From assembly GCF_000372445.1 (NCBI RefSeq), contig NZ_AQUY01000001.1, forward strand, positions 309,448-373,447: a DNA stretch of 64,000 nt, in the 5' to 3' direction. The position numbers were made by a program, and so were the translations under genes. Positions within the stretch are counted from its first letter, which is position 1. Each line of letters opens with the position of its first letter. Shown here piece by piece: positions 1 to 64,000 of this stretch. A model generated the notes under the pieces. It was not told the origin of the DNA. It worked only from the letters and a program-made list of their open reading frames with translations, and searched no databases. Source of the stretch: Corynebacterium ulceribovis DSM 45146 (GTDB lineage Bacteria; Actinomycetota; Actinomycetes; Mycobacteriales; Mycobacteriaceae).

Positions 1-1260
1 GCGGCGCGGCGCTACAAGGATTCCGACTACCGCACCATGCTGAATGAAGCACGCAAACAGCGCGGCATTATCCTCCGCGACGTGGTGTACTTCGGCTCTG
101 AGCAGTGGGATGAGGCGATTTCCGGTGACATTGCAGACCTGTCCGACATCACCGGCACGGTCTCCCCGCACAACCCGATTAATATCCAGTTCACCTCGGG
201 CACCACAGGTTTCCCGAAGGGCGCGACGCTGACGCACTTCAACATCCTGAATAACGGCTTTTTCACCGGTGAGCTGCTTGGTTACACGGAGAAGGATCGT
301 GTCTGTATCCCGGTGCCGTTTTTCCACACCTTCGGCATGGGCGTCGGCATTATTGCGGCGCTGACGCATGGTGCTGCGGTAGTTATCGCCGGGCCGACGT
401 TCAAGGCCCGGGAGACGCTGATGGCGGTGCATTCCGCGAAGGTCACCAGCTTGTATGGCGTGCCAACCATGTTCATTAATGAGCTGGAAGAGGCGCACGA
501 CCACGAGGAATACGGCGCACCATATGACCTGTCGATGCTGCGCACCGGGGTGATGGGCGGCACATCCTGCCCAACGAAGACGATGCGCGAAGTGATGGAC
601 AACATGAATATGAAGGAGGTCGCCATTTGCTACGGCATGACGGAGACCTCCCCGGTGGCATTCCAGTCGCGCGCCGATTCGCCACTGGATAAGCGCGTGT
701 CGACGGTGGGGCAGATTCATCCACACATTGAGGCCCGCATCGTTGGCCGGGACAATGAAACCTTGCCGCGCGGTGAGCAGGGCGAGGTCGTGGTGCGCGG
801 CTACAACATTATGCAGGAGTACTGGCAGCACCCAGAGAAGACGGCCGAGGCGATTGATGCGGATGGTTGGATGCATACCGGCGACCTGGGAGTGCTTGAT
901 GACGATGGCTACCTGTCGATTACCGGCCGCATCAAGGACATGCTGATCCGTGGCGGGGAGAATATTTACCCGCGTGAGATTGAAGAGTTTTTGTTCACAC
1001 ACCCAGATGTGGTGGATGCGCAGGTCATCGGGGTGCCGGATGACAAGTACGGCGAGGAAATCATGGCCTGGGTGATGCTGCATGACGGCGCAGCAAAGCT
1101 GACCGCTGAGGATGTGGCTGCGTTTGCGCATGGCAAGCTATCGCGTCACAAGATTCCGCGTTATGTGCATGTGGTGGAGGAGTTCCCGATGACGGCCTCC
1201 GGTAAGGTCCGCAAAATTGAGATGCGGGAGATGGCGCCGCGGATTCTGGGCTGGGTTTAG
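1..1260 (+). CDS. AMP-dependent acyl-CoA synthetase/ligase, C-terminal part (5' end outside window)
   Basis: Adenylate-forming enzyme that activates a fatty or other carboxylic acid to acyl-AMP and then acyl-CoA. The frame is open from base 1, so the N-terminus lies left of the window; roughly 420 residues are present and perhaps 130-160 are missing. Visible motifs in order: the phosphate-binding loop FTSGTTGFPKG near residue 64 of the fragment, YGMTETSP near 211, the TGDLG motif near 293, the hinge region GRIKDMLIRGGENIYP near 305, and the catalytic-lysine motif TASGKVRK near the C-terminus. These are the canonical A3, A5, A7, A8 and A10 motifs. The substrate cannot be read from the sequence; the closest feel is the medium/long-chain FadD type common in actinobacteria. 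It converges with the small minus-strand gene at 1285-1509. Confidence 0.93.
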   Translation, partial: AARRYKDSDYRTMLNEARKQRGIILRDVVYFGSEQWDEAISGDIADLSDITGTVSPHNPINIQFTSGTTGFPKGATLTHFNILNNGFFTGELLGYTEKDRVCIPVPFFHTFGMGVGIIAALTHGAAVVIAGPTFKARETLMAVHSAKVTSLYGVPTMFINELEEAHDHEEYGAPYDLSMLRTGVMGGTSCPTKTMREVMDNMNMKEVAICYGMTETSPVAFQSRADSPLDKRVSTVGQIHPHIEARIVGRDNETLPRGEQGEVVVRGYNIMQEYWQHPEKTAEAIDADGWMHTGDLGVLDDDGYLSITGRIKDMLIRGGENIYPREIEEFLFTHPDVVDAQVIGVPDDKYGEEIMAWVMLHDGAAKLTAEDVAAFAHGKLSRHKIPRYVHVVEEFPMTASGKVRKIEMREMAPRILGWV

Positions 1261-1284
1261 GGCAGCGGCGGCGCTGAAGCTGGC

Positions 1285-1509
1285 TTAGTTGCCTTGAGAT
1301 TCCTCGAGCGCATCGTCGATCGCTAGCTTGGCATTCAACAGGCCGGCGCCGGTACGGATTCGGTAAGCCCTGACGGCCTCGACCTTCTTTCCGGTAAGCG
1401 CCAAGGTGCGCTCGCCGGCGGATACCTCTAGCGATTCCCACTGTGGCTCATCGCTAGCGTTGCCGTCATGTGCATCGCGCTTGTCGCGTCGCTTAAACCA
1501 GTTGAACAC
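1285..1509 (-). CDS. Small protein with ribosomal L7/L12 C-terminal-like motif
   Basis: A 74-residue protein. The N-terminal third is basic and hydrophilic (FKRRDKRD), and the C-terminal half reads KKVEAVRAYRIRTGAGLLNA followed by KLAIDDALEE. That half resembles the KxxAIKxxRExTGxGLxEAK helix-turn-helix of the L7/L12 C-terminal domain, which also occurs alone in many small bacterial proteins. No function is established for these stand-alone forms. It lies 34 bp downstream of the restriction-modification gene on the same strand, so it could be read with it, but nothing in its sequence points to a defence role. The homology call rests on motif resemblance only. Confidence 0.6.
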   Translation of the reverse strand: MFNWFKRRDKRDAHDGNASDEPQWESLEVSAGERTLALTGKKVEAVRAYRIRTGAGLLNAKLAIDDALEESQGN

Positions 1510-1543
1510 CCGTCACGCTCCTTAATTGATGTGCATTCTCAAT

Positions 1544-4500
1544 TTAGCCGAGTTGCTCTTCCTCAATCGGGCTTTCGTTCACTCCCAGCCCTTCCACAAT
1601 TCGTACAGTCTCCATCGCCACACGCGTGACCTTGCCGATCAGCTCGACAATGTACTTCGGGTTGCCCACTTCGTCTGCCCAGTCATTCGGGTCGTTGACA
1701 ATTCCCGACGCCTTATCGCGCTTGACCTGGTAGCGGTCAATCAGCCACGCAACGGCAGACCGCGAGCCCAGCATGTACTGGTCGGCTTCGGCTGGAATCC
1801 CACGAATTGTCAGCTTCGGGTTGTAGATCAGCGTCGTCACATCATTGACGTTCTTGCCGGTCTTAGGGTCCTTCTTCTTCGCCCACTTCATCTTGGTGAC
1901 TCGCCAGGTTTCCCGGTCATCCAAGTCTGCTGTCGGCTTCCAATCCAGGTCCAACGGCCACGGCTCGACGTCTTCGTATCCGACATGAAGCGCCATCAGT
2001 TCGGCACCAGCCTTCGCGAACTTATCGAACTCAGCGCGAGTCTCTGGCGTTTCAATATGCGGCAGCATCTTCTTCAAGTCCGCGGCATATTTCGTCCGGT
2101 ACTCTGGATCATGCAGTTTTCCGTAGACAAAGTGGAAAATATCGTCGCCACTAATGTCCTGTCCCAATGCCTCTCGGTACAGTGCCTTGATCTCCGGGGT
2201 GATGTTATCTACACGGACATACCCATCCAGCACTTCACCAATCTCACCGTGAACACTGGTTTCAGCGTTTTGCTTGTCGACGACTACCGCACCGAAAAGC
2301 TCACCCTCGTCAGCGTCCGCCTTCTCCCATGTGAAACGCGGGAAGAACTGTGATGTTGCGATGACATGGAGATCAGGAAGCAAGGTCGTACCAAGTACTG
2401 CAGTCTCAACAGATTCTCCTGTTCCTACGCAAACGAAACCAATGTTTGAATGTTCTGGAGTCGGAAACATTCGAGGCAACTGGTAGGTCATATCATTCAG
2501 CGAAGAATCAAAGTATCCAGAGGCTTTTGTAAATGGCCGATACAAAGACTCGAAAATTCTATCTTTGTGCGGAGAGATCTTTCGATTCCTTGCGGAGAGG
2601 TTCTTAAGAGTCCGATTCCAAGAAATCGTCTTGTTGTCAGCAAATGCTGGTGTGTCTCGAAGGAAAATAGTTACGTCGGCTTCTTTGGGATGCGTGATGC
2701 CCTTATCAACTAGCCATGCTTGTAGTTCGTTCGTAGCTGAATTATAGGTGTGCGTGAGCTTTTCAACTTTTCGGAGGACTGCTTTAGGGCTAGGAGCATA
2801 TGCCCAGGCATCCCTTCCCGTTTTAAGGCCGGCAGAAAACGTTTTGAAGAACTTCAGATCGCTCGTTTTCTTGTTGCCAATGACTGGCCAAGTTGCGAAC
2901 GCATCGTCTCGTTGGCTTAACCAGTCACCGTGGGTGTTCGGGGTGATTTCGGTCCAATCGGTGTTCTCGATGGTGCTTTGGTTGACAATTTTGAGCTTTT
3001 CTTCGGCAGTGAGGTAATCGCCGATGTCCCTGTAATGAAGCTTGAACTCGGAGCTCGATAAGTCTTTGATACCGATCATGACTGCAATTGTGGTTCGACC
3101 ACCATCGCGGAAAACGTTACCGGCTTCTTTCCGTCGCTGTTCTCCGGCGGTGCGTGCGTTACCGCGCAGGTTGAAGACATAAAAGTCGGTGAAATCTTCC
3201 GCCACCGAAAGACGCACACCGTCACCGGTATTGGCGTCCAACCAGCCACCATTCGAAACGAACGCAACAACACCTTGGTCGCCAATACGGTCAGTTGCCC
3301 AGCGGAAAGCACGCAAGTAAGAGTCGTAGAGCGAGTTTTTGTTCGTTGCTGTGGACCTACCAGCGTAAGTCTCGGCAATCCGAGCGTCCAAGCTTGGATA
3401 CTTGAGGTTCGCATTCAGATCATTCGCACTTGTTTGACCAACGGAGTATGGTGGATTGCCGATTACCACATTGATTGGTGCTGCCATTTGGCGGTCAATT
3501 GCAGCGTTGTTGGACTGAAAGATCTCCAAATCAGGAATGTCACCTTCCTCATGAATCTGGAAAGTGTCCGCCAGCGCAATACCAGTGAAAGTCTCATACT
3601 CAGGAGCGTCTTCGTCATTGCGCTGAGCGGCCTCTGCACGCAGCGCGTTATACGTCGTTTCAATATTCACCGCAGAGACGTAATACGCCAACAACATGAT
3701 TTCAGTCGCGAACAGCTCCGACGCATACTTACGCGCCAGATCTTCTGGCTTAATCAGTCCGGATTGCAGCAGTCGCACGGTGAAGGTGGACGTGCCAGCG
3801 AATGGGTCGAGGATGCAAACCCCTTCGTCGCTAAGCCCCTTGCCGAAATGCATCCGGGACACCTCATCCGCCGCGCGCAAAATGAAGTCAACAATCTCAA
3901 CTGGGGTGTAGACAATACCCAGAGACTCCGCCTGCTTCTTAAAAGCCTTACGGAAGAAGCGCTCGTAGAGTTCCTTAATGACCTGTTGCTTACCAGAGGC
4001 GCTGGTCACTTCGGATGCGCGGACACGGACTGACTGATAGAATGTCTCCAGCTGTTCAGTTTCGGATTCCAGGTTCGAGTCAGACAAGACATCAACCATG
4101 CGTTGCATGACCTGAGCGACTGGGTTGTGTGTGATGAAGTCGTAATTGTCGAAGAGAGCATTGAATACTGGTGCAGTAATCAAGTGCTGCGAAAGCATCG
4201 CGATAGCGTCGTCATCAGAGATGGCGGCATTCAGGTTGCCACGCAGCCCGTCAACGAAAGCGTCGAACTCGGTGGTGAGGTTTTCGTCAGCGTCGGCAAG
4301 CAATGCCTTGATGCGGGTGATTTGGCGTTCGGCGATGCCTGCGACGTCATCCGCCCAATCTTCCCAATACGTGCGTGTGCCGACCTTGTCGACAATGCGG
4401 ACGTACATTGCCTCCTGCCACTCCTCGAGGGCAAAGAGCGCGAGCTGGCCGAATTCTAGCGGTAAGCCTTCAGATGTGCCTGCGACCGTGTCAATTCTTT

Positions 4501-4594
4501 GAATCGTATCCAGTTGAATTCTGTCGCCGAGCGGCGACGAGGCGGAAGACTGGATCCGCGAAGGGCCAAGCTGCCCGCGGGGGGGGGGGCTCAC
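1544..4594 (-). CDS. Type ISP restriction-modification enzyme, C-terminal half (methylase and target recognition), out of frame with its N-terminal half
   Basis: About 1016 residues with a GTG at 4594 that looks artificial, because the natural protein continues from the upstream half. Roughly residues 40-250 form an alpha-helical coupler. SAM-binding motif I follows (ILDPFAGTSTF near 261) and then adenine-methylase motif IV NPPY at 380-383. The remaining 600 residues fit the target-recognition domain of Type ISP enzymes (LlaBIII/LlaGI class), in which nuclease, translocase, N6-adenine methylase and specificity domain sit in one chain. The reading frame is displaced by +1 from the helicase half at the G run 4579-4589. 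As it stands this half has no good ribosome-binding site, so a translated methylase would need slippage or internal initiation. The site specificity is unknown. Confidence 0.85.
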   Translation of the reverse strand: MSPPPRGQLGPSRIQSSASSPLGDRIQLDTIQRIDTVAGTSEGLPLEFGQLALFALEEWQEAMYVRIVDKVGTRTYWEDWADDVAGIAERQITRIKALLADADENLTTEFDAFVDGLRGNLNAAISDDDAIAMLSQHLITAPVFNALFDNYDFITHNPVAQVMQRMVDVLSDSNLESETEQLETFYQSVRVRASEVTSASGKQQVIKELYERFFRKAFKKQAESLGIVYTPVEIVDFILRAADEVSRMHFGKGLSDEGVCILDPFAGTSTFTVRLLQSGLIKPEDLARKYASELFATEIMLLAYYVSAVNIETTYNALRAEAAQRNDEDAPEYETFTGIALADTFQIHEEGDIPDLEIFQSNNAAIDRQMAAPINVVIGNPPYSVGQTSANDLNANLKYPSLDARIAETYAGRSTATNKNSLYDSYLRAFRWATDRIGDQGVVAFVSNGGWLDANTGDGVRLSVAEDFTDFYVFNLRGNARTAGEQRRKEAGNVFRDGGRTTIAVMIGIKDLSSSEFKLHYRDIGDYLTAEEKLKIVNQSTIENTDWTEITPNTHGDWLSQRDDAFATWPVIGNKKTSDLKFFKTFSAGLKTGRDAWAYAPSPKAVLRKVEKLTHTYNSATNELQAWLVDKGITHPKEADVTIFLRDTPAFADNKTISWNRTLKNLSARNRKISPHKDRIFESLYRPFTKASGYFDSSLNDMTYQLPRMFPTPEHSNIGFVCVGTGESVETAVLGTTLLPDLHVIATSQFFPRFTWEKADADEGELFGAVVVDKQNAETSVHGEIGEVLDGYVRVDNITPEIKALYREALGQDISGDDIFHFVYGKLHDPEYRTKYAADLKKMLPHIETPETRAEFDKFAKAGAELMALHVGYEDVEPWPLDLDWKPTADLDDRETWRVTKMKWAKKKDPKTGKNVNDVTTLIYNPKLTIRGIPAEADQYMLGSRSAVAWLIDRYQVKRDKASGIVNDPNDWADEVGNPKYIVELIGKVTRVAMETVRIVEGLGVNESPIEEEQLG

Positions 4595-6647
4595 TCAAAG
4601 AAGGATCTCTATCCTTCGCCAGGGCATTGAGCTGCGCGGAGTTGACCATCGCATTAAAACGATCATCGTGAGCGCGCAGTGCGTTGAGCACCTGCCACAC
4701 CACATGGAATCGCTTGTTGTCGGCAAGCGCTGCACTTGGGGAGACACCAGCAGGTACGCCGACTGGCAAAATGATGTAGCCGTAGTCCTTGCCATCGGAT
4801 TTACGCATCACGCGGCCAACGGACTGTACAACATCAACTACTGAATTGCGCGGGTTGAGGAACAGGACAGCGTCAAGAGCTGGGACATCCACGCCCTCAG
4901 ATAGGCAGCGGGCATTAGAAAGGACGCGGGTTTCCATATCCGGCACTGGAGCTTTGAGCCACGTGAGCTTCTCGCCACGATTCTGCGCATTCATGGTGCC
5001 GTCGACATGTTCAACCGCCACTTTGAGGTCTGCATTGTGTAGATCAATGTGCGGCGACATAGCGGAACGCTCCGCCATCAGTTCAGTGTGCGCATTGATC
5101 AGCGCGGGGAACTGCTCCGCAACCTGCTTGGAGGAAGCAATGTCCCTGGCGAAAGCGACCACCCGCTCCATCGGAGCGTCGGCCGATTCGAATCCGTCCT
5201 TCTTGTCTTGAAAAGAACCCGAACGCTTCGCCATCGCATTCCAAGCACCAATCAGACGAGAGGCAGTGTCCAGGTTCAGTTCGTTGTCGACAGTGGCGAC
5301 CGAGCGCTGCAGAGCTTCGGCGGCAACGGACTCGTCGACAGTCAGAACGAGGACTTTGTAGTCGGTAAGCAGTCCCTTGTCGACTGCTTCGCCGAAGCCG
5401 AGGCGGTGGAACTCCGGGCCGAAGATAGCTTCATCATCCATCGACGCGACCTCGGCGGAGCGGTCCGCTGCCCTATCTTTGGTCTTGTCGTCGTACAAAC
5501 GTGGGGTAGCGGTCATATAGAGACGTTTGCCGCCGCGGATGTAATTAGCGTCGTGGATAGCGACGAACGCAGAATGATCATCGCCCGGCATGGTGACGCC
5601 GGTGGTGCGGTGCGCTTCATCGCAAATGATGAGGTCGAAAGGCTCAGCGCCGAGCTTTTGTGCCTGGTGGATGGCCTCGAGGGACTGATAGGTGGAGAAG
5701 ACCACCTTCATTCCTTCGGCGCGCTTCCTCTGGCTGAGCTTTTCCGCGATGGTCGCGGGGTCGGTAGAGACAGGGATTTCCAGCTCATAGGACTGAATAT
5801 CTTCGGTCTGCTTGGAAACCTTCTTGTCCGAGCACACTGCAATTGGCATCAAATCCAGCTTGGAATTCGCTGACCATTCGCGCAGCGTCTGTGAGAGCAA
5901 GCTAATGGACGGAACGCAGAACAGGATTCGGGAGCGGCCAGGCGTAGCGCTGTGCTTTTCGGTGTACTCTTCGGCAAGCTTCAGCGACGTGAAGGTCTTG
6001 CCGGTACCGCAGGCCATGACAAGTTTGCCGCGGTCATGTGTTGCGAAGCCAACCAGAGCCTTGTCGATAGCAGTGCGCTGATGTGGGCGTGGCTCGAAGT
6101 GTTTACGCGGATGCAGCTGGAACTCGAGTTGCTGGCGGGACTCAGAATTCGGGTACACAATGTCCCAGTCCAGCGGAGCATCAGCGATGTCCGGAAGACC
6201 AAAAGTCTGAACTGGTACGGTCTGCTTCTTCAAAGTATCGCGGGCATTATCCGACCAGTTGTCTGTAGTGGCAATAATGATGCGGTTGGTGAAAGACTCC
6301 AGTTCGCCGTCTTCGTTGTAGAACTGGCGGCCAGATTCCGTGAAGAAGGAGTTGATGTCTTCTTTCGATAAGCGGCGACTCGGGCTATAGAACTTGCATT
6401 GAATTGCCGTCCATGTCTGGTCCTCGCGCCGACGAGCAACTAGGTCAATGCCCAGGTCTTTTAAGCTCTGGTTGGAGCCTGGCTTGGCGATATTCCAGTC
6501 AGAAAACCGTGCGACATAGTCGTACTCGGTGCGTAAAACGGGGTGCAGCTGGAAATAGTTGACCATCAACTTTTCAAACGCAGTGCCTTGCTCAGAAACA
6601 GTAGGCAACTCGCGGATTGCATCGAAGACGTCTTGAACCGTGTACAT
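4491..6647 (-). CDS. Type ISP restriction-modification enzyme, N-terminal half (Mrr-like nuclease plus SF2 helicase/translocase), truncated by frameshift
   Basis: 718 residues from an ATG at 6647. The N-terminal 100 residues form a PD-(D/E)xK nuclease of the Mrr type, with Asp68 and Gln83-Cys84-Lys85 as the likely catalytic set. A superfamily-2 helicase follows: Walker A GTGKT at 214-218, DEAH-type box CDEAH at 342-346, a threonine-alanine motif TATPR, and motif VI QSVGRVMR. The last 30 or so residues after the proline run are read in the wrong frame and end at 4491. With a 10-C run the chain would pass directly into the methylase half, giving a protein of about 1700 residues, close to known Type ISP enzymes. 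It lies 63 bp downstream of the RloB-like gene on the same strand. In this frame the enzyme lacks methylase and specificity domains and should be inactive. Confidence 0.88.
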   Translation of the reverse strand: MYTVQDVFDAIRELPTVSEQGTAFEKLMVNYFQLHPVLRTEYDYVARFSDWNIAKPGSNQSLKDLGIDLVARRREDQTWTAIQCKFYSPSRRLSKEDINSFFTESGRQFYNEDGELESFTNRIIIATTDNWSDNARDTLKKQTVPVQTFGLPDIADAPLDWDIVYPNSESRQQLEFQLHPRKHFEPRPHQRTAIDKALVGFATHDRGKLVMACGTGKTFTSLKLAEEYTEKHSATPGRSRILFCVPSISLLSQTLREWSANSKLDLMPIAVCSDKKVSKQTEDIQSYELEIPVSTDPATIAEKLSQRKRAEGMKVVFSTYQSLEAIHQAQKLGAEPFDLIICDEAHRTTGVTMPGDDHSAFVAIHDANYIRGGKRLYMTATPRLYDDKTKDRAADRSAEVASMDDEAIFGPEFHRLGFGEAVDKGLLTDYKVLVLTVDESVAAEALQRSVATVDNELNLDTASRLIGAWNAMAKRSGSFQDKKDGFESADAPMERVVAFARDIASSKQVAEQFPALINAHTELMAERSAMSPHIDLHNADLKVAVEHVDGTMNAQNRGEKLTWLKAPVPDMETRVLSNARCLSEGVDVPALDAVLFLNPRNSVVDVVQSVGRVMRKSDGKDYGYIILPVGVPAGVSPSAALADNKRFHVVWQVLNALRAHDDRFNAMVNSAQLNALAKDRDPSLSEPPPPRAAWPFADPVFRLVAARRQNSTGYDSKN
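4579..4589 (-). repeat. Homopolymer run of 11 G (11 C on the coding strand) within the Type ISP gene
   Basis: On the minus strand the sequence is a GAG codon, eleven C, then GCGGGC. Counting frames, the nuclease/helicase half reads GAG-CCC-CCC-CCC-CCG and drifts off. The methylase half needs CCC-CCC-CCC-CGC-GGG, which requires 10 (or 7 or 13) C. Long G/C homopolymers inside coding sequence are classic sites of slipped-strand phase variation, and are also classic sites of sequencing indels. Confidence 0.95.
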
Positions 6648-6710
6648 GCGACCATTATGACAGTCGCAACTCCGATACCTCGTCCAACTTGCCGTTCACT
6701 AGCGGTGAGG

Positions 6711-7319
6711 TCACTGCTTTCTAAGGAGAAAATCAATCAGTTTGGGTATCGCAGTCTTACTGGAGGAACCCATTTTGTTGAACGCTAAATGGTCGCAGCT
6801 GCTTGCTGCTTTTTGATGTTCGCGGATAGGGAAGGAGTCAGAGAGATGCTTATTCCGGACGGTATCAACTGCCTGGAACCGCACTAGCTTTTGAGTCAAT
6901 GTGCCTCGGGGAACACTTCGATCGCGGATGTCCTCATAGTGAGCCAACAGCCACACTTCGAAACACTCATTGGAGACCACGAAGGCAGCTTGCTGCTTCT
7001 GCGCCGCAAGTGTCTGTGCGTCGCGGAAACCTTGGTGGAATTGGGTGCGAGGGTAGTCATCCACATCGACTACGAAGAATGCTGCCGAAAATGGTGCGTT
7101 CTTATCGCGTAAAATCTGGTTCTTCGCTTTGTCGACGATCTTGTTCGGTGGGTGAGGTTGGGACACCACGCTCAAATGTCGAATTCGGTAGGTTTCGCGA
7201 AGTCGCTGAAAATATTCAGTCTCGGTGACTTTGCCTTGAACCACGAGCAATACAGGGGACTTTTCCTGCCTTGCTCGTGCTTGCCCCCGTCTTCTGTTTC
7301 CACGTTCGCGCTTTGCCAC
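6711..7319 (-). CDS. RloB-family protein (AbiLii-like partner of the upstream ATPase)
   Basis: 202 residues from a GTG at 7319, preceded by a GAGAGG-type ribosome-binding site. After a basic N-terminus (RRRGQARARQ) comes a short beta-strand with TETEYF at 32-37, an acidic strand FFVVDVDDY with Asp85/Asp87/Asp88, and the RloB hallmark SNECFEVWLLAH at 116-127. The family is named from 'R-linked' genes of Campylobacter type I restriction loci and, as I recall, includes the lactococcal abortive-infection protein AbiLii. The Glu plus Asp-x-Asp arrangement suggests a TOPRIM-like metal site, which is inference. It starts 14 bp after the ATPase stop and is almost surely co-transcribed with it. Role: probable effector of a two-gene phage-defence module. 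Confidence 0.8.
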   Translation of the reverse strand: MAKRERGNRRRGQARARQEKSPVLLVVQGKVTETEYFQRLRETYRIRHLSVVSQPHPPNKIVDKAKNQILRDKNAPFSAAFFVVDVDDYPRTQFHQGFRDAQTLAAQKQQAAFVVSNECFEVWLLAHYEDIRDRSVPRGTLTQKLVRFQAVDTVRNKHLSDSFPIREHQKAASSCDHLAFNKMGSSSKTAIPKLIDFLLRKQ

Positions 7320-7333
7320 CCCAGCCCCTCTCG

Positions 7334-8656
7334 CTAGTTTTGCGCTTGGTCTCCAAGATACTTGGCGCGTAGCACATTTACAGTGGCGAGCAACTCTCGT
7401 TGGTTTGCCACTGGCACAGCCCCATAGACGCCTTGCATGTATCGCTTTTCGATGTTGTGGACTTCGCGAACTGGGAACTCATCGAGTGCCACAAGCTCAG
7501 AGAATGACTCATCCTTATCCACAAACCAGACCTCACCGCGGTGCAAGCTCTCAACAGGGTGGCGCCCTAAAAGAGTGAGATCGTGGGTAGTGAATAGCAG
7601 CTGGGCGCCATGCGGGTTGAGATCTGGGGTGTCGAAGTAAGAGACCAGTTCGCGAACCAACATCGGGTGAAGGGAACCATCGATTTCGTCTACTGACATC
7701 ACGCCACCAACTGCGAGTGCGAAAATAGCTGGCACAGCTAGGTCCATCCAGGTTCTAGTGCCCTGCGATTCCTGCTCTTCAGGCAGCGAAAACTCGCGAT
7801 CGCCGCTCTTGTGTACGAAGAGGATGTAATGGAGATACTCGATGATGAGGTCGGCCTCGACCTCTTGGGATATCTCGGCTTTGCCGTCGGGCTGAATGAT
7901 CAGATTCAAACTCTTGATGGCTTCTGGCGCTTTTTCCTCAATCCCAATGTCATCAATCCCAACGTCAGCAACCGAAACCACCATTCGCAAAACGTTTAAC
8001 CAGCTGGGATCCTTCTTTGCAAGGTCAACAAGCCATTGGTGGCGGTTATCTTGGTCAGCGCTGTCGGTGACGATTAGCGGAAGGAGTTTTGTCCACCAGT
8101 GGAGAGCGCCAGCGTTTTTTCCTGGGGTTTTGACGGTTCCCCATGCAGATAGCACCAGAGCCCACGGCCGCATGAATTGTTCGATGTTCTCCTTCGCGGC
8201 GTGCGACAGTCCTGATCCTGGGCCGAAGACGACTGTGTCTCGGTCGCGCTCGAAGATGAGGCGCCACCGTGACTTTGGATTGGCCTCCAAATACTCCTCG
8301 ACCACACCTTGCTTGTCGACAGTGACACCCCAGCGATATCGCACATCGATATTGACATACTCCAGTTCAAACGATGTCGGGCGGTCCGTGCGAAGCAGAT
8401 GCGGATCTCGAAGGCGTCGGACAAATCTCTCATCTGTCAGCGAGTTTTTCACCGACAAATTCAGTTGGCTAAGTGCGCGAAGCACATTCGATTTGCCAGC
8501 GGCATTAGCTCCGAAAATTGCGGCACGTCGCCAAGTATTTTCCGTCCAAGTTTCGCCCTCACGCGGTCGTTGTGTCTTGAAACTGCGCCGTTGCAGATCA
8601 AGAGTCGTTTCGTCGCCGAATGAGCGAAAGTTTTGGATGGAAAGGGAGAGCAGCAT
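7334..8656 (-). CDS. ABC-type AAA ATPase, RloA/AbiLi-like
   Basis: 440 residues if translated from the ATG at 8656; an ATG at 8680 would add eight. I prefer 8656 because this family normally begins MLLSLSIQNFRSF, which forms the first strand. The Walker A is GANAAGKS at 49-56. Near the C-terminus are the ABC-like Walker B region with SVDEIDGSLHP and the H-loop TTHDLTLL, giving the AAA_15/AAA_21 (OLD/RecF-like) architecture. Such ATPases act as sensors or scaffolds in PARIS, OLD, Gabija-type and AbiL systems. It is the first gene of the leftward defence cluster, diverging from the metal-uptake operon, so its promoter should lie in 8680-8840. Confidence 0.85.
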   Translation of the reverse strand: MLLSLSIQNFRSFGDETTLDLQRRSFKTQRPREGETWTENTWRRAAIFGANAAGKSNVLRALSQLNLSVKNSLTDERFVRRLRDPHLLRTDRPTSFELEYVNIDVRYRWGVTVDKQGVVEEYLEANPKSRWRLIFERDRDTVVFGPGSGLSHAAKENIEQFMRPWALVLSAWGTVKTPGKNAGALHWWTKLLPLIVTDSADQDNRHQWLVDLAKKDPSWLNVLRMVVSVADVGIDDIGIEEKAPEAIKSLNLIIQPDGKAEISQEVEADLIIEYLHYILFVHKSGDREFSLPEEQESQGTRTWMDLAVPAIFALAVGGVMSVDEIDGSLHPMLVRELVSYFDTPDLNPHGAQLLFTTHDLTLLGRHPVESLHRGEVWFVDKDESFSELVALDEFPVREVHNIEKRYMQGVYGAVPVANQRELLATVNVLRAKYLGDQAQN

Positions 8657-8837
8657 GCTTCCAGAGTAGTGTTTTGACATCAATCCCGCACAATATGTGC
8701 AAAATTGGCAGCAAAAGGTTGATTTAAGGCCCCTTCGAAGCTTCCGTCTGTTCCGGGTGGTGCTTGATTTGGCTTTCGTGCTGCTGGGGTAACTACAAAA
8801 TGCCAGGTAGGCATGAATAAGTGCAATCTTTTGGAAA

Positions 8838-8856
8838 AAGGGTTAGGCTAACCTTG
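8838..8856 (+). promoter_or_regulatory. DtxR/MntR-type operator
   Basis: The 19-mer AAGGGTTAGGCTAACCTTG matches the corynebacterial DtxR consensus TTAGGTTAGSCTAACCTAA at 14 consecutive central positions (GGTTAGGCTAACCT). It lies about 60 bp before the start of the metal-binding lipoprotein gene, where a metal-dependent repressor would block transcription. Whether DtxR itself or the DtxR-family regulator encoded at the operon's end binds it cannot be told from sequence. Confidence 0.75.
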
Positions 8857-8918
8857 CTTGTTAAAGTTCAAGAGTATGAACAATAGTGTTCTACTTTGAA
8901 GGAACTCTGGAGAAAAGG

Positions 8919-10022
8919 ATGATGCGGAAAACAATGACCCGCAATCGGCACACTGCACCCCTGGGACTTGGCGCAGTCACACTCGGCCTAGCGCTGGTAC
9001 TTACTGGCTGCAGTGGCGCCGACGGTGACAGCAAAAACAAAGACGGCGTGAAAGTCGTCGCGACAACCACCCAAATCTGTGACTACGTCAAACAAATCGC
9101 TGATGGCCAAGACACCATCGACCTGACCTGTCTGCTGGCGCCGAACGCCTCCGCGCACGACCATGAAATGACGCCGAAGCAGATGGATGCGCTGTCCAAA
9201 GCTGACCTCATGCTGGTAAACGGGCTCGACCTTGAGCACTTCCTCGACAGCGCTGTTGAATCCTCCGGGTTTAAGGGCAACATGGTTGTCACCACTGGTG
9301 TGCTCACCGCCGCCGACGTCGACGGCAAGAACGCCGGCAAACAAGACGGCAAGAACTACACCATCGACCTAGGTGCCAAGAAAGTTGATTACGCGCCTTG
9401 GCCATTCGCCCCTGAAGCGGGCGAAGAAGCCGAATTCGACCTCGACCCACACGCTTGGACCAGCCCGAAGCAAGCCAAAGTCCAGGTGGAAAACATCGGT
9501 GACGCGCTCGGTAATGCCGCACCAAAGCACAAAGAGGAGTTCGACAAAAAGGTAGGGGAGTACGTCAAAGCGCTTGACGCACTAGACAAGTGGACCGCCG
9601 ACTCCCTGAACTCGGTACCACGGGCAAACCGCGTGCTGTTCACCTCGCACGACGCCTTCGGCTACCTCTCCCGCGACTACAACATCAAGTTCATCGGCTC
9701 GGCGCTGACTGACTTCAACCAACAGCAAGACGCCACCTCCGACCACATCCAGCAAGCAGCCAAGGAAGTCAAGGAATCCGGGGCCCGCGCACTATTCGCG
9801 GAGAACTCCAATGACTCCAAGTCCATCCAAGCTGTCGCTCGCGCTGCTGGGGTCCGCGCGATCATCGGCGATGACGCCCTTTATGGCGACTCCCTCGGAC
9901 CAGATGGTTCGGCAGGGCAGACCTACATCGGCTCCATTGTGCACAACGTCACCACCTTGGTCGATGCGTGGGACGGCAGAACGGCAGAACAGCCAGCCGA
10001 ATTGGCCAGCGCCAAGAAATAG
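8919..10022 (+). CDS. Metal-binding lipoprotein of a TroA/MntA-type ABC transporter
   Basis: 367 residues from the ATG at 8919, chosen because GGAG at 8909-8912 sits six bases upstream. A signal peptide ends in the lipobox LTGC (Cys31), so the protein is anchored to the outer face of the membrane. Cluster A-I binding-protein ligands are visible: His80/His82 (SAHDHEMTP), His178 (DLDPHAW), His244 (TSHDAFGYL) and Asp324 (LYGDSLG). The third ligand is His, as in TroA and ZnuA, rather than the Glu of PsaA, so zinc or manganese are both possible. It is the first gene of a transporter operon with a DtxR-like operator in front and a DtxR-family regulator at its end. That context favours manganese (mntA of C. 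diphtheriae type), but this is inference. Confidence 0.88.
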   Translation: MMRKTMTRNRHTAPLGLGAVTLGLALVLTGCSGADGDSKNKDGVKVVATTTQICDYVKQIADGQDTIDLTCLLAPNASAHDHEMTPKQMDALSKADLMLVNGLDLEHFLDSAVESSGFKGNMVVTTGVLTAADVDGKNAGKQDGKNYTIDLGAKKVDYAPWPFAPEAGEEAEFDLDPHAWTSPKQAKVQVENIGDALGNAAPKHKEEFDKKVGEYVKALDALDKWTADSLNSVPRANRVLFTSHDAFGYLSRDYNIKFIGSALTDFNQQQDATSDHIQQAAKEVKESGARALFAENSNDSKSIQAVARAAGVRAIIGDDALYGDSLGPDGSAGQTYIGSIVHNVTTLVDAWDGRTAEQPAELASAKK

Positions 10023-10063
10023 CTAGCGGCACAAAACCGCCGCCAAGAAATAGAAGGAATGAC

Positions 10064-10939
10064 ATGCTGATGCACAAGCCCAGCTCCGTGATGCGAGCCC
10101 GCAACTGGATCGCTCTCACCCGTGCCGCCGCACACCAAGGCGCCAAACGAGCGCGACGCGAAGCCACCGCAACAGCACCAGCCGCTGCACCGGCAACCGA
10201 ATCAGCAACACCTCTGGTCACTGCCGATAATGCCACCCTTGGCTACGGCGCAAAGCATGTCGTTTCCGGCGTCACTTTCAGCCTGCACCCCGGCGAAGCC
10301 CTCGCGCTCGTCGGTCCCAACGGCTCCGGCAAAACAACCTTTCTGCGCGCCCTCACCGGTAGCGCGGAGGTTCAGGCCGGCTCTTTAGACTTCCTCGGAG
10401 TCAACCGCTTGGCTCGGAGGACATATGTTCCACCTGGTGCCATCGGCTACGTTCCGCAACAGTCGGACCTCGACTTGTCCTTCCCAATCGTGGTCCGTCA
10501 AGTTGTTGAACAAGGCCTGCATGCGCAATCCCGGTGGTTCGGTGCGCTGCGGCCCGGAGCTCGAACCCGAGTCGCAGCCGCCTTGGACAGAGTAGGCATG
10601 CGTCACACAGCTGAGCTCCCCTTCGGCCAGCTGTCCGGTGGTCAACGGCAACGCATCCTGCTCGCCCGCGCAATCGTGGCGCAGCCTGCTCTGGTCCTGC
10701 TCGACGAACCATTCAACGGCCTCGACGAACCAAACCGCAACGCACTCCTCGGCATCATCCACAGCATCAAAGCCGACGGCATCGGCGTCATCGTTGTCAC
10801 CCATGACCTTCGTTTAGCACGCGAAACCTGCGACAATGTTGCCCTGTTCGCCGGCCGTCAAATCGCTTGCGGCCCCATCGAATCGACGCTTACTGACGAA
10901 AACCTCGCCGTCACATTCGGAATGACACATGTGGGATAG
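10064..10939 (+). CDS. Metal ABC transporter ATP-binding protein (TroB/MntB type)
   Basis: 291 residues from the ATG at 10064, which has AGAAGGA five bases upstream; in-frame starts further left would overlap the lipoprotein gene. It powers uptake of the metal delivered by the upstream lipoprotein. Walker A GPNGSGKT is at 84-91, the Q-loop region is YVPQQSD, the ABC signature LSGGQ is at 190-194, and Walker B LVLLDEP and the H-loop VTHD follow. An unusual N-terminal extension of about 48 residues, rich in Ala, Arg and Pro, precedes the ABC fold. Its stop overlaps the next gene's start by 11 bases, suggesting translational coupling. Confidence 0.9.
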   Translation: MLMHKPSSVMRARNWIALTRAAAHQGAKRARREATATAPAAAPATESATPLVTADNATLGYGAKHVVSGVTFSLHPGEALALVGPNGSGKTTFLRALTGSAEVQAGSLDFLGVNRLARRTYVPPGAIGYVPQQSDLDLSFPIVVRQVVEQGLHAQSRWFGALRPGARTRVAAALDRVGMRHTAELPFGQLSGGQRQRILLARAIVAQPALVLLDEPFNGLDEPNRNALLGIIHSIKADGIGVIVVTHDLRLARETCDNVALFAGRQIACGPIESTLTDENLAVTFGMTHVG

Positions 10940-11816
10940 CGTCGTCACCATCACGCAGACGCCGTACCTGCTGCGCCCCTTCCTCCTCGTCCTGATGCTC
11001 GGCATTGTCGCCGGTCCCGTTGGCACCATCGTCAACCTCCGCCACGCCGAATTTAGCGCCGAAGCGATGGTCCATTCCGTATTCCCCGGCATCGTCATCG
11101 GTGTCATCACCGCAGGTCTCGGCGGCATTACCCTCGGCGGTGGTATCGCCGCAGCAGTGACCGCCCTCGCCCTGACCGCACTGGCACAGCGCTACGCCCG
11201 CCTGCCAGAAGCCGCCACCGCAGTGGTGCTCACCAGTTTCTATTCTCTCGGCGTGGTGCTTTCCCTGCGTAAAGGCGACAAATCCGGCCAGCTAGAGGCG
11301 CTCATGTTCGGCCGCCTCCTCGAATTCTCTGATGCCCGCCTCATCGAATCCGCCAGCATCTGCCTGTTCGCGCTGCTGCTTATCGCTGTGACCTGGCACA
11401 TGCACATCGCCTACTCTTTCGACCCCATCACCGCGCGTCTGCAAGGCGTCAACCCGCTGCTGGTCAACCTCACACTTAACCTCGCCATCGCCGCGGTGAT
11501 TGTCGCCGCTTCCGCCGCCATCGGTGTGTTGCTCGCCGTCGGCTTTCTCGTTGTCCCTGGCGCCACCGCGCGGCTCATCGCCCGCACCCCACGCGCCATG
11601 GCCACCATCGCCACTGCCGCGACCATTATCGGCGGCTTCCTTGGGATGGCCACCATGCTTATCGACTCGCCCCGCCCAATATCGCCGCAGGCTGCAGTGA
11701 CATTCGGGATGCTCGCCATGTACCTCCTTGCCCTGATTGTGCGCACTATCCTTTCGCGAGTCGCCACCAATTCGTCGCCAAGCCCACAGGTACGGAAGGA
11801 ACCGGCCAATGTTTAA
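10929..11816 (+). CDS. Metal ABC transporter permease 1 (TroC/MntC type)
   Basis: 295 residues with about eight hydrophobic segments and the ABC-3 family pattern: GPVGTIVNLRHAEFSAEAMVH near the N-terminus, and in the C-terminal half the Ala/Val-rich helix with AIGVLLAVGFLVVPGATARL, the usual 'VPAATA' motif that contacts the ATPase. It forms the membrane channel together with the next gene. It starts inside the ATPase gene and its end overlaps the second permease by eight bases. The C-terminal tail after the last helix is hydrophilic (SPSPQVRKEP). Confidence 0.88.
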   Translation: MWDSVVTITQTPYLLRPFLLVLMLGIVAGPVGTIVNLRHAEFSAEAMVHSVFPGIVIGVITAGLGGITLGGGIAAAVTALALTALAQRYARLPEAATAVVLTSFYSLGVVLSLRKGDKSGQLEALMFGRLLEFSDARLIESASICLFALLLIAVTWHMHIAYSFDPITARLQGVNPLLVNLTLNLAIAAVIVAASAAIGVLLAVGFLVVPGATARLIARTPRAMATIATAATIIGGFLGMATMLIDSPRPISPQAAVTFGMLAMYLLALIVRTILSRVATNSSPSPQVRKEPANV

Positions 11817-12648
11817 CGCTGACTGGTGGGCCATCATGCACCTACCTTTCCTAGAAGTCCTCCTCGGCGGGGCACTCGCAGGCCTGGTCGGCACCATCGC
11901 TGTGCTGCACAAACGCATCTTCTACACCGAAGCGCTGACCCACGGAACGTTCCCGGGAGCTATCATCGGCGTGGTCCTCGCCGCCGCTATTTTGCCTCCT
12001 GACCAGCGCCAATTCCTGTCCGTCGGCTTATTCCTCGGCGCATTCCTGGCATGCATCCCGCTGGCGTGGCTCATGCGCGCCATCGCCGCCATCCCAGGCC
12101 AATCCAGCCAAGCCGCCGCCGGCATCGTCCTGACCTTTGGGTTCGCACTCGGCTACTTCCTCAACAAATGGTTCCAGCCTCTGCCGCTGCGTATTGAGTC
12201 ATTCCTCGCCGGTTCCGTCCTCACCGTCCGCCCCGTCGACGTCGCCGCAGTCGCCATCACCCTTGCCATTTGTCTTGCCACACTTGCTCTTTGGCATAGG
12301 CCAATCATTTTCCTGGCGTTTGACCGCCAAGCCGCGGCCGCCAGTGGACTCCGCACTGGGCTTATTGACGGATTGGTGCTGGCCCTCGTCAGCCTGACTG
12401 TCGTGGTGCTGATTCCCGCGATGGGCACCATCCTGCCGATCGCACTCATTGCTGCGCCCGCCGCCGCGCTGCACGGCACCGTCCGGACCGTCGGACAACT
12501 CCTAGTTGGCACCGCAGTGGCAGGCGCAGCCATCGGGGTAGTGGGACTGCTGCTGGCGGACTGGTTCCAGCTCGCACCGGGCGGCGTTATCGGCCTGAGC
12601 GCCGGAGCGTTTTACCTGCTCGGCCAACTGCGCCGCGCCGTGGCCTAA
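11809..12648 (+). CDS. Metal ABC transporter permease 2 (TroD/MntD type)
   Basis: 279 residues from the ATG at 11809, overlapping the previous stop (ATGTTTAA), with GGAAGG upstream. Multi-pass ABC-3 permease: the first loop GTIAVLHKRIFYTEALTHGTFPG corresponds to the same region in permease 1, and the C-terminal segment VVVLIPAMGTILPIALIAAPAA is the coupling helix region. Two different permeases in one operon is the TroCD/MntCD arrangement, giving a heterodimeric channel. The downstream regulator starts only 10 bp later. Confidence 0.88.
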   Translation: MFNADWWAIMHLPFLEVLLGGALAGLVGTIAVLHKRIFYTEALTHGTFPGAIIGVVLAAAILPPDQRQFLSVGLFLGAFLACIPLAWLMRAIAAIPGQSSQAAAGIVLTFGFALGYFLNKWFQPLPLRIESFLAGSVLTVRPVDVAAVAITLAICLATLALWHRPIIFLAFDRQAAAASGLRTGLIDGLVLALVSLTVVVLIPAMGTILPIALIAAPAAALHGTVRTVGQLLVGTAVAGAAIGVVGLLLADWFQLAPGGVIGLSAGAFYLLGQLRRAVA

Positions 12649-12658
12649 ACTATGGGGC

Positions 12659-13333
12659 ATGCACCTAGATGAACTGCCCGAAAAGTCACAGGACTACCTG
12701 AAAACGATTTGGGCTGCCATGGAACAGGACAATGAACCTGCCACCCACGGTGCCATCGCAAAACGACTCGGCCAAAAACCATCAACCGCATCGGAAGCGA
12801 TTAAACGGCTCGTCAAGCTGGAACTGGTGCACCACGAACCTTACGGCGGGGTGACGCTGACTGCCGCGGGCAACAAACTCGCCGTCACCCTGATTCGGCG
12901 CCACCGCCTCATTGAAACCTTCCTGGTGGAAAAACTCGGCTACGGCTGGGACGAAATCCACGACGAAGCTGACCGACTAGAGCACGCCGTCACCGATGAG
13001 TTCATCGCCCGAATCGATGCGCTACTTGGCCGGCCTACCCGCGACCCACACGGCGACCCGATCCCCGATGCCGACGGCCGCCTCGACCGCATCAGCCCCT
13101 GCGACCTGTCGCACCTGAAACCAGGGGAGTGCGCCACCATCGAGCGCATCGACGACACCGACCCAGAACTGTTGCGCTACCTGGCAGGACACGGGGTGCG
13201 CCCGGGTACCGAAATCACGTTGCGCGACGCCCCGTACAACGGAATGCAGCTGCTCGATGTTGATGGAGTAGAAGTGCCGCTGGCGGACAGCAGCATCGCG
13301 GCAATCAATATTGTCCACGCTGGGCACCCGTAA
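12659..13333 (+). CDS. DtxR/MntR-family metal-dependent transcriptional repressor
   Basis: 224 residues. The N-terminal winged helix (SQDYLKTIWAAMEQ, then KRLGQKPSTASEAIKRLVKLELVHH) is the DtxR DNA-binding domain. The middle GNKLAVTLIRRHRLIETFLVEKLGY with HDEADRLEHAV is the dimerisation and metal-binding domain. Residues from about 150 form an SH3-like FeoA domain (LKPGECATIERI ... LLRYLAGHGVRPG). It is the last gene of the transporter operon, so it probably gives feedback by binding the 8838-8856 operator when metal is plentiful. The position-10-equivalent residue that separates Mn from Fe regulators cannot be judged without an alignment. The housekeeping DtxR is expected elsewhere. Confidence 0.87.
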   Translation: MHLDELPEKSQDYLKTIWAAMEQDNEPATHGAIAKRLGQKPSTASEAIKRLVKLELVHHEPYGGVTLTAAGNKLAVTLIRRHRLIETFLVEKLGYGWDEIHDEADRLEHAVTDEFIARIDALLGRPTRDPHGDPIPDADGRLDRISPCDLSHLKPGECATIERIDDTDPELLRYLAGHGVRPGTEITLRDAPYNGMQLLDVDGVEVPLADSSIAAINIVHAGHP

Positions 13334-13369
13334 TCGTCAATAAGCCCACGGCGTGGAATACTGGTGCCT

Positions 13370-14224
13370 ATGGCTGCTACCAAACTTGATGGAAACATGT
13401 ACCGCGACGAAATCGTCGCTGACCTTGCCCAGCGCGTGGCGAAGCTGAAGGAACAAGGCGTCACACCAGGGCTGGCGACCGTGCTGGTCGGCGACGACCC
13501 AGCGAGCCACTCTTACGTGAAGATGAAGCACCGCGACTGCGAGCAAATTGGCATCAACTCCATCCGCGTCGACCTGCCAGCCGACATCACCCAGGAAGCA
13601 CTGGAAGCGGAAATTGAAAAGCTGAACAATGACGACGCATGCACCGGGTACATTGTGCAGCTGCCATTGCCCAAGCACCTCGATGAAAACCGCATCCTCG
13701 GCCTGATTGACCCAGACAAGGACGCCGACGGCCTGCACCCAGTCAACCTGGGCAAACTGGTGCTGAACGAGCCAGCGCCACTGCCTTGCACCCCGAATGG
13801 CTCCATCCACCTGCTGCGCCGCTTCGGTGTCGAACTCAACGGCGCGAAGGTTGTGGTTATTGGCCGCGGCGTGACCGTTGGCCGCCCAATCGGTTTGATG
13901 CTCACCCGCCGCAGCGAAAACTCCACCGTCACCCTGTGCCACACCGGCACCAAGGACCTAGCTGCCGAAACCCGCGAAGCCGACGTCATTGTGGCGGCCG
14001 CAGGTGTGCCGCACATGCTGACCGCCGACATGGTCAAGGACGGCGCCGCGATTTTGGACGTGGGTGTGTCCCGCAAGGACGGCAAGCTGATGGGCGACGT
14101 TGCGCCGGACGTGTGGGATAAAGCTGGTTATGTCTCGCCGAACCCAGGCGGTGTTGGCCCGCTGACCCGCGCCTTCCTCATGTCGAATGTGGTGGAGCGC
14201 GCCGAGCGCCTCGCCGCGAAGTAG
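13370..14224 (+). CDS. folD: Bifunctional methylenetetrahydrofolate dehydrogenase/cyclohydrolase FolD
   Basis: 284 residues from the ATG at 13370 (a GTG at 13364 is a less likely start). Interconverts 5,10-methylene-THF and 10-formyl-THF in the cytoplasm, supplying one-carbon units for purines and formyl-methionine. Signatures: [15 protein letters not shown] with the catalytic Lys in the expected YxxxK arrangement, [11 protein letters not shown], the [13 protein letters not shown] loop, the NADP-binding [11 protein letters not shown], and [13 protein letters not shown] at the C-terminus. Nearly every block matches the C. glutamicum enzyme as I remember it. It follows the metal operon by 36 bp with no visible terminator, and is probably co-transcribed with the DUF3017 gene after it. 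Confidence 0.96.
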
Positions 14225-14233
14225 TTCCCCTGC

Positions 14234-14584
14234 ATGTCCCGAGCAGATCTCAGCCAAGTCCCACACCCGCTGGCCAACCCGCACTCCACTGGCACAACGC
14301 CACTGGGTGCCCGCTGGCCACACTGGGTGCAATGGGCGCTGCTCAGCATGGTGCTGGCCTGCTTCGCCGCCGCCGTTATTATGCTCTACCTGGAACGATG
14401 GCGCCGCGGCTCCTTCGCGTTGGGTTCCGGCATGCTGCTACTTGCGGCACTGCGGTGGGTGCTTAGCGACGAAATCCTCGGCGTATTATCCGTCCGCTCC
14501 CGGCGCTTTGACTCCGCATTCAGCGCCATCATTGGCGGCCTGATGGTCGCGCTGGCACTGAGCGTCGACGCCCTCGGCAGCTAG
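14234..14584 (+). CDS. DUF3017 membrane protein
   Basis: 116 residues with three hydrophobic segments (about 34-52, 60-75 and 95-112) and a proline-rich cytoplasmic N-terminus. The loop LLLAALRWVLSDEILGVLSV followed by RSRRFDS is the DUF3017 signature, a small actinobacterial membrane family of unknown role that commonly follows folD. It sits nine bases after folD and is very likely translated from the same message. It converges with prpF, whose stop is only a few bases away. Confidence 0.8.
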   Translation: MSRADLSQVPHPLANPHSTGTTPLGARWPHWVQWALLSMVLACFAAAVIMLYLERWRRGSFALGSGMLLLAALRWVLSDEILGVLSVRSRRFDSAFSAIIGGLMVALALSVDALGS

Positions 14585-14590
14585 CTGGCC

Positions 14591-15715
14591 CTAGCCGACA
14601 TACGCTTCGCCGTGGAGCAGCACTCGGGCGGTGCGCGGGAACGCCGCCCACTCTAGAGCGTCCTTGGTCACAAGCGCGGAAGCTGCGACCTCGCCCTTGA
14701 AGTGCTGCAACGTAATTGTCGTTGGCGCACCGGCCGCGGACTGAGCGTTGCCAGCCGTCGTTTCAATGAAATCATCAACGATGGTGCCGCCGAGCGCCGC
14801 CGCACCAGCCAGCGCCAAAATGGCTGTGCCTGGCATCGCATGATGCACCCGGCCTACTGACGTCATCACCACGCGCACCGCTGGGGTGGTCACGCTGCCT
14901 GCCGCGCCTAAGTGCGTATCTGCGTCCGCGAGGAGCGCGATCCGCGGAATCACCTTCGACGGCGCGAGCCCCATTCGTGCGCCAGCAGCCACCCGCAGCC
15001 GTTCCAAACGCGCGATCAATTCAGCGTCTTCATTCAGCTTCGCCATGCCCAGCGCTGGGTCGACACCCAAATCCGCAGCTTTGGCAATGACTAGCGGGTT
15101 GGATACGTCAATCAGCGAAACTTCCACGCCGTTGACTTCGCACCGCCGGCCGGCAGGGAAGAGGGTGCCGCATTTTTCGCCGCCCGGTTTCAGGAATCGC
15201 ATGTCGACGTCCGGGCCATCGACGACAAGCTCAAACAGCGCCTGCGAGTTGATATTCCATACCGTCGCCGACGTGCCATCGAACATGCCGACATGGCGGG
15301 CGTAGTGCAGAATCGCTGAGGAAATATTGCCGCAGTTACCGGTCCAATCCACCACCGGCTCTGTTGGGGAAACCTGCGCGAAAAGCGTTTCCAGGTCCGC
15401 GTCGGTCGCCGCGTCGGTCGCCGCGTCGGTCGCCGCGTCGGTCGCCGCGCCGGTCGCCGCGCCGGTCGCCGCGCCGGTCGCATCAGCGCTGCTTGCGCTC
15501 GTTGCAGGGCCGACGAACATGACCTTCGAATTGGAGCTGAAACCGCCACCGAGCCCATCAACAGCCTGCGGGTCTGGCGAACCGACCAAACGCAAACAGA
15601 GTTCATCACGTGCGGCCTGGTCAGCAGGCAGTGCCGACATCGGCAGGAATACCGCGCGGGAGGTTCCGCCGCGGACCAGCGTCGCGGGCACAGTCGTAGG
15701 AAGTGAAGTAGCCAT
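14591..15715 (-). CDS. PrpF-family isomerase (2-methylaconitate cis-trans isomerase-like)
   Basis: 374 residues with the PrpF/diaminopimelate-epimerase-like double fold. Family marks are the start VPATLVRGGTSRAVFL, GLGGGFSSNSKV, and TGNCGNISSAILHYA carrying the cysteine of the conserved NCGN motif. In PrpF itself this isomerises trans- to cis-2-methylaconitate for the methylcitrate cycle. No prpBCD genes are in view, so the substrate here is open. Its ATG overlaps the metX stop (TAATG), making it the third gene of a metY-metX-prpF transcript. An in-frame 12-bp tandem repeat adds a floppy Ala/Thr/Asp/Gly insert near residues 78-106. The insert lies between conserved blocks and probably loops out. 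Confidence 0.85.
   Translation of the reverse strand: MATSLPTTVPATLVRGGTSRAVFLPMSALPADQAARDELCLRLVGSPDPQAVDGLGGGFSSNSKVMFVGPATSASSADATGAATGAATGAATDAATDAATDAATDADLETLFAQVSPTEPVVDWTGNCGNISSAILHYARHVGMFDGTSATVWNINSQALFELVVDGPDVDMRFLKPGGEKCGTLFPAGRRCEVNGVEVSLIDVSNPLVIAKAADLGVDPALGMAKLNEDAELIARLERLRVAAGARMGLAPSKVIPRIALLADADTHLGAAGSVTTPAVRVVMTSVGRVHHAMPGTAILALAGAAALGGTIVDDFIETTAGNAQSAAGAPTTITLQHFKGEVAASALVTKDALEWAAFPRTARVLLHGEAYVG
15396..15479. repeat. Seven-unit 12-bp tandem repeat inside prpF-like gene
   Basis: Seven consecutive 12-base units of the form GCCGCG[T/C]CGGTC (the first differs at one base) run without interruption. On the coding strand each encodes Ala-Ala-Thr-Asp or Ala-Ala-Thr-Gly, so unit gain or loss keeps the frame. 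The four right-hand T-type units and three C-type units are grouped, consistent with recent duplication. Confidence 0.95.
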
Positions 15716-16854
15716 TAGTCCCTCAGCGCTCGGGCATGCTTTGTGGACCGCTCCTGAATACCCACGACCGTGAACATGAATCGCCGCAAAATGCCGCTCA
15801 TCCGGCGGGTTTCCGTCAAAAAGCCATCATGGCCGACCGGCGAATCGATAACCTCTAGCCCCAGGCACGCACCCAAGTGGCGGGTGAGGTGCTCCTGCTG
15901 GTGCAGCGGGTACAGCACGTCGGTGGTCACACCAATCACGACCGTCGGAATGGTCGACGACTCCAACGCCGCCACCATGCCGCCGCGGCCGCGCCCAATA
16001 TCGTGGCGGTTCAGTGTGTCAGTCAAAATGACGTAACTGCCGGCATCAAAACGCTCCACCAACTTCGCGCCCTGATACTGCAGGTAACTTTCCACCTGAA
16101 AACGCTGGTCCGGACGGTGGAACGGCCCATACGGGTCCTCGCCCTCCTGCGGCTTCACCCCAAACCGGTCATCGACTTCCAGCTCGCCGCGGTAGGTCAG
16201 GTGCGCAATCTGCCGCGCCAGCGACAGGCCCGCCGCCGGAGTGACACCCTTGTCGTAGTAGTCGCCGCCATGCCAATTCGGGTCGTGGTCAATCGCCTGA
16301 ATCTGCGCCGACTGAATCCCAATCTGCCACGCGCTGGCCCGCGCACTGACCGCAGCAATCACCGCCGCGTCAATCATCTCGGGATACATCAGCGTCCACT
16401 CCATCGTCCGCGCGCCCCCAAGGCTGCCACCAATCACCGCCGCAATGTGGTGAATGTCGATGGCGTCCAACAATTGCTTTTCGACGTTTACCAGGTCGCG
16501 GATCGACAGCGCCGGGAACCGGGAACCCCACGGCTTGCCATCCTCAGGGTGTGGCGACGACGGACCAGTGCTGCCCTTACAACCACCGATGACATTCGTG
16601 CACACCACGCACCACCGGTTCGTGTCAATCGCTTTACCAGGACCGATGAGCTCTGCCCACCAGCCGCCGTCGCCGGCAGCGTTCGTGTCGCCGGTCAGGG
16701 CGTGTTCGACGAGAACGACATTGTTCAGCTGGTCGTTGAGTTTTCCCCAGCGCTGCACCGCCACGGTGACATCCGGGATGACAGCACCAGCTTCGGTGGT
16801 GAAGCTACCGATAGGAATGTACCCAATCTCGCCTTGGCTGGGGAGGAGTTGCAC
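15715..16854 (-). CDS. metX: Homoserine O-acetyltransferase MetX
   Basis: 379 residues from a GTG at 16854, selected because AAAGGA lies seven bases upstream; an in-frame TTG at 16881 lacks a site. Alpha/beta-hydrolase that transfers acetyl from acetyl-CoA to homoserine, the first dedicated step of methionine synthesis. The catalytic triad is visible: Ser144 in GGSLGGAR, Asp312 in VTTDVLYPLHQQ and His342 in VGHDGFL. Other strong blocks are VLVEHALTGDTNAA and NVIGGCKGSTGPSSPHP. It follows metY on the same strand with an about 100-bp gap that contains a hairpin, and overlaps prpF. Supply of O-acetylhomoserine to MetY is its obvious role. Confidence 0.95.
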   Translation of the reverse strand: MQLLPSQGEIGYIPIGSFTTEAGAVIPDVTVAVQRWGKLNDQLNNVVLVEHALTGDTNAAGDGGWWAELIGPGKAIDTNRWCVVCTNVIGGCKGSTGPSSPHPEDGKPWGSRFPALSIRDLVNVEKQLLDAIDIHHIAAVIGGSLGGARTMEWTLMYPEMIDAAVIAAVSARASAWQIGIQSAQIQAIDHDPNWHGGDYYDKGVTPAAGLSLARQIAHLTYRGELEVDDRFGVKPQEGEDPYGPFHRPDQRFQVESYLQYQGAKLVERFDAGSYVILTDTLNRHDIGRGRGGMVAALESSTIPTVVIGVTTDVLYPLHQQEHLTRHLGACLGLEVIDSPVGHDGFLTETRRMSGILRRFMFTVVGIQERSTKHARALRD

Positions 16855-16905
16855 AGCGGTTCCTTTCGTCGAAAAGCCCAAAAGTCTTTAAAAATCTCTA
16901 CACTC

Positions 16906-16946
16906 AAAAATACGGAAAGGGCGGAAGGCCCGAAAGCCCACCGCCC
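16906..16946 (-). terminator. Hairpin with U-rich tail between metY and metX (attenuator-like)
   Basis: On the minus strand GGGCGG pairs with CCGCCC, with an inner GGC/GCC stem, followed by TTTCCGTATTTTT. This resembles an intrinsic terminator and may lower metX-prpF expression relative to metY, or end the transcript, in which case metX would need its own promoter. Confidence 0.5.
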
Positions 16947-16961
16947 AGCGCACGTCGCCGG

Positions 16962-18308
16962 TTACACCGCTACGTGCTCAGGAGTATGAAGTTGTGCCAC
17001 AGCCTGGAAACCAAGCTTCAGGTCATCAATGATGTCATCGATGTCTTCGATGCCGAGGGATAGTCGGATCGTAGCCTGATTGATGCCTGCGCGGGTAAGG
17101 CCAGCCTCATCCGACTGCGAATGCGTGGTGGTTGCCGGGTGGACAACCAGGGAACGCGCGTCGCCGATGTTGGCCAGGTTCGAGTGCAGCTTCAGCGCAT
17201 CAATGAACGCCCACGCTTCCTCGCGGCCGCCAACAATATCGAAGGACAGCACCGAACCGGTGTACTTGTAGCCGAGGCGCTGCGCAGTCTCGAACCACGG
17301 CGAGGACGGCAAGCTCGCATGATTAACGCGAGTGACCTGCGGGTTCTCAGCCAGGAACTTCGCCACCGCATTAGCGTTTTCATTGTGACGGTTCAGCCGC
17401 AGGCTCAACGTGTCCAGGCCCTGCAACGTCACCCACGCATTGAACGGCGATGGGGCAGCGCCAGTATCGCGCAGCAGACCCGCACGAATCCGCAGGCCAA
17501 ACGCCTGATTGCCCAGCTCCGCGTAGCGCAGACCGTGGTAGGCCGCGTCGGGTTCGGTAAAACCTGGGAACACTGACTGGCCATCGCGCTCAACGGTCCA
17601 GTCGAACGTGCCGCCGTCGACGACCACGCCGCCCAGCGCCGCGCCGTTGCCGGAGTAATGCTTAGTCAGCGACGCCACCACCACGTCCGCGCCGAGCTCG
17701 AGTGGGCGGACCAGCGCCGCGGTGGCAATAGTGTTGTCGATAATCAGCGGCACCTGGTGAGCATGTGCAACTTCAGCGACTGCAGGAATATTCAGGACGT
17801 CGGCTTGGGGGTTGGCAAAAGTCTCTCCGTAAAACGCCTTAGTGTTCGGCTGAACTGCATCCTGCCAGGACTGCGGGTCATCCGGGTTGTCAACGAACGT
17901 GACGGTGATGCCGTAGCGAGCAAGAGTGTGCTGCAGCAGGGTTTCGGTGCCGCCGTATAGACGCGGGGAGGTCACAATGTGGTCGCCAGCTTGCGCAACG
18001 TTGAGGAACGCGGCAGTTTCCGCGGCCATTCCGGAAGCCAACAGCACCGCGTTGGTGCCGACTTCCAGGGAAGCCAGCCGCGCCTCGAGGGCAGCGACCG
18101 TTGGGTTAGTAAGGCGCGAATAAATCGGGCCTGGATCCTGCAATGAAAAACGCTGCGCCGCATGCTCCGCGGAATCAAAAACAAACGCGGTGGTGAGGTG
18201 GATTGGCTGGTTCCGCGAGTTGCTGTCGGAATCCAATTCCTGTCCGGCGTGAATAGCGCGGGTATCAAAAGACCAGTTGCTGGCTGCAGAGTTGTCGTAT
18301 TTTGGCAT
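16962..18308 (-). CDS. metY: O-acetylhomoserine sulfhydrylase MetY
   Basis: 448 residues. PLP-dependent Cys/Met-metabolism enzyme that makes homocysteine directly from O-acetylhomoserine and sulfide. The PLP lysine is Lys216 in VASLTKHYSGNG. Other family blocks are FDTRAIHAGQ near the N-terminus, YSRLTNPTVAALEARLA, and the C-terminal VVHPATTTHSQSDEAG. An ATG start with a GAGGGCG ribosome site lies downstream of a SAM-IV riboswitch and a candidate McbR operator, so both transcription and the leader RNA appear to be tied to methionine status. It is first in the metY-metX-prpF block. Confidence 0.96.
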   Translation of the reverse strand: MPKYDNSAASNWSFDTRAIHAGQELDSDSNSRNQPIHLTTAFVFDSAEHAAQRFSLQDPGPIYSRLTNPTVAALEARLASLEVGTNAVLLASGMAAETAAFLNVAQAGDHIVTSPRLYGGTETLLQHTLARYGITVTFVDNPDDPQSWQDAVQPNTKAFYGETFANPQADVLNIPAVAEVAHAHQVPLIIDNTIATAALVRPLELGADVVVASLTKHYSGNGAALGGVVVDGGTFDWTVERDGQSVFPGFTEPDAAYHGLRYAELGNQAFGLRIRAGLLRDTGAAPSPFNAWVTLQGLDTLSLRLNRHNENANAVAKFLAENPQVTRVNHASLPSSPWFETAQRLGYKYTGSVLSFDIVGGREEAWAFIDALKLHSNLANIGDARSLVVHPATTTHSQSDEAGLTRAGINQATIRLSLGIEDIDDIIDDLKLGFQAVAQLHTPEHVAV

Positions 18309-18337
18309 AGCTTCGCCCTCAAATTCTTTCTTTGTCT

Positions 18338-18372
18338 ACTCCCTGGGCGGCGCAGTCGCACACCCAGGGAGT
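18338..18372 (-). promoter_or_regulatory. Strong leader hairpin between SAM-IV aptamer and metY start
   Basis: ACTCCCTGGG (18363-18372 on the coding strand) is perfectly complementary to CCCAGGGAGT (18338-18347), leaving a 15-base loop. No U-run follows, so it is not a textbook terminator. It is placed where an expression platform would be, about 30 bases before metY. Confidence 0.55.
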
Positions 18373-18412
18373 GATTGCAAGTTTTGGGAACTTGCGCGGG
18401 CAGCCTGAGACT

Positions 18413-18532
18413 GGCCCGTGCTTTGCCGTTGCGGAAAATGACCCGCAGGCCAGGTCGTCGTTCCCCGGGGGCACCCTTGCACGAGGCGGGTTGCCGGCAA
18501 GCCATCCGGGATTTCGGCTTGCGCTCTTGACC
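18413..18532 (-). ncRNA. SAM-IV riboswitch upstream of metY
   Basis: The minus-strand leader begins GGTCAAGAGCGCAAGCC, continues with GCTTGCCGGCAACCCGCC, AGGGTGCCCCCGGGG and GACGACCTGGCC, and ends with CGGCAAAGCACGGGCC. These match, in order and spacing, the SAM-IV aptamer known from mycobacteria, including the P1 ends GGTC/GACC, the GCCGGCAACCC core and the 3' pseudoknot segment. The element is about 120 nt, the typical size. It should bind S-adenosylmethionine and reduce metY expression. Confidence 0.88.
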
Positions 18533-18547
18533 TGATTCACACCGTAA

Positions 18548-18563
18548 TGGACAGCTCTGTCTA
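18548..18563 (-). promoter_or_regulatory. McbR-like operator upstream of metY
   Basis: TGGAC-AGCTCT-GTCTA (reverse complement TAGAC-AGAGCT-GTCCA) fits the C. glutamicum McbR consensus TAGAC-N6-GTCTA with one mismatch. On the metY strand TTGCAA lies directly before it and could be a -35 element. The site would then sit between -35 and -10, with transcription starting just before the riboswitch. Confidence 0.65.
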
Positions 18564-18639
18564 TTTGCAAGTGTTGGGCGGAAAATTGTTTCGCGAAAAC
18601 CCGCCAGCGCCGCCCCGATAGCCGTGCCATAGTGGGCAT

Positions 18640-19956
18640 ATGACCACTTCGCCGGCCCCTAACGTCAACACGCAAAAAACCGTCACTACCTGGAACGTTG
18701 TCGGGGTCGCACTCATGTTTGCCTCAAACGGGGCGCTGCTCGGAGTCCTCGCGCCGTGGTACCCCAGCTTCGTGCAAAAATGGCTTATTGACGAAGCAAC
18801 ATTCGGTCTAGTTGTGGCCTGCATGCCCCTCGGGGCGTTGCTCGCGGCAACCCTACCGGCATGGGCAGCCAAGCGCTTCGGGCCCCTGCGCGCCGTCGGC
18901 TGGGGCACCGCGGCGATGGCGCTGCTGCTGGGGGTCGTTGGCTGGCTACCCGGCGGACAATGGATCGGTGGGGTGTCCGCCGGGGCAGGGGCACTAGGGG
19001 CAGTGCTGCTGGGGTTCGGCGCGCTCGATGCCGTCGTCGATGTGTCGCAAAACGTGTGCGGAGTGCGGGTGGAACAACGGCGCGGACGGTCAATTATGTC
19101 CTCGCTGCATGCCTGCTGGAGTCTCGGGGCGGCTGGGGCCGGGGCAGCGGCGACTGCAGTGGCGCTGTCCGGGGCTGAGTTCCGTGGGTTTATTGTGGTT
19201 GCGGGGACGGTGATTGTGCTGGTCTCGGTGCTGGGCTGCTGGCAGGTCGGTGCGGCGGCGGTAGACGGCGCCGATGTCAGTGGCGCGGATGTTGGTGGCG
19301 CCGATGTTGGTGGGGCAGACGCAGGCGATGGCGCAACGACGGCGGACGCACCGGCGACCCGGAAGCTACTGTCGCGGCCAGTGCTGATGGCGCTGCTACC
19401 GCTTGCTGCCATCGCCATTGCCGCCGTGGTCGTGGAGGACGTGGCAACGAACTGGGCGAGTATCGCTGCGGTGGAACTCACTGGAATCGATGTGTCGGCA
19501 GCGGGAATGACATTCGCGCTGATTGTCGGGTCGCAAACGGTGGGGCGGTTCACCGGCGACCCGCTGATTAACAAGTTCGGGCGGGCGAATGTCGCGCGCG
19601 TCGGCGGGCTGCTGATTGCCGTGGGCAGTGTGCTGGTGGTGACAGCCAGCGCGGCGCCGGTGTTGATGGCCGGGTTCATGTTGTCAGGATTCGGTTGCGG
19701 CACCTTGGTGCCGTCGGTGTTTGCCGTAGCGGCGCGGCTGCCTGCGATCTCCGATAGCGGCGGGTTGACGATTGTCAGTTGGCTGATGCGCGTTGGCTTT
19801 TTGGTATCCAGCCCAATCGTTGGGGCAGTGGCCAGCGCCGCGAACCTTCGGGTGGCACTGGGAATTGTGGTGCTGTCCGGCATGACGGTCGTGCTGTTCG
19901 CGTCCGCGCTGCGGACCGAGGGGCGAGTGGGCAGAGGGGCCGGGGCGCGCAGTTAA
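18640..19956 (+). CDS. MFS transporter
   Basis: 438 residues with about 12 hydrophobic segments in two halves. The first half starts at about residue 16 (NVVGVALMFASNGALLGVLA), with the conserved loop WAAKRFGPLRAVG between helices 2 and 3. The second half begins after a hydrophilic centre loop, and shows the homologous GDPLINKFGRANVARVGG. The centre loop (about 206-240) carries repeated SGADVGGADVGGADAG. The substrate is unknown; the fold resembles the FucP/YbjJ-type sugar or amino-acid exporters. It diverges from the methionine genes, so a link to sulfur amino-acid export is possible but unproven. Confidence 0.85.
   Translation: MTTSPAPNVNTQKTVTTWNVVGVALMFASNGALLGVLAPWYPSFVQKWLIDEATFGLVVACMPLGALLAATLPAWAAKRFGPLRAVGWGTAAMALLLGVVGWLPGGQWIGGVSAGAGALGAVLLGFGALDAVVDVSQNVCGVRVEQRRGRSIMSSLHACWSLGAAGAGAAATAVALSGAEFRGFIVVAGTVIVLVSVLGCWQVGAAAVDGADVSGADVGGADVGGADAGDGATTADAPATRKLLSRPVLMALLPLAAIAIAAVVVEDVATNWASIAAVELTGIDVSAAGMTFALIVGSQTVGRFTGDPLINKFGRANVARVGGLLIAVGSVLVVTASAAPVLMAGFMLSGFGCGTLVPSVFAVAARLPAISDSGGLTIVSWLMRVGFLVSSPIVGAVASAANLRVALGIVVLSGMTVVLFASALRTEGRVGRGAGARS
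19266..19325. repeat. Degenerate 15-bp tandem repeat in the MFS gene centre loop
   Basis: About four copies of GGCGC[G/C]GATGTTGGT-type units encode Gly-Ala-Asp-Val-Gly/Ser. They fall in the loop joining the two six-helix halves, where length variation should be tolerated. Confidence 0.75.
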
Positions 19957-20034
19957 TCATCGCCCGCAATTGTGGCACGGAGATTTTTGCGGAAAGCGGG
20001 TCGCGCCGGGGCGACGCTGTGGTTGCCTAATCAC

Positions 20035-21204
20035 ATGAACCAGCCCGCACCTCGCCCAAACTCCGCACACAGCCAGCGCGCCACTCATTCCGCGGTCCCG
20101 CCAAAGCAGTCACTCATCACGCAAGCAACAGCGAAGGTCGCGCAGCTTGCGACGAGCCTTCCTGAGCCGCTGCTTAAGCGCCTCGGCACGGTCACGAACT
20201 CTGACGGCGATACCCTTGCTCCCGACGTCAACGTGTCGCTGAAGCTGCTGAGCATCGTCGAGGGCGAGAACTTCACCGAGATGCCCGCCGCCGAAGGCCG
20301 CAAACTGTTAGACCGCGAGGCGTATCTTGCCGCCGGGGAACGTATCCCCGTTGGCTCGGTAGAGGCCACCCACATCGAAGGCGTGCCCGTGCGCATTTAC
20401 CGCGCAGCCCCTGCCACCGGTACCTCTGCAGCCGATACCCCTGCCACCGGTACCGAGCCAAGCGCGCCATCAAGCGCCCTGGTGTACCTGCATGGCGGTG
20501 GCTGGGTTCTCGGCTCGCTGGATAGCCACGACAACACGTGCCGCTTCCTGTGTCGCCACGCGGGCATCACCGTCGTTAGCGTCGACTACCGGCTCGCCCC
20601 AGAGCACGCCTTCCCGGCGGGCCTCACGGACGCCCTCAACGTCACCAAGCACCTTATGGCTGGGAACATCGCCGACATTGACCCCGCGCGCGTGGCCGTC
20701 GGTGGAGATTCGGCGGGCGGTAACTTGGCGGCGGCGACATGCCTGCAGCTGCGGGCGGAGGGGGCGGCTCAGCCAGCGTTGCAGGTGTTGTTCGTACCGG
20801 CGTTGAACTTGGCGCGGTTGGATACGCCGAGCCACAAGGAGTTCGCGGAAGGGTTCTTCTTGACGGCCGCCGAGATGGATTGGTACATCGCGCGCTACTG
20901 TCCGGACAAAGCAGAGCGGGAGAATCCGCTGGTGTCGCCGCTTTTCGCCGCGGACGGTGTCGGTGCGCCGGGCGGCGTCGGGGAGGGCTTGGCGGGGTTG
21001 GCACCGGCATATGTGGCGGTCGCGGGCTTCGACCCGCTGCGCGACGAGGGCCTAGCGTACGGCGCGGCACTGCAGGCCGCAGGGGTGCCGACCACCATTA
21101 AGCGTTACGGCAGCTTGGTGCACCCGTTTGTGAATTCGATGGGCATTTGGAAAGGCGCCCGCCAGGCGCTTGCTGACGTTTCGGAGGCGCTTCGGGCGAT
21201 ATAG
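20035..21204 (+). CDS. Alpha/beta hydrolase, hormone-sensitive-lipase family esterase
   Basis: 389 residues from the ATG at 20035; an in-frame GTG at 19972 would add 21 residues of poor quality and neither has a clear ribosome site. The oxyanion motif HGGGW begins at His153, and the nucleophile elbow GGDSAGGN places the serine at 226. Asp in FDPLRDEG and His in SLVHPF complete the triad. The DYRLAPEH segment is the family hallmark. There is no signal peptide, so it is cytoplasmic. A Thr/Ala-rich insert with a 17-bp direct repeat (CCCCTGCCACCGGTACC twice, about 20408-20452) precedes the oxyanion loop. It resembles mycobacterial Lip family short-chain esterases. Confidence 0.88.
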
Positions 21205-21236
21205 CGGCGGGGTATAGCGCGGCGCACAAGCGCACG

Positions 21237-21267
21237 AAAAAGGCCAGGAACTGTGCAGTTCCTGGCC
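21237..21267 (-). terminator. Intrinsic terminator of icd
   Basis: A perfect 11-bp stem, GGCCAGGAACT/AGTTCCTGGCC (21242-21252 with 21257-21267), has a 4-base loop. On the minus strand it is followed by TTTTT. It lies about 35 bp after the icd stop and may also help end the converging esterase transcript. Confidence 0.88.
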
Positions 21268-21301
21268 AGATCGGGCGCCGCCCACTAGGTGGGCACGCGC
21301 G

Positions 21302-23524
21302 TTACTTCGTCAGACCGTCGATAATTTCGTTGAAGGTCGCGGATGGACGCATGACAGCGGTCAGCTTCGCTTCATCTGGACGGTAGTAGCCACCCAAGTC
21401 AGCAGCGGAACCCTGGTTGTCCAGCAGTTCCTGCGCAATCTGCTCTTCCTTCGCTGCCAACGCTTCGGCAACAGGCGCGAAGGTTTCCTTCAGCTTGGCG
21501 TCATCGTCCTGTGCCGCCAACTCCTTGGCCCAGTACAGCGCCAGGTAGAAGTGGGAGCCACGGTTGTCGATTTCGCCGACCTTGCGCGATGGGGACTTGC
21601 CTTCCAGCAGCACCTTCGCGGTTGCCTTGTCCAGCGCGTCGGCCAGCACCTTCGGTGCAACGTTGTCGTCATCCTTTGCTGCGTAGCGCAGGGATTCCGC
21701 CAGCGCCAAGAACTCACCGAGGGAGTCCCAACGCAGGTGGTTTTCTTCTTCAACCTGCTGCACATGCTTCGGCGCGGAGCCACCAGCACCAGTTTCGAAC
21801 AGGCCGCCGCCAGCCATCAGCGGCACGACAGACAGCATCTTCGCGGAGGTGCCCAGTTCCATGATTGGGAACAGGTCGGTGTTGTAGTCACGCAGCACGT
21901 TACCGGTCACGGAGATGGTGTTTTCGCCGCGGCGGATGCGCTCAATCGACAACTTGGTAGCGGCAACTGGGTCCATGATGCGGATGTCCAGGCCGTCGGT
22001 GTCGTGGTCCTTGAGGTAGGTTTCCACCTTCTCAATCAGGTTGCGGTCGTGCGCGCGTTCTGGGTCCAGCCAGAACACCGCTGGGTCACCGGTTTCGCGG
22101 GCGCGGGTCACAGCTAGCTTGACCCAGTCCTGGATTGGCAGGTCCTTGGTCTGGCAGGAGCGCCAAATGTCGCCCTCTTCCACCTCATGCTCAATCAGCA
22201 CGTCACCAGCGGAGTTCACCACCTGCAGCTTGCCAGCCGCTTCAACATGGAAAGTCTTGTTGTGGGAGCCGTACTCTTCTGCCTTCTGCGCCATCAGGCC
22301 AACGTTTGGCACCGAACCCATAGTCGCTGGGTCGTAGGCACCGTTCTCGCGGCAATCGTCGATAACTGCTTGGTAGACGCCTGCGTAAGAGGAGTCAGGG
22401 ATGACTGCCAGGGTGTCGGATTCTTCACCCTGTGGGCCCCAGCCCTTACCGCCGTTACGGATCAGCGCAGGCATCGACGCGTCGACGATGACGTCGGACG
22501 GTACGTGCAAGTTGGAGATGCCGCGGTCGGAGTTGACCATGTACAGGCGTGGGCCGTTGGTGAGGTCCTGCTCGAACGCTGCGCGTGCTTCCGCTGCCCA
22601 GCTTTCGTCAATACGCTCCAGGCCGTCCTGAATAGCAGCCAGACCATTATCTGGGGTCAGGCCAGCCTCAGCCAGCTGTGCTTCGTACTTCGGGTAGACC
22701 GATGGGAAGTAGGCGCGGATGACTTCGCCGAAAATCAGCGGGTCGGACACCTTCATCATGGTGGCCTTCAGGTGCACGGAGAACAGCACGTCTTCGTCCT
22801 TGGCGCGCTTGACCTGCTCCGAGAGGAATTCGTCCAGGGCGTTCTGGGAGATGAAGGTACCGTCGATGACTTCACCTTCGAGGACGTCCAGACCTTCCTT
22901 GAGAATCTGAACGTTGCCGTTTGCGTCAACGAGCTGGTAGGTCAGGGTGTCGGCAGCTGGCATGACCACGGACTTCTCATTGTGGCGGAAGTCGTTGGCG
23001 TCCATGGTGGCAACGTTGGTTTTGGAGTCCTTCGACCATGCGCCCATGCGGTGTGGGTGCTTGCGGGCGAATTCCTTGACAGCTTCTGGCGCACGGCGGT
23101 CAGAGTTACCTTCGCGCAGGACTGGGTTCACAGCGGAGCCCTTGACCTTGTCAAACTTTGCGCGGATGTCCTTTTCCTCGTCGGTAGCTGGTGCGTCCGG
23201 GTAGTCCGGAATGTCGTAACCCAGCGCCTGCAGCTCAGCGACGGCGCGCTTGAGCTGTGGGACGGAGGCGGAAATATTAGGCAACTTGATGATGTTGCAG
23301 TTCGGTTCCTTGACCAGTTCGCCGAGCTTAGCCAGTTCGTCGTCGATGCGCTGGTCCTCGGTCAAGCGGTCCGCGAACTGTGCGATGATGCGGCCGGCCA
23401 GAGAGATGTCACGAGTTTCAACGTCGATACCGGCTTGGTTCGAGAAAGCCTCCACAATCGGCTTTAGCGAGTAAGTGGCGAGAAGGGGTGCCTCGTCGGT
23501 TCGGGTCCAAACAATCGTGGCCAT
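21302..23524 (-). CDS. icd: Monomeric NADP-dependent isocitrate dehydrogenase
   Basis: 740 residues from the ATG at 23524, preceded by GGGAG at good spacing; the frame is open upstream but unsupported. Oxidatively decarboxylates isocitrate to 2-oxoglutarate in the TCA cycle. The length and blocks identify the large monomeric class (738 residues in C. glutamicum): [49 protein letters not shown] for the substrate/metal site, [21 protein letters not shown] and [19 protein letters not shown] near the C-terminus. The gene stands alone with its own terminator. Confidence 0.97.
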
Positions 23525-23709
23525 TAAATGTCTCCCTGTAGTTCGGTTGATCTGTTCTCCCCACGATACCGCAGTATTTGCTGGGAGCTTGCTGAGAAGT
23601 ACCGCGAAGGGGGAGGGGCTACGGTGAAAAGATGCAGGAAGAGGCCATTTTGTGAGTTCCGCCACTGACGGGGGTAGTAGTTTCTTTACCAAAACGTTTG
23701 GGCTTTTTG

Positions 23710-23743
23710 ACGAAAAGAAGCCCGCCTGAAAAATCAGGCGGGC
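23710..23743 (-). terminator. Intrinsic terminator of the J-domain-like membrane protein gene
   Basis: GCCCGCCTGA (23720-23729) and TCAGGCGGGC (23734-23743) form a perfect 10-bp stem with an AAAA loop. The minus strand continues CTTCTTTTCG. It lies 37 bp after the stop of the 23780-25429 gene. Confidence 0.85.
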
Positions 23744-23779
23744 TAAGGAGCTACTCGCTATTGCAGTGGTGCGCAGCGA

Positions 23780-25429
23780 TTACTGGTTGTACGGGGACTG
23801 ACCAGACTGACCGAAAGGCGACTGGCCTGGGTTACCCGGCTGGCCAAATGGCGACTGACCTGGGTTGCCTGGCTGACTGAACGGGGACTGACCCGGGTTG
23901 CCCGGCTGGCTGAACGGGGACTGACCTGGGTTGCCTGGCTGACCAAAGCCCTGCTGGGAACCTGCGCCCTGGAAGCCCTGCGGTGCACCGAAACCTTGTG
24001 GGGAGCCGTAGTTAGGCTGGCCACCCTGCGGTGCGCCCATGTGCTGCGGCGCACCTGGGCCCTGCGGCGAGCCTGGCCCCTGTGGTCCCTGTGGACCTTG
24101 CGGGCCCTGTGGACCGAAGTTCTGCTGTGGCTCTGGCTGTGGCTTTGGTGCTGGCAAGTCAACTGGTTGGCCGGTCATCCAGTTCTTGACATCGCCAGCG
24201 AAGTTCAAACCAAACGCCGCACCAAGCAGGCCAGACATAATCAGGTACAACACAGTTCCGGCGGTAGTCAGGGCGCCATCAACAAATTCCAGGGTGAGTG
24301 GGAAAACGCCCTCACCGATGGCTGTCAGGAGGAGCACTGGTGCCGCTGCCCAGTGGAAGTACTGCGCAATGCGGTTGTTGCCGCGGATCACCTGGAGTGC
24401 AATGAAAAAGCTGACTACGGCGAAGAAAGCGCCATAAGAACCATTGATAACGCCGCCGGTATCAGTAGAGTCAGCCAGAACTCCGATCAGCCACATCAAC
24501 ACCATGACGCTCGCGATAACACCGATGCCACCCCAAATGCTGGCAGTGACTTTCACCATCTGTGGCAGAGCGTTGAACATCTGCTGCGGAGTGGTGTCTT
24601 CGTTGAAGTCACGCGAGGACACCGTGCCGCCACTCTGCGGTGGCTGGCCCGGTGCACCCTGCGGGTGCTGCTGAGCGTGCTGTGGTTGTTGGTATGGAGA
24701 ATTGCTGTCCGCACCTGGTGAAGTCAGCGGGGCATAAGACATAGATGCGTATTCACCGACGAAAGGCGAGCTTGGGTTCTGCGCCTGCGCGTCGGAATGC
24801 GACTCGCCGGATTCGGTGGAAGCAGCGGAAGCGGCCGAAGCGCTATCTCCGCTTGACGAGCTGGAACGAGTGAAAGTTGGCTGGTCATTTTCAGCGATGT
24901 AAGCACCGGACGAAACTTCGGGCTGCTCAGGCTGCGCCGACTGTTCCGACTGTGCTGGCTCTTCCGTCTGATTCGGCTGTGCTGCCTGCTCAAGCGGGGA
25001 GTTGTACCCGCTCTGCGCGGACTGCGATGGCGCACCATAACCAGAAGTCAGCGAGGTTGCCTGGTCGCCGGAGTCTGGTTGTGGTTCCGAAGCGCCATAA
25101 GGAGTATTCGCTGGGAAAAGCGTCGTGGCACTGGAATCGTCAGCACCACTATCAGCGTAGAGGGAACCTTCGGTGGCTAAGCGGCGCAGCTCAGCGATGC
25201 CCACTTCGCGGTCGTCGCTGGAATCGAGCGCTTGGTCGTAGACACTGCGCTTGACCGGGTTAGAAAGAATGTTGCCGGCGACCTTAATCTGCTGAACCTC
25301 GCCATGACCGTCCGGCAGGCCCTGAGCTTGCAGAGCCTGCAGACGCTCTGACAATTCGCGGGAAAGCGCGTTCGCGTCTTGGCCTCGGTCTAATCCGAGT
25401 TCGTCATAAAGATCGTATTTGTTGCCCAC
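23780..25429 (-). CDS. Multi-domain membrane protein with J-domain-like N-terminus and repeat-rich C-terminus
   Basis: 549 residues. The first 75 residues (KYDLYDELGLDRGQDANALS, then VQQIKVAGNILSNPVKRSVYD) resemble a DnaJ-like helical hairpin, but no HPD motif is present, so a chaperone-activating role is doubtful. Residues about 110-290 are Gln/Ser/Pro-rich and disordered. Roughly 300-430 hold three or four membrane helices (VTASIWGGIGVIASVMVLMW, GAFFAVVSFFIALQVI, TTAGTVLYLIMSGLLGAAFG). The tail has collagen-like GPQGPQ triplets and four 11-residue GNPGQSPFSQP repeats. It is probably a cell-envelope protein. I do not recognise a characterised homologue. ATG start, own terminator. Confidence 0.8.
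   Translation of the reverse strand: MGNKYDLYDELGLDRGQDANALSRELSERLQALQAQGLPDGHGEVQQIKVAGNILSNPVKRSVYDQALDSSDDREVGIAELRRLATEGSLYADSGADDSSATTLFPANTPYGASEPQPDSGDQATSLTSGYGAPSQSAQSGYNSPLEQAAQPNQTEEPAQSEQSAQPEQPEVSSGAYIAENDQPTFTRSSSSSGDSASAASAASTESGESHSDAQAQNPSSPFVGEYASMSYAPLTSPGADSNSPYQQPQHAQQHPQGAPGQPPQSGGTVSSRDFNEDTTPQQMFNALPQMVKVTASIWGGIGVIASVMVLMWLIGVLADSTDTGGVINGSYGAFFAVVSFFIALQVIRGNNRIAQYFHWAAAPVLLLTAIGEGVFPLTLEFVDGALTTAGTVLYLIMSGLLGAAFGLNFAGDVKNWMTGQPVDLPAPKPQPEPQQNFGPQGPQGPQGPQGPGSPQGPGAPQHMGAPQGGQPNYGSPQGFGAPQGFQGAGSQQGFGQPGNPGQSPFSQPGNPGQSPFSQPGNPGQSPFGQPGNPGQSPFGQSGQSPYNQ
23820..23951. repeat. Four-unit 33-bp tandem repeat
   Basis: Units start at 23820, 23853, 23886 and 23919, each GACTG(A/G)CC(T/C)GGGTT... 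and differ by a few bases. They encode the C-terminal 11-residue repeats of the membrane protein, so copy-number changes keep the frame. Confidence 0.92.
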
Positions 25430-25525
25430 CGAAGGTGCTCCTTTTCTTTTGTTAACAAGATCACCTTAACGGAACGGTAGGGGTGATGTGGGGCAACAAA
25501 CACCGATAAAGGGCTGCACATATAT

Positions 25526-25558
25526 GAAAAAAGCTGGTGAAAAGTATTTTTCACCAGC
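25526..25558 (-). terminator. Intrinsic terminator of the cutinase gene
   Basis: GCTGGTGAAAA pairs with TTTTCACCAGC (25533-25558), and the minus strand continues with TTTTTT. It lies 20 bp after the stop. Confidence 0.88.
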
Positions 25559-25578
25559 CCTAATTGTCGCGATGTGAA

Positions 25579-26469
25579 TTAATTCGCGCGGTGTGAAATA
25601 AAGTTCGTCACTTCAGTGACGCCGGAGTGGTGCTGACCCGGCATCGATGCATGATACGACTGGTGCCATACGGCGGCACCAAGTAGGCCATTGAGAATGG
25701 TAACGCTGGTGAGGCCAGCATCATTTACCCGCCCGCCAGCTTCACTACTGGTCACCGGCTGCACAAAAGCACGGCGGTCCAGAACGCCGCCAGCCATCGC
25801 GCGGTAGCCAGGCGCGGAGTCGCAATAAATATCGCCTAGGTTGCAGACGTTGACCACCTTTCCGGTGGCCTTGCCCCAGCCCTTCTCTCGCTTGGCGAGG
25901 ATGCCGAAGCCGCCATGCGGTGCAGTGCCGTACATCTTCTCGCCGTCCGTGCCGCGCTGCGGGTCAGCAATCAAGCCGGTAGCAATCAGCTTGTCCGCTG
26001 GAATTGGGCCGCGGCCATGACCGATGGCGTGGGTGACCTGGCCAGCGACATGCGCGCCCTGGCTGTAGCCGCTGATGGCGAACTTCGAGTTCGGGCACTG
26101 GCGCGATGCCGCCGCCATCATGGAACGCAGTCGGTGGACGCCCTGATTCTTCGACTGGTTGTAGCTCATGAGGGTGCCAGCGGTGGCAGCGTACGGTACA
26201 TATTGCGCCACAACCCGGCCACCAAGGCGAGCTTTGGTGCCTTCAACGACACCGCGCATGAGCCCATTGTCGCTCATGGTGGTGGTGTGCAGTGGGGTTG
26301 TGCCCATGGTGCCAGGTACAGCGAAAAGAATAACTGGCGCGCACCGGGGTACGGCGTCAGCTTCTGGGGTATTAACGACGCCGCTGGCTGCGACGATGCC
26401 GAATGCAGTTGCAGTGGCTGCGACGACGGATAAGGTCCGGCGGGTGAGGGTCTGCAAAACAGTGCGCAC
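25579..26469 (-). CDS. Secreted cutinase-family esterase
   Basis: 296 residues with a signal peptide (TLTRRTLSVVAATATAFGIV, probable cleavage after ADA, near 39). Cutinase fold: nucleophile Ser136 in SGYSQGAH, Asp213 in CNLGDIYCDS with the flanking cysteines that usually form a disulfide, and His269 or His273 in VWHQSYH. Cutinase-like proteins of mycolata hydrolyse lipids, esters or mycolates (Culp family); which substrate applies here is open. The protein should be exported to the cell envelope. It diverges from the aldehyde dehydrogenase gene across about 270 bp. Confidence 0.9.
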   Translation of the reverse strand: MRTVLQTLTRRTLSVVAATATAFGIVAASGVVNTPEADAVPRCAPVILFAVPGTMGTTPLHTTTMSDNGLMRGVVEGTKARLGGRVVAQYVPYAATAGTLMSYNQSKNQGVHRLRSMMAAASRQCPNSKFAISGYSQGAHVAGQVTHAIGHGRGPIPADKLIATGLIADPQRGTDGEKMYGTAPHGGFGILAKREKGWGKATGKVVNVCNLGDIYCDSAPGYRAMAGGVLDRRAFVQPVTSSEAGGRVNDAGLTSVTILNGLLGAAVWHQSYHASMPGQHHSGVTEVTNFISHRAN

Positions 26470-26742
26470 AGTGCTGACTCCAGTATGTGAAACGAGTAAA
26501 TCCTCACTTAGTTTATGGAATTGTTATCTGGCTGCAAGTTGAGTGCACAGGTTTTGCTCAGCAAAGTACGGCGAATAGATAAAGTGCGGCGCGTATTTTT
26601 GCTGCGAAATTGTTGCGAATTTACGGAAATCTTCCCATGCCTCGCCACACGATCGTTAGAATGTGAGCCATGCCACGTTGCCGCTCTGGCGACGGCACGC
26701 ACTAACTGCGAATGACCACAACTAACCATGAAGGGGTGTCTC

Positions 26743-28269
26743 ATGACCGCCAGCGTCTACGCGAATCCAAACACCGAAGGCTCGCTCGTTAACTTCAAAA
26801 AGCGCTACGAGAACTTCATCAACGGTCAATGGGTAGCACCGGTAGACGGCCAGTACATGGACAATATTTCGCCTGTCAACGGCGAAGTGTTCTGCCAAGT
26901 GCCTCGCTCGTCTGCCGCCGATATCGAAAACGCCCTCGACGCTGCCCACGACGCAAAAGCCGCATGGGGCTCCGTGCCCGCCGCCGAACGCGCCCTCATC
27001 CTGCATCGCATCGCCGACCGCATGGAAGAGCACCTCGAAGAAATCGCCGTCGCTGAGACCTGGGAGAACGGCAAGGCCATCCGCGAAACCCTCGCCGCGG
27101 ATATCCCACTGGCCATCGACCACTTCCGTTACTTCGCTGGTGTGTGCCGCACCCAGGAAGGCCGCATCAGCCAGATCGACGACAACACGGTTGCCTACCA
27201 CTTCAACGAGCCGCTCGGCGTGGTTGGCCAGATCATCCCGTGGAACTTCCCAATTCTGATGGCCGCCTGGAAGCTCGCCCCGGCGATGGCCGCTGGTAAC
27301 TGCATTGTGCTCAAGCCAGCAGAACAAACCCCAGTGTCCATTCTCTATGTCATGGAAATCATCCAGGACCTCATCCCAGCGGGCGTGGTCAACATTGTTA
27401 ACGGCCTCGGCTCCGAAGCAGGCGCGGCACTGACTGCCTCCAAGCGCGTTGCCAAGATTGCGTTCACCGGGTCGACTGCCGTCGGCAAGCTCATTAATAA
27501 GGCCGTATCCGACAAGGTCATCCCGGTCACCCTAGAGCTGGGCGGTAAGTCGCCGTCCATTTTCTTCCCGGACATTATGAACGAGGACGACGCCTACCTG
27601 GAGAAGTGTGTTGAAGGCTTGGCCATGTTCGCGCTGAACCAGGGCGAAGTGTGCACCTGCCCATCGCGCGCGCTGATCCACGAGGACATCGCCGATGAGT
27701 TCCTTAAGCTCGCCGTCGAACGCGTTAAGCAGATTAAGACTGGTAACCCGCTTGATCCGTCCGTGATGATGGGTGCGCAGGCATCGCAGGAGCAGATGGA
27801 CAAAATCATGGGCTACCTCAAGTCCGGACCGGAAGAAGGCGCTGAGGTGCTCACTGGTGGCAACGTCGCCAAGCTCGACGGCCTGGATGGTGGCTACTAC
27901 ATTGAGCCAACCATTATGAAGGGCGACAACTCCATGCAGTGCTTCCGTGAGGAAATCTTCGGACCAGTGCTCGCGGTCACCACCTTCAAGACCTTCGACG
28001 AGGCAATGGAGATTGCCAACGACACCATCTATGGCCTCGGCGCCGGTGTGTGGAGCCGTGACCAGCAGACCGCGTACAAGGCGGGTCGAGCAATCCAGGC
28101 TGGCCGCGTGTGGGTGAACAACTACCACAATTACCCAGCTCACGCCGCTTTCGGTGGCTACAAGGAGTCCGGTATTGGCCGCGAGAACCACCAGATGATG
28201 CTGGCGCACTACCAGGAGGTCAAGTGCATGCTGGTCTCCTACGACAACAAGCCGACCGGCCTGTTCTAA
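26743..28269 (+). CDS. Aldehyde dehydrogenase (ExaC/AldB-like)
   Basis: 508 residues from the ATG at 26743, with AAGGGG upstream; the ATG at 26728 is less likely. NAD-dependent oxidation of aldehydes such as acetaldehyde to acids. Active-site features: PWNFP for cofactor binding, FTGSTAVGK, the general base Glu265 in TLELGGKSP, and the nucleophile in GEVCTCPSR (Cys304, with a second Cys306). The C-terminal [19 protein letters not shown] is the substrate-side block of the ExaC/AldB subgroup, which in C. glutamicum supports growth on ethanol. Exact substrate is inferred. Its promoter lies in the 26470-26742 gap. Confidence 0.93.
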
Positions 28270-28302
28270 ATCCACAGAACGTGCTGGCCTACTCTGGTCA
28301 GC

Positions 28303-29196
28303 ATGGCTCTGACAGTTACTACCCTCAACGTCAACGGCATCCGCGCGGCCGTCAAAAAGCGGAGTGAACAGAACCTTGGCATGCTGCCGTGGCTCAATGA
28401 CACCTCCGCTGATGTCATTTTGCTGCAGGAAGTGCGCGCCACCAATGAGCAGGCCGAAAAGGCCCTCGCCCCAGCGCTGGAGGCCGGTTGGTATTGGGCC
28501 GGCGCCGACGACACCATCACCAAAGGCCACGCCGGGGTCGGCATTTTGTCCCGTCTTCCGCTTTACGACGTAATGGTGGGCTTCGGAGACAATGAATTCT
28601 CCGCAACCGGCCGCTACATTGAAGCGAAAGTTGACGATGCCGGCGCGAATGGTGGGGCAGGGGATGGCCGCACCACCGTTGCGAGTCTCTACCTGCCATC
28701 GGGCAGCGTTGATACCCCAAAGCAGGACGAAAAGTACCGCTTCCTGGAACTCTTCGGTGACTTCCTTGCCGAGCGCGGCAAAGACGAAGACATGGTCATC
28801 GGCGGTGACTGGAATATTTGCCACCGGCAAGAAGACCTGAAGAACTGGAAAACGAACCAGAAAAAGTCCGGGTTCCTGCCGGATGAGCGCAGCTGGATGG
28901 ACAGCATTTTAGGTACTTTCCCCGATGAGGCCTCCCAAAACACTGGCCCGCATGAGCCACACACCGACCCGCACTGGTTCGATGTGCAGCGTCGCCTGCA
29001 GCCGGAAAGTCTAGGCCCATACACCTGGTGGACCTACCGCGGGAAAGCCTTCGACACTGACGCGGGTTGGCGCATCGACTACCACATGGCAACCGCTTCG
29101 ATGTTGGCGCGCGCGACAAGTGTGCACGTGGACCGCGCTGCGGCTTACGACCTGCGGTGGACCGACCATGCGCCGGTGACTGTTGTTTATCAATAG
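28303..29196 (+). CDS. xth: Exodeoxyribonuclease III family AP endonuclease
   Basis: 297 residues. Cleaves DNA at abasic sites and trims 3' ends in base-excision repair. Endonuclease/exonuclease/phosphatase motifs: TLNVNGIRAA at 7-16, ILLQEVRA with the metal-binding Glu, GGDWNICHRQEDLKNWK, WWTYRG, GWRIDYHMAT, and the C-terminal WTDHAPVTVVY with the catalytic Asp-His. The standard ExoIII 'SDHAPV' reads TDHAPV here, a conservative change. It lies between aldehyde dehydrogenase and trpS on the same strand with short gaps. Confidence 0.94.
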   Translation: MALTVTTLNVNGIRAAVKKRSEQNLGMLPWLNDTSADVILLQEVRATNEQAEKALAPALEAGWYWAGADDTITKGHAGVGILSRLPLYDVMVGFGDNEFSATGRYIEAKVDDAGANGGAGDGRTTVASLYLPSGSVDTPKQDEKYRFLELFGDFLAERGKDEDMVIGGDWNICHRQEDLKNWKTNQKKSGFLPDERSWMDSILGTFPDEASQNTGPHEPHTDPHWFDVQRRLQPESLGPYTWWTYRGKAFDTDAGWRIDYHMATASMLARATSVHVDRAAAYDLRWTDHAPVTVVYQ

Positions 29197-30255
<1,059 letters not shown>

Positions 30256-30321
30256 TACCGGCCTAGCCATCGCTTTTCCCCTACCCTGGAAAGTGTTACC
30301 GACCACACCAAGGAGAACGCG

Positions 30322-31413
30322 ATGGCCACGACAACGCGGGCGAATGCCGACCGCACGGACCTGTACGGAATCGAACGCGCCAATTCCGACGACCCCGGAA
30401 TGGTGGACAAAGTCCGCGAAAAGCAGCCCTGGCTCGACCACCTGATGCGCATGAATGAGCGCTATGGCGAGCAGGGCGGTAACCACTTCTCCGCCGGCAT
30501 TACCTACTTTTCGGTCCTGTCGATTTTCCCAGTGCTCATGTTGGCATTCTCCGGCCTCGGTTTCGCGCTGCGCGGCAACGACGAAATGATGGGCAAAGTC
30601 GAAAATTACCTTTCGGACCAAGTCGGCGGCGGCCTGGGCGATCAGCTCACCCAAATCCTCGATTCCGCGATGGGGCAGGCCGGCTCCGTCGGTATTATCG
30701 GTCTGGTTGCGGCCCTTTGGACCGGCATGAGCTGGATGGGCAACCTCCGCATGGGTGTCACCGCAATGTGGAAACACCAGATTGCCGCGCAGAACTTTAT
30801 TAAAGGCAAACTGTCCGACCTGCTGCACCTGCTCATCCTCTTCGTCGGCCTCGTCCTGACTTTCGCTATTACCGCACTAGGCTCTTCCGGCCTGACCAAT
30901 TGGCTCATTGAGCAAGTCAATCTCGATGGCGTTCCAGGCATTCACTTCCTAGCCCCACTGGCCGCGATTGTTGCTGGTTTGCTGGCGAACTGGCTGCTAT
31001 TCGTCATTTTGATGAAGATGCTGCCGCGCATTGAGGTGCCATGGCGACCATGCCTCGAGGCCGCCGTCATCGGCGCGATTGGCTTGGAAATCATTAAACA
31101 GTTCGGCTCGATTTTCTTCTCCAACGCCCTCGGTAACCCAGCTGGCGCGGTCTTCGGCCCCATCATCGGCATCATGGTGGTGATGTACCTGCTGTGGCGC
31201 ATCGTGATGTACACCGCCGCGTGGGCCGCCACCGACGAGGATTCCCTCGAACTGGTCACCCCAGAAGTACCAGAACCAGCGGTCATCAACATCCGTCAGG
31301 AAATCACGCCGGAACCGAACTACAAAACTTCCGGCACCTTGCTCGGCGTCGGCGCAGTCCTTGGTGGGGCAGTGGCTGCGGCCGCCAGCGTCCTCACCCG
31401 CCGCAATAAATAA
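30322..31413 (+). CDS. YihY/YhjD-family inner-membrane protein
   Basis: 363 residues, about six membrane helices between residues 55 and 310. YihY/BrkB family marks: QGGNHFSAGITYFSVLSIFP, LWTGMSWMGNLRMGVTAMW, and KMLPRIEVPWRPCLEAAVIG. The family was once called ribonuclease BN, but that was wrong; its real role is unknown, with suggested function as an envelope transporter. The C-terminus ends in a Gly/Ala helix plus RRNK. The start ATG has AAGGAG eight bases upstream. The trpS-yhjD order is kept in other corynebacteria. Confidence 0.88.
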   Translation: MATTTRANADRTDLYGIERANSDDPGMVDKVREKQPWLDHLMRMNERYGEQGGNHFSAGITYFSVLSIFPVLMLAFSGLGFALRGNDEMMGKVENYLSDQVGGGLGDQLTQILDSAMGQAGSVGIIGLVAALWTGMSWMGNLRMGVTAMWKHQIAAQNFIKGKLSDLLHLLILFVGLVLTFAITALGSSGLTNWLIEQVNLDGVPGIHFLAPLAAIVAGLLANWLLFVILMKMLPRIEVPWRPCLEAAVIGAIGLEIIKQFGSIFFSNALGNPAGAVFGPIIGIMVVMYLLWRIVMYTAAWAATDEDSLELVTPEVPEPAVINIRQEITPEPNYKTSGTLLGVGAVLGGAVAAAASVLTRRNK

Positions 31414-31429
31414 GGTTTCAGGTCTGGGC

Positions 31430-32821
31430 TTATTGACGCGACCGGGCGATAGTCCGCCGCATGCCGTAGCCAACCACGAGAACTAGGCCTACAAGCAGCG
31501 CCCATGGCGCTGCTTTTTCTATGCTTGGTCGCAATCCAGGATTGTCGCTTTCTGGGCTGCCCGGCCCAGCGGCACGGAAAGTCTCGCTGCTACTGGCATT
31601 GTTGTAGTCCAACTCCAACTGACCGACATTGTTTCCAGGTGGGGTCGCGAAACCAGCGTCGAGGAAACGGGCTGCTTGTTCATAGGCCCTGCCGTGGAAA
31701 ATAGTGGTGTCCAGCACGATAACTCCAAGGCGGCGACCGTCGCGTTCGGCGGCGCCATAGAACGTATGGCGGGCGCTGTCAGTGAAGCCGGTTTTGCCGC
31801 CGATGGCACCGTCGTACCAGCCGAGCAGCCCGTTATCGCTGTACAAGTCGAAGCCCTTGTTTTTGCCCCAGCCGGGAAACTTCACCGTGCGGGTTTGGAC
31901 CATTCGTTGGAAGTCAGGGTTACTGAACGCTGCTTTATAAAACAGACTGAGGTCGTACGCGGATGAACTCATTCCGGGCCCATCCAAACCGGACACATTC
32001 ACCACGCGGGTATCGGTCGCGCCTAGCTGCGTAGCTTTAGCATTCACCAGCTCGACCGCGCGCTCGGTGCCCCCGAGCTCCTCGACTAATGCAGCGGCGC
32101 AGTCATTCCCCGAGTTGAGCAGCAAGCCAAACAGTAACTGTTCAATGGTGTACTCCCCATCAGGTCCGATCCCCGCGGCGGAGCCTTCCGCATTTGCCGC
32201 CTCGGCACTAGCTTTGATCTTTTTATCCAGCTCCAACTCGTCCAGTGCCACCAACGCCAGCAGCACCTTAATAGTGGATGCTGGCCGGTAGCGACCATGG
32301 GGATCTTTTGTCGCCAACACCTCGCCAGAGTCTAAATCCACGACCGCCCAGGCAGAGGCGGACTGCTCCTTTGGCACCACAAAACCGTCCGCTAGGATTT
32401 CGCCGCAGTCGGCCAGCTTGTCCCCACCAGGAGTAGGCGATGCCACGGGCAGCGGCGCCGGGGCCACTCCATCTGGCCCGGGTTCTTCTGATTTATCCAC
32501 CGGCCGTGGTGGTGCTTGCCGAAAGTCACAGTTCTTGTTGGGCCGCACCCCGATAGCTGGGGAGTTTTCCGCCGAGTCATCAAAGTCCGGTTCGACAGTT
32601 GGATCTTGCTTCGGATCCTGACGCGAGTCCGCCGACGGCGCCGACTGCGCTAACGCCTCCGGGACAATACCTGCGGTCGGTACGTCAATAAGCGGGGAAA
32701 GGAGCGGAAGGAAGAGGCCCGCAACAGTCCAGGACAGGACGCGGCGGGGTAGGGAAGTGGTCAAAGTAGGAAACCAACTGCAGCTAGAAATATGTGGAAA
32801 AGGGTGGGAGAATAGCTGCAT
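31430..32821 (-). CDS. D-alanyl-D-alanine carboxypeptidase (serine-type, PBP5-like)
   Basis: About 463 residues from the ATG at 32821. Trims the terminal D-Ala of peptidoglycan stem peptides at the outer face of the membrane. An N-terminal signal (LPRRVLSWTVAGLFLPLLSP) and a C-terminal membrane helix (WALLVGLVLVVGYGMRR) flank the catalytic domain. The three penicillin-binding motifs are present: STIK (in PASTIKVLLAL), SGN (LLLNSGNDCAA) and KTG (GGKTGFTDSA). A Pro/Asp-rich linker joins signal and catalytic domain. Alternative starts inside the first 20 residues exist. It diverges from adenosine deaminase over only 27 bp. Confidence 0.92.
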   Translation of the reverse strand: MQLFSHPFPHISSCSWFPTLTTSLPRRVLSWTVAGLFLPLLSPLIDVPTAGIVPEALAQSAPSADSRQDPKQDPTVEPDFDDSAENSPAIGVRPNKNCDFRQAPPRPVDKSEEPGPDGVAPAPLPVASPTPGGDKLADCGEILADGFVVPKEQSASAWAVVDLDSGEVLATKDPHGRYRPASTIKVLLALVALDELELDKKIKASAEAANAEGSAAGIGPDGEYTIEQLLFGLLLNSGNDCAAALVEELGGTERAVELVNAKATQLGATDTRVVNVSGLDGPGMSSSAYDLSLFYKAAFSNPDFQRMVQTRTVKFPGWGKNKGFDLYSDNGLLGWYDGAIGGKTGFTDSARHTFYGAAERDGRRLGVIVLDTTIFHGRAYEQAARFLDAGFATPPGNNVGQLELDYNNASSSETFRAAGPGSPESDNPGLRPSIEKAAPWALLVGLVLVVGYGMRRTIARSRQ

Positions 32822-32848
32822 TCTATCGTGTGCGCTACGGTAAACGCC

Positions 32849-34033
32849 ATGTATAACACCCCTGATACGCGGCCAGAAACGAAGCAGGCCGTTGAAGAAG
32901 TAGTCGCAACACTGCCGAAAGTTGTGTTGCACGACCACCTAGACGGTGGACTGCGGCCAGGGACCATCGTGGAACTGGCAGCCGAATGCGGCTACGACCA
33001 ACTGCCGACCACCGACCCGGATGAGCTCGGCACGTGGTTTGTGCAGGCCGCGAACTCGGGCAGCCTGCCGAAATACCTTGAAACCTTCCAGCACACCACT
33101 GCGGTGATGCAGACCCGCGACGCGCTGATCCGTGTGACACGAGAAGCCATTGAGGACCTCGCCGCCGATAACGTGGTGTACGCCGAACTGCGCTACGCCC
33201 CCGAACTGCACCTAGCAGGCGGACTGAGCATGCGCGAAGTTGTGGAAGCGACGATCGCGGGCTGCGCAGAAGGTGAACGGGCTGCCGCCGAAGCAGGCAA
33301 AGATATCACCGCGCGGCTGATTTTGACTGGCATGCGGCACGCCGATAACACCGCAGCCGTAGCAGAACTGACCGCTGACGCGGTCGCCGACTGGGACCTA
33401 GACAATTACGTCGTCGGCTTTGACATCGCTGGTGCTGAAGACGGCTTCCCAGCGAGCGGTCATGCCGAAGCTTTCGCCACGCTGCGCCAGCGCCTCGTGC
33501 CATTTACCATCCACGCTGGGGAAGCTGCTGGGCTGGAATCCATCAAGGAAGCAGTGCAGCTAGGTGCGGCTCGCATTGGCCACGGCGCACGGCTGTACGA
33601 AGACTTCAGCGCCTCTGACCTGTGCATTGAGCTGAGCCAAGTGTCCAGCTACATCCGGGACCGCCGCATTCCGCTGGAACTGTGCCCAACGTCGAATGTG
33701 CAAACTGGGGTGTGCGACGACATTGCCGACCACCCATTCCCGCTGCTGTTTGACCTCGGATTCACCTGCACCGTCAACACGGACAATCGCTTGGTGTCCG
33801 GCACCACCATGACTAAAGAAATGATGCTGCTGGTCAACACTTTCGACTACGGCTACCCAGAGCTGTTCCAGCTCACCGCCAACGCCATCGACAATGCGTT
33901 TGCGGATCTGCCGACCCGCGAGCGGATTATGGACACCGTGGTGTACCCGGCGTACATGGCGCTGGCTGATGCCGATGGTGACGGCGAAATTGACAGCACC
34001 GACGCCGAAGAGTTGCACCTGTCGATGGACTAA
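32849..34033 (+). CDS. add: Adenosine deaminase
   Basis: 394 residues from the ATG at 32849. Converts adenosine to inosine in purine salvage. Metal and catalytic blocks: HDHLDGG with the two zinc histidines, FDIAGAEDGFP, TIHAGEAAGLESI with the third zinc His and catalytic Glu, RIGHGARL, and LCPTSNVQTG. The usual SLNTDDP near the C-terminus reads TVNTDNRLVS; the first Asp, the zinc ligand, is kept. Residues from about 370 carry DADGDGEIDSTDAEE, which looks like a calcium-binding EF-hand-like loop. The position upstream of upp keeps nucleoside salvage genes close. Confidence 0.92.
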   Translation: MYNTPDTRPETKQAVEEVVATLPKVVLHDHLDGGLRPGTIVELAAECGYDQLPTTDPDELGTWFVQAANSGSLPKYLETFQHTTAVMQTRDALIRVTREAIEDLAADNVVYAELRYAPELHLAGGLSMREVVEATIAGCAEGERAAAEAGKDITARLILTGMRHADNTAAVAELTADAVADWDLDNYVVGFDIAGAEDGFPASGHAEAFATLRQRLVPFTIHAGEAAGLESIKEAVQLGAARIGHGARLYEDFSASDLCIELSQVSSYIRDRRIPLELCPTSNVQTGVCDDIADHPFPLLFDLGFTCTVNTDNRLVSGTTMTKEMMLLVNTFDYGYPELFQLTANAIDNAFADLPTRERIMDTVVYPAYMALADADGDGEIDSTDAEELHLSMD

Positions 34034-34078
34034 CCCGGGGCGCCGGTCGCGCCCGAGGCGCAGTGCACGCCCTCGGCG

Positions 34079-35344
34079 CTAAATCTTGGTGCTGAAGCGG
34101 GCGACGAGCTCGTCTTCCAGCTTGCGCCAGCCATCACCCTGGCTGGTGTATGGCGCAGATGGCTCAATGCTGTTGCCCTTCGGATCCAGCACATAATTCA
34201 GGTACCACTGCAGTTCCTGGTTACCGGCCAGCACCATGTTCACGCTGTCGTCGTTTGCCCAGTCCGCGGCGTCGGCGAGCAGTTCGTAGGCCTGCGCCAG
34301 CTGGTCACGGTCCACGGCGTCTGGGCCTTTACGGATGTCATTTTCCAAGTTGGAGAAGGTGTAGACGTTGTCGTCATGCACCACCACTTCAAGGTCGCCG
34401 CCGTTGGCAGCGGATACAATATCCGGCCACGTCGACAGGTTCGCCATGTCGTGCTCTTCATTCTCGATGACCCAGCGGGTGAGGTTCTTTGGCTGTGGGA
34501 AGGTGCGAATTTCCCCGAAGCGGCCGAGGAAAACCGGGCTGCCATCGAGGTAGCAGCGCAGGGTGTAGAGCACTCGGCCATTAATAACGATTTTCACCGG
34601 GTCAATACCGGACTGTGCCCAGACAGTGTTGTCGTATGGGTCGGCGTCAGCGGCGGCCGCTTCAGCTTCCTTCGCTGCGTCCTCTTCTTCCTTCTTCTTC
34701 GCCGCAGCCTTTTCTTCAGCGTCCTTCACTGCCACCGCGATGGCGTCCTTCGCTGAGGCGACCGCGTCGTCGTCGAGCTCTGGGGTAGCTTCCTTGGACT
34801 CTTCCACCAGCTCATCGAGCGCATCGAGGATGTCGGCCCACTTGTCCAACACGACACCGCCAACCGAGGACCACAGATTCAGGCCGTCGTTGCCGACGAA
34901 GTGTTCCGCGCCGCGGGCTGGCATTCCGAGGATGGAGTGGCCGGAGAAAATGGACTGGATCTTCGTCAGGTCTGCGACATTCGCCAGGGACCGGACTACG
35001 GCAAAGCCACGAGCAACGTCATCGACGGGCTTGTGTGCTGGCTTTTCCGCAAGGCTGGCCGGCAACGTCACCAAGCTAAAGCGGTAGCGTTCCGTCGGCC
35101 GCGCGCGGTCAATTGGCTTGGCGACGAAGCCATTCCACCGTGGGTGACTGGTCAAGTCGTGCTCAGCACCAGAATCCAGGAAAGCGGCGAGTTCGGCTTC
35201 GGAATCGAAGAAATACAGGTCGTCGCCCTTACCCAGGAAGGCCTGCCATTCGGCGCCACCTTCACGCCAACTTGGAGCCCACAGCGTGTAGACGTTGCCT
35301 TCTGTGAGCTCAATTTCGATGGGGACAATGCCCTTCTCAGCCAT
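34079..35344 (-). CDS. Conserved hypothetical protein with duplicated domain and coiled-coil linker
   Basis: 421 residues without a signal peptide or membrane helix. Two similar globular parts are visible. Residues 1-190 contain VYTLWAPSWREGGAEWQAFL with FLGKGDDLYFFDSEAELAAF. Residues 240-350 contain KIVINGRVLYTLRCYLDGSP and VFLGRFGEIRTFPQPKNLTR. Both are followed by an 'L..HPxW'-type segment (LTSHPRW, MANLSTW). A charged Lys/Glu/Ala coiled coil (AAAKKKEEEDAAKEAEAAA) joins them. I recognise no enzyme motif. Homologues appear confined to corynebacteria and relatives as far as I recall. It converges with add and follows the NlpC gene direction. Confidence 0.75.
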   Translation of the reverse strand: MAEKGIVPIEIELTEGNVYTLWAPSWREGGAEWQAFLGKGDDLYFFDSEAELAAFLDSGAEHDLTSHPRWNGFVAKPIDRARPTERYRFSLVTLPASLAEKPAHKPVDDVARGFAVVRSLANVADLTKIQSIFSGHSILGMPARGAEHFVGNDGLNLWSSVGGVVLDKWADILDALDELVEESKEATPELDDDAVASAKDAIAVAVKDAEEKAAAKKKEEEDAAKEAEAAAADADPYDNTVWAQSGIDPVKIVINGRVLYTLRCYLDGSPVFLGRFGEIRTFPQPKNLTRWVIENEEHDMANLSTWPDIVSAANGGDLEVVVHDDNVYTFSNLENDIRKGPDAVDRDQLAQAYELLADAADWANDDSVNMVLAGNQELQWYLNYVLDPKGNSIEPSAPYTSQGDGWRKLEDELVARFSTKI

Positions 35345-35409
35345 GGGTGTAGATTCCTTTGACGACTAACTTTGCTTCGATTTAGAACTCTACCTGCGCG
35401 CCGACGCCA

Positions 35410-36321
35410 TCACCCAGTAGGTCGCCAATAACCGAGGAATTTCATGCCCATATTTGTGGTGCGAATTGGGTTGGTCTGCACCGGGCTGCCTGCCTCGACA
35501 ATTTGCCCATTGCCGGTGTACATCGCCACATGGCCATCCCACACCAGCAGATCACCTGGCAGCAGATTACTTGCCGAGACCTGCCGGCCCACCGTCTGTG
35601 CCTGTGCCGTCCGCGGAATATCCACCCCAGCCTCGCCATACGCCCAGTGCGTCAACCCGGAACAATCCAGCCCCACACCAGGAGTATTCCCGCCCCACAC
35701 ATAGGGCGTGCCCACGGCACTGAGCGCTTTCTGCACCGCCTTCTTCGCCTGCGGGGTCGGTGCCCCGTCGCCATCATTACTGTTATCAGCGATGTCACCG
35801 GTGTAGTTGGCCTGCTGCGGGCTTGTTGACGAATTGGCCCCCGGCGGCAACGCATTATTGCGTACCTGGTCGGAGTTGTGACTAGCTAAACCATTAAGGG
35901 TTTTCGTGGGCGAGGAGAGCTCTTCTGCAAGCTGGGACAGCCGGTTTTTGATATCCGTGAACGCCTGCGAAATGATGCCCGCGACTTGCCCGGCAGCGGT
36001 GAGCCAACCGAATGGGCCGGCAGCAATGGCAGCCGATACTGCTTTGGCAGCGGCTTGAAATGCATTGGTACCGATCCGGAATACGTCTTTTGCGGCGGCA
36101 ACGACTTTGGTGATGCCCTCTTTGAGCGCAGTCTGCAACGTGCCGTCATCGGTGGCCAATTGTTGGATAGCGGAGGTGGCGGTGGTCAAAGCGGTGTGCG
36201 CTGCGTCGCCACCTTGGCCTTGCCACGAATCGGAAAGTGTCTTGTTCAGGGCAGGCAGATCCGCCGCGGCGGTAGCGACCGGTGAAGTGGCCAGCGGGGA
36301 AGCGGCAAGTGGCGTCGGCAT
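35410..36321 (-). CDS. NlpC/P60 peptidoglycan hydrolase with WXG100-like N-terminus
   Basis: 303 residues. The N-terminal 140 residues are helical with a Trp-Gln-Gly motif at 33-35 (SDSWQGQGGDAA), typical of WXG100-like or T7SS-associated domains, and no Sec signal is visible. Residues 190-303 form an NlpC/P60 cysteine peptidase: YVWGGNTPGVGLDCSGL with Cys220, DLLVWDGHVAMYTG with His264. Such enzymes cut D-Glu-mDAP bonds in peptidoglycan. The start codon overlaps the stop of the small gene upstream (TAATG). Export through an ESX/type VII route is a plausible inference, although no ESX machinery is in this window. Confidence 0.87.
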   Translation of the reverse strand: MPTPLAASPLATSPVATAAADLPALNKTLSDSWQGQGGDAAHTALTTATSAIQQLATDDGTLQTALKEGITKVVAAAKDVFRIGTNAFQAAAKAVSAAIAAGPFGWLTAAGQVAGIISQAFTDIKNRLSQLAEELSSPTKTLNGLASHNSDQVRNNALPPGANSSTSPQQANYTGDIADNSNDGDGAPTPQAKKAVQKALSAVGTPYVWGGNTPGVGLDCSGLTHWAYGEAGVDIPRTAQAQTVGRQVSASNLLPGDLLVWDGHVAMYTGNGQIVEAGSPVQTNPIRTTNMGMKFLGYWRPTG

Positions 36322-36638
36322 TAGACATCAACCGCCCGGAACTCATCAGCGTGCTGCCCATCAGCGCCGGTGAAAGACGTGGCACAGTCTGCTAGACCAT
36401 CGGCGCAGGCATACAGATTGTCACTAGCCACCTGCGTGCGCTGATGCTGCTTTGTTAACGCGTTGCTTGCCGCAGCAACAAAATCTGCGACGCACTGGTG
36501 CAGCGGAGGTAACTGCGGTGGAGGTTCCGGTAGCGGCGGTGGGGTAATGAGCTCCGCGAGCTCCCGAGTGCGAGCGGAAATAGTGTGCACGGACGGGGTA
36601 TTGATATCTAGAAAATTGTGGCTCGGTGCAGCGGGCAT
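36321..36638 (-). CDS. Small type VII secretion-associated-like protein (EspC/DUF2580-like)
   Basis: 105 residues with a Pro-rich stretch (PPPLPEPPPQLPPL) in the first half and a helical second half CVADFVAAASNALTKQHQRT followed by SDNLYACADGLADCATSFTG. The layout resembles the short helical partners (EspC/DUF2580 type) encoded next to WXG100-like proteins in actinobacteria. It is translationally coupled to the NlpC/P60 gene. The assignment to a named family is tentative. Confidence 0.65.
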   Translation of the reverse strand: MPAAPSHNFLDINTPSVHTISARTRELAELITPPPLPEPPPQLPPLHQCVADFVAAASNALTKQHQRTQVASDNLYACADGLADCATSFTGADGQHADEFRAVDV

Positions 36639-36738
36639 CCGGACAAGCTCCTTCGGCAGAATCAGTTGTGTTGTGGATCTTCGTCACTAAGTAGGACGCG
36701 TTGCAGCACAATCCGGTTCCTTTTGGTTTGATCGGGGT

Positions 36739-37374
36739 ATGGACATCACCGTCATCGACCACCCACTCGCCGTCTCCCGACTAACCATCATGCGTGACGA
36801 ACGCAGCGATAACCAGGCATTTCGCGCTGCCCTCGCCGACCTTGGCGCCATGCTCATCTACGAAGCTGCCCGCGACTTGGCCGTCGAAAAGTTCAATGTG
36901 CAAACCCCAGTAGCTGTGGCGCCGGGCGCTCGCCTAGAAAAGCCGCCCATCATTGTGCCGGTGATTCGCGCCGGGCTCGGCATGATTGACCCCGCCCTGT
37001 CGATGATCCCGGATGCGCAGGTTGGCTTTATCGGTATTGCTCGTGACGAAGAAACCCACGAACCGGTGCCATACTTGGAAGCCCTGCCGCATGACCTGTC
37101 CGACCAGCCAGTATTTCTGGTGGACCCGATGCTGGCGACCGGTGGCTCCTTGCTGCACGCACTGAAACTGCTCACCGACCGTGGGGCTAATGACATCACC
37201 GCGGTTTGTATGGTCTCGGCGGTCCCTGGTGTGGAAGCGCTGGAACAGTCCGGTTTCCCCGTGCGGTTGGTCACGGCGACGATTGACCCGTCGCTGGATG
37301 ACAATGCCTACATTGTGCCGGGCCTCGGTGATGCTGGTGACCGTCTTTACGGTCCACGGAATATTGATTTCTAA
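36739..37374 (+). CDS. upp: Uracil phosphoribosyltransferase
   Basis: 211 residues. Makes UMP from uracil and PRPP in pyrimidine salvage. Family blocks: [36 protein letters not shown], the PRPP loop [20 protein letters not shown], and the C-terminal uracil-binding [15 protein letters not shown]. Length is that of the bacterial enzyme. It reads rightwards and is divergent from the NlpC pair across a 100-bp gap. Confidence 0.97.
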
Positions 37375-37393
37375 GGTTCTCTAGGATAGAAGC

Positions 37394-38614
37394 GTGGAAA
37401 CTCTGGAAACGTTCATTTCGAACTGGTGGCAAGAAAACGAAGCTGAAGTCCTCGGTTGGCGGCGGCACTTGCACCGGCACCCAGAGCTGTCGCATATGGA
37501 ATACGACACCACGCGTTTTATCACCAACGTGCTGACCAGTGCCGGAATGGAGCCACAGCCATTCCCTGGCACCGGCACCATGGTCGATATTGGTGACGAC
37601 GGCGGCAAACGTCGACTCGCATTCCGCGGCGATATTGACGCACTGCCGATCACTGAAGAAACAGCACTTCCTTTCGAGTCGGAAGTGCCTGGCGTCATGC
37701 ATGCCTGTGGCCACGATGTGCACACCACCGTCACTTTGGCTACAGCGGTCGCGCTGCATGAATACGACCAGAAGTACGGGCTGCCGATTGGTGTGCGCTG
37801 CATTTTCCAGCCCGCCGAAGAAGTGATGACTGGTGGCGCGAAGGAACTGGTGAAGTTTGGGGCGCTCAATGGGGTGGGGCGCATTGTGGCGCTGCATGCC
37901 GAACCGAAGCTGCGAGTGGGTCGGGTAGGTATCCGAATCGGGCCGATTACGTCGGCGGCCGACACATTGACCATTACCGTCCATGGCGATGGTGGCCATA
38001 CTTCTCGGCCGCATCTGACGCAGGATGTCGTGTATGGCTTGGGCGCATTGGTGACCCAGCTGCCGGGATTGCTGTCCCGCCGGGTGGATCCCCGGACCGG
38101 TACCGTCTTGGTTTTCGGCGCGATTAACGCAGGTCACGCACATAATGCCATCCCTATGGAGGGCTCTGTTATGGGCACCATCCGCACTGGCGACATTAAG
38201 ATTTGGCGGAAGTTCCAGCCGCTGCTGGAAGAACTAATTGCGGACGTCTTACGGCCAACGGGCCTGCGGTTTTCCATCGACTACATCAAAGGTGTGCCGC
38301 CAGTGGTCAATGATGACGCCACCGCGGCGCTCATTGCGGCGGCAGTTCGCAAGGTCGATCCGCACGCGTTGGTGGAGGCGCCGCAGTCGTCTGGTGGTGA
38401 AGATTTCAGCTGGTACCTAGAGGAAGTGCCTGGGGCTATGGCCCGGTTGGGATGCTGGCGTGGCACCGGCCCGAAGGGGGACCTGCACGCTGCGGACCTT
38501 GTCATTGATGAGCAGTGCCTAGGTGTCGGTGTGCGATTGTTTGCCGGCGTTGTGGGGCAGTACGCCCCAGAAGCTGCTGGTGACTTGTTCACCGACGACT
38601 TGTTGCCGGAGTGA
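37394..38614 (+). CDS. M20D-family amidohydrolase/peptidase
   Basis: 406 residues from a GTG at 37394. Metal-dependent hydrolase of N-acyl or N-carbamoyl amino acids or related amides. M20D blocks: WRRHLHRHPELS, FRGDIDALPI, MHACGHDVHTTVTLA, FQPAEEVMTGGAKELV, GHTSRPHLTQDVV and the C-terminal SSGGEDFSWYLEEVPG. The metal ligands (Cys/His in ACGHD, Glu pair in PAEE, His near the C-terminus) are the M20D set. Substrate is unknown; indole-acetyl amino acid or hippurate-type hydrolases share this group. It is 19 bp after upp and could be in its transcript. Confidence 0.9.
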   Translation: METLETFISNWWQENEAEVLGWRRHLHRHPELSHMEYDTTRFITNVLTSAGMEPQPFPGTGTMVDIGDDGGKRRLAFRGDIDALPITEETALPFESEVPGVMHACGHDVHTTVTLATAVALHEYDQKYGLPIGVRCIFQPAEEVMTGGAKELVKFGALNGVGRIVALHAEPKLRVGRVGIRIGPITSAADTLTITVHGDGGHTSRPHLTQDVVYGLGALVTQLPGLLSRRVDPRTGTVLVFGAINAGHAHNAIPMEGSVMGTIRTGDIKIWRKFQPLLEELIADVLRPTGLRFSIDYIKGVPPVVNDDATAALIAAAVRKVDPHALVEAPQSSGGEDFSWYLEEVPGAMARLGCWRGTGPKGDLHAADLVIDEQCLGVGVRLFAGVVGQYAPEAAGDLFTDDLLPE

Positions 38615-38670
38615 TGTGCCGCCGCGCAGTCGACCGCAGTACAGTCGACCGCGGTTTAACCTACTGCGGT

Positions 38671-41211
38671 TTAGCCTACTGCGGATTCGGCGCGCTGAGC
38701 CTGCACCCAAATCCGGAGCGCGGTGACAGCGTCCCGGGTTTTCAGCTGCGGCAAGTAGCAGGTCGACACGGCAATCCCAATTGCCGGTAGCGCCAGTTCG
38801 TTGTCGTAAGCCAGGTACCAGCCGTGGTGTTCGGGATGGAACTTGTATTTCGACGCGGCCAACGATCGGAACCCATACAAAGGTTCCATGGTTTCGCCGA
38901 CTTTATCCAAGGTGACGTCGAGCATTCCGTCCAGCTCTTTGCTTTGTGACGGAGCCAGCGGCGCACCAGACAAGGATATGAAGTCAAGGCCTAGCTCGTT
39001 GCCTTTCAGAGCTGCTTCTGCAAGCAGGAACTCGATGACGGGGCGGAACCCAGTGGCATCACGACGCATGACATCGAGCGTGTATCCGGCGAGTCGGCCG
39101 TGCTCGTAGACCGGAATCCAACTGGTGATGCCGTGGATCCGATCTTCGCCGTCGACTGCGAGAAGAAGCCGGGTGTCCGCATCCTGCATCTCTGCGATGC
39201 CACCTAAGGTAAAGCCCATTTCTGGCAGCGCTTTATCCGCGACCCAGTCTTCCGACAGCTGAATAATGCCCTCCCGCAGGTGGGGTGACAGGTCATGCCA
39301 GCTGGTCCATAGCGCTGAGATGTTCTCCTTACCTGCGCGGTTGCGGGCGGTACGAATATTCTGAAATTTCTTACCTTTAAACGCCACCGAGTGATCGTCA
39401 CAAAGCACGGTGGATTCCTCCGCAACATGGACGTTCATATAACCCCGGGAGGCGCGGTCGTCGGCGAAATCCGCCCGCACTGAATACCACGCGGTTTGCC
39501 AACCCTGGCCCACCGCGAACTGCTCGAACTGGTCGGCGATAGTGCTGCGGTCGCCATCTGGGCCAACAATGGGCTCGCCAACAGTAACTGCGATGCCATT
39601 GTGCACCCGGAAAGCCACCGCCCCGGAGTCCTCTGGGGCGAACCAATACCGGTTGCCACGCCACAGCGTCATCCACGACAAGTGATCGCCGGAACCGGAC
39701 CGCAGCAGGGATCGGGCGCGGGCTTGATCGGCGCGGGTGGCAGGGCTGGCAACGGACATAAGTAACCGATACAGCATGGCGGCGACGGTGAGCCAAAAGA
39801 TGTTGCCGGTCCATTCGTAGAGTAGCCAGGCGGCACCTGAATTAGGCAGCAGGTAATGCATCGCGCTCAGCGACACAACTGGCGGCAAATAGCGGTTCGG
39901 CAGTTCCGACACAATGAGATCGGTCGTGGCATGCGGCTGGAAACCGCCGTCGAGGGCAAGCGCCCCGAAGAACCACAAGGCGGCAGTGACAAGGAACACC
40001 GCGGCAATGATCACCGCTGTGACTCGGACTTTGTGGGTGTCGATATGCACTGGGAAGTAGCGGCGGGTGGCTAGCAGCAGCGCAATGGCGAGCAGCCACG
40101 GAAGGATAAGCTGCGCCACCAAGACGATGGTCAGCATTGTGCTGTCGGGCCCGGGGGTTGCGAAATCAATTTGGCTGAGCACCACCACAATCGCGGCGAA
40201 CTGCAGCAAAAGCGCAAGCCACCATGCCAAACGACGACCACGAGCCAGACCAAAACACGCCACCACAGTCAGCAGCAACGGCATGAGGTTTGCCACGAGG
40301 GGGCCGAAACCAGACTGAACCGAGGACTGCTGGGCATTGAGGCACTCCTGGGAGGCTGGATCGAGACTGCAGAAGTAGGAAATCTGGTCGGCTGTGACGG
40401 CCGGTTGCCAAATCCAGTACGTGGTTTCGGCAAAAATGCCCTGCGAGTTCGGGTTAATGCCGGCAATGACCGGGCCGAGGGCAACGAAGAACAGGGCGAA
40501 GGCCACGAGGATGCGGCTTTCGCGCAGGGATATCGCACGGCGCTGCGGCGGGCCGATGCGGCGAGTGCACCAGTATTTGCCGACTGGCACACCGATAGCC
40601 AGCGCAATTACCGCGGAGATAGCGGACAAGGTGCCGGTGTACAAGAGCATGGTGACGAACATGGCCACCAACATGGTGTGGGTACGACGACGCCACAGCA
40701 CGGGCATGAATGCGGCGGCGACCGCGAGTGAGCCGACGATCCAGCCGGCTGGGGACAGCAGCGTGCTCAGGCGGAGGTCCTGGCCCCAGAAGCTGAGGAA
40801 GGTGATGTTCAGGGCGCTGGCTACGAGCATTGTGAGCGGGACCGTCACAAGGTGCATAGCTGCGGCGGTGGCGAAGAATCGACGGGAACCAAGGACAGCT
40901 TCGGCGGGAACTGCCAGCAGGAGCACCGCGATGGTGCTGAACACGGCACCGAAATGGCTTCCGGTTGTCAGCCCTGCTGTGAGTATGTGCCAGTCGGTGA
41001 AGTGGTACGGCAGTGCTAAGCCGAGGCTGTCCCAGAGGCGGTCGGGGTGGTGGCCAAAGGCACATTGCAGCGCCCACAGTACGACGATGAACGCCAAGCT
41101 GACGGGCGTCACGCGCATAGATTTGAGTAACCACACCGCCACGAAACGGAGCTGACGGAGTAGTTCGAGAGTGCGGCTACGGGTGGTTGGGGTGGCTTTG
41201 GTTTCGGTCAT
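38671..41211 (-). CDS. Aminoacyl-lipid synthase (MprF/LPG-synthase-like, AlpS type)
   Basis: 846 residues from the ATG at 41211. The first 500 residues hold about 10-12 membrane helices, including an N-terminal rhomboid-like segment. The C-terminal 330 residues form the DUF2156/phosphatidylglycerol lysyltransferase domain of the GNAT-like fold, with NRYWFAPEDSGAVAFRV, GEPIVGPDGDR, MGFTLGGIAEMQDADTRLL and FISLSGAPLA. Such enzymes transfer an amino acid from aminoacyl-tRNA to a membrane lipid. In C. glutamicum related proteins (AlpS) were reported to alanylate phosphatidylglycerol or diacylglycerol, next to an esterase AlpD. The amino acid and lipid here are inferred. The start overlaps the esterase stop (ATGA). 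Confidence 0.85.
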   Translation of the reverse strand: MTETKATPTTRSRTLELLRQLRFVAVWLLKSMRVTPVSLAFIVVLWALQCAFGHHPDRLWDSLGLALPYHFTDWHILTAGLTTGSHFGAVFSTIAVLLLAVPAEAVLGSRRFFATAAAMHLVTVPLTMLVASALNITFLSFWGQDLRLSTLLSPAGWIVGSLAVAAAFMPVLWRRRTHTMLVAMFVTMLLYTGTLSAISAVIALAIGVPVGKYWCTRRIGPPQRRAISLRESRILVAFALFFVALGPVIAGINPNSQGIFAETTYWIWQPAVTADQISYFCSLDPASQECLNAQQSSVQSGFGPLVANLMPLLLTVVACFGLARGRRLAWWLALLLQFAAIVVVLSQIDFATPGPDSTMLTIVLVAQLILPWLLAIALLLATRRYFPVHIDTHKVRVTAVIIAAVFLVTAALWFFGALALDGGFQPHATTDLIVSELPNRYLPPVVSLSAMHYLLPNSGAAWLLYEWTGNIFWLTVAAMLYRLLMSVASPATRADQARARSLLRSGSGDHLSWMTLWRGNRYWFAPEDSGAVAFRVHNGIAVTVGEPIVGPDGDRSTIADQFEQFAVGQGWQTAWYSVRADFADDRASRGYMNVHVAEESTVLCDDHSVAFKGKKFQNIRTARNRAGKENISALWTSWHDLSPHLREGIIQLSEDWVADKALPEMGFTLGGIAEMQDADTRLLLAVDGEDRIHGITSWIPVYEHGRLAGYTLDVMRRDATGFRPVIEFLLAEAALKGNELGLDFISLSGAPLAPSQSKELDGMLDVTLDKVGETMEPLYGFRSLAASKYKFHPEHHGWYLAYDNELALPAIGIAVSTCYLPQLKTRDAVTALRIWVQAQRAESAVG

Positions 41212-42470
41212 GGTAATCCTCCTCGTTGTGCTGCCCAGCCAAGAGTTTCCAGTAGTGCTACCCGCCACACTTGGAAGGAATGCCCGCCAGGGACGGTATG
41301 GAACGTGGTGGTCATTCCGGATTTGTTGGCTGCGTCGTTGAGTGCAGTGAGATCTTTTGTTGAGTTTTTGTCGTTGCTGCCGGCGTAGAATTTGCCTTGA
41401 ATGCCGACGTACTTATTGGTGCCCTGAGTTGCGTTTTGTTTCAGCAATGTGGCGGGGTTAACGGCTTGGAATGCGGCTTCGTCGCCGCCGAAGAACTTGT
41501 CTACGGTTTGTTTGTGGTTACCCAGGGTTGGTTCGGCTTGGCCGGAGAAGTTCAGGAAGTTGCCGTAGGCCTGGGGTGCATTGGTGACGATTTGTAGTGC
41601 GCAGGTGCCGCCGTAGCTCAGACCCCCGATAGTCCAGGTGCGCTGGTCTTCATTGACGCGGAGCTTCTCTTTGATCAGCGCGGGCACATCATTGGCTAGG
41701 TAGGTCTGCACTTTGAGTTGAGGGCCGTCGACGCAAATGGGGTTGCCGGATAGTGAGCCGGTACCGTCCACACTGATGACAATCGGAGAGACGCCGTTGT
41801 GTGCTGCCTGATACTGGTCAGCAGTATGTTCGGCATAGCCTGCCCCGAACCACTGTTTTGGTTCCCCTGGATTGCCTGCCAGGAGTAGGAGGACCGGCAA
41901 TCGGAGTTTGGGCTGGGTGAAGTACGCCGGTGGAATATAGGCCACTGCGTCTCGGGCAGGGAATCCAGAGACAGTACCGGTCATGGGAATAGTGACCATG
42001 GCGCCAACTTCGCGGCCATCGAGCCGTGGTGCGGCAGTGGTGACCTGAAACTGGTCATAAGTCATGGTGACGCTGGCAGGTGCTGGATTGAATGAGCCGA
42101 TGGTCGGGTATTGCTGGTACACCGTGTTTGCAGCGGCCGCAGCGCCAGTCAGCGCAATGACAGACATTGCGGTCATTGTGATGCGCCGACCGCGCTGGGA
42201 CAATATGCAGCCAATGGCGAACACGGCCGCAGCCGCGGAGGCATAGACTCCAGGTGGGATGGCATCGGGGAAGGGTTTCCATAGGATTTCGACTGTCAAC
42301 CACACCGCGCTGGTGACAAGAAGCGCCATCAACACGGTGAGCAAGGTTCGGGCAACCAGTTGGCGATGCCGCAGGCCGAACAGCCCGGTTGCAGTGGTGA
42401 AAAGTAGCAGCACCACGATGACGAACAACGCGGTGCGATCGGTAAGCGGGATATTCCGCAGGTCTAGCAT
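41208..42470 (-). CDS. Membrane-anchored esterase paired with the aminoacyl-lipid synthase (AlpD-like)
   Basis: 420 residues. Four hydrophobic segments in the first 130 residues (TALFVIVVLLLFTTATGLFG, LLTVLMALLVTSAVWLTV and two more) anchor an extracytoplasmic esterase-D-like domain. The nucleophile elbow is GGLSYGGTCAL (Ser), and the histidine lies in PGGHSFQVW. Mycolyltransferase/esterase-D proteins share this fold. Paired with the upstream-reading synthase by a four-base overlap, it probably hydrolyses or modifies the aminoacylated lipid outside the membrane. This follows the reported C. glutamicum AlpS/AlpD pair and is inference here. Confidence 0.85.
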   Translation of the reverse strand: MLDLRNIPLTDRTALFVIVVLLLFTTATGLFGLRHRQLVARTLLTVLMALLVTSAVWLTVEILWKPFPDAIPPGVYASAAAAVFAIGCILSQRGRRITMTAMSVIALTGAAAAANTVYQQYPTIGSFNPAPASVTMTYDQFQVTTAAPRLDGREVGAMVTIPMTGTVSGFPARDAVAYIPPAYFTQPKLRLPVLLLLAGNPGEPKQWFGAGYAEHTADQYQAAHNGVSPIVISVDGTGSLSGNPICVDGPQLKVQTYLANDVPALIKEKLRVNEDQRTWTIGGLSYGGTCALQIVTNAPQAYGNFLNFSGQAEPTLGNHKQTVDKFFGGDEAAFQAVNPATLLKQNATQGTNKYVGIQGKFYAGSNDKNSTKDLTALNDAANKSGMTTTFHTVPGGHSFQVWRVALLETLGWAAQRGGLP

Positions 42471-42624
42471 GGCGGCTATTTAACGCCGAAAACCTGGAAG
42501 TAGTATCGGCCACGAGGCTGATTTTCATGTAGTTCTTTGGGATAAGTGCCGATAGGTGCCCTGGAGCTACGAGTGCCAACAAAAGTGAAGCATGCTTGGC
42601 AGCTCATGGCCTAATTGTTTGCCG

Positions 42625-42661
42625 TAGAATTGGCTAAGACTGTCCGCGGCCTGATGGCCGC
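42625..42661 (+). promoter_or_regulatory. lpdA promoter -10 and leader hairpin
   Basis: TAGAAT at 42625-42630 is a good -10 candidate. Downstream, GCGGCC-TGAT-GGCCGC (42646-42661) is a perfect 6-bp stem that would lie at the very start of the transcript. It could be an operator or a stabilising 5' hairpin; its role is unknown. Confidence 0.5.
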
Positions 42662-42702
42662 AGAATCCGCATCCCATCCCACAATTCAATGGAGGAACAC
42701 AA

Positions 42703-44112
42703 GTGGCTCAACGAATCGTAATTATCGGCGGCGGCCCTGCAGGCTATGAGGCTGCGCTCGTCGGTGCGAAGTACGGAGCCGAGGTGACCATCGTTGAAGA
42801 AATGGGTCTGGGTGGCTCTTCCGTCCTGTGGGACTGCGTGCCGTCGAAGGCTTTCATTGCTGCGACAGGTTTGCGTACCGATATGCGCCGTGCTGACGAT
42901 ATGGGGCTACGCTACAACGGCCCAGGTCAGACCATTGGTTTCGAGGCTGTGAACGAGCGTGTGCAGCAGCTGGCAGAAAGCCAGTCCAATGACGTGCGTG
43001 CGCAGGTTGAACGCGAAGGCGTCCGCATTATGATTGGTCGCGCCCGGCTGGATGACTACGAAGCTGGTCGCATCACTCACTACGTCACTGTGCAGCTGGT
43101 TGAGGGTGGCGAAGAGACCATTGAGTGCGACCTTGTGCTGATTGCGACCGGTGCCTCCCCACGGATTCTGCCTGGTGCACGCCCAGACGGTGAGCGCATT
43201 TTGACGTGGCGTCAGGTCTACGACTTGGAGGAAGTCCCTGAGCACCTGATTGTGGTTGGTTCCGGTGTCACTGGCGCCGAGTTCGTGTCGGCGTTTACCG
43301 AGATGGGCGTGAAGGTCACGATGGTGGCGTCGCGTGACCAGATTCTGCCGCACGAAGATGCCGACGCTGCCGCAGTGCTGGAAGAAGTCCTGGGTGTACG
43401 CGGTGTGGACGTGGTGAAGAATGCCCGCTGTGACCTGGTCGAACGCACTGAAGATGGTGGTGTCCGCGTGGTGACTTCCGATGGCCGAGAAGTGTTTGGC
43501 TCGCATGCACTGATGACTGTTGGTTCCATCCCAAATACCCGCGAACTGGGCCTTGAATCTGTGGGCGTGGAAACTACGCCTTCTGGCCACATTCATGTGG
43601 ACCGGGTGTCTCGTACCAACGTGCCAGGCATTTATGCTGCCGGTGACTGTACCGACCTGTTCCCACTTGCTTCGGTTGCGGCGATGCAGGGCCGCATTGC
43701 GATGTACCACGCGCTGGGCGAAGGTGTGGCACCAATTCGTATGCGTACTGTTGCCTCGGCAGTGTTTACCCGCCCAGAGATTGCGACCGTGGGTGTGTCA
43801 CAGAAGCAGATTGAATCTGGTGAAGTGTCTGCCCGCATCGAGGTGTTCCCGCTGCAGGGTAACCCACGTGCAAAGATGCGGTCGCTGCGCCACGGTTTCG
43901 TGAAGCTGTTCTGCCGTCGCAACTCGGGCCAGATTATCGGTGGTGTGGTTGTTGCCCCAACTGCGTCGGAGCTGATTCTGCCGATTGCCGTATGTGTGTC
44001 GAACCGCCTGACGGTGGAAGACCTAGCCGGATGCTTCTCTGTGTACCCATCCCTGTCGGGTTCCATTACTGAAGCTGCCCGCCAGCTGATGCAGCACGGC
44101 GACTTGGACTAA
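42703..44112 (+). CDS. lpdA: Flavoprotein disulfide reductase-family NAD(P)H:quinone reductase LpdA
   Basis: 469 residues from a GTG at 42703 with GGAGGAAC upstream. FAD site IIGGGPAGYEAA at the N-terminus, NAD site VVGSGVTGAEF in the middle, second FAD motif GIYAAGDCTDLFPLASVA. The redox region reads GGSSVLWDCVPSKAF: Cys45 is kept but the partner position is Ser40, so no CxxxxC disulfide can form. The usual C-terminal His-x4-Glu dyad is also replaced (VYPSLSG). The M. tuberculosis LpdA (Rv3303c) likewise lacks one redox Cys and the dyad, and reduces quinones instead of lipoamide. The same activity is likely here. It is not the pyruvate-dehydrogenase E3. Confidence 0.9.
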   Translation: MAQRIVIIGGGPAGYEAALVGAKYGAEVTIVEEMGLGGSSVLWDCVPSKAFIAATGLRTDMRRADDMGLRYNGPGQTIGFEAVNERVQQLAESQSNDVRAQVEREGVRIMIGRARLDDYEAGRITHYVTVQLVEGGEETIECDLVLIATGASPRILPGARPDGERILTWRQVYDLEEVPEHLIVVGSGVTGAEFVSAFTEMGVKVTMVASRDQILPHEDADAAAVLEEVLGVRGVDVVKNARCDLVERTEDGGVRVVTSDGREVFGSHALMTVGSIPNTRELGLESVGVETTPSGHIHVDRVSRTNVPGIYAAGDCTDLFPLASVAAMQGRIAMYHALGEGVAPIRMRTVASAVFTRPEIATVGVSQKQIESGEVSARIEVFPLQGNPRAKMRSLRHGFVKLFCRRNSGQIIGGVVVAPTASELILPIAVCVSNRLTVEDLAGCFSVYPSLSGSITEAARQLMQHGDLD

Positions 44113-44135
44113 ACGCCCAGGGGCCGCGCGGCCCG

Positions 44136-45680
44136 CTAGTCTTGCCAGTCGAAAGTTCGGGTGACTGCTTTGCTGTAGGTGGCAAACAGTTGGTCGGCTT
44201 TCGACTTATCCATCTGTGGGCTGAACTCCTTGTCGCATTTCCACTGCTGTCGAATCTGCTCGGTGGAATCCCAGAATCCCGTCGCCAAGCCCGCGGCGTA
44301 GGCCGCCCCTAGGGCAGTAGTTTCAGTGATGACCGGGCGCACAACCGGCACACCGAGAATATCGGCTTGGAATTGCATCAACAGGTCGTTGGCGGTCATC
44401 CCGCCGTCAACTTTCAGCGTCTGCAGGGCAGTGCCGGCGTCATTATTCATCGCCTCCACTACTTCGCGGGTTTGGTATGCCGTCGCTTCCAGCACCGCTC
44501 GGGCAATGTGCCCTTTGTTGACGTAGCTGGTTAGGCCGACGAATACGCCGCGTGCGTCACTGCGCCAGTGGGGTGCCAGCAGCCCAGAGAACGCCGGCAC
44601 GATGTACAGCCCGCCATTGTCCGGCACGGTTCGTGCCAGTGCCTCAATGCCGCTTGATGACGAAATCAGCCCGACATTATCCCGTAGCCATTGCACTAGC
44701 GAACCGGTCACCGCAATGGATCCTTCGAGTGCGTAGTGCACTGGCTGGTCGCCCAGCTTGTAGGCGACGGTGCTGAGCAGCCCGTGGTTGGATCGGCGTA
44801 GCTCGGTTCCGGTGTTCATCAGCAGGAAGTTGCCGGTACCGTAGGTATTTTTTGCTTCGCCAGGGGACAGGCAGGCCTGCCCAAAGGTTGCGGCTTGTTG
44901 GTCGCCGAGGATACCGGCGATGGGCACGCCATGCATTGGTCCGGTGGATCGCACCCGTCCGAGGATTTCCGAGCTGGACACAATCTGCGGCAGCATCTGC
45001 TGTGGCACTCCGATGGCTTGGCACATCTCGTCAGACCACTGCATGGTGGTGATGTCCATCAGCAAGGTACGCGATGCATTGGTGACGTCGGTGACGTGCA
45101 GCGCGCGGCCGTCTTTGCGCGTCAGGTTCCACACCAGCCAGGAGTCGACGGTGCCGAAGAGCAATTCACCGGCTTCAGCACGAGCTCGCGCCCCTGGTAC
45201 ATGGTCCAGGATCCATGCAATTTTTGGCCCAGAGAAATAGGTTGATGGTGGCAGCCCGGTGATGTCTTGGATACGGTCTGCACCAAGGTCGGCTGTGAGC
45301 TTATTGACGAAATCATCCGTGCGGGTGTCTTGCCAGACGATCGCGTTGTGGATCGGTCGTCCTGTGGTGCGATCCCAGACAATGGTGGTCTCCCGCTGGT
45401 TAGTGATGCCAACGGCGGCAACGTCAGCGGCATCGAACTCAGCTTTGGCCATGGCTGCGGCGAGGACGTAGCGGGTGTTGTCCCAAATTTCGATGGGGTT
45501 GTGCTCGACATGTCCTGGGGCAGGCAGGATTTGGCGATGCTCGATTTGTGCGGATGCGACGCGGGCACCGTCCCGGTTGAAGAGGATGCATCGGGTAGAG
45601 GTGGTGCCTTGGTCGACGGCGGCGACCACGCTGCGCGATGGATCCGTTAGTCGGGCGCCAAGCATTCCGGGAAGTCTCAT
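44136..45680 (-). CDS. glpK: Glycerol kinase
   Basis: 514 residues. Phosphorylates glycerol to glycerol-3-phosphate in the cytoplasm. FGGY family: [17 protein letters not shown] for phosphate binding, [44 protein letters not shown], and [18 protein letters not shown]-terminal [20 protein letters not shown] block is the adenine region. The extra N-terminal dozen residues before the fold are not typical, so an in-frame ATG at residue 6 is an alternative start. It stands alone here; no glycerol facilitator or glpD is next to it. Confidence 0.95.
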
Positions 45681-45733
45681 GTTTTCTCAGGGTAGTTGTT
45701 GTCCTGAGGTTATGGTCACTTTCCCATAGGTTT

Positions 45734-45749
45734 GCGATAAGGGTATCGC
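45734..45749. promoter_or_regulatory. Inverted repeat between glpK and a secreted esterase
   Basis: GCGATA-AGGG-TATCGC is a perfect 6-bp palindrome, flanked outside by TTT and AAA. It lies about 54 bp upstream of glpK in the shared promoter region, a likely place for a repressor. The cognate regulator is not identifiable. Confidence 0.4.
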
Positions 45750-45889
45750 GAAAGTGCTCCTTTCGTTACCGATGTCATCGTTAGGAATCTAACAGTGTGT
45801 GATATGACTACAATTCTCCACTGGTGATGCATCTCTGCTATTTTGAGGGAGTGGATTTCAAGGGGAAATCGGGTACTTTTGCCCAGCTT

Positions 45890-46897
45890 ATGAATAAAAA
45901 AGCAAATGTGCTATCGGTTGTGTCTGGTATGACACTGGCACTGGTGGCGCCATTAGTTATCTCGCCTATCGCAGCCGAGGCAGATGCACAGTCTTCCTCG
46001 ATGCCGAGCAGCATCGGAAACCTGAGTGGTTCCAGCAGCATGAGCGGCTCGAGCGACCTCTCGAGCCCTGCTGCCATTGGCGGCAATCCTGGGTCTGTCG
46101 CCTTGTTCGGTGCCCGCAACGGTGTGCCTCGTAAGGCTGGTGACGCCATGGTGATGTTTGTGAAGACACCAAGCGGCCAGCGTGAATTCCTCGTGCGTCT
46201 GCCACGGGATTACTCTTCGAAGAAGACTTACCCTGTCGTCATTAACTTCGGCGGTAAGGGGCACAATATCCGCGCGGAAAACAACATCTTCAACAACATG
46301 ACGAAACGGCCACGTGCTGGTGTTATCGAAGTGCTCCCGCAGGGTAAAGGCGGCACCTGGGAAGGTGCACCATACTCGGTGGCCCGTAAGGGTGAAGACG
46401 TTACCTTCGTGAAGAACATGTTGGCGCGGTTGAACCGCACCTACAAGATCGATAACAACCGGATTTACGCGAACGGTTTCTCCAACGGTGGCGGTTTTGC
46501 AGCTAACTTGGCGTGCCGTATGCCAGAGACTTTTGCCGCGGTCGTGTCGGTATCCGGTGCGTACTATGACAACGGCAAGACTGACTGTGCGAAGGCAACG
46601 ACGAACTTCTTCGATGCTCATGGCACTTTGGACCCAGTCATCCACTACGACGGCGGTGAAGCACACGGTCAGCGGTACATCTCTGCATGGGACCGCACGA
46701 AGCAGGAAGCTAAGCGCAATGGCTGCAAGGCAAAGCCAGTAGCTAAGAACGTTGCTCTGGGCCAGACTCGATACACCTACACTGGCTGCAAGAAGGACGT
46801 TGTGCACCTGAAGGTTGAAGGTGGCGGTCATGTCCTGCCTGTGGACGGCACCGTGTGGAGCTGGATGCTCAGCAAGCGCAAAGGCTCAACTGCCTAA
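45890..46897 (+). CDS. Secreted alpha/beta-hydrolase esterase (LpqC/PHB-depolymerase-like)
   Basis: 335 residues from the ATG at 45890, which places a standard signal peptide at the start (MNKKANVLSVVSGMTLALVA, cleavage probably after ADA). Earlier in-frame starts exist (45824, 45827, and a GTG at 45851) and no start has a convincing ribosome site. Ser/Gly-rich linker about 36-70, then VRLPRDYSSKKTYPVVINFG, nucleophile in ANGFSNGGGFA, Asp in FDAHGTLDPVIHYDGG and His in GGGHVLP. This is the LpqC/feruloyl-esterase/PHB-depolymerase group. The exported enzyme probably acts on an ester polymer or envelope lipid; the substrate is not known. Confidence 0.85.
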   Translation: MNKKANVLSVVSGMTLALVAPLVISPIAAEADAQSSSMPSSIGNLSGSSSMSGSSDLSSPAAIGGNPGSVALFGARNGVPRKAGDAMVMFVKTPSGQREFLVRLPRDYSSKKTYPVVINFGGKGHNIRAENNIFNNMTKRPRAGVIEVLPQGKGGTWEGAPYSVARKGEDVTFVKNMLARLNRTYKIDNNRIYANGFSNGGGFAANLACRMPETFAAVVSVSGAYYDNGKTDCAKATTNFFDAHGTLDPVIHYDGGEAHGQRYISAWDRTKQEAKRNGCKAKPVAKNVALGQTRYTYTGCKKDVVHLKVEGGGHVLPVDGTVWSWMLSKRKGSTA

Positions 46898-46961
46898 TTC
46901 AGGGCCCAGCCGCCCAGCTGCCTAACCGCCAGGTTGCCTGGCTGCCCAATTGCCTGGGCAG

Positions 46962-47486
46962 CTAGTCGGCGTCGCGCACTGGGAACGGAAGGCAGCGCAG
47001 AGCTTGACCAGACTTTTGGCCTGGGTGCGGCCCAGCAACAGCCACAAAGTCCATCACCACGCGGCCAACGGACACTCCAGTAACCGCGTCACACCACCGG
47101 CGGACAGTTTGCGCCCCCGCCATCAGTGCATCCCATACTGCGATTTCCCCGCCATCTGCAGTGGGTACTTTACGGCTCGGGTCCCCGACTGGGTGCACTG
47201 TCAGCACCGCTGCTTGGCTCATTGGTAGGGCAGCGCCTTCCCGTGTGGAGTGCAGCATCAATTCCACGCGCAGCACAATCTCGCCAAGCGCCACTGGGTT
47301 AGAGGATTCGCACACTACCCAGGAGTAGGCCATATCATCGCGCCACTCTTGCAGGCGGCGGTCAACATACACCTCAGTAATCGGTCGGCCTAGCGCCTCC
47401 GTCAGCGCTGGCGTGTCATCCACGCGCTCATCACATTGGATCGGGCGGATATGAACGCGGCCGGCAGACAACTCGATTGGTTCCAT
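46962..47486 (-). CDS. Conserved hypothetical protein
   Basis: 174 residues without membrane segments. N-terminus GRVHIRPIQCDERVDDTPAL followed by AYSWVVCESSNPVALGEI recalls the first strands of GNAT acetyltransferases, but the acetyl-CoA loop (Q/RxxGxG/A) is not seen, so I do not name an activity. The protein ends SGQALRCLPFPVRDAD. It is placed 36 bp downstream of accBC on the same strand, and so is probably co-transcribed. In other corynebacteria a similar protein sits near accBC as far as I recall. Confidence 0.7.
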   Translation of the reverse strand: MEPIELSAGRVHIRPIQCDERVDDTPALTEALGRPITEVYVDRRLQEWRDDMAYSWVVCESSNPVALGEIVLRVELMLHSTREGAALPMSQAAVLTVHPVGDPSRKVPTADGGEIAVWDALMAGAQTVRRWCDAVTGVSVGRVVMDFVAVAGPHPGQKSGQALRCLPFPVRDAD

Positions 47487-47522
47487 AACGCCATGTTAGC
47501 CCGCGGAACCGGTTCTGGGTTG

Positions 47523-49295
47523 TTACTTAACTTCCAGCATGACTTGGTCTTTGGTCACACCAGTGCCGGCCTCGACAGCGAGGTCAGTGACTACACCGGA
47601 CTTGCGCGCCTTGACTGGGTTTTCCATCTTCATGGCCTCCAGCACCAGCAGCACATCACCTTCGGCAACTTCTTGGCCTTCAGTGACGTTGACCTTGATG
47701 ACGGTGCCCTGCATTGGCGAAGCTACTGCATCGCCAGAGATGTTCTTGGCACGGCCACCGGAGCGGCGCTTCTTCGCCTTGCGTCGGCCAGCACCGCCGC
47801 CGGAAAGGTCCAATTCGCCTGGGAGCGCGAGCACCACACGACGACCATCGACTTCCACGGTCACATGCTGCAGCGGCAGCTTGTCATCATCAGCGTCGGC
47901 CTCGCCGTCATAGGCCGGAATGGTGCATTCCCAGTCCTCTTCAATCCAGCGGGTGTAAACGTCAAAACGCTCACTGTCGCCGACAAAGGCAGGGTGCTGC
48001 ACCATTTCTTGGTGGAACGGGATGATGGTGGCTAGGCCTTCAACCTGGTACTCAGCCAACGCGCGTGCGGAGCGGCGCAGCGCCTCTTCGCGGGTTGGAC
48101 CCCACACGATCAGCTTGGCGAGCATCGAGTCGAACTGGCCGCCGACGACGTAGCCGACCTCAATGCCGGAATCCATACGCACACCTGGGCCAGCTGGCTC
48201 TCGGTAAGCGGTGATGGTGCCAGGCGCTGGCATGAAGTTATTGCCGGCGTCTTCGCCATTGATACGGAATTCAAACGCGTGGCCGCGTGGCTGTGGGTCT
48301 TCCTTAACGGAAAGTTCGTAGCCTTCGGCGATCCGGAATTGCTCACGCACCAAGTCCATGCCGGTGACTTCTTCGGAGACTGGGTGTTCGACCTGCAGGC
48401 GAGTGTTGACTTCCAGGAAGGAAATCAGGCCGTCGGAACCCACGAGGTACTCCACAGTGCCGGCACCCACGTAGCCTGCTGCGGTGCAGATAGCTTTCGC
48501 GGACTCGCGCAGGCGCTCATTTTGCTCATCAGTCAGGAATGGGGCAGGGGCTTCTTCAATGACTTTCTGGAAGCGACGCTGCAGCGAGCAGTCACGGGTG
48601 GATACGACGATGGCGTTGCCGTGCTGGTCCACCAACACCTGGCATTCCACGTGGCGCGCCCGGTCCAAGTAGCGTTCAACGAAGCATTCGCTGCGACCGA
48701 AAGCGGCTTTGGCTTCCCGGGTCGCTGACTCGAAAGCCTCTGGGATCTCTGCCTTGTCGTGCACAACTTTCATGCCGCGGCCGCCGCCACCGAAGGAAGC
48801 TTTAATGGCAATTGGCATGCCGTGCTCGTCGGCGAATGCAGTGATCTCCTCGGCGGAAGAAACCGGGTCGGTCGTGCCCGGGGTCATTGGGGCGTCGACT
48901 TTCAACGCGATTTCGCGGGCGGCTACTTTGTCGCCGAGCAGCGCGATCGATTCTGGGGATGGGCCAACCCAGTTCAGACCGGCATCGACGACAGCTTGCG
49001 CGAATTCAGCGTTTTCGGAGAGGAAGCCGTAGCCCGGGTGCACGGCGTCGGCGCCAGAGCGCTTGGCGGCATCGAGCAGTTTGTCGATAACCAGGTAGCT
49101 TTCGGCGGAAGTTTGGCCACCGAGCGCAAAGGCTTCGTCAGCCATCCGCACAAATGGTGCGTCCGCGTCAGGGTCAGCGTAAACCGCGACGGTTTTGATG
49201 CCGGCGTCGTTTGCTGCACGGATAATGCGGACCGCGATCTCGCCACGGTTTGCGATGAGAACTTTCTCAATCTTCCGAATGGTCGGTGCGGTCAC
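47523..49295 (-). CDS. accBC: Acyl-CoA carboxylase alpha subunit (biotin carboxylase plus biotin carboxyl carrier)
   Basis: 590 residues from a GTG at 49295 with AGGAG upstream. Carboxylates its own biotin with bicarbonate and ATP, then hands CO2 to the AccD beta subunits for malonyl-CoA and long-chain carboxyacyl-CoA. Domains in order: biotin carboxylase N-terminal ([15 protein letters not shown]), ATP-grasp ([29 protein letters not shown]), C-terminal carboxylase lobe (FEFRINGED), a Lys/Arg-rich linker ([16 protein letters not shown]), and the biotinyl domain with EAMKMENPV at the biotinyl Lys. The matching accE, accD and birA are about 4-6 kb to the right. Confidence 0.96.
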
Positions 49296-49497
49296 TAAAA
49301 ATCTCCTGTACGGGGTACGAACTTGCTACTGGTATTTCACAGATTGTTTTATTCTGGCATAAGAAAGCTGCATACCCTACTTGCCACTTGGGGTAAGTAA
49401 TGTACGCAGCTGCATCTACGCGTGGTTTATCAAGGTTCAAATCGTAGCCGACGCCCGCTTCGTTACGGCAAACGGGATCAATGCGCCAACGACGCCG

Positions 49498-49531
49498 CGT
49501 CAAAAGCGTTGCAAATATGGGCTTTTTGACG
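49498..49531 (-). terminator. Possible terminator hairpin after the rhodanese gene
   Basis: CGTCAAAAGC (49498-49507) and GCTTTTTGACG (49521-49531) form a 10-bp stem with one bulge. It lies 14 bp after the stop of the 49545-50444 gene. There is no separate U-run, so support is moderate. Confidence 0.4.
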
Positions 49532-49544
49532 TTTACCTGCCGCG

Positions 49545-50444
49545 CTACTTGCGAAACTTCGGATCCAGCTCGCCTGGTTCATCCCCTTGCGCAATCGGAC
49601 GGCGAATCATATTGCCCCACTCAACCCACGATCCGTCATAGTTGCGGACATTGGTCCGACCCAGAAGGTGCTCGAGCACAAACCACGTGTGAGCGGATCG
49701 TTCACCGATGCGGCAGTAAATGATGGTGTCGCGATCTTCGATATTGGTGTAAATCGCTTCGAGTTCGTCGCGGGAGCGGAATCGAGAGTTGGCGTAGACG
49801 GCCTGATTCCATGGCACGTTCACAGCCGTTGGAATGTGTCCGCCGCGCAACACTCCTTCTTCCGGATAGTCGACCATGTGGGTCCGCGTTCCGGCGTATT
49901 CCTCAGGGGTGCGAACGTCAATAAGCTGCTCGGTGCCAATCGCATCGAGTACTTGGTCGGCAAACGCCCGGAGTTTGGAGTCGTCCCGTTCAACTACTGG
50001 ATAGTTGGAACGTGGGTACATCGGGACTTCGAAGCTGGTGTCGCGTTCTTCGGTCATCCAGGCATCGCGGCCGCCGTTAAGCAGACGGACGTCGGGGTGG
50101 CCGAAAAGCTCGAAAACCCACATGGTGTAAGCCGCCCACCAGTTGGACTTATCGCCATAGATGACGACGGTATCGTCGCGGCTAATGCCACGGTCACGCA
50201 TCAGCTCAGCGAAGGCTTCAGCATCGAGGTAGTCGCGGATGACCGGATCGTTGAGGTCGCTATGCCAGTCGATGCGCACCGCGCCGGGGATATGGCCGAT
50301 GTCGTAGAGGAGAGTGTCTTCGTCTGATTCAACGACTTTCAGGCCTGGGGTGCCTAGGCGTGCGGCTAGCCAAGAGCTGGAAACCAGGCGTTCCGGCTGG
50401 GCGTATTGCTGGAACTGAGGATTGGGGTCAAAAGGGATAGCCAT
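49545..50444 (-). CDS. Thiosulfate/3-mercaptopyruvate sulfurtransferase (rhodanese)
   Basis: 299 residues with two rhodanese domains. The N-terminal inactive domain starts around [11 protein letters not shown] and includes [11 protein letters not shown]. The C-terminal one holds [13 protein letters not shown] and the active-site loop with Cys in CRIGERSAH. Transfers sulfur from thiosulfate or mercaptopyruvate to cyanide or other acceptors. It matches ThtR of C. glutamicum, which is encoded beside accBC. ATG start. It lies directly upstream of accBC on the same strand, separated by about 250 bp containing the hairpin 49498-49531. Confidence 0.93.
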
Positions 50445-50645
50445 GGTTCTCCTGACAGCTTTTGTTTGGTTATTTCAAGTGTAAATGCCGCTGCGCGCAT
50501 CCAAGTCACTATGTGACCTTACTCATGTCTGAATCATGCCATGGCAAAAGGTCCACTACCTGCGGTTTAAGGCGGGGTCGGCATGGGGTAAACGGGTGGT
50601 TTTAGGACTGCGAAATCGAAGCCGTGTCATTAAAATAATTGGGGT

Positions 50646-50729
50646 GTCCTCCGCATTTTGGATTGGGGGACGTGGTGCCTGGAAACCAGCCAGGAAAGCT
50701 CAGAACCTGAGCAAAAATGTGGAGGAAGA
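50646..50729 (+). promoter_or_regulatory. Leader with three hairpins and mutually exclusive SD pairing
   Basis: GTCCTCC (50646-50652) pairs with GGGGGAC (50665-50671). CCTGG (50678-50682) pairs with CCAGG (50690-50694). GCTCAG (50698-50703) pairs with CTGAGC (50707-50712). The first hairpin's 5' arm, TCCTCCGC (50647-50654), is also complementary over eight bases (one G-U) to the ribosome site GTGGAGGA (50719-50726). The leader could therefore switch between SD-free and SD-blocked forms. Confidence 0.5.
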
Positions 50730-51794
50730 ATGCACAAAAACATTGTAGTTTTTGAAGTTGAAGGCGGCTCGGACAAGTACTTCGATGGTCACCGCAAGGA
50801 CACGATGCCAATCGTCAATGCCATCAAGGAAAAGGGCTGGGACGCATCGGTGGTCTACTACCGCCCAGAGTGGTCCGAAGCACTATACGAGTACGTGTCC
50901 CAGAACTTCGATGCCTACATCTCGCGCGTGAACCCAGGCAACATCCCGGGCGGCGAAAAGGGCTACTTCGACCTGCTGTCGAAACTGTCCAACGAAGCTG
51001 GCCTAGTGGGTATGTCCACCCCAGAAGAGATGATGGCGTACGGCGCCAAAGACGCACTGGTCAAGCTGAAAGACACGGACCTAGTGCCAACTGACACCGC
51101 TGCCTACTACGAGGTGGAGGACTTCCACAAGACCTTCCCAACCTCCCTGTCGTACGGTGAGCGCGTGCTGAAGCAGAACCGCGGCTCCACTGGCTCGGGC
51201 ATCTGGCGCGTCCAGCTGCTGGACAAGGAACTGCAGAAGACCGTCGAGCCGGGCACCGCGCTGCCACTGGACACCATGCTGAAGTGCACTGAAGCAGTGG
51301 ATAACCACACGGAAGAACGTCAGCTGGGCGACTTCATGGACTTCTGCGACCAGTACATCATCGGCGACAACGGCATGCTGGTCGACATGCGTTTTATGCC
51401 ACGCATTGTTGAAGGCGAGATTCGTATTCTGCTGGTTGGTCCACACCCAGTGTTCGTGGTCCACAAGAAGCCAGCTGCAGGTGGCGACAACTTCTCCGCA
51501 ACCCTGTTCTCCGGCGCGAAGTACACCTACGACAAGCCAGAAGCATGGCAGGACCTCATCGACATGTTCGCCGAGGCCCGCCCAGTGATCGCTGAAAACC
51601 TCGGTGGCGACAACATCCCACTGATCTGGACCGCAGACTTCATGCTCGATGACGGCGAAAACGGCGAAGACACCTACGTCCTCGGCGAAATCAACTGCTC
51701 GTGCGTTGGCTTTACCTCCGAACTGGATATGGGTATCCAGGAACTGGTTGCTGAAGAAGCAATCAAGCGCGTCGAAGAAAAGCACGCTAAGTAG
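50730..51794 (+). CDS. ATP-grasp-like protein of uncharacterised family (Cj0069-like)
   Basis: 354 residues from the ATG at 50730, with a very strong GGAGGAAG ribosome site. N-terminus NIVVFEVEGGSDKYFDGHRK and then RVNPGNIPGGEKGYFD are extremely conserved-looking. KQNRGSTGSGIWRV resembles the nucleotide-binding loop of ATP-grasp enzymes, and GEINCSCVGF near the C-terminus resembles the metal-binding E-x-N segment. It resembles the Cj0069 family as I remember it, a family with no established reaction. ATP-grasp enzymes ligate a carboxylate to an amine or thiol, so a ligase is a fair guess. It sits before an aminotransferase on the same strand. Confidence 0.75.
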   Translation: MHKNIVVFEVEGGSDKYFDGHRKDTMPIVNAIKEKGWDASVVYYRPEWSEALYEYVSQNFDAYISRVNPGNIPGGEKGYFDLLSKLSNEAGLVGMSTPEEMMAYGAKDALVKLKDTDLVPTDTAAYYEVEDFHKTFPTSLSYGERVLKQNRGSTGSGIWRVQLLDKELQKTVEPGTALPLDTMLKCTEAVDNHTEERQLGDFMDFCDQYIIGDNGMLVDMRFMPRIVEGEIRILLVGPHPVFVVHKKPAAGGDNFSATLFSGAKYTYDKPEAWQDLIDMFAEARPVIAENLGGDNIPLIWTADFMLDDGENGEDTYVLGEINCSCVGFTSELDMGIQELVAEEAIKRVEEKHAK

Positions 51795-51849
51795 TACCCG
51801 CTCCATAGTGTTCGAAAAGGGCCACATCGCAGCCAGCTAAAGTGAAGGA

Positions 51850-53046
51850 ATGAATTCCTCCGCTTCCTGGCCAACCGCTTCCCAGCGCAGCGATGTGGCC
51901 CCTTTCTATGTCATGGACGTGGTCGCAGCGGCGGCACGTCGACAAGCAAGCCACGGCGACACCATCGCACTATGCGTGGGGCAGCCTGCGACCCCCGCGC
52001 CGGAAGCCGCCCGCCTAGCCGCCCGTGACGCATTGGATGGCCGCGCACTCGGCTACACCGCCACTGTTGGCATTCCGGAGCTGCGCGAGGCCCTCGCCGC
52101 GCACTACAACCGCACCTACCCAATCGGGGCAGCAGTGCCAGCCGTGGCAGCAGAGGAAGTATTCGTTTCCACCGGTTCCTCCGGCGGCTTCACCGCACTC
52201 TTCCTCGCAGCCTTCGACGCCGGTGACGAACTTGTGATGACCCGCCCAGGCTATCCCGCCTACCGCAACGTCATGCAGTCAGTGGGGCTGACTGTTACCG
52301 AAATCGACTGCGGCGCTGACACTCGCTACCAACCAACCGTCGCGCAGCTCGACGCGCTGCTTGCGGCCGGCCACAAGCCACGGGGGTTGATTGTGACCTC
52401 ACCGTCGAACCCGACCGGTTCGATTATTGAGCCAGCGGAACTAGAAGCTCTCGCGGCGTGGTGCGAACAGCACAACTGCTTGCTGATCAGCGACGAAATC
52501 TACCACGGGATTTCCTTCGGCCGCCGCTGCGCCAGCGCCCGCGAATTTTCCACTCACGCCGTCGTCATTGGCTCCACGAGTAAGTACCACTCGATGACGG
52601 GGTGGCGACTGGGCTGGATGCTGCTGCCCGAAGCGCTACGACGCCCAGTGGAAATCCTCACCGCAAACATGGCAATCTCCGCGCCAGCGCTATCGCAAAT
52701 CGCGACAGTCGCCGCACTGGACCCAGAAGTGACGCCAGAGCTGGATTCTTATGTCGACGTATACCGCGACAATCGCGACACCGTGTTGGCGGCCCTGCCT
52801 AGCTGGGGTGTGACTGAAGTTGCCCCGACTGACGGCGCGTTCTACGTATACGCCAACATCGGTCACATCACTGACGATTCCTTGACGTGGTGCCAGCAGC
52901 TACTCGATGCCACCGGGGTGGCACTAGCCCCAGGCATTGACTTCGATACTGAGCATGGTGGCCAGATGGTGCGGATTAGCTTGTGCGGCAGTCGGGAAGA
53001 CACAGCCGAAGCTATGGAACGCGTTGCGAACTACCTAGCCCCATAG
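51850..53046 (+). CDS. Class I/II PLP-dependent aminotransferase
   Basis: 398 residues. Fold type I aminotransferase: LCVGQPATPAP near the N-terminus, GYTATVGIPELREALAAHY, the substrate loop SPSNPTGS with the conserved Asn, ISDEIYHGI, and the PLP-Lys in GSTSKYHSMTGWRLGW. Arg near the C-terminus (VRISLCGS) binds the substrate carboxylate. The specificity is not readable; related proteins include aspartate/alanine-type and valine-pyruvate enzymes. It follows the ATP-grasp-like gene by 55 bp and converges with maf. Confidence 0.88.
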   Translation: MNSSASWPTASQRSDVAPFYVMDVVAAAARRQASHGDTIALCVGQPATPAPEAARLAARDALDGRALGYTATVGIPELREALAAHYNRTYPIGAAVPAVAAEEVFVSTGSSGGFTALFLAAFDAGDELVMTRPGYPAYRNVMQSVGLTVTEIDCGADTRYQPTVAQLDALLAAGHKPRGLIVTSPSNPTGSIIEPAELEALAAWCEQHNCLLISDEIYHGISFGRRCASAREFSTHAVVIGSTSKYHSMTGWRLGWMLLPEALRRPVEILTANMAISAPALSQIATVAALDPEVTPELDSYVDVYRDNRDTVLAALPSWGVTEVAPTDGAFYVYANIGHITDDSLTWCQQLLDATGVALAPGIDFDTEHGGQMVRISLCGSREDTAEAMERVANYLAP

Positions 53047-53727
53047 CTAGCCCCATAGATCGGAGGCGTGGAAACCCCAGTCAGCGAGCGCCGCGCGCAG
53101 CAGCGGCAGGGACAAACCAATTACTGCACTGGGGTCGCCTTCAATGCGATCAATGAACCAGCCACCACGCGCCTCCAAAGTGAAAGCCCCAGCGCATTCC
53201 AGCGGTTCACCAGACTCCGCGTAGGCAGCAATATCAGCGTCGGAAGCAGCAGCGAAGGTCACATTCGTTGCTGAATAAGCCGTCGTTGCTCGACGAATCT
53301 CACCGCCCCGAACTTCCAGTACTGCCTGGCCAGTCAGCAGCTGCGCAGTTTTGCCGCGCTGTTGGCGCCACCGTGCGATCGTCGCTTCCACAGTATGCGG
53401 CTTGCCCTGCAGCTGACCATCAAGCAGCAACATTGAGTCGCCGCCGACGATAAGTGTTGGCCCCAAATCGTCAATAAGCTCGGGGAGTAGTTCCTCGGCG
53501 ACCGCACGGGCCTTGGCATCGGCGAGGGCTTGGACGACCTGCGGTGGGGTGGCGGTGCTGCCCAGCTCAGCGATAATGGCGTCCTCATCGACTCCGCTGA
53601 CGCGGACCTGCGGGTCTGCCCCGGCAGCGCGCAAAATTCCCAGCCGCGACGGCGACTGCGACGCCAAAATCAGCAGTGGCTGGTCCGCCGAAGAATGCGG
53701 AGAAGGTGACGTGGGCGGGACTGGCAT
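53047..53727 (-). CDS. maf: Maf-family nucleoside triphosphate pyrophosphatase
   Basis: About 226 residues from the ATG at 53727. Hydrolyses non-canonical or modified dTTP/UTP-type nucleotides to monophosphates. Signature blocks: LILASQSPSRLGILRAAG at the N-terminus, VGGDSMLLLDGQLQGKP for the substrate/metal site, and FTLEARGGWFIDRIEGDPSAVIGL in the C-terminal half. The stop is close to the converging aminotransferase stop. The gene starts 8 bp after accE on the same strand, and probably belongs to the accD-accE-maf transcript, an order seen in other corynebacteria. Confidence 0.92.
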   Translation of the reverse strand: MPVPPTSPSPHSSADQPLLILASQSPSRLGILRAAGADPQVRVSGVDEDAIIAELGSTATPPQVVQALADAKARAVAEELLPELIDDLGPTLIVGGDSMLLLDGQLQGKPHTVEATIARWRQQRGKTAQLLTGQAVLEVRGGEIRRATTAYSATNVTFAAASDADIAAYAESGEPLECAGAFTLEARGGWFIDRIEGDPSAVIGLSLPLLRAALADWGFHASDLWG

Positions 53728-53735
53728 CGAACTGC

Positions 53736-53999
53736 CTACAGTTTGCCGAGGTGATCGGCCAAGCCGGAACCCCACGCCGGACCCACCGACGAGCCGCCAG
53801 CCTGAGCGATACCGCCATTGACAAAACTGCCTGGGTTAAGCAGCGGCGCTCCAAACACTTGACGAGCAGGCGTACCCCACTGGTTTGCGGCACCATCACG
53901 CTGGCCGGCTGCTTGCGCGCTGAGCTTACCTACCCACTGCGCAATCGCTTCGACCTCAAAGTCGGTTGGATTACCGGCGACAATCTTAAAGTCAGCCAT
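53736..53999 (-). CDS. accE: Acyl-CoA carboxylase epsilon subunit
   Basis: 87 residues from the ATG at 53999 with AAGGAT five bases upstream. The start FKIVAGNPTDFEVEAIAQWV is the hallmark of the actinobacterial acyl-CoA carboxylase epsilon subunit. The middle has RDGAANQWGTPARQ, and the Gly-rich tail ends WGSGLADHLGKL. This small subunit bridges AccBC and AccD and is needed for full activity of acetyl/propionyl-CoA carboxylase in C. glutamicum and mycobacteria. It lies between accD and maf on the same strand, within a longer open frame that starts inside accD. Confidence 0.9.
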   Translation of the reverse strand: MADFKIVAGNPTDFEVEAIAQWVGKLSAQAAGQRDGAANQWGTPARQVFGAPLLNPGSFVNGGIAQAGGSSVGPAWGSGLADHLGKL

Positions 54000-54018
54000 C
54001 ACTATCCTTACCCCGCGC

Positions 54019-55494
54019 CTACAGCGCGATGTTTCCGTGCTTCTTCGGCGGCAGCACCACCGACTTACGCTCCAGCAGCTGCAGTGCCTCAATGAGCTGG
54101 CCGCGGGTCTCTGACGGCGAAATGACAATATCAACCAAGCCAATTCCCGCAGCATCATATGGGCCAGCGGCAGCAGCCTGACCATCAGTGTCCTTCACGG
54201 AAATCTCCGCAGACGGCCACGCCAACACCACATCGGTGCCGAGCTCCTTCGGTGCCATTGCAGTGTATGCAGCGCCGACAGCCTTGCGCACCATGACGGT
54301 GACCTTACCGACGGTGGACTCCGCATACGCATGCACCAGCTTCGACGCGGCGCGCACTAGCGCAGTGCCCGACATAGGAGCGAAACCAGGCGCATCGACC
54401 AAAGACACCAGCGGAATGTTGAATGCATCGCAGGTGCGGATAAAACGAGCGGCCTTTTCGGCGGCGGCTGGGGAAATACGACCCAGATCCACCTTCGGCT
54501 GGTTCGCCACGAAACCGACGACGCGGCCACCGATGCGGCCGAAAGCCACGACCACGGAGTCAGCCTCGCGGGCCTGCACCTCAAGCACATCACCCTCATC
54601 AACAAGACGGGCAATGATTTCCCGCATGTCGTAGGCCTCATCGGACTCATTCGGCATGAAGGAATCCAACTGCTGGCAAGTTGGCAGCACATTGTCAGCG
54701 GCAGTCTCACCGACCGCGGCAATGGTGCGCGGTGCCTCTGCGCGGTTATTCAGCGGCAAGTAGCCAACCAGCTGCTGCGCGGTGGCAATTGCTTCGGCTT
54801 CATCCGCTGCCACGAAGTGGGCAGTGGCGGTGGTATCGAAATGGTCGGCAGCAGAACCGGATTCACCGGCAAGGGACATCTCCGCGCCGTCGACCATCAC
54901 GATGAAGTCAGACAGGGCAGGGGTGAACACGCGGGATCCGGAGGTGTTGCCGAACACCACGGCAATCTGCGGCACTACGCCGGATGCCTGGGTGTGGCGC
55001 AGGAAAATCTTGGATGCCAGGGCGAGCGTCATCATGCCTTCGGCTTCGCGAGCACCGGCGCCGTCAACCAGATTGACTAGTGGGCAGCCGGTCCGCAGTG
55101 CCAAGTCCATGACTTTGACAATTTTCTCGCCGGTCACTTCGCCGATGGTGCCGTCAAAAATGCTGGCGTCCTGGGAAATGACACAGACCTGGCGGCCGTC
55201 AATAAGCCCATAGCCGGTGACAACGCCATCGGTGTACGGGGCGGAACGTTGTAGTTCGGGGGCAGGGGAGCGGTGCTTTGCTAGGGCGTCAATCTCCACG
55301 AAGGAACCGGAATCCAGCAATGCCGCAACGCGGTCGCGCGCGGTCATTTTGCCTGCAGCATGGATGTTTTCAATGGCTTCCTGACCCATTGGCGCGTGGG
55401 TTTGCGCCAAGCGCTCACGTAGCGTCGCTAGTTTGCCCGCGGTGGAATTCGGGTCCAGCGAGCCGTTGTTATCGGTCTGAGCAGCAGTCGTCAT
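54019..55494 (-). CDS. accD1: Acyl-CoA carboxylase beta subunit (carboxyltransferase, AccD/DtsR type)
   Basis: 491 residues from the ATG at 55494. Transfers CO2 from biotin of AccBC to acyl-CoA. Blocks: KMTARDRVAALLDSGSFVEI near the N-terminus, VNLVDGAGAREAEG with the acyl-CoA loop, GNTSGSRVFTPALSDF, and the C-terminal half with VSLVDAPGFAPMSGTALVRA and KAVGAAYTAM. The final IALxPKKHGNI-type tail (VVLPPKKHGNIAL) is the usual end of this family. It corresponds to C. glutamicum dtsR1/accD1, judged from context with accE, birA and accBC. Only one accD is here, where C. glutamicum has dtsR2 and dtsR1 in tandem. Confidence 0.9.
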   Translation of the reverse strand: MTTAAQTDNNGSLDPNSTAGKLATLRERLAQTHAPMGQEAIENIHAAGKMTARDRVAALLDSGSFVEIDALAKHRSPAPELQRSAPYTDGVVTGYGLIDGRQVCVISQDASIFDGTIGEVTGEKIVKVMDLALRTGCPLVNLVDGAGAREAEGMMTLALASKIFLRHTQASGVVPQIAVVFGNTSGSRVFTPALSDFIVMVDGAEMSLAGESGSAADHFDTTATAHFVAADEAEAIATAQQLVGYLPLNNRAEAPRTIAAVGETAADNVLPTCQQLDSFMPNESDEAYDMREIIARLVDEGDVLEVQAREADSVVVAFGRIGGRVVGFVANQPKVDLGRISPAAAEKAARFIRTCDAFNIPLVSLVDAPGFAPMSGTALVRAASKLVHAYAESTVGKVTVMVRKAVGAAYTAMAPKELGTDVVLAWPSAEISVKDTDGQAAAAGPYDAAGIGLVDIVISPSETRGQLIEALQLLERKSVVLPPKKHGNIAL

Positions 55495-55545
55495 GGCGCT
55501 GATCCTACAACGTCGACGCAACTCATTGCCGCTAGGCTGGCCTGC

Positions 55546-56451
55546 ATGCATGAACCTTCGGTAACCCAATCCCGTGAACCACTATCGGCAAGCAAACTGC
55601 AAGCGGAGCTTGTTGACGTATCGGCAGCGCCAGTCTCGGAACTCCGAGTCCTTGCCGAAACCGGCTCCACCAACGCTGAATTGATGGAATGGGCAACCGC
55701 CGGAGCGCCAGATTACGCCGTAGTAACTGCCTCCCACCAAACCGCTGGACAAGGTCGACTTGGCCGCAGCTTCGAAGGAGCGCCGGGCAGCGTTCTGCCG
55801 GTGTCCATGGTGTTTTCCACGGAAGGGGTCTCCCCGGAACAGTGGAGCCTGATTTCGCTGCTTGCTGGGTTGGCAGTGGCGGACACACTGCGGGAGACCT
55901 GCGGACTGGCGCCGGAACTGAAATGGCCGAACGATGTGCTGGTGGATGGCCGGAAGATCTGCGGCATTTTGACGCAAGCCGCGAACACCAAACAGGGCAC
56001 CGCGCTGGTGGTGGGCATCGGCATCAATGTTGCAATGACCGAAGCTGAACTGCCAGTGCCACACGCGACCTCGGTGCTGCTGGCCGGCGGCACCACCTTG
56101 GACCGAAACGATATTGCGGTCGCCTTGATTCGTGCCCTCCGGCACCGCCAAAACCTGTGGCGCGACGGTAACGTCACCGAGCTGCTGGCGGAGTACCGCG
56201 AGAAGTGCACCACCTTGGGAGCTGAAGTACGGGCCGAACTTCCCGGTGACAAGGTGATTGTGGGCAAAGCCGAAGATATTAATGACGGCGGCAGCTTGAT
56301 TGTGCGGGATGCTGCCGGCGGCAAGCATGTTGTAACTGCAGGTGACGTGCAGCACTTGCGTCGCTCTGACGGTAGCTACGCCGAACCGGCGGGCAAGGAC
56401 CCACAGAACCAGCCACGCGGAAAAGACCTGCCGCCGGAAGGCTTGGCATAA
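55546..56451 (+). CDS. birA: Biotin-[acetyl-CoA-carboxylase] ligase
   Basis: 301 residues. Makes biotinyl-AMP and attaches biotin to the EAMKM lysine of AccBC (and any pyruvate carboxylase). Sequence marks: ETGSTNAELMEWA, biotin-binding SHQTAGQGRLGRSF, GLAPELKWPNDVLVDGRKICGI and the C-terminal SH3-like domain from about 230 (LGAEVRAELPGDKVIVG). No winged helix precedes the catalytic domain, so it is a non-regulatory (group I) ligase. It diverges from accD over 51 bp, so enzyme and substrate subunits may share promoter control. Confidence 0.94.
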   Translation: MHEPSVTQSREPLSASKLQAELVDVSAAPVSELRVLAETGSTNAELMEWATAGAPDYAVVTASHQTAGQGRLGRSFEGAPGSVLPVSMVFSTEGVSPEQWSLISLLAGLAVADTLRETCGLAPELKWPNDVLVDGRKICGILTQAANTKQGTALVVGIGINVAMTEAELPVPHATSVLLAGGTTLDRNDIAVALIRALRHRQNLWRDGNVTELLAEYREKCTTLGAEVRAELPGDKVIVGKAEDINDGGSLIVRDAAGGKHVVTAGDVQHLRRSDGSYAEPAGKDPQNQPRGKDLPPEGLA

Positions 56452-56919
56452 ATGGCGTTTCCTGACGACGAGTTGTACCTGGACGAAGAGGTGTTTTTGG
56501 ACACCAACCCGTCATTTGGCGAACTGACGTGGCCTGCGTTGGAGCTGGTGCTCTTCTCCGGAGTGGCAGCGATGGCCATTGGGGTGCTGCACCGCGGTGT
56601 GCTGAACACCCAAGAGTCATACATGGCGCAGCAGTTCGTATTCGTCGTTTGGCTGTTCCTCGTGCTGTGGCGCACCGTGCTCCCCGCACTGAGCTGGTTG
56701 GGCACTCGGTTTCTAGTGACAGACCGTCGGGTGATGTTGCGGCGCGGTGTGCTGAAACGGCGTGTGGAAGATATTTGGTACGGCGAAATGACCGGGGTGT
56801 CGCGCCGCGGTTCGACGTTATTGGTGCGGATGCATCCGCAGGAACGGCCTGTGCCGTTTGAACATCTGCCGAACACTAAAGGCATCGTGCGTTTGGTGCA
56901 GGAACGCCGGAATCTATGA
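56452..56919 (+). CDS. Membrane protein with bacterial PH domain (YdbS-like)
   Basis: 155 residues. Two transmembrane helices (about 30-47 and 60-80) followed by a PH-like YdbS domain with FLVTDRRVMLRRGVLKRRVE and TLLVRMHPQERPVPFEHLPN. The exact role of this family is unknown; it may be part of an envelope assembly. The ATG follows the birA stop (TAAATG) and its own stop overlaps purK, so birA, this gene and purK form one tight operon. Confidence 0.85.
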   Translation: MAFPDDELYLDEEVFLDTNPSFGELTWPALELVLFSGVAAMAIGVLHRGVLNTQESYMAQQFVFVVWLFLVLWRTVLPALSWLGTRFLVTDRRVMLRRGVLKRRVEDIWYGEMTGVSRRGSTLLVRMHPQERPVPFEHLPNTKGIVRLVQERRNL

Positions 56920-58217
56920 TGGAGGGTGTGAATAGCACACCAGACACTGCCGCAGCTGATAATTCCCAAGATTCCTCCCGGCCGCACGCCCCTGGAATGC
57001 CAGTTGTCACCGTCATTGGTGACGGACAACTTGCCCGCATGATGCAAACCGCCGCGATTGAGCTTGGCCAGTCGCTGCGACTGCTTGCCGGATCCACTGA
57101 TTCATCGGCCGCCCAGGTCATTGCCGATATCGTCATCGGCGATTACACCAACTTGGACGATCTACGTCGCGTCACCGAAGGCGCCGTCGCGATGACCTTC
57201 GACCACGAACATGTGCCAACCGAGCACCTGCGGGCGCTGTCTGCCGAAGGTCTGTCGGTCCAGCCGGGTCCGGACGCGCTGATCCACGCCCAGGACAAGC
57301 TGATTATGCGCCAGCGACTTGCCGAAGCAGGCGTGCCCGTGCCGGAGTTCACCGAGATCAATTCGGTTGCCGATGCGGAAGCGTTTGCCGCTGAAGTTGG
57401 TGAGGTGTGCTTGAAGGCTCGACGCGGTGGCTACGACGGCCATGGTGTGTGGTTCCCTTCCGAATCTGAGCTGGCCCCTCTCGTCGAAAAGCTCCTTGCC
57501 GACGATGTACCACTGATGGCCGAACGGAAAATGAACCTGGTGCGGGAGCTGTCAGCAATGTCCGCCCGCACGCCTTCCGGGCAGGCGGCGGCGTGGCCAG
57601 TGGTGGAATCGGTGCAGCGGGACGGCATTTGCGTGGAGGCAGTGCAGCCCGCGCCGAACCTGTCGGCGGAGTTGGCGGCCGAGGCCCAGGAACTGTCCCT
57701 GCGGGTTGCGCGTGGGTTGAACGTGACTGGTGTGCTGGCGGTTGAGCTTTTTGAGGTGCTTGACGACGAAGGCAAGCCTGCGATTTTTGTTAATGAACTG
57801 GCGATGCGGCCACACAATACTGGCCACTGGACTCAGGACGGGTGCGTGACCAGCCAGTTTGAGCAGCACCTGCGGGCAGTTGTGGACTACCCACTTGGTT
57901 CGGTGGCGCCGACTGCGCCAGTGACGGTGATGGCGAATATCTTGGGTGGCGAGACTGACCCTGAGATGGCTGTGCCGGAGCGGTTTGCGCAGGTGTGGAA
58001 GCGCTTCCCGGAGGCGAAAATCCACTGGTACGGCAAGGGATGGCGGGCTGGCCGCAAGATTGGTCACGTGAACCTGTGCGGTGCTGACGGTTCGGCGGCC
58101 GGTATCGAGCGGACCCGTCGGGAAGCGGCGTTGGCGGCGAACTTTGTGGTGAACGCAGTGTGGGCCGACGGCTGGCGCGGCGAAGACACTGACGGCGTGG
58201 CTGACGGCGAAAAATAG
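56916..58217 (+). CDS. purK: N5-carboxyaminoimidazole ribonucleotide synthase (PurK)
   Basis: 433 residues from the ATG at 56916 that overlaps the previous stop. ATP-grasp enzyme converting AIR, ATP and bicarbonate to N5-CAIR in purine synthesis. An unusual 27-residue hydrophilic N-terminal extension precedes VVTVIGDGQLARMMQTAAIE. Other blocks: FDHEHVPTEHLRAL, QDKLIMRQRL, VCLKARRGGYDGHG, ATP-grasp ELAMRPHNTGHWTQDGCVTS with the metal Glu/Asn pair, and ANILGG. The next gene is purE, its direct pathway partner, 24 bp downstream. Confidence 0.95.
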   Translation: MMEGVNSTPDTAAADNSQDSSRPHAPGMPVVTVIGDGQLARMMQTAAIELGQSLRLLAGSTDSSAAQVIADIVIGDYTNLDDLRRVTEGAVAMTFDHEHVPTEHLRALSAEGLSVQPGPDALIHAQDKLIMRQRLAEAGVPVPEFTEINSVADAEAFAAEVGEVCLKARRGGYDGHGVWFPSESELAPLVEKLLADDVPLMAERKMNLVRELSAMSARTPSGQAAAWPVVESVQRDGICVEAVQPAPNLSAELAAEAQELSLRVARGLNVTGVLAVELFEVLDDEGKPAIFVNELAMRPHNTGHWTQDGCVTSQFEQHLRAVVDYPLGSVAPTAPVTVMANILGGETDPEMAVPERFAQVWKRFPEAKIHWYGKGWRAGRKIGHVNLCGADGSAAGIERTRREAALAANFVVNAVWADGWRGEDTDGVADGEK

Positions 58218-58241
58218 TAGCGAAAAGTTAAGGGAGCAGCG

Positions 58242-58757
58242 ATGTTTGATAAGACTCAACCACTGGTCGGCCTGATTATGGGCAGTGACTCAGATTGGCC
58301 AACGATGGAACCGGCCGCGGAAATGCTTGCAGAGTTTGGCATTCCATTTGAAGTGGGCGTTGTGTCGGCGCACCGCACTCCGGACCGAATGCTGGCCTAC
58401 GCACACGAAGCAGCTGGGCGTGGGCTGAAGGTCATCATTGCTGGTGCCGGTGGTGCTGCGCACTTGCCAGGCATGGTTGCGTCGGCGACCCCGCTGCCGG
58501 TGATTGGTGTGCCACGCGCGCTGGAAAACCTGGAAGGCGTCGACTCGCTGCTGTCGATTGTGCAGATGCCAGGTGGGGTACCAGTGGCCACCGTTGGTGT
58601 CGGCGGGGCGAAGAACGCCGGGCTGCTGGCTGTGCGGATTCTGTCGGCAGGCTACCCGGAACTGGTGACTGCGATGGAGCAGTACCAAGCGAATATGCGC
58701 GATGAAGTGCTGCAGAAGGACCAGCGGCTCCGCGACAAGCTGATGGGTGGGGAGTAG
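58242..58757 (+). CDS. purE: N5-carboxyaminoimidazole ribonucleotide mutase (PurE)
   Basis: 171 residues. Converts N5-CAIR to CAIR, taking the product of PurK. Signature [13 protein letters not shown] at the N-terminus, [26 protein letters not shown], and PVIGVP with [17 protein letters not shown]. The ribosome site AAGGGAG is at good spacing. It is co-transcribed with purK and, through overlaps, with birA. Confidence 0.96.
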
Positions 58758-58834
58758 ACGCTCAACGTATTTGGCAGAGCGGGGGGCTCGCTGCAATTTA
58801 CGAGCGGTGGCTAACTGCGCGCTAAAAGGGGCTG

Positions 58835-58850
58835 GGCCGGTGGTCCGGCT
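58835..58850 (+). terminator. Weak terminator-like hairpin after purE
   Basis: GCCGG-TGGT-CCGGC (58835-58848) is followed by TTCTAATT, about 80 bp after the purE stop. The stem is short and the tail only partly T-rich. Confidence 0.3.
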
Positions 58851-58977
58851 TCTAATTCATTTGGCGGCTACTTTCCCGCCATTAGAAATTGGCGAACGTG
58901 TCTTCTAAAAGTAATTCCAGCTGTCGATATCATGTTCTATAGTGGGGTTTGCAAGCGGCAAATTGGAAGGGGGGAAC

Positions 58978-60741
58978 ATGTCAACGTCACGACAGCGGCC
59001 TGGATGCACATCTGATGGTCATTCCGGTGTGGTAGTTAGCCTTCCTACCATTGTGAATGATGGTTCCTCTCGTCCTGTTGATACTCATATCGCAGCGCTT
59101 AAGAGGAGTATGCAGAATCTGCTCGATGCGGTAGCTGTGGGCGAGTCGAGTGGTGAACTGTCCTTTTGGGATTTGGTTGCAGTCGCACAAGAGTTTGAGG
59201 AAGTCTTGCAGCTGCGCAATCTGTTTGACCTGCACCTAGTCGGTGAGCTCTTGTCCCCAGCCGGCATCTCACAATCCGGTACCCGCAGCGCCACCCGTTT
59301 CCTCGTCGACCGACTTGGCATTAGCCCACGCGACGCCCTAGAACGAGTCCGCGCCGTCGAACTAGATGGCGACTGCGAACCAGATGACTCCAAAGAATCG
59401 CTGAGCCCAGAAGCGGCGGCGACTGCACCTGAGCAGCAGGAACCGACCGGCGAAGAGCTCGCAGCAGAATGGGCTTACCAGAAGCAGCTGCAGGAACAAC
59501 GTGCCCGCAACGCAGCGGCCGCATGGAACGCCACTGCAACCGGTGACTTGGATTCACAAAAGCGGGCGACCATTTTCAACCAGCTTCGAAACCTGCTGCC
59601 AAAAGGCCCCAAAACTGCGGAAGACATCAAAGAAGAGGTCTATGGCGAACTCGATTCGCTGACCCACACGGAAGTAAAAGCACGAGTCAAAGAACTTGTC
59701 GACGAATCCAATGAAGCGATCCGAAACCCCGCCGACATGTTTGCTGACCAACGGCGGCGAAACTTGTACGTCAGCAAGCCCGACAAAGACGGCTGTTCCA
59801 CCATCCGGGGCACCCTGGACGCGGCAACGTCGACCATTCTGACGAAGCTGATGAATTCCTACGCGAAAAGTGGGTACGGCACCCCAGTAGACGCCAAGGA
59901 CGATAAGCGGACATATGGCCAACTCGGTGCGGATGCCATGGGGAAAATTTTGCGAGATGCGCTGACCCAATACAACAAAGGCAGCTCCGGGCGAGCCGGA
60001 CTTGCGAGCATCGTGGTCGTCGCCGATGCCGCTGACTTCGCCCCAAATGACAAAGGGCCGAACCCATGGTGGGCCCCGAAGTTCCTCACAAATGTCGGAC
60101 TGTCGCTCAATGCCGCGCAGGTGCTTCGTCTAGGTGTCACCGACAACATGCTTCTCAGTCTGATTGATACTCGCGACGGCATGGCACCAATCGACCTTGC
60201 TCTCTACTCCGGGAATCGGCTGGCGGACTTCTACCAGCGAGTTGCGCTCCAAATCATTGATGGCGGCTGCGCGCACCCAGGCTGCGACGAGCCGATGGAC
60301 AAATGCGACATTCACCATATTGTTGCGTTTATTGCTGGTGGCCGCACTGATATCGAGAACCTTGTTCCGCTGTGCCGCGTCCATCACAGTCAAAACGATG
60401 ACACGTGGTGCACCCCGCATCGCAACCACATGGAACCGCGAACGAAAGAGACAAACTACAAATCCGGTTCCGTTCACGTCGACAGCGACGGCACAAGTCA
60501 CCCGCCGGAATACAACACCGGGCCAACCGCCAGGAAAGCGCCCGGATATGTGCCACCACCAGGTACAGAAACACCCCCGAAACCTAGGGAAAGCAAATAT
60601 AGCTTCCTGCCATGGGTGGAAGTGGACCTGCCCGATCACCTACTCCCAGAACCGCCAGACGAATGGTTTGCAGAACAGGAATTCTGGGACGACGATATGT
60701 GGGATCTTGACTGGGAAGACGAAATGTTCCCAGCAATGTAG
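58978..60741 (+). CDS. DUF222/HNH endonuclease-domain protein
   Basis: 587 residues from the ATG at 58978, preceded by GGAAGGGGGG; an upstream GTG-type frame start is unlikely. The N-terminal two thirds is the DUF222 helical region typical of the mycobacterial 13E12-like family. At about 430-470 lies a zinc-supported HNH nuclease: CAHPGCDEPMDKCDIHHIVA then GRTDIENLVPLCRVHHSQND, with the Cys, His-His, Asn and His-His residues all present. The C-terminal tail is Pro-rich and acidic. Members are often repeated in genomes and phages; the target is unknown. It is preceded by a TATAGT -10 (58935-58940). Confidence 0.88.
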   Translation: MSTSRQRPGCTSDGHSGVVVSLPTIVNDGSSRPVDTHIAALKRSMQNLLDAVAVGESSGELSFWDLVAVAQEFEEVLQLRNLFDLHLVGELLSPAGISQSGTRSATRFLVDRLGISPRDALERVRAVELDGDCEPDDSKESLSPEAAATAPEQQEPTGEELAAEWAYQKQLQEQRARNAAAAWNATATGDLDSQKRATIFNQLRNLLPKGPKTAEDIKEEVYGELDSLTHTEVKARVKELVDESNEAIRNPADMFADQRRRNLYVSKPDKDGCSTIRGTLDAATSTILTKLMNSYAKSGYGTPVDAKDDKRTYGQLGADAMGKILRDALTQYNKGSSGRAGLASIVVVADAADFAPNDKGPNPWWAPKFLTNVGLSLNAAQVLRLGVTDNMLLSLIDTRDGMAPIDLALYSGNRLADFYQRVALQIIDGGCAHPGCDEPMDKCDIHHIVAFIAGGRTDIENLVPLCRVHHSQNDDTWCTPHRNHMEPRTKETNYKSGSVHVDSDGTSHPPEYNTGPTARKAPGYVPPPGTETPPKPRESKYSFLPWVEVDLPDHLLPEPPDEWFAEQEFWDDDMWDLDWEDEMFPAM

Positions 60742-60748
60742 CGCGCAG

Positions 60749-60967
60749 CTATTCCTCCCAGTCACGCCACGCGCGGTAAGCCAAGCAGTCCAAGCCCAGA
60801 AATCCAGCAAGAACCAACCCCGGCCACACCGATGGCACCGTCTGAAAAACATTCCACACCGCCCACACGAGAACAATGACGGTCCAGAAGCTTAAGAAAC
60901 CAAGCAAAGCTTCCCGACGACGTTTACCCGGCGGTGGTGGAGAATATGGCTTACGTGTTTTAGTCAT
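60749..60967 (-). CDS. Small two-helix membrane protein
   Basis: 72 residues. A basic proline-rich start (TRKPYSPPPPGKRRRE) is followed by two hydrophobic helices (LLGFLSFWTVIVLVWAVWNV and WPGLVLAGFLGLDCLAY) and a short charged end. Length and pattern are those of a real small membrane protein, but I know no family. It converges with the HNH gene at the right and is followed on the same strand by the sugar permease. Confidence 0.55.
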   Translation of the reverse strand: MTKTRKPYSPPPPGKRRREALLGFLSFWTVIVLVWAVWNVFQTVPSVWPGLVLAGFLGLDCLAYRAWRDWEE

Positions 60968-61005
60968 ATGACTTCAGAGTGCGACTTCAGAGTGCGCAGC
61001 CCTGA

Positions 61006-61854
61006 TTAGGACTTCATACCGCCGGCAGTCAGGCCGGACACAATGCGTTTCTGGAAAATCAGCACCATAACAACCAGCGGCACCGTCACCAATGCACCGG
61101 CTGCCATCGTTGCGGCATATGGGTACTCAAAGGAGCTAGGTCCGGAGAACCGGGCAATGGCCACAGTGACAGGTTCGGTGGCCTCGGTCGACAGCTGCTT
61201 AGCCAACATGAACTCATTCCAGCTGGAGATGAAGGCCAAGATTGCGGTGGTAAACAGCGCCGGGGTTGCTAGTGGGAGAATCACCTTCATGAAGGCTTGG
61301 CCACGGGTGGCACCGTCAACACGCGCCGCTTCTTCCAAAGTCCACGGCAGGTCGCGGAAGAAGGAAGACAGTGTGTACACCGTGAGTGGTAACACGAAGC
61401 TGAGGTTCGGGATGATGAGTGCTTGGTAGGTGCCCAGCCACTGCAAGTCCTTGAAGAGCTGGAACAGCGGGGTAACCAGCGCAATACCGGGGAACATAGA
61501 GGCCGCCAAGATAATGCCAGTTACGGCGCCCTTGCCAGGGAATTCAACGCGGGCGAGGGCATAGGCGGTGAACACGCCGACGATGAGGGCTAGCAGGGTG
61601 GTGACACCGCCGATGATGAGTGAGTTGCCGATAGCGGCGAGGAAGTTGTTGCCTTTGTCAGTGGCCAGGGCGTCTTGGAAGTTGTCCATGGTGACATAGG
61701 TCGGCCATGGGGTGGTGTCGAAGGTGTGGTCTTTGTGGCGGAATGCAGTCACGACCATCCAGTAGAACGGTGCTAGGCCCCAAAGCAGGATGAGGATGAC
61801 TGCCAGGTAGTTGGTAACCCAACCGCGAACTTTGCGAGATTTCACCTTAAGCAC
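61006..61854 (-). CDS. tusG: Carbohydrate ABC transporter permease, MalG type (trehalose TusG-like)
   Basis: 282 residues with six membrane helices. The binding-protein-dependent transport consensus EAARVDGATRGQAFMKVILP (EAA loop contacting the ATPase) is followed by the last helices, and the start has the typical WGLAPFYWMVVTAF. It pairs with the MalF-type permease, whose stop overlaps its start by eight bases. In C. glutamicum the homologous position after purE holds the trehalose importer genes tusG, tusF and tusE. The trehalose assignment rests on that synteny; maltose/trehalose relatives are alternatives. Confidence 0.85.
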   Translation of the reverse strand: MLKVKSRKVRGWVTNYLAVILILLWGLAPFYWMVVTAFRHKDHTFDTTPWPTYVTMDNFQDALATDKGNNFLAAIGNSLIIGGVTTLLALIVGVFTAYALARVEFPGKGAVTGIILAASMFPGIALVTPLFQLFKDLQWLGTYQALIIPNLSFVLPLTVYTLSSFFRDLPWTLEEAARVDGATRGQAFMKVILPLATPALFTTAILAFISSWNEFMLAKQLSTEATEPVTVAIARFSGPSSFEYPYAATMAAGALVTVPLVVMVLIFQKRIVSGLTAGGMKS

Positions 61855-62902
61855 CTTCCTGCTGGGCGGACTGCGCGGCCGCTAGTTTGGCTTCCTTCTT
61901 TTCCTGCTTTTTCTTCTGCTTCTTTTCCCGGTTGCCGGATACGTCGGCGCCGAGGAAACGGATGATGATGAACGCCACCGCGAAGATAAACAGGAAGATA
62001 AGGGTCGATAGGGCCGAGGCTGAGTTGAAGTTACCTTGGCGCATGTCTTCGACCACCAGCTGTGAAATCACGGCGGTTGGGGCGTTTGAGGAAGCGGAAA
62101 TCATAATGACTGGCAGGTCGTACATCCGCAGTGCGTCAAGGGTGCGGAATAGTACTGCCACCATCAGTGCGGGGCGGACCAGTGGCAAAGTGATGCGGGT
62201 GAAGCGTTGCCAGGCGTTGGCACCGTCGACGCGGGCGGCTTCGTAGACACCCTTTGGAATCATCTGCAGTCCGGCCAAGATGAGCAGCGCCATGAACGGC
62301 GCAGTTTTCCACACGTCAGCGACAATGACTGCGGAGCGGGCGGCCCATGGGTCGGTGGTCCAGTGGATGTTGTGGCCGATGATGGGGGAGAGCAGTGCGT
62401 TGGCGATGCCGTCCGGCGCGAAAATGAATTGCCAGAGCTTCGCGGTCACTGCGGTTGGGATGGCCCACGGCACCAGCACGGCGGCACGGAGGATGCCGCG
62501 GCCTCTGAAGTCACGGCTCATGATGAGCGCCATGCCAAGACCGAGGATGGTTTCCAGGGTGATGGTGATGACGGTGAAGAAGATTGTGTTGCCCATTGCT
62601 GGCCAAAAGTCGGTGGCCAGCGTGCCGGGTGGGCAAGTCCCGATGGTTCCGTCAGCGGTCATGCAGCGCTGCGAAAGCCAGTAGAAGTAGTGGTCGAAGC
62701 CGGCGAAACCACCTTCGACGAACATTCCGGTGTCTGGGTCCAGTTTCCGGTCCGCCTGGAATGACAGGGTGATGGCCCGGATGACTGGGTATCCGATGAC
62801 TACCGCGAGTACGACCAAGGTTGGGCCGACTAACCAAATGGCGCGTGGATCAAATTTGCGTCGGTTTCGTTTAGTGGGCGCCGGTGTGGTGGTCGTACTC
62901 AT
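61847..62902 (-). CDS. tusF: Carbohydrate ABC transporter permease, MalF type (trehalose TusF-like)
   Basis: 351 residues, six main membrane helices plus a large extracytoplasmic loop (DRKLDPDTGMFVEGGFAGFD, ending CPPGTLATDFW). EAA loop YEAARVDGANAWQRFTRITL is visible. Unusual is the long Lys/Glu-rich tail after the last helix (KKQKKKQEKKEAKLAAAQSA). Together with TusG it forms the channel for the sugar bound by the upstream lipoprotein. It starts 27 bp after tusE. A small gene that lies between tusF and tusE in C. glutamicum is not present here. Confidence 0.85.
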   Translation of the reverse strand: MSTTTTPAPTKRNRRKFDPRAIWLVGPTLVVLAVVIGYPVIRAITLSFQADRKLDPDTGMFVEGGFAGFDHYFYWLSQRCMTADGTIGTCPPGTLATDFWPAMGNTIFFTVITITLETILGLGMALIMSRDFRGRGILRAAVLVPWAIPTAVTAKLWQFIFAPDGIANALLSPIIGHNIHWTTDPWAARSAVIVADVWKTAPFMALLILAGLQMIPKGVYEAARVDGANAWQRFTRITLPLVRPALMVAVLFRTLDALRMYDLPVIMISASSNAPTAVISQLVVEDMRQGNFNSASALSTLIFLFIFAVAFIIIRFLGADVSGNREKKQKKKQEKKEAKLAAAQSAQQEGA

Positions 62903-62929
62903 AGGTGTGTTCCTTTGTTAGGACGCGGC

Positions 62930-64000
62930 TTAGCGGTTGCCTGCCTGCTCAATTGCGGAAGTCATGTCGTTCAGTGCATCATCGACTGGCTTCTTGGCGG
63001 TCAGTGCAGCGTATGCGTTGTCCTGGATTGCCTTCGAGATTGCGTCGTAGAACGGGCTCACTGGGCGTGGCTTTGCGTTTTCCAGGGAGGTCTTCAGCGC
63101 TGGCAGGTATGGGTACTTCTCAACCAGTGCGTCATCTTCGTAGATGGTGGACAGAACTGGTGGGAAGGATGCTTCTGCGAAGGAGGCCTGGGTGTCTTCA
63201 TTGATGATGAATTCAATGAAGTCGCGTGCGGTGGCCTTGTTCTTGGAGTTGATGTTGATGGCGTTGTTGTAGCCACCCAGGGTCGATGCGCCGACACCGT
63301 CTGGGCCGACCAGTGCGGAAACCTCAACCTTGTCCTTCACCGAGGATTCCTTGGAGGTGTCGTACATGTATGGCCAGTTGATGGCGAATGCGGTCTTGCC
63401 TTCGGTGAACGCTAGGTTGACCTGTTCTTCGGTTGCGGCGGTGGAAGCCTTGGAGATGTTGCCGTCGGCGTAGGCGTCGACCATTGCCTGCAGGCCGGCC
63501 TTAGCTTCGTCGGTCTTCAGGGTTGGGGTCTTGCCGTCTTCGTCAACGACGGAGCCGCCCCAGCCGTTGATGAAGTTGGTGGCGGTAACAGTCAGGCCTT
63601 CGTACTGCTTAGCGGTCAGCTGCAGGCAGTCGACGTCCTTGGCCTTGATGGCTTCGCACTGGCCCATCAGGTCTTCCCAGTTCTTTGGCTCTTCCTTTGC
63701 CAGTTCGGTGTTGCGGAAGAGGAGCTGGCCGTTGGTGTTCTGTGGAACGGCGTAGACGGTGCCGTTGTAGGTGGCGGATTCCACGGTCGATGGCAGCAGC
63801 TTGGAGGTATCTACTTCCAGGTCGCCAGTCATTGGCGCAATCCAGCCGTTTGCGGCGAACTGTGCGGTCCAGATGACGTCCAGTGCCATGACGTCATAGT
63901 CAGTGGAGCTGGCCTGCAGGGCCTGGACGAGGGTTTCGCGCTGTGCGTCAGCTTCGCCGGCGAGTTCCTTCAGTTCGACCTTTTCTTCTGGGTGGTCCTT
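62930..64000 (-). CDS. tusE: Sugar-binding protein of the trehalose-type ABC importer (5' end outside window)
   Basis: The frame is open to base 64000, so the N-terminus with its signal sequence is missing; 356 residues are present. Family 1 solute-binding protein: VMALDVIWTAQFAANGWIAP, AVPQNTNGQLLFRNTEL, FTEGKTAFAINWPYMYD, then LGGYNNAININSKN and ARDFIEFIIN near the C-terminus. This ordered set is the maltose/trehalose-binding type. It delivers sugar to TusF/TusG. Its ATPase (TusK) should lie outside the window. The sugar identity is inferred from position only. Confidence 0.85.
   Translation of the reverse strand, partial: KDHPEEKVELKELAGEADAQRETLVQALQASSTDYDVMALDVIWTAQFAANGWIAPMTGDLEVDTSKLLPSTVESATYNGTVYAVPQNTNGQLLFRNTELAKEEPKNWEDLMGQCEAIKAKDVDCLQLTAKQYEGLTVTATNFINGWGGSVVDEDGKTPTLKTDEAKAGLQAMVDAYADGNISKASTAATEEQVNLAFTEGKTAFAINWPYMYDTSKESSVKDKVEVSALVGPDGVGASTLGGYNNAININSKNKATARDFIEFIINEDTQASFAEASFPPVLSTIYEDDALVEKYPYLPALKTSLENAKPRPVSPFYDAISKAIQDNAYAALTAKKPVDDALNDMTSAIEQAGNR

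Follow-up and report, generated by a model that had tools for sequence, protein, structure and literature searches.

A Type ISP restriction-modification gene split at a long C tract in Corynebacterium ulceribovis, and the likely phase variation of the enzyme

Results

The stretch of Corynebacterium ulceribovis DSM 45146 DNA analysed here (the window, 64,000 nucleotides in length) carries two overlapping minus-strand frames which, judged from their sequence, make up a single restriction-modification gene of Type ISP, present here as a split allele (Table 1). In a profile scan, frame 1 matched Mrr_cat_2, ResIII and Helicase_C, and frame 2 matched ISP_coupler, N6_Mtase and Type_ISP_C. All Type ISP parts are present and in the right order: nuclease, SF2 motor, coupler, N6-adenine methylase, and TRD. 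The DEAH and NPPY motifs were named from the sequence, and we take them in their usual meaning. On the PADLOC profile PDLC03597 (1646 positions), frame 1 covers positions 3–656 and frame 2 covers 693–1637, and on LlaBIII, a Type ISP enzyme of solved structure (4xqk), the two ranges are 17–656 (E 3.3e-152) and 681–1571 (E 3.5e-176). Because the matches to LlaBIII leave only a short gap, the break can be placed in the short linker between helicase and coupler, and it sits between the predicted restriction half and the predicted modification half. By prediction, the Type ISP protein cuts foreign DNA and marks that of its own cell. An earlier note on this DNA had recognised a Type ISP enzyme with all its parts spread across two minus-strand frames, and the domain, PADLOC, and LlaBIII matches bear this out. 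The coordinates that it gave, 4491–6647, describe the first frame, while the whole gene continues to 1544.

The two frames are out of register by one base. Frame 1 ends 88 bases past the tract, its final residues there being read out of frame, and the frames overlap by 104 bases (4491–4594). Aligned with L085, an intact 1655-aa homologue that is one locus with L008 (Corynebacterium lipophiloflavum), the window gene has exactly one frameshift and zero stops over 5.1 kb. The earlier note had suggested an alignment of this kind and had located the only break at the 11-base run, which 10 bases would close; the one-base offset agrees with that arithmetic, and no other lesion was found. The allele as sequenced, with its C11 tract and one-base offset, does not join the parts in a single polypeptide.

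Table 1. Features in the window, and tract positions in homologous genes as residues of the reference protein
Feature	Position	Strand	Basis or tract
Homopolymer tract, C11 on the coding strand (G11 on the plus strand), in the helicase/coupler linker	4579..4589	-	sequence
Frame 1, 718 aa: Mrr-like nuclease and SF2 (DEAH) helicase motor	4491..6647	-	domain matches
Frame 2, 1016-aa open frame: coupler, N6-adenine methyltransferase (NPPY), Type ISP TRD	1544..4594	-	domain matches
Putative separate product, 954 aa: coupler, methyltransferase, TRD	1544..4408	-	ATG 82 bases past the frame 1 stop
Candidate ribosome-binding site, purine-rich GAGGAG...AGGAGG	4409..4426	-	sequence; directly before the ATG at 4408
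Upstream neighbour, RloB/AbiLii-like protein	6711..7319	-	domain and PADLOC matches
Upstream neighbour, AAA ATPase, AbiLi-like	7334..8683	-	domain and PADLOC matches
Family tract	residue 223		L097 G8, L116 G9, L149 G10
Family tract	residue 296		L045 G10, L047 G10, both Actinotignum
Family tract	residue 320		L108 G10
Family tract	residue 551		L105 G8; L090 G7
Family tract	residues 684-692		window C11; L110 (C. uropygiale) C11
Family tract	residue 982		L125 C10, L135 C10, L158 C9, L162 C14, L164 C11, L165 C9; L163 C11, scaffold gap
Family tract	residue 1110		L176 G11
Family tract	residue 1537		L134 G11

The break in the linker leaves the methylase half whole. An ATG beyond the frame 1 stop could open this half as a putative separate product, and the protein database holds a 954-aa entry from the same contig (P0001). 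The purine-rich stretch ahead of this ATG, a candidate ribosome-binding site, may be incidental, since the same bases code for EEWQEA where the coupler begins. In a promoter and terminator scan of the window the number of sites lay below the mean of the shuffles, and the result was set aside. Upstream, the two genes at 6711–8683 lie on the same strand as the Type ISP gene, an arrangement that suggests a two-system defence cluster.

The tract at 4579–4589 is the sole run of at least eight G or C on either strand of the 64-kb window. Words of eight G are not unusual there (4 against a shuffle mean of 2.93, with 28 of 100 shuffles reaching 4), but a run of at least 11 is, since base-step frequencies predict about 0.04 of them in 64 kb. 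The whole genome (2.30 Mb in 8 contigs) has three runs of at least nine. A second G11 in the same genome (G000:C2:385539-385549; L005 1501–1511) lies 8 bases past the end of a 415-aa minus-strand frame and is possibly a further slippage site.

Homologues were found in 109 of 242 Corynebacterium genomes in a search with frame 2. From this 242-genome search we took 100 places, with short and weak matches excluded, and added 46 named loci; dropping 36 duplicates left 110 distinct homologous loci. Inside the gene, a G or C run of at least eight is present in 18 of the 110, at eight reference positions (Table 1). A break at any of the seven positions outside the linker maps into the helicase, the methylase, or the TRD. 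In the linker that holds the window tract, the longest G/C run among 88 complete loci is 3 (39 loci), 4 (41), 5 (5), 6 (1), or 11 (2). The two Actinotignum genes (L045 and L047, from two species) share the same helicase position and the same G10 and are both off-frame, which extends the pattern beyond Corynebacterium. By parsimony on a tree of 89 sequences, at least 13 changes across the eight positions are needed to account for the runs of at least seven, a count that does not distinguish gain from loss or transfer. L163 has an N between two tract copies and was treated as one locus of uncertain length. L092, with a G10 at the contig start and unrelated sequence ahead of it, was excluded from the 18; there, the unrelated sequence (1–247) joins the Type ISP gene exactly at the G10, possibly a misassembly caused by the tract. 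Two nuclease-helicase proteins, P0151 and P0173, stop soon past a short proline run near the linker, and they may represent other species with a tract where the window has one.

Run lengths in the 494 kb of family genes are two-peaked. There are 26 runs of length 6, one of 7, and two of 8, followed by a second peak with three of 9, six of 10, seven of 11, and one of 14, L163 being counted twice. Runs of at least nine occur in 16 loci (14 Corynebacterium and two Actinotignum) where 1.1 would be expected in 494 kb, making them about 15 times commoner. This expectation derives from 500 runs of at least nine in 87 gene-carrying genomes assumed to be 2.6 Mb each, and the draft G008 is among them and inflates the background rate. 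Among the 46 named loci, there are seven such runs in 207 kb of gene versus one in 412 kb of flank. As the loci are related, these counts are not independent events, and Poisson and Fisher values computed from them overstate the certainty; how many separate positions carry a tract is a better guide.

Genes of this family are not the sole place of long G/C tracts, with 1380 runs of at least nine across the 242 genomes. For a control we took 20 other runs of at least nine from eight genomes (G001, G002, G004, G007, and G009–G012, omitting the Type ISP one of G004). Two of the 20 had no frame of at least 80 aa inside 30 bases. Ten frames near control runs, compared with Pfam, comprised two HTH domain proteins, one cyclophilin, one SGNH/acyltransferase, and six proteins of no family; long tracts are thus not confined to the Type ISP gene. 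In the drafts G008 and G020, runs of at least nine G number 54 and 60. Many of them are clustered, in G008 within 250 bases of contig starts, and they look like assembly artefacts.

The whole gene is covered in 88 of the 110 loci, window included, and 68 of these 88 form one open frame. A tract of at least eight is found in 17 complete loci: 12 are frameshifted at the tract, four are open with an in-frame tract of 8 to 11 (L097, L108, L134, and L135), and one, L125, has its tract in frame, yet carries a stop at residue 48. In tract-bearing genes, the length of the tract therefore sets the frame, and the window gene is otherwise intact. The other 71 complete loci have no tract of at least eight, which means that switching is not a trait of the whole family. 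Of these, 64 are open, three have one stop each and no tract (L086, L107, and L131), and four are flagged as shifted. L090 is shifted at its run of 7 and L156 at 904–911, where there is no tract; the breaks flagged in L112 and L146 fall at residue 90 or earlier and may stem from the alignment.

Tract length differs between relatives at positions 982, 551, and 223. At position 982, L135 (C10, open), L164 (C11), and L165 (C9) have 91–94% DNA identity, and in all three comparisons the C run is the sole indel over ~4.9 kb. Protein records bring the contrast down to strain level. At 97.5–98.8% identity, six proteins have tails that imply C9 (P0134, P0138, P0139, and P0144), C12 (P0141), and C8 (P0142) at this position, next to C10 in L125, lengths that were inferred from the protein tails and the L125 flanks, not from DNA. 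Between L097 (G8, open) and L116 (G9, shifted) there are six further indels besides the tract difference, all in the later part of the gene, and between L090 (G7) and L105 (G8) there are eleven besides that at the tract. The intact protein P0056 is 100% identical to the shifted L090 over 558 aa before the tract and 99.7% identical over 1106 aa after it, and it has three glycines at the tract site, consistent with nine G. Tract length is equal in the two Actinotignum genes. In draft and metagenome assemblies a tract length can be off by one, and since the assembled sequences come from many sources, single tract lengths may be wrong. No second strain of the window's species was found among the best 120 matches of each protein search. 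Outside the window contig, no match among these exceeded 77% for the second half or 65% for the first half, and the rows above 70% in the first-half search belong to other species pairs only. By analogy with the relatives, the window's own tract is likely to vary in length.

Across seven pairs of relatives, omega is 0.016–0.186 on both sides of the break, each side taken in its own frame. In three pairs of off-frame genes (L164/L165, L162/L164, and L090/L105) it is 0.016–0.176, and with values this low, long-standing decay into pseudogenes is unlikely for those broken alleles. NucS is encoded in the window's genome, and MutS (MutS_V domain) is absent from it. MutS was likewise absent in all 61 Corynebacterium genomes sampled, the window's included, and was detected in 11 of 14 genomes of a control set. 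Passages of a study of M. smegmatis report that 1–2 bp indels escape repair by NucS, which its authors tie to homopolymer phase variation (PMC11551767). We infer that this behaviour carries over to Corynebacterium; with NucS and without MutS, small indels in the window's genome would then probably go unrepaired. In another actinobacterium, Propionibacterium acnes, variable G/C tracts tracked clades, taken by the authors of that study as a sign of slow accumulation (PMC4746626), and switching in the Type ISP family could be slow too.

Discussion

From one sequence, phase variation of this gene was a possibility, as the earlier note had put it. The family comparison makes it likely, given tracts at eight positions, their ~15-fold enrichment, the frameshift at the tract in 12 of 17 complete loci, and the length differences between relatives. 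The window tract is therefore best read as a likely slippage switch that would turn the Type ISP enzyme on and off, and we hold this reading with good confidence. DNA polymerase would slip on the C run during replication and change the tract by one or two bases, and NucS would leave the resulting one- or two-base indels in place. About one tract length in three would give the single polypeptide, and the other two frames would give no full enzyme. When full-length, the enzyme would methylate host DNA and cleave unmethylated phage DNA, and the sequenced C11 allele would be the off state for restriction. This proposed slippage mechanism follows models reported, in the passages available, for Cj0031 (PMC4889913) and pglX (PMC4365076).

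Several other explanations of the split gene have to be weighed against a phase-variable enzyme. The 11 might be a sequencing or assembly error, in which case the cell would have an in-frame tract and an intact enzyme. The genome is a draft of 8 contigs, contig ends or N gaps are found at or near such tracts in L163, L092, and L159/L179, and homopolymers of such length are miscounted by several methods. However, a miscount by one is unlikely to produce the ~15-fold enrichment of runs of at least nine, and even an in-frame allele could still carry a switch tract; we consider an error unlikely. It is very unlikely that the gene is dead, that is, that the frameshift is a fixed loss of function with decay under way. 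Restriction genes are often lost, and 12 complete loci are off-frame at the tract and a few more are broken in other ways, but the 5.1-kb window gene has no further stop or frameshift, the omega of 0.016–0.186 holds on either side of the break in seven pairs of relatives, and intact and broken alleles exist at 99.7–100% identity.

Slippage might also act at another level, with RNA polymerase or the ribosome slipping on the C run to give some full-length protein, so that the tract would be a dosage device and no switch. Homopolymers are able to cause transcriptional slippage, and the window tract is long. Against such recoding, the tract sites are not conserved (eight sites), G tracts and C tracts both occur, in-frame tracts of 8 to 11 exist in L097, L108, L134, and L135, and the length of the tract differs among close relatives, which together leave recoding little credibility. 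Finally, the halves could act as separate restriction and modification proteins for which fusion is unneeded. An ATG with purine-rich upstream sequence opens the 954-aa methylase half, and a lone Type ISP methylase half, HP0669, was active in E. coli according to passages of PMC3936762. However, the two frames overlap across the tract, the gene is a single open frame in 64 of the 71 complete loci that lack a long tract, and in 16 of the 18 tract loci the tract maps into the helicase, the methylase, or the TRD, so that a break there would destroy a domain, and hence we find a pair of separate genes highly improbable.

As a phase-variable gene, the window locus has one further trait to consider. 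Because its tract lies at the boundary between restriction and modification, the off state might keep methylation. We tentatively suggest, while regarding it as rather doubtful, that the linker tract is a restriction-only switch, by which cutting stops and a free coupler-methylase-TRD protein is still made. If this were true, the chromosome would stay marked and a return to the on state would be safe; switching would be R+M+ <-> R-M+ here, and the other seven family sites would lead to R-M-.

Phase-variable restriction-modification has mainly been described for Type I, IIG, and III systems. The Cj0031 gene of Campylobacter jejuni differs from the window gene in its Type IIG class and its campylobacter host, and to our knowledge its product has no helicase motor. 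The Streptomyces coelicolor gene pglX (Pgl/BREX) is one gene of a multi-gene system, in which, as far as we know, nuclease and motor are not fused to PglX. The likeness to Cj0031 is that of a single-polypeptide restriction-modification gene switched by a poly-G tract; in the passages of PMC4889913 available, this tract is missing from many homologues and is described at one position, compared with eight in the Type ISP family. The likeness to pglX is that of an actinobacterial, methylase-based phage defence with a G-tract switch, where sections of PMC4365076 report a change from 8 to 7 G. The Type ISP enzymes LlaGI and LlaBIII have the order of Mrr nuclease, two RecA cores, coupler, gamma N6-adenine methylase, and TRD (PMC4872093, in part). 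The window gene has the same domain order and differs in that its frame is broken by a homopolymer, and phase variation of LlaGI or LlaBIII was not found among the literature matches listed or in the available part of PMC4872093. In Helicobacter pylori, HP0667–HP0669 is also a Type ISP gene split by frameshifts, but these are stated, in the passages available, not to be due to sequence repeats (PMC3936762). A homopolymer-switched Type ISP gene was not found in the open-licence PMC papers searched, and this accords with the earlier note, which knew of no described corynebacterial case.

Here the slippage signature recurs at independent positions in one Type ISP gene family of Corynebacterium, a large genus of actinobacteria. 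Should switching be confirmed, populations of these bacteria would be mixed in their defence and methylation states, with effects on phage susceptibility, on laboratory DNA uptake, and on any methylome taken from a single colony. The natural series of tracts along one enzyme also makes it testable how a one-protein restriction-modification system survives being switched on.

Other kinds of break were observed in the family. A large insertion interrupts the Type ISP gene of two genomes, between L160 and L178 in G143 and between L181 and L177 in G014. The halves lie ~51 kb apart in G143, at reference residue ~1031, and ~54 kb apart in G014, at 911–931. Large serine recombinases are found at one junction of each insertion, and near the other junction G143 has a DUF3644/EC042_2821 nuclease-like gene and G014 a Type I HsdR-like gene. 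Both G143 halves are matched at 99.8% identity by P0038, which is intact, and thus an uninterrupted form exists. Breaks also cluster near methylase residues 910–939, as in L155 and L180 (G033) and in L171 (G103). Among 240 proteins listed, 21 end at reference residues 910–939, some of which may be contig ends, and in L155 a Mutator-family transposase adjoins the break.
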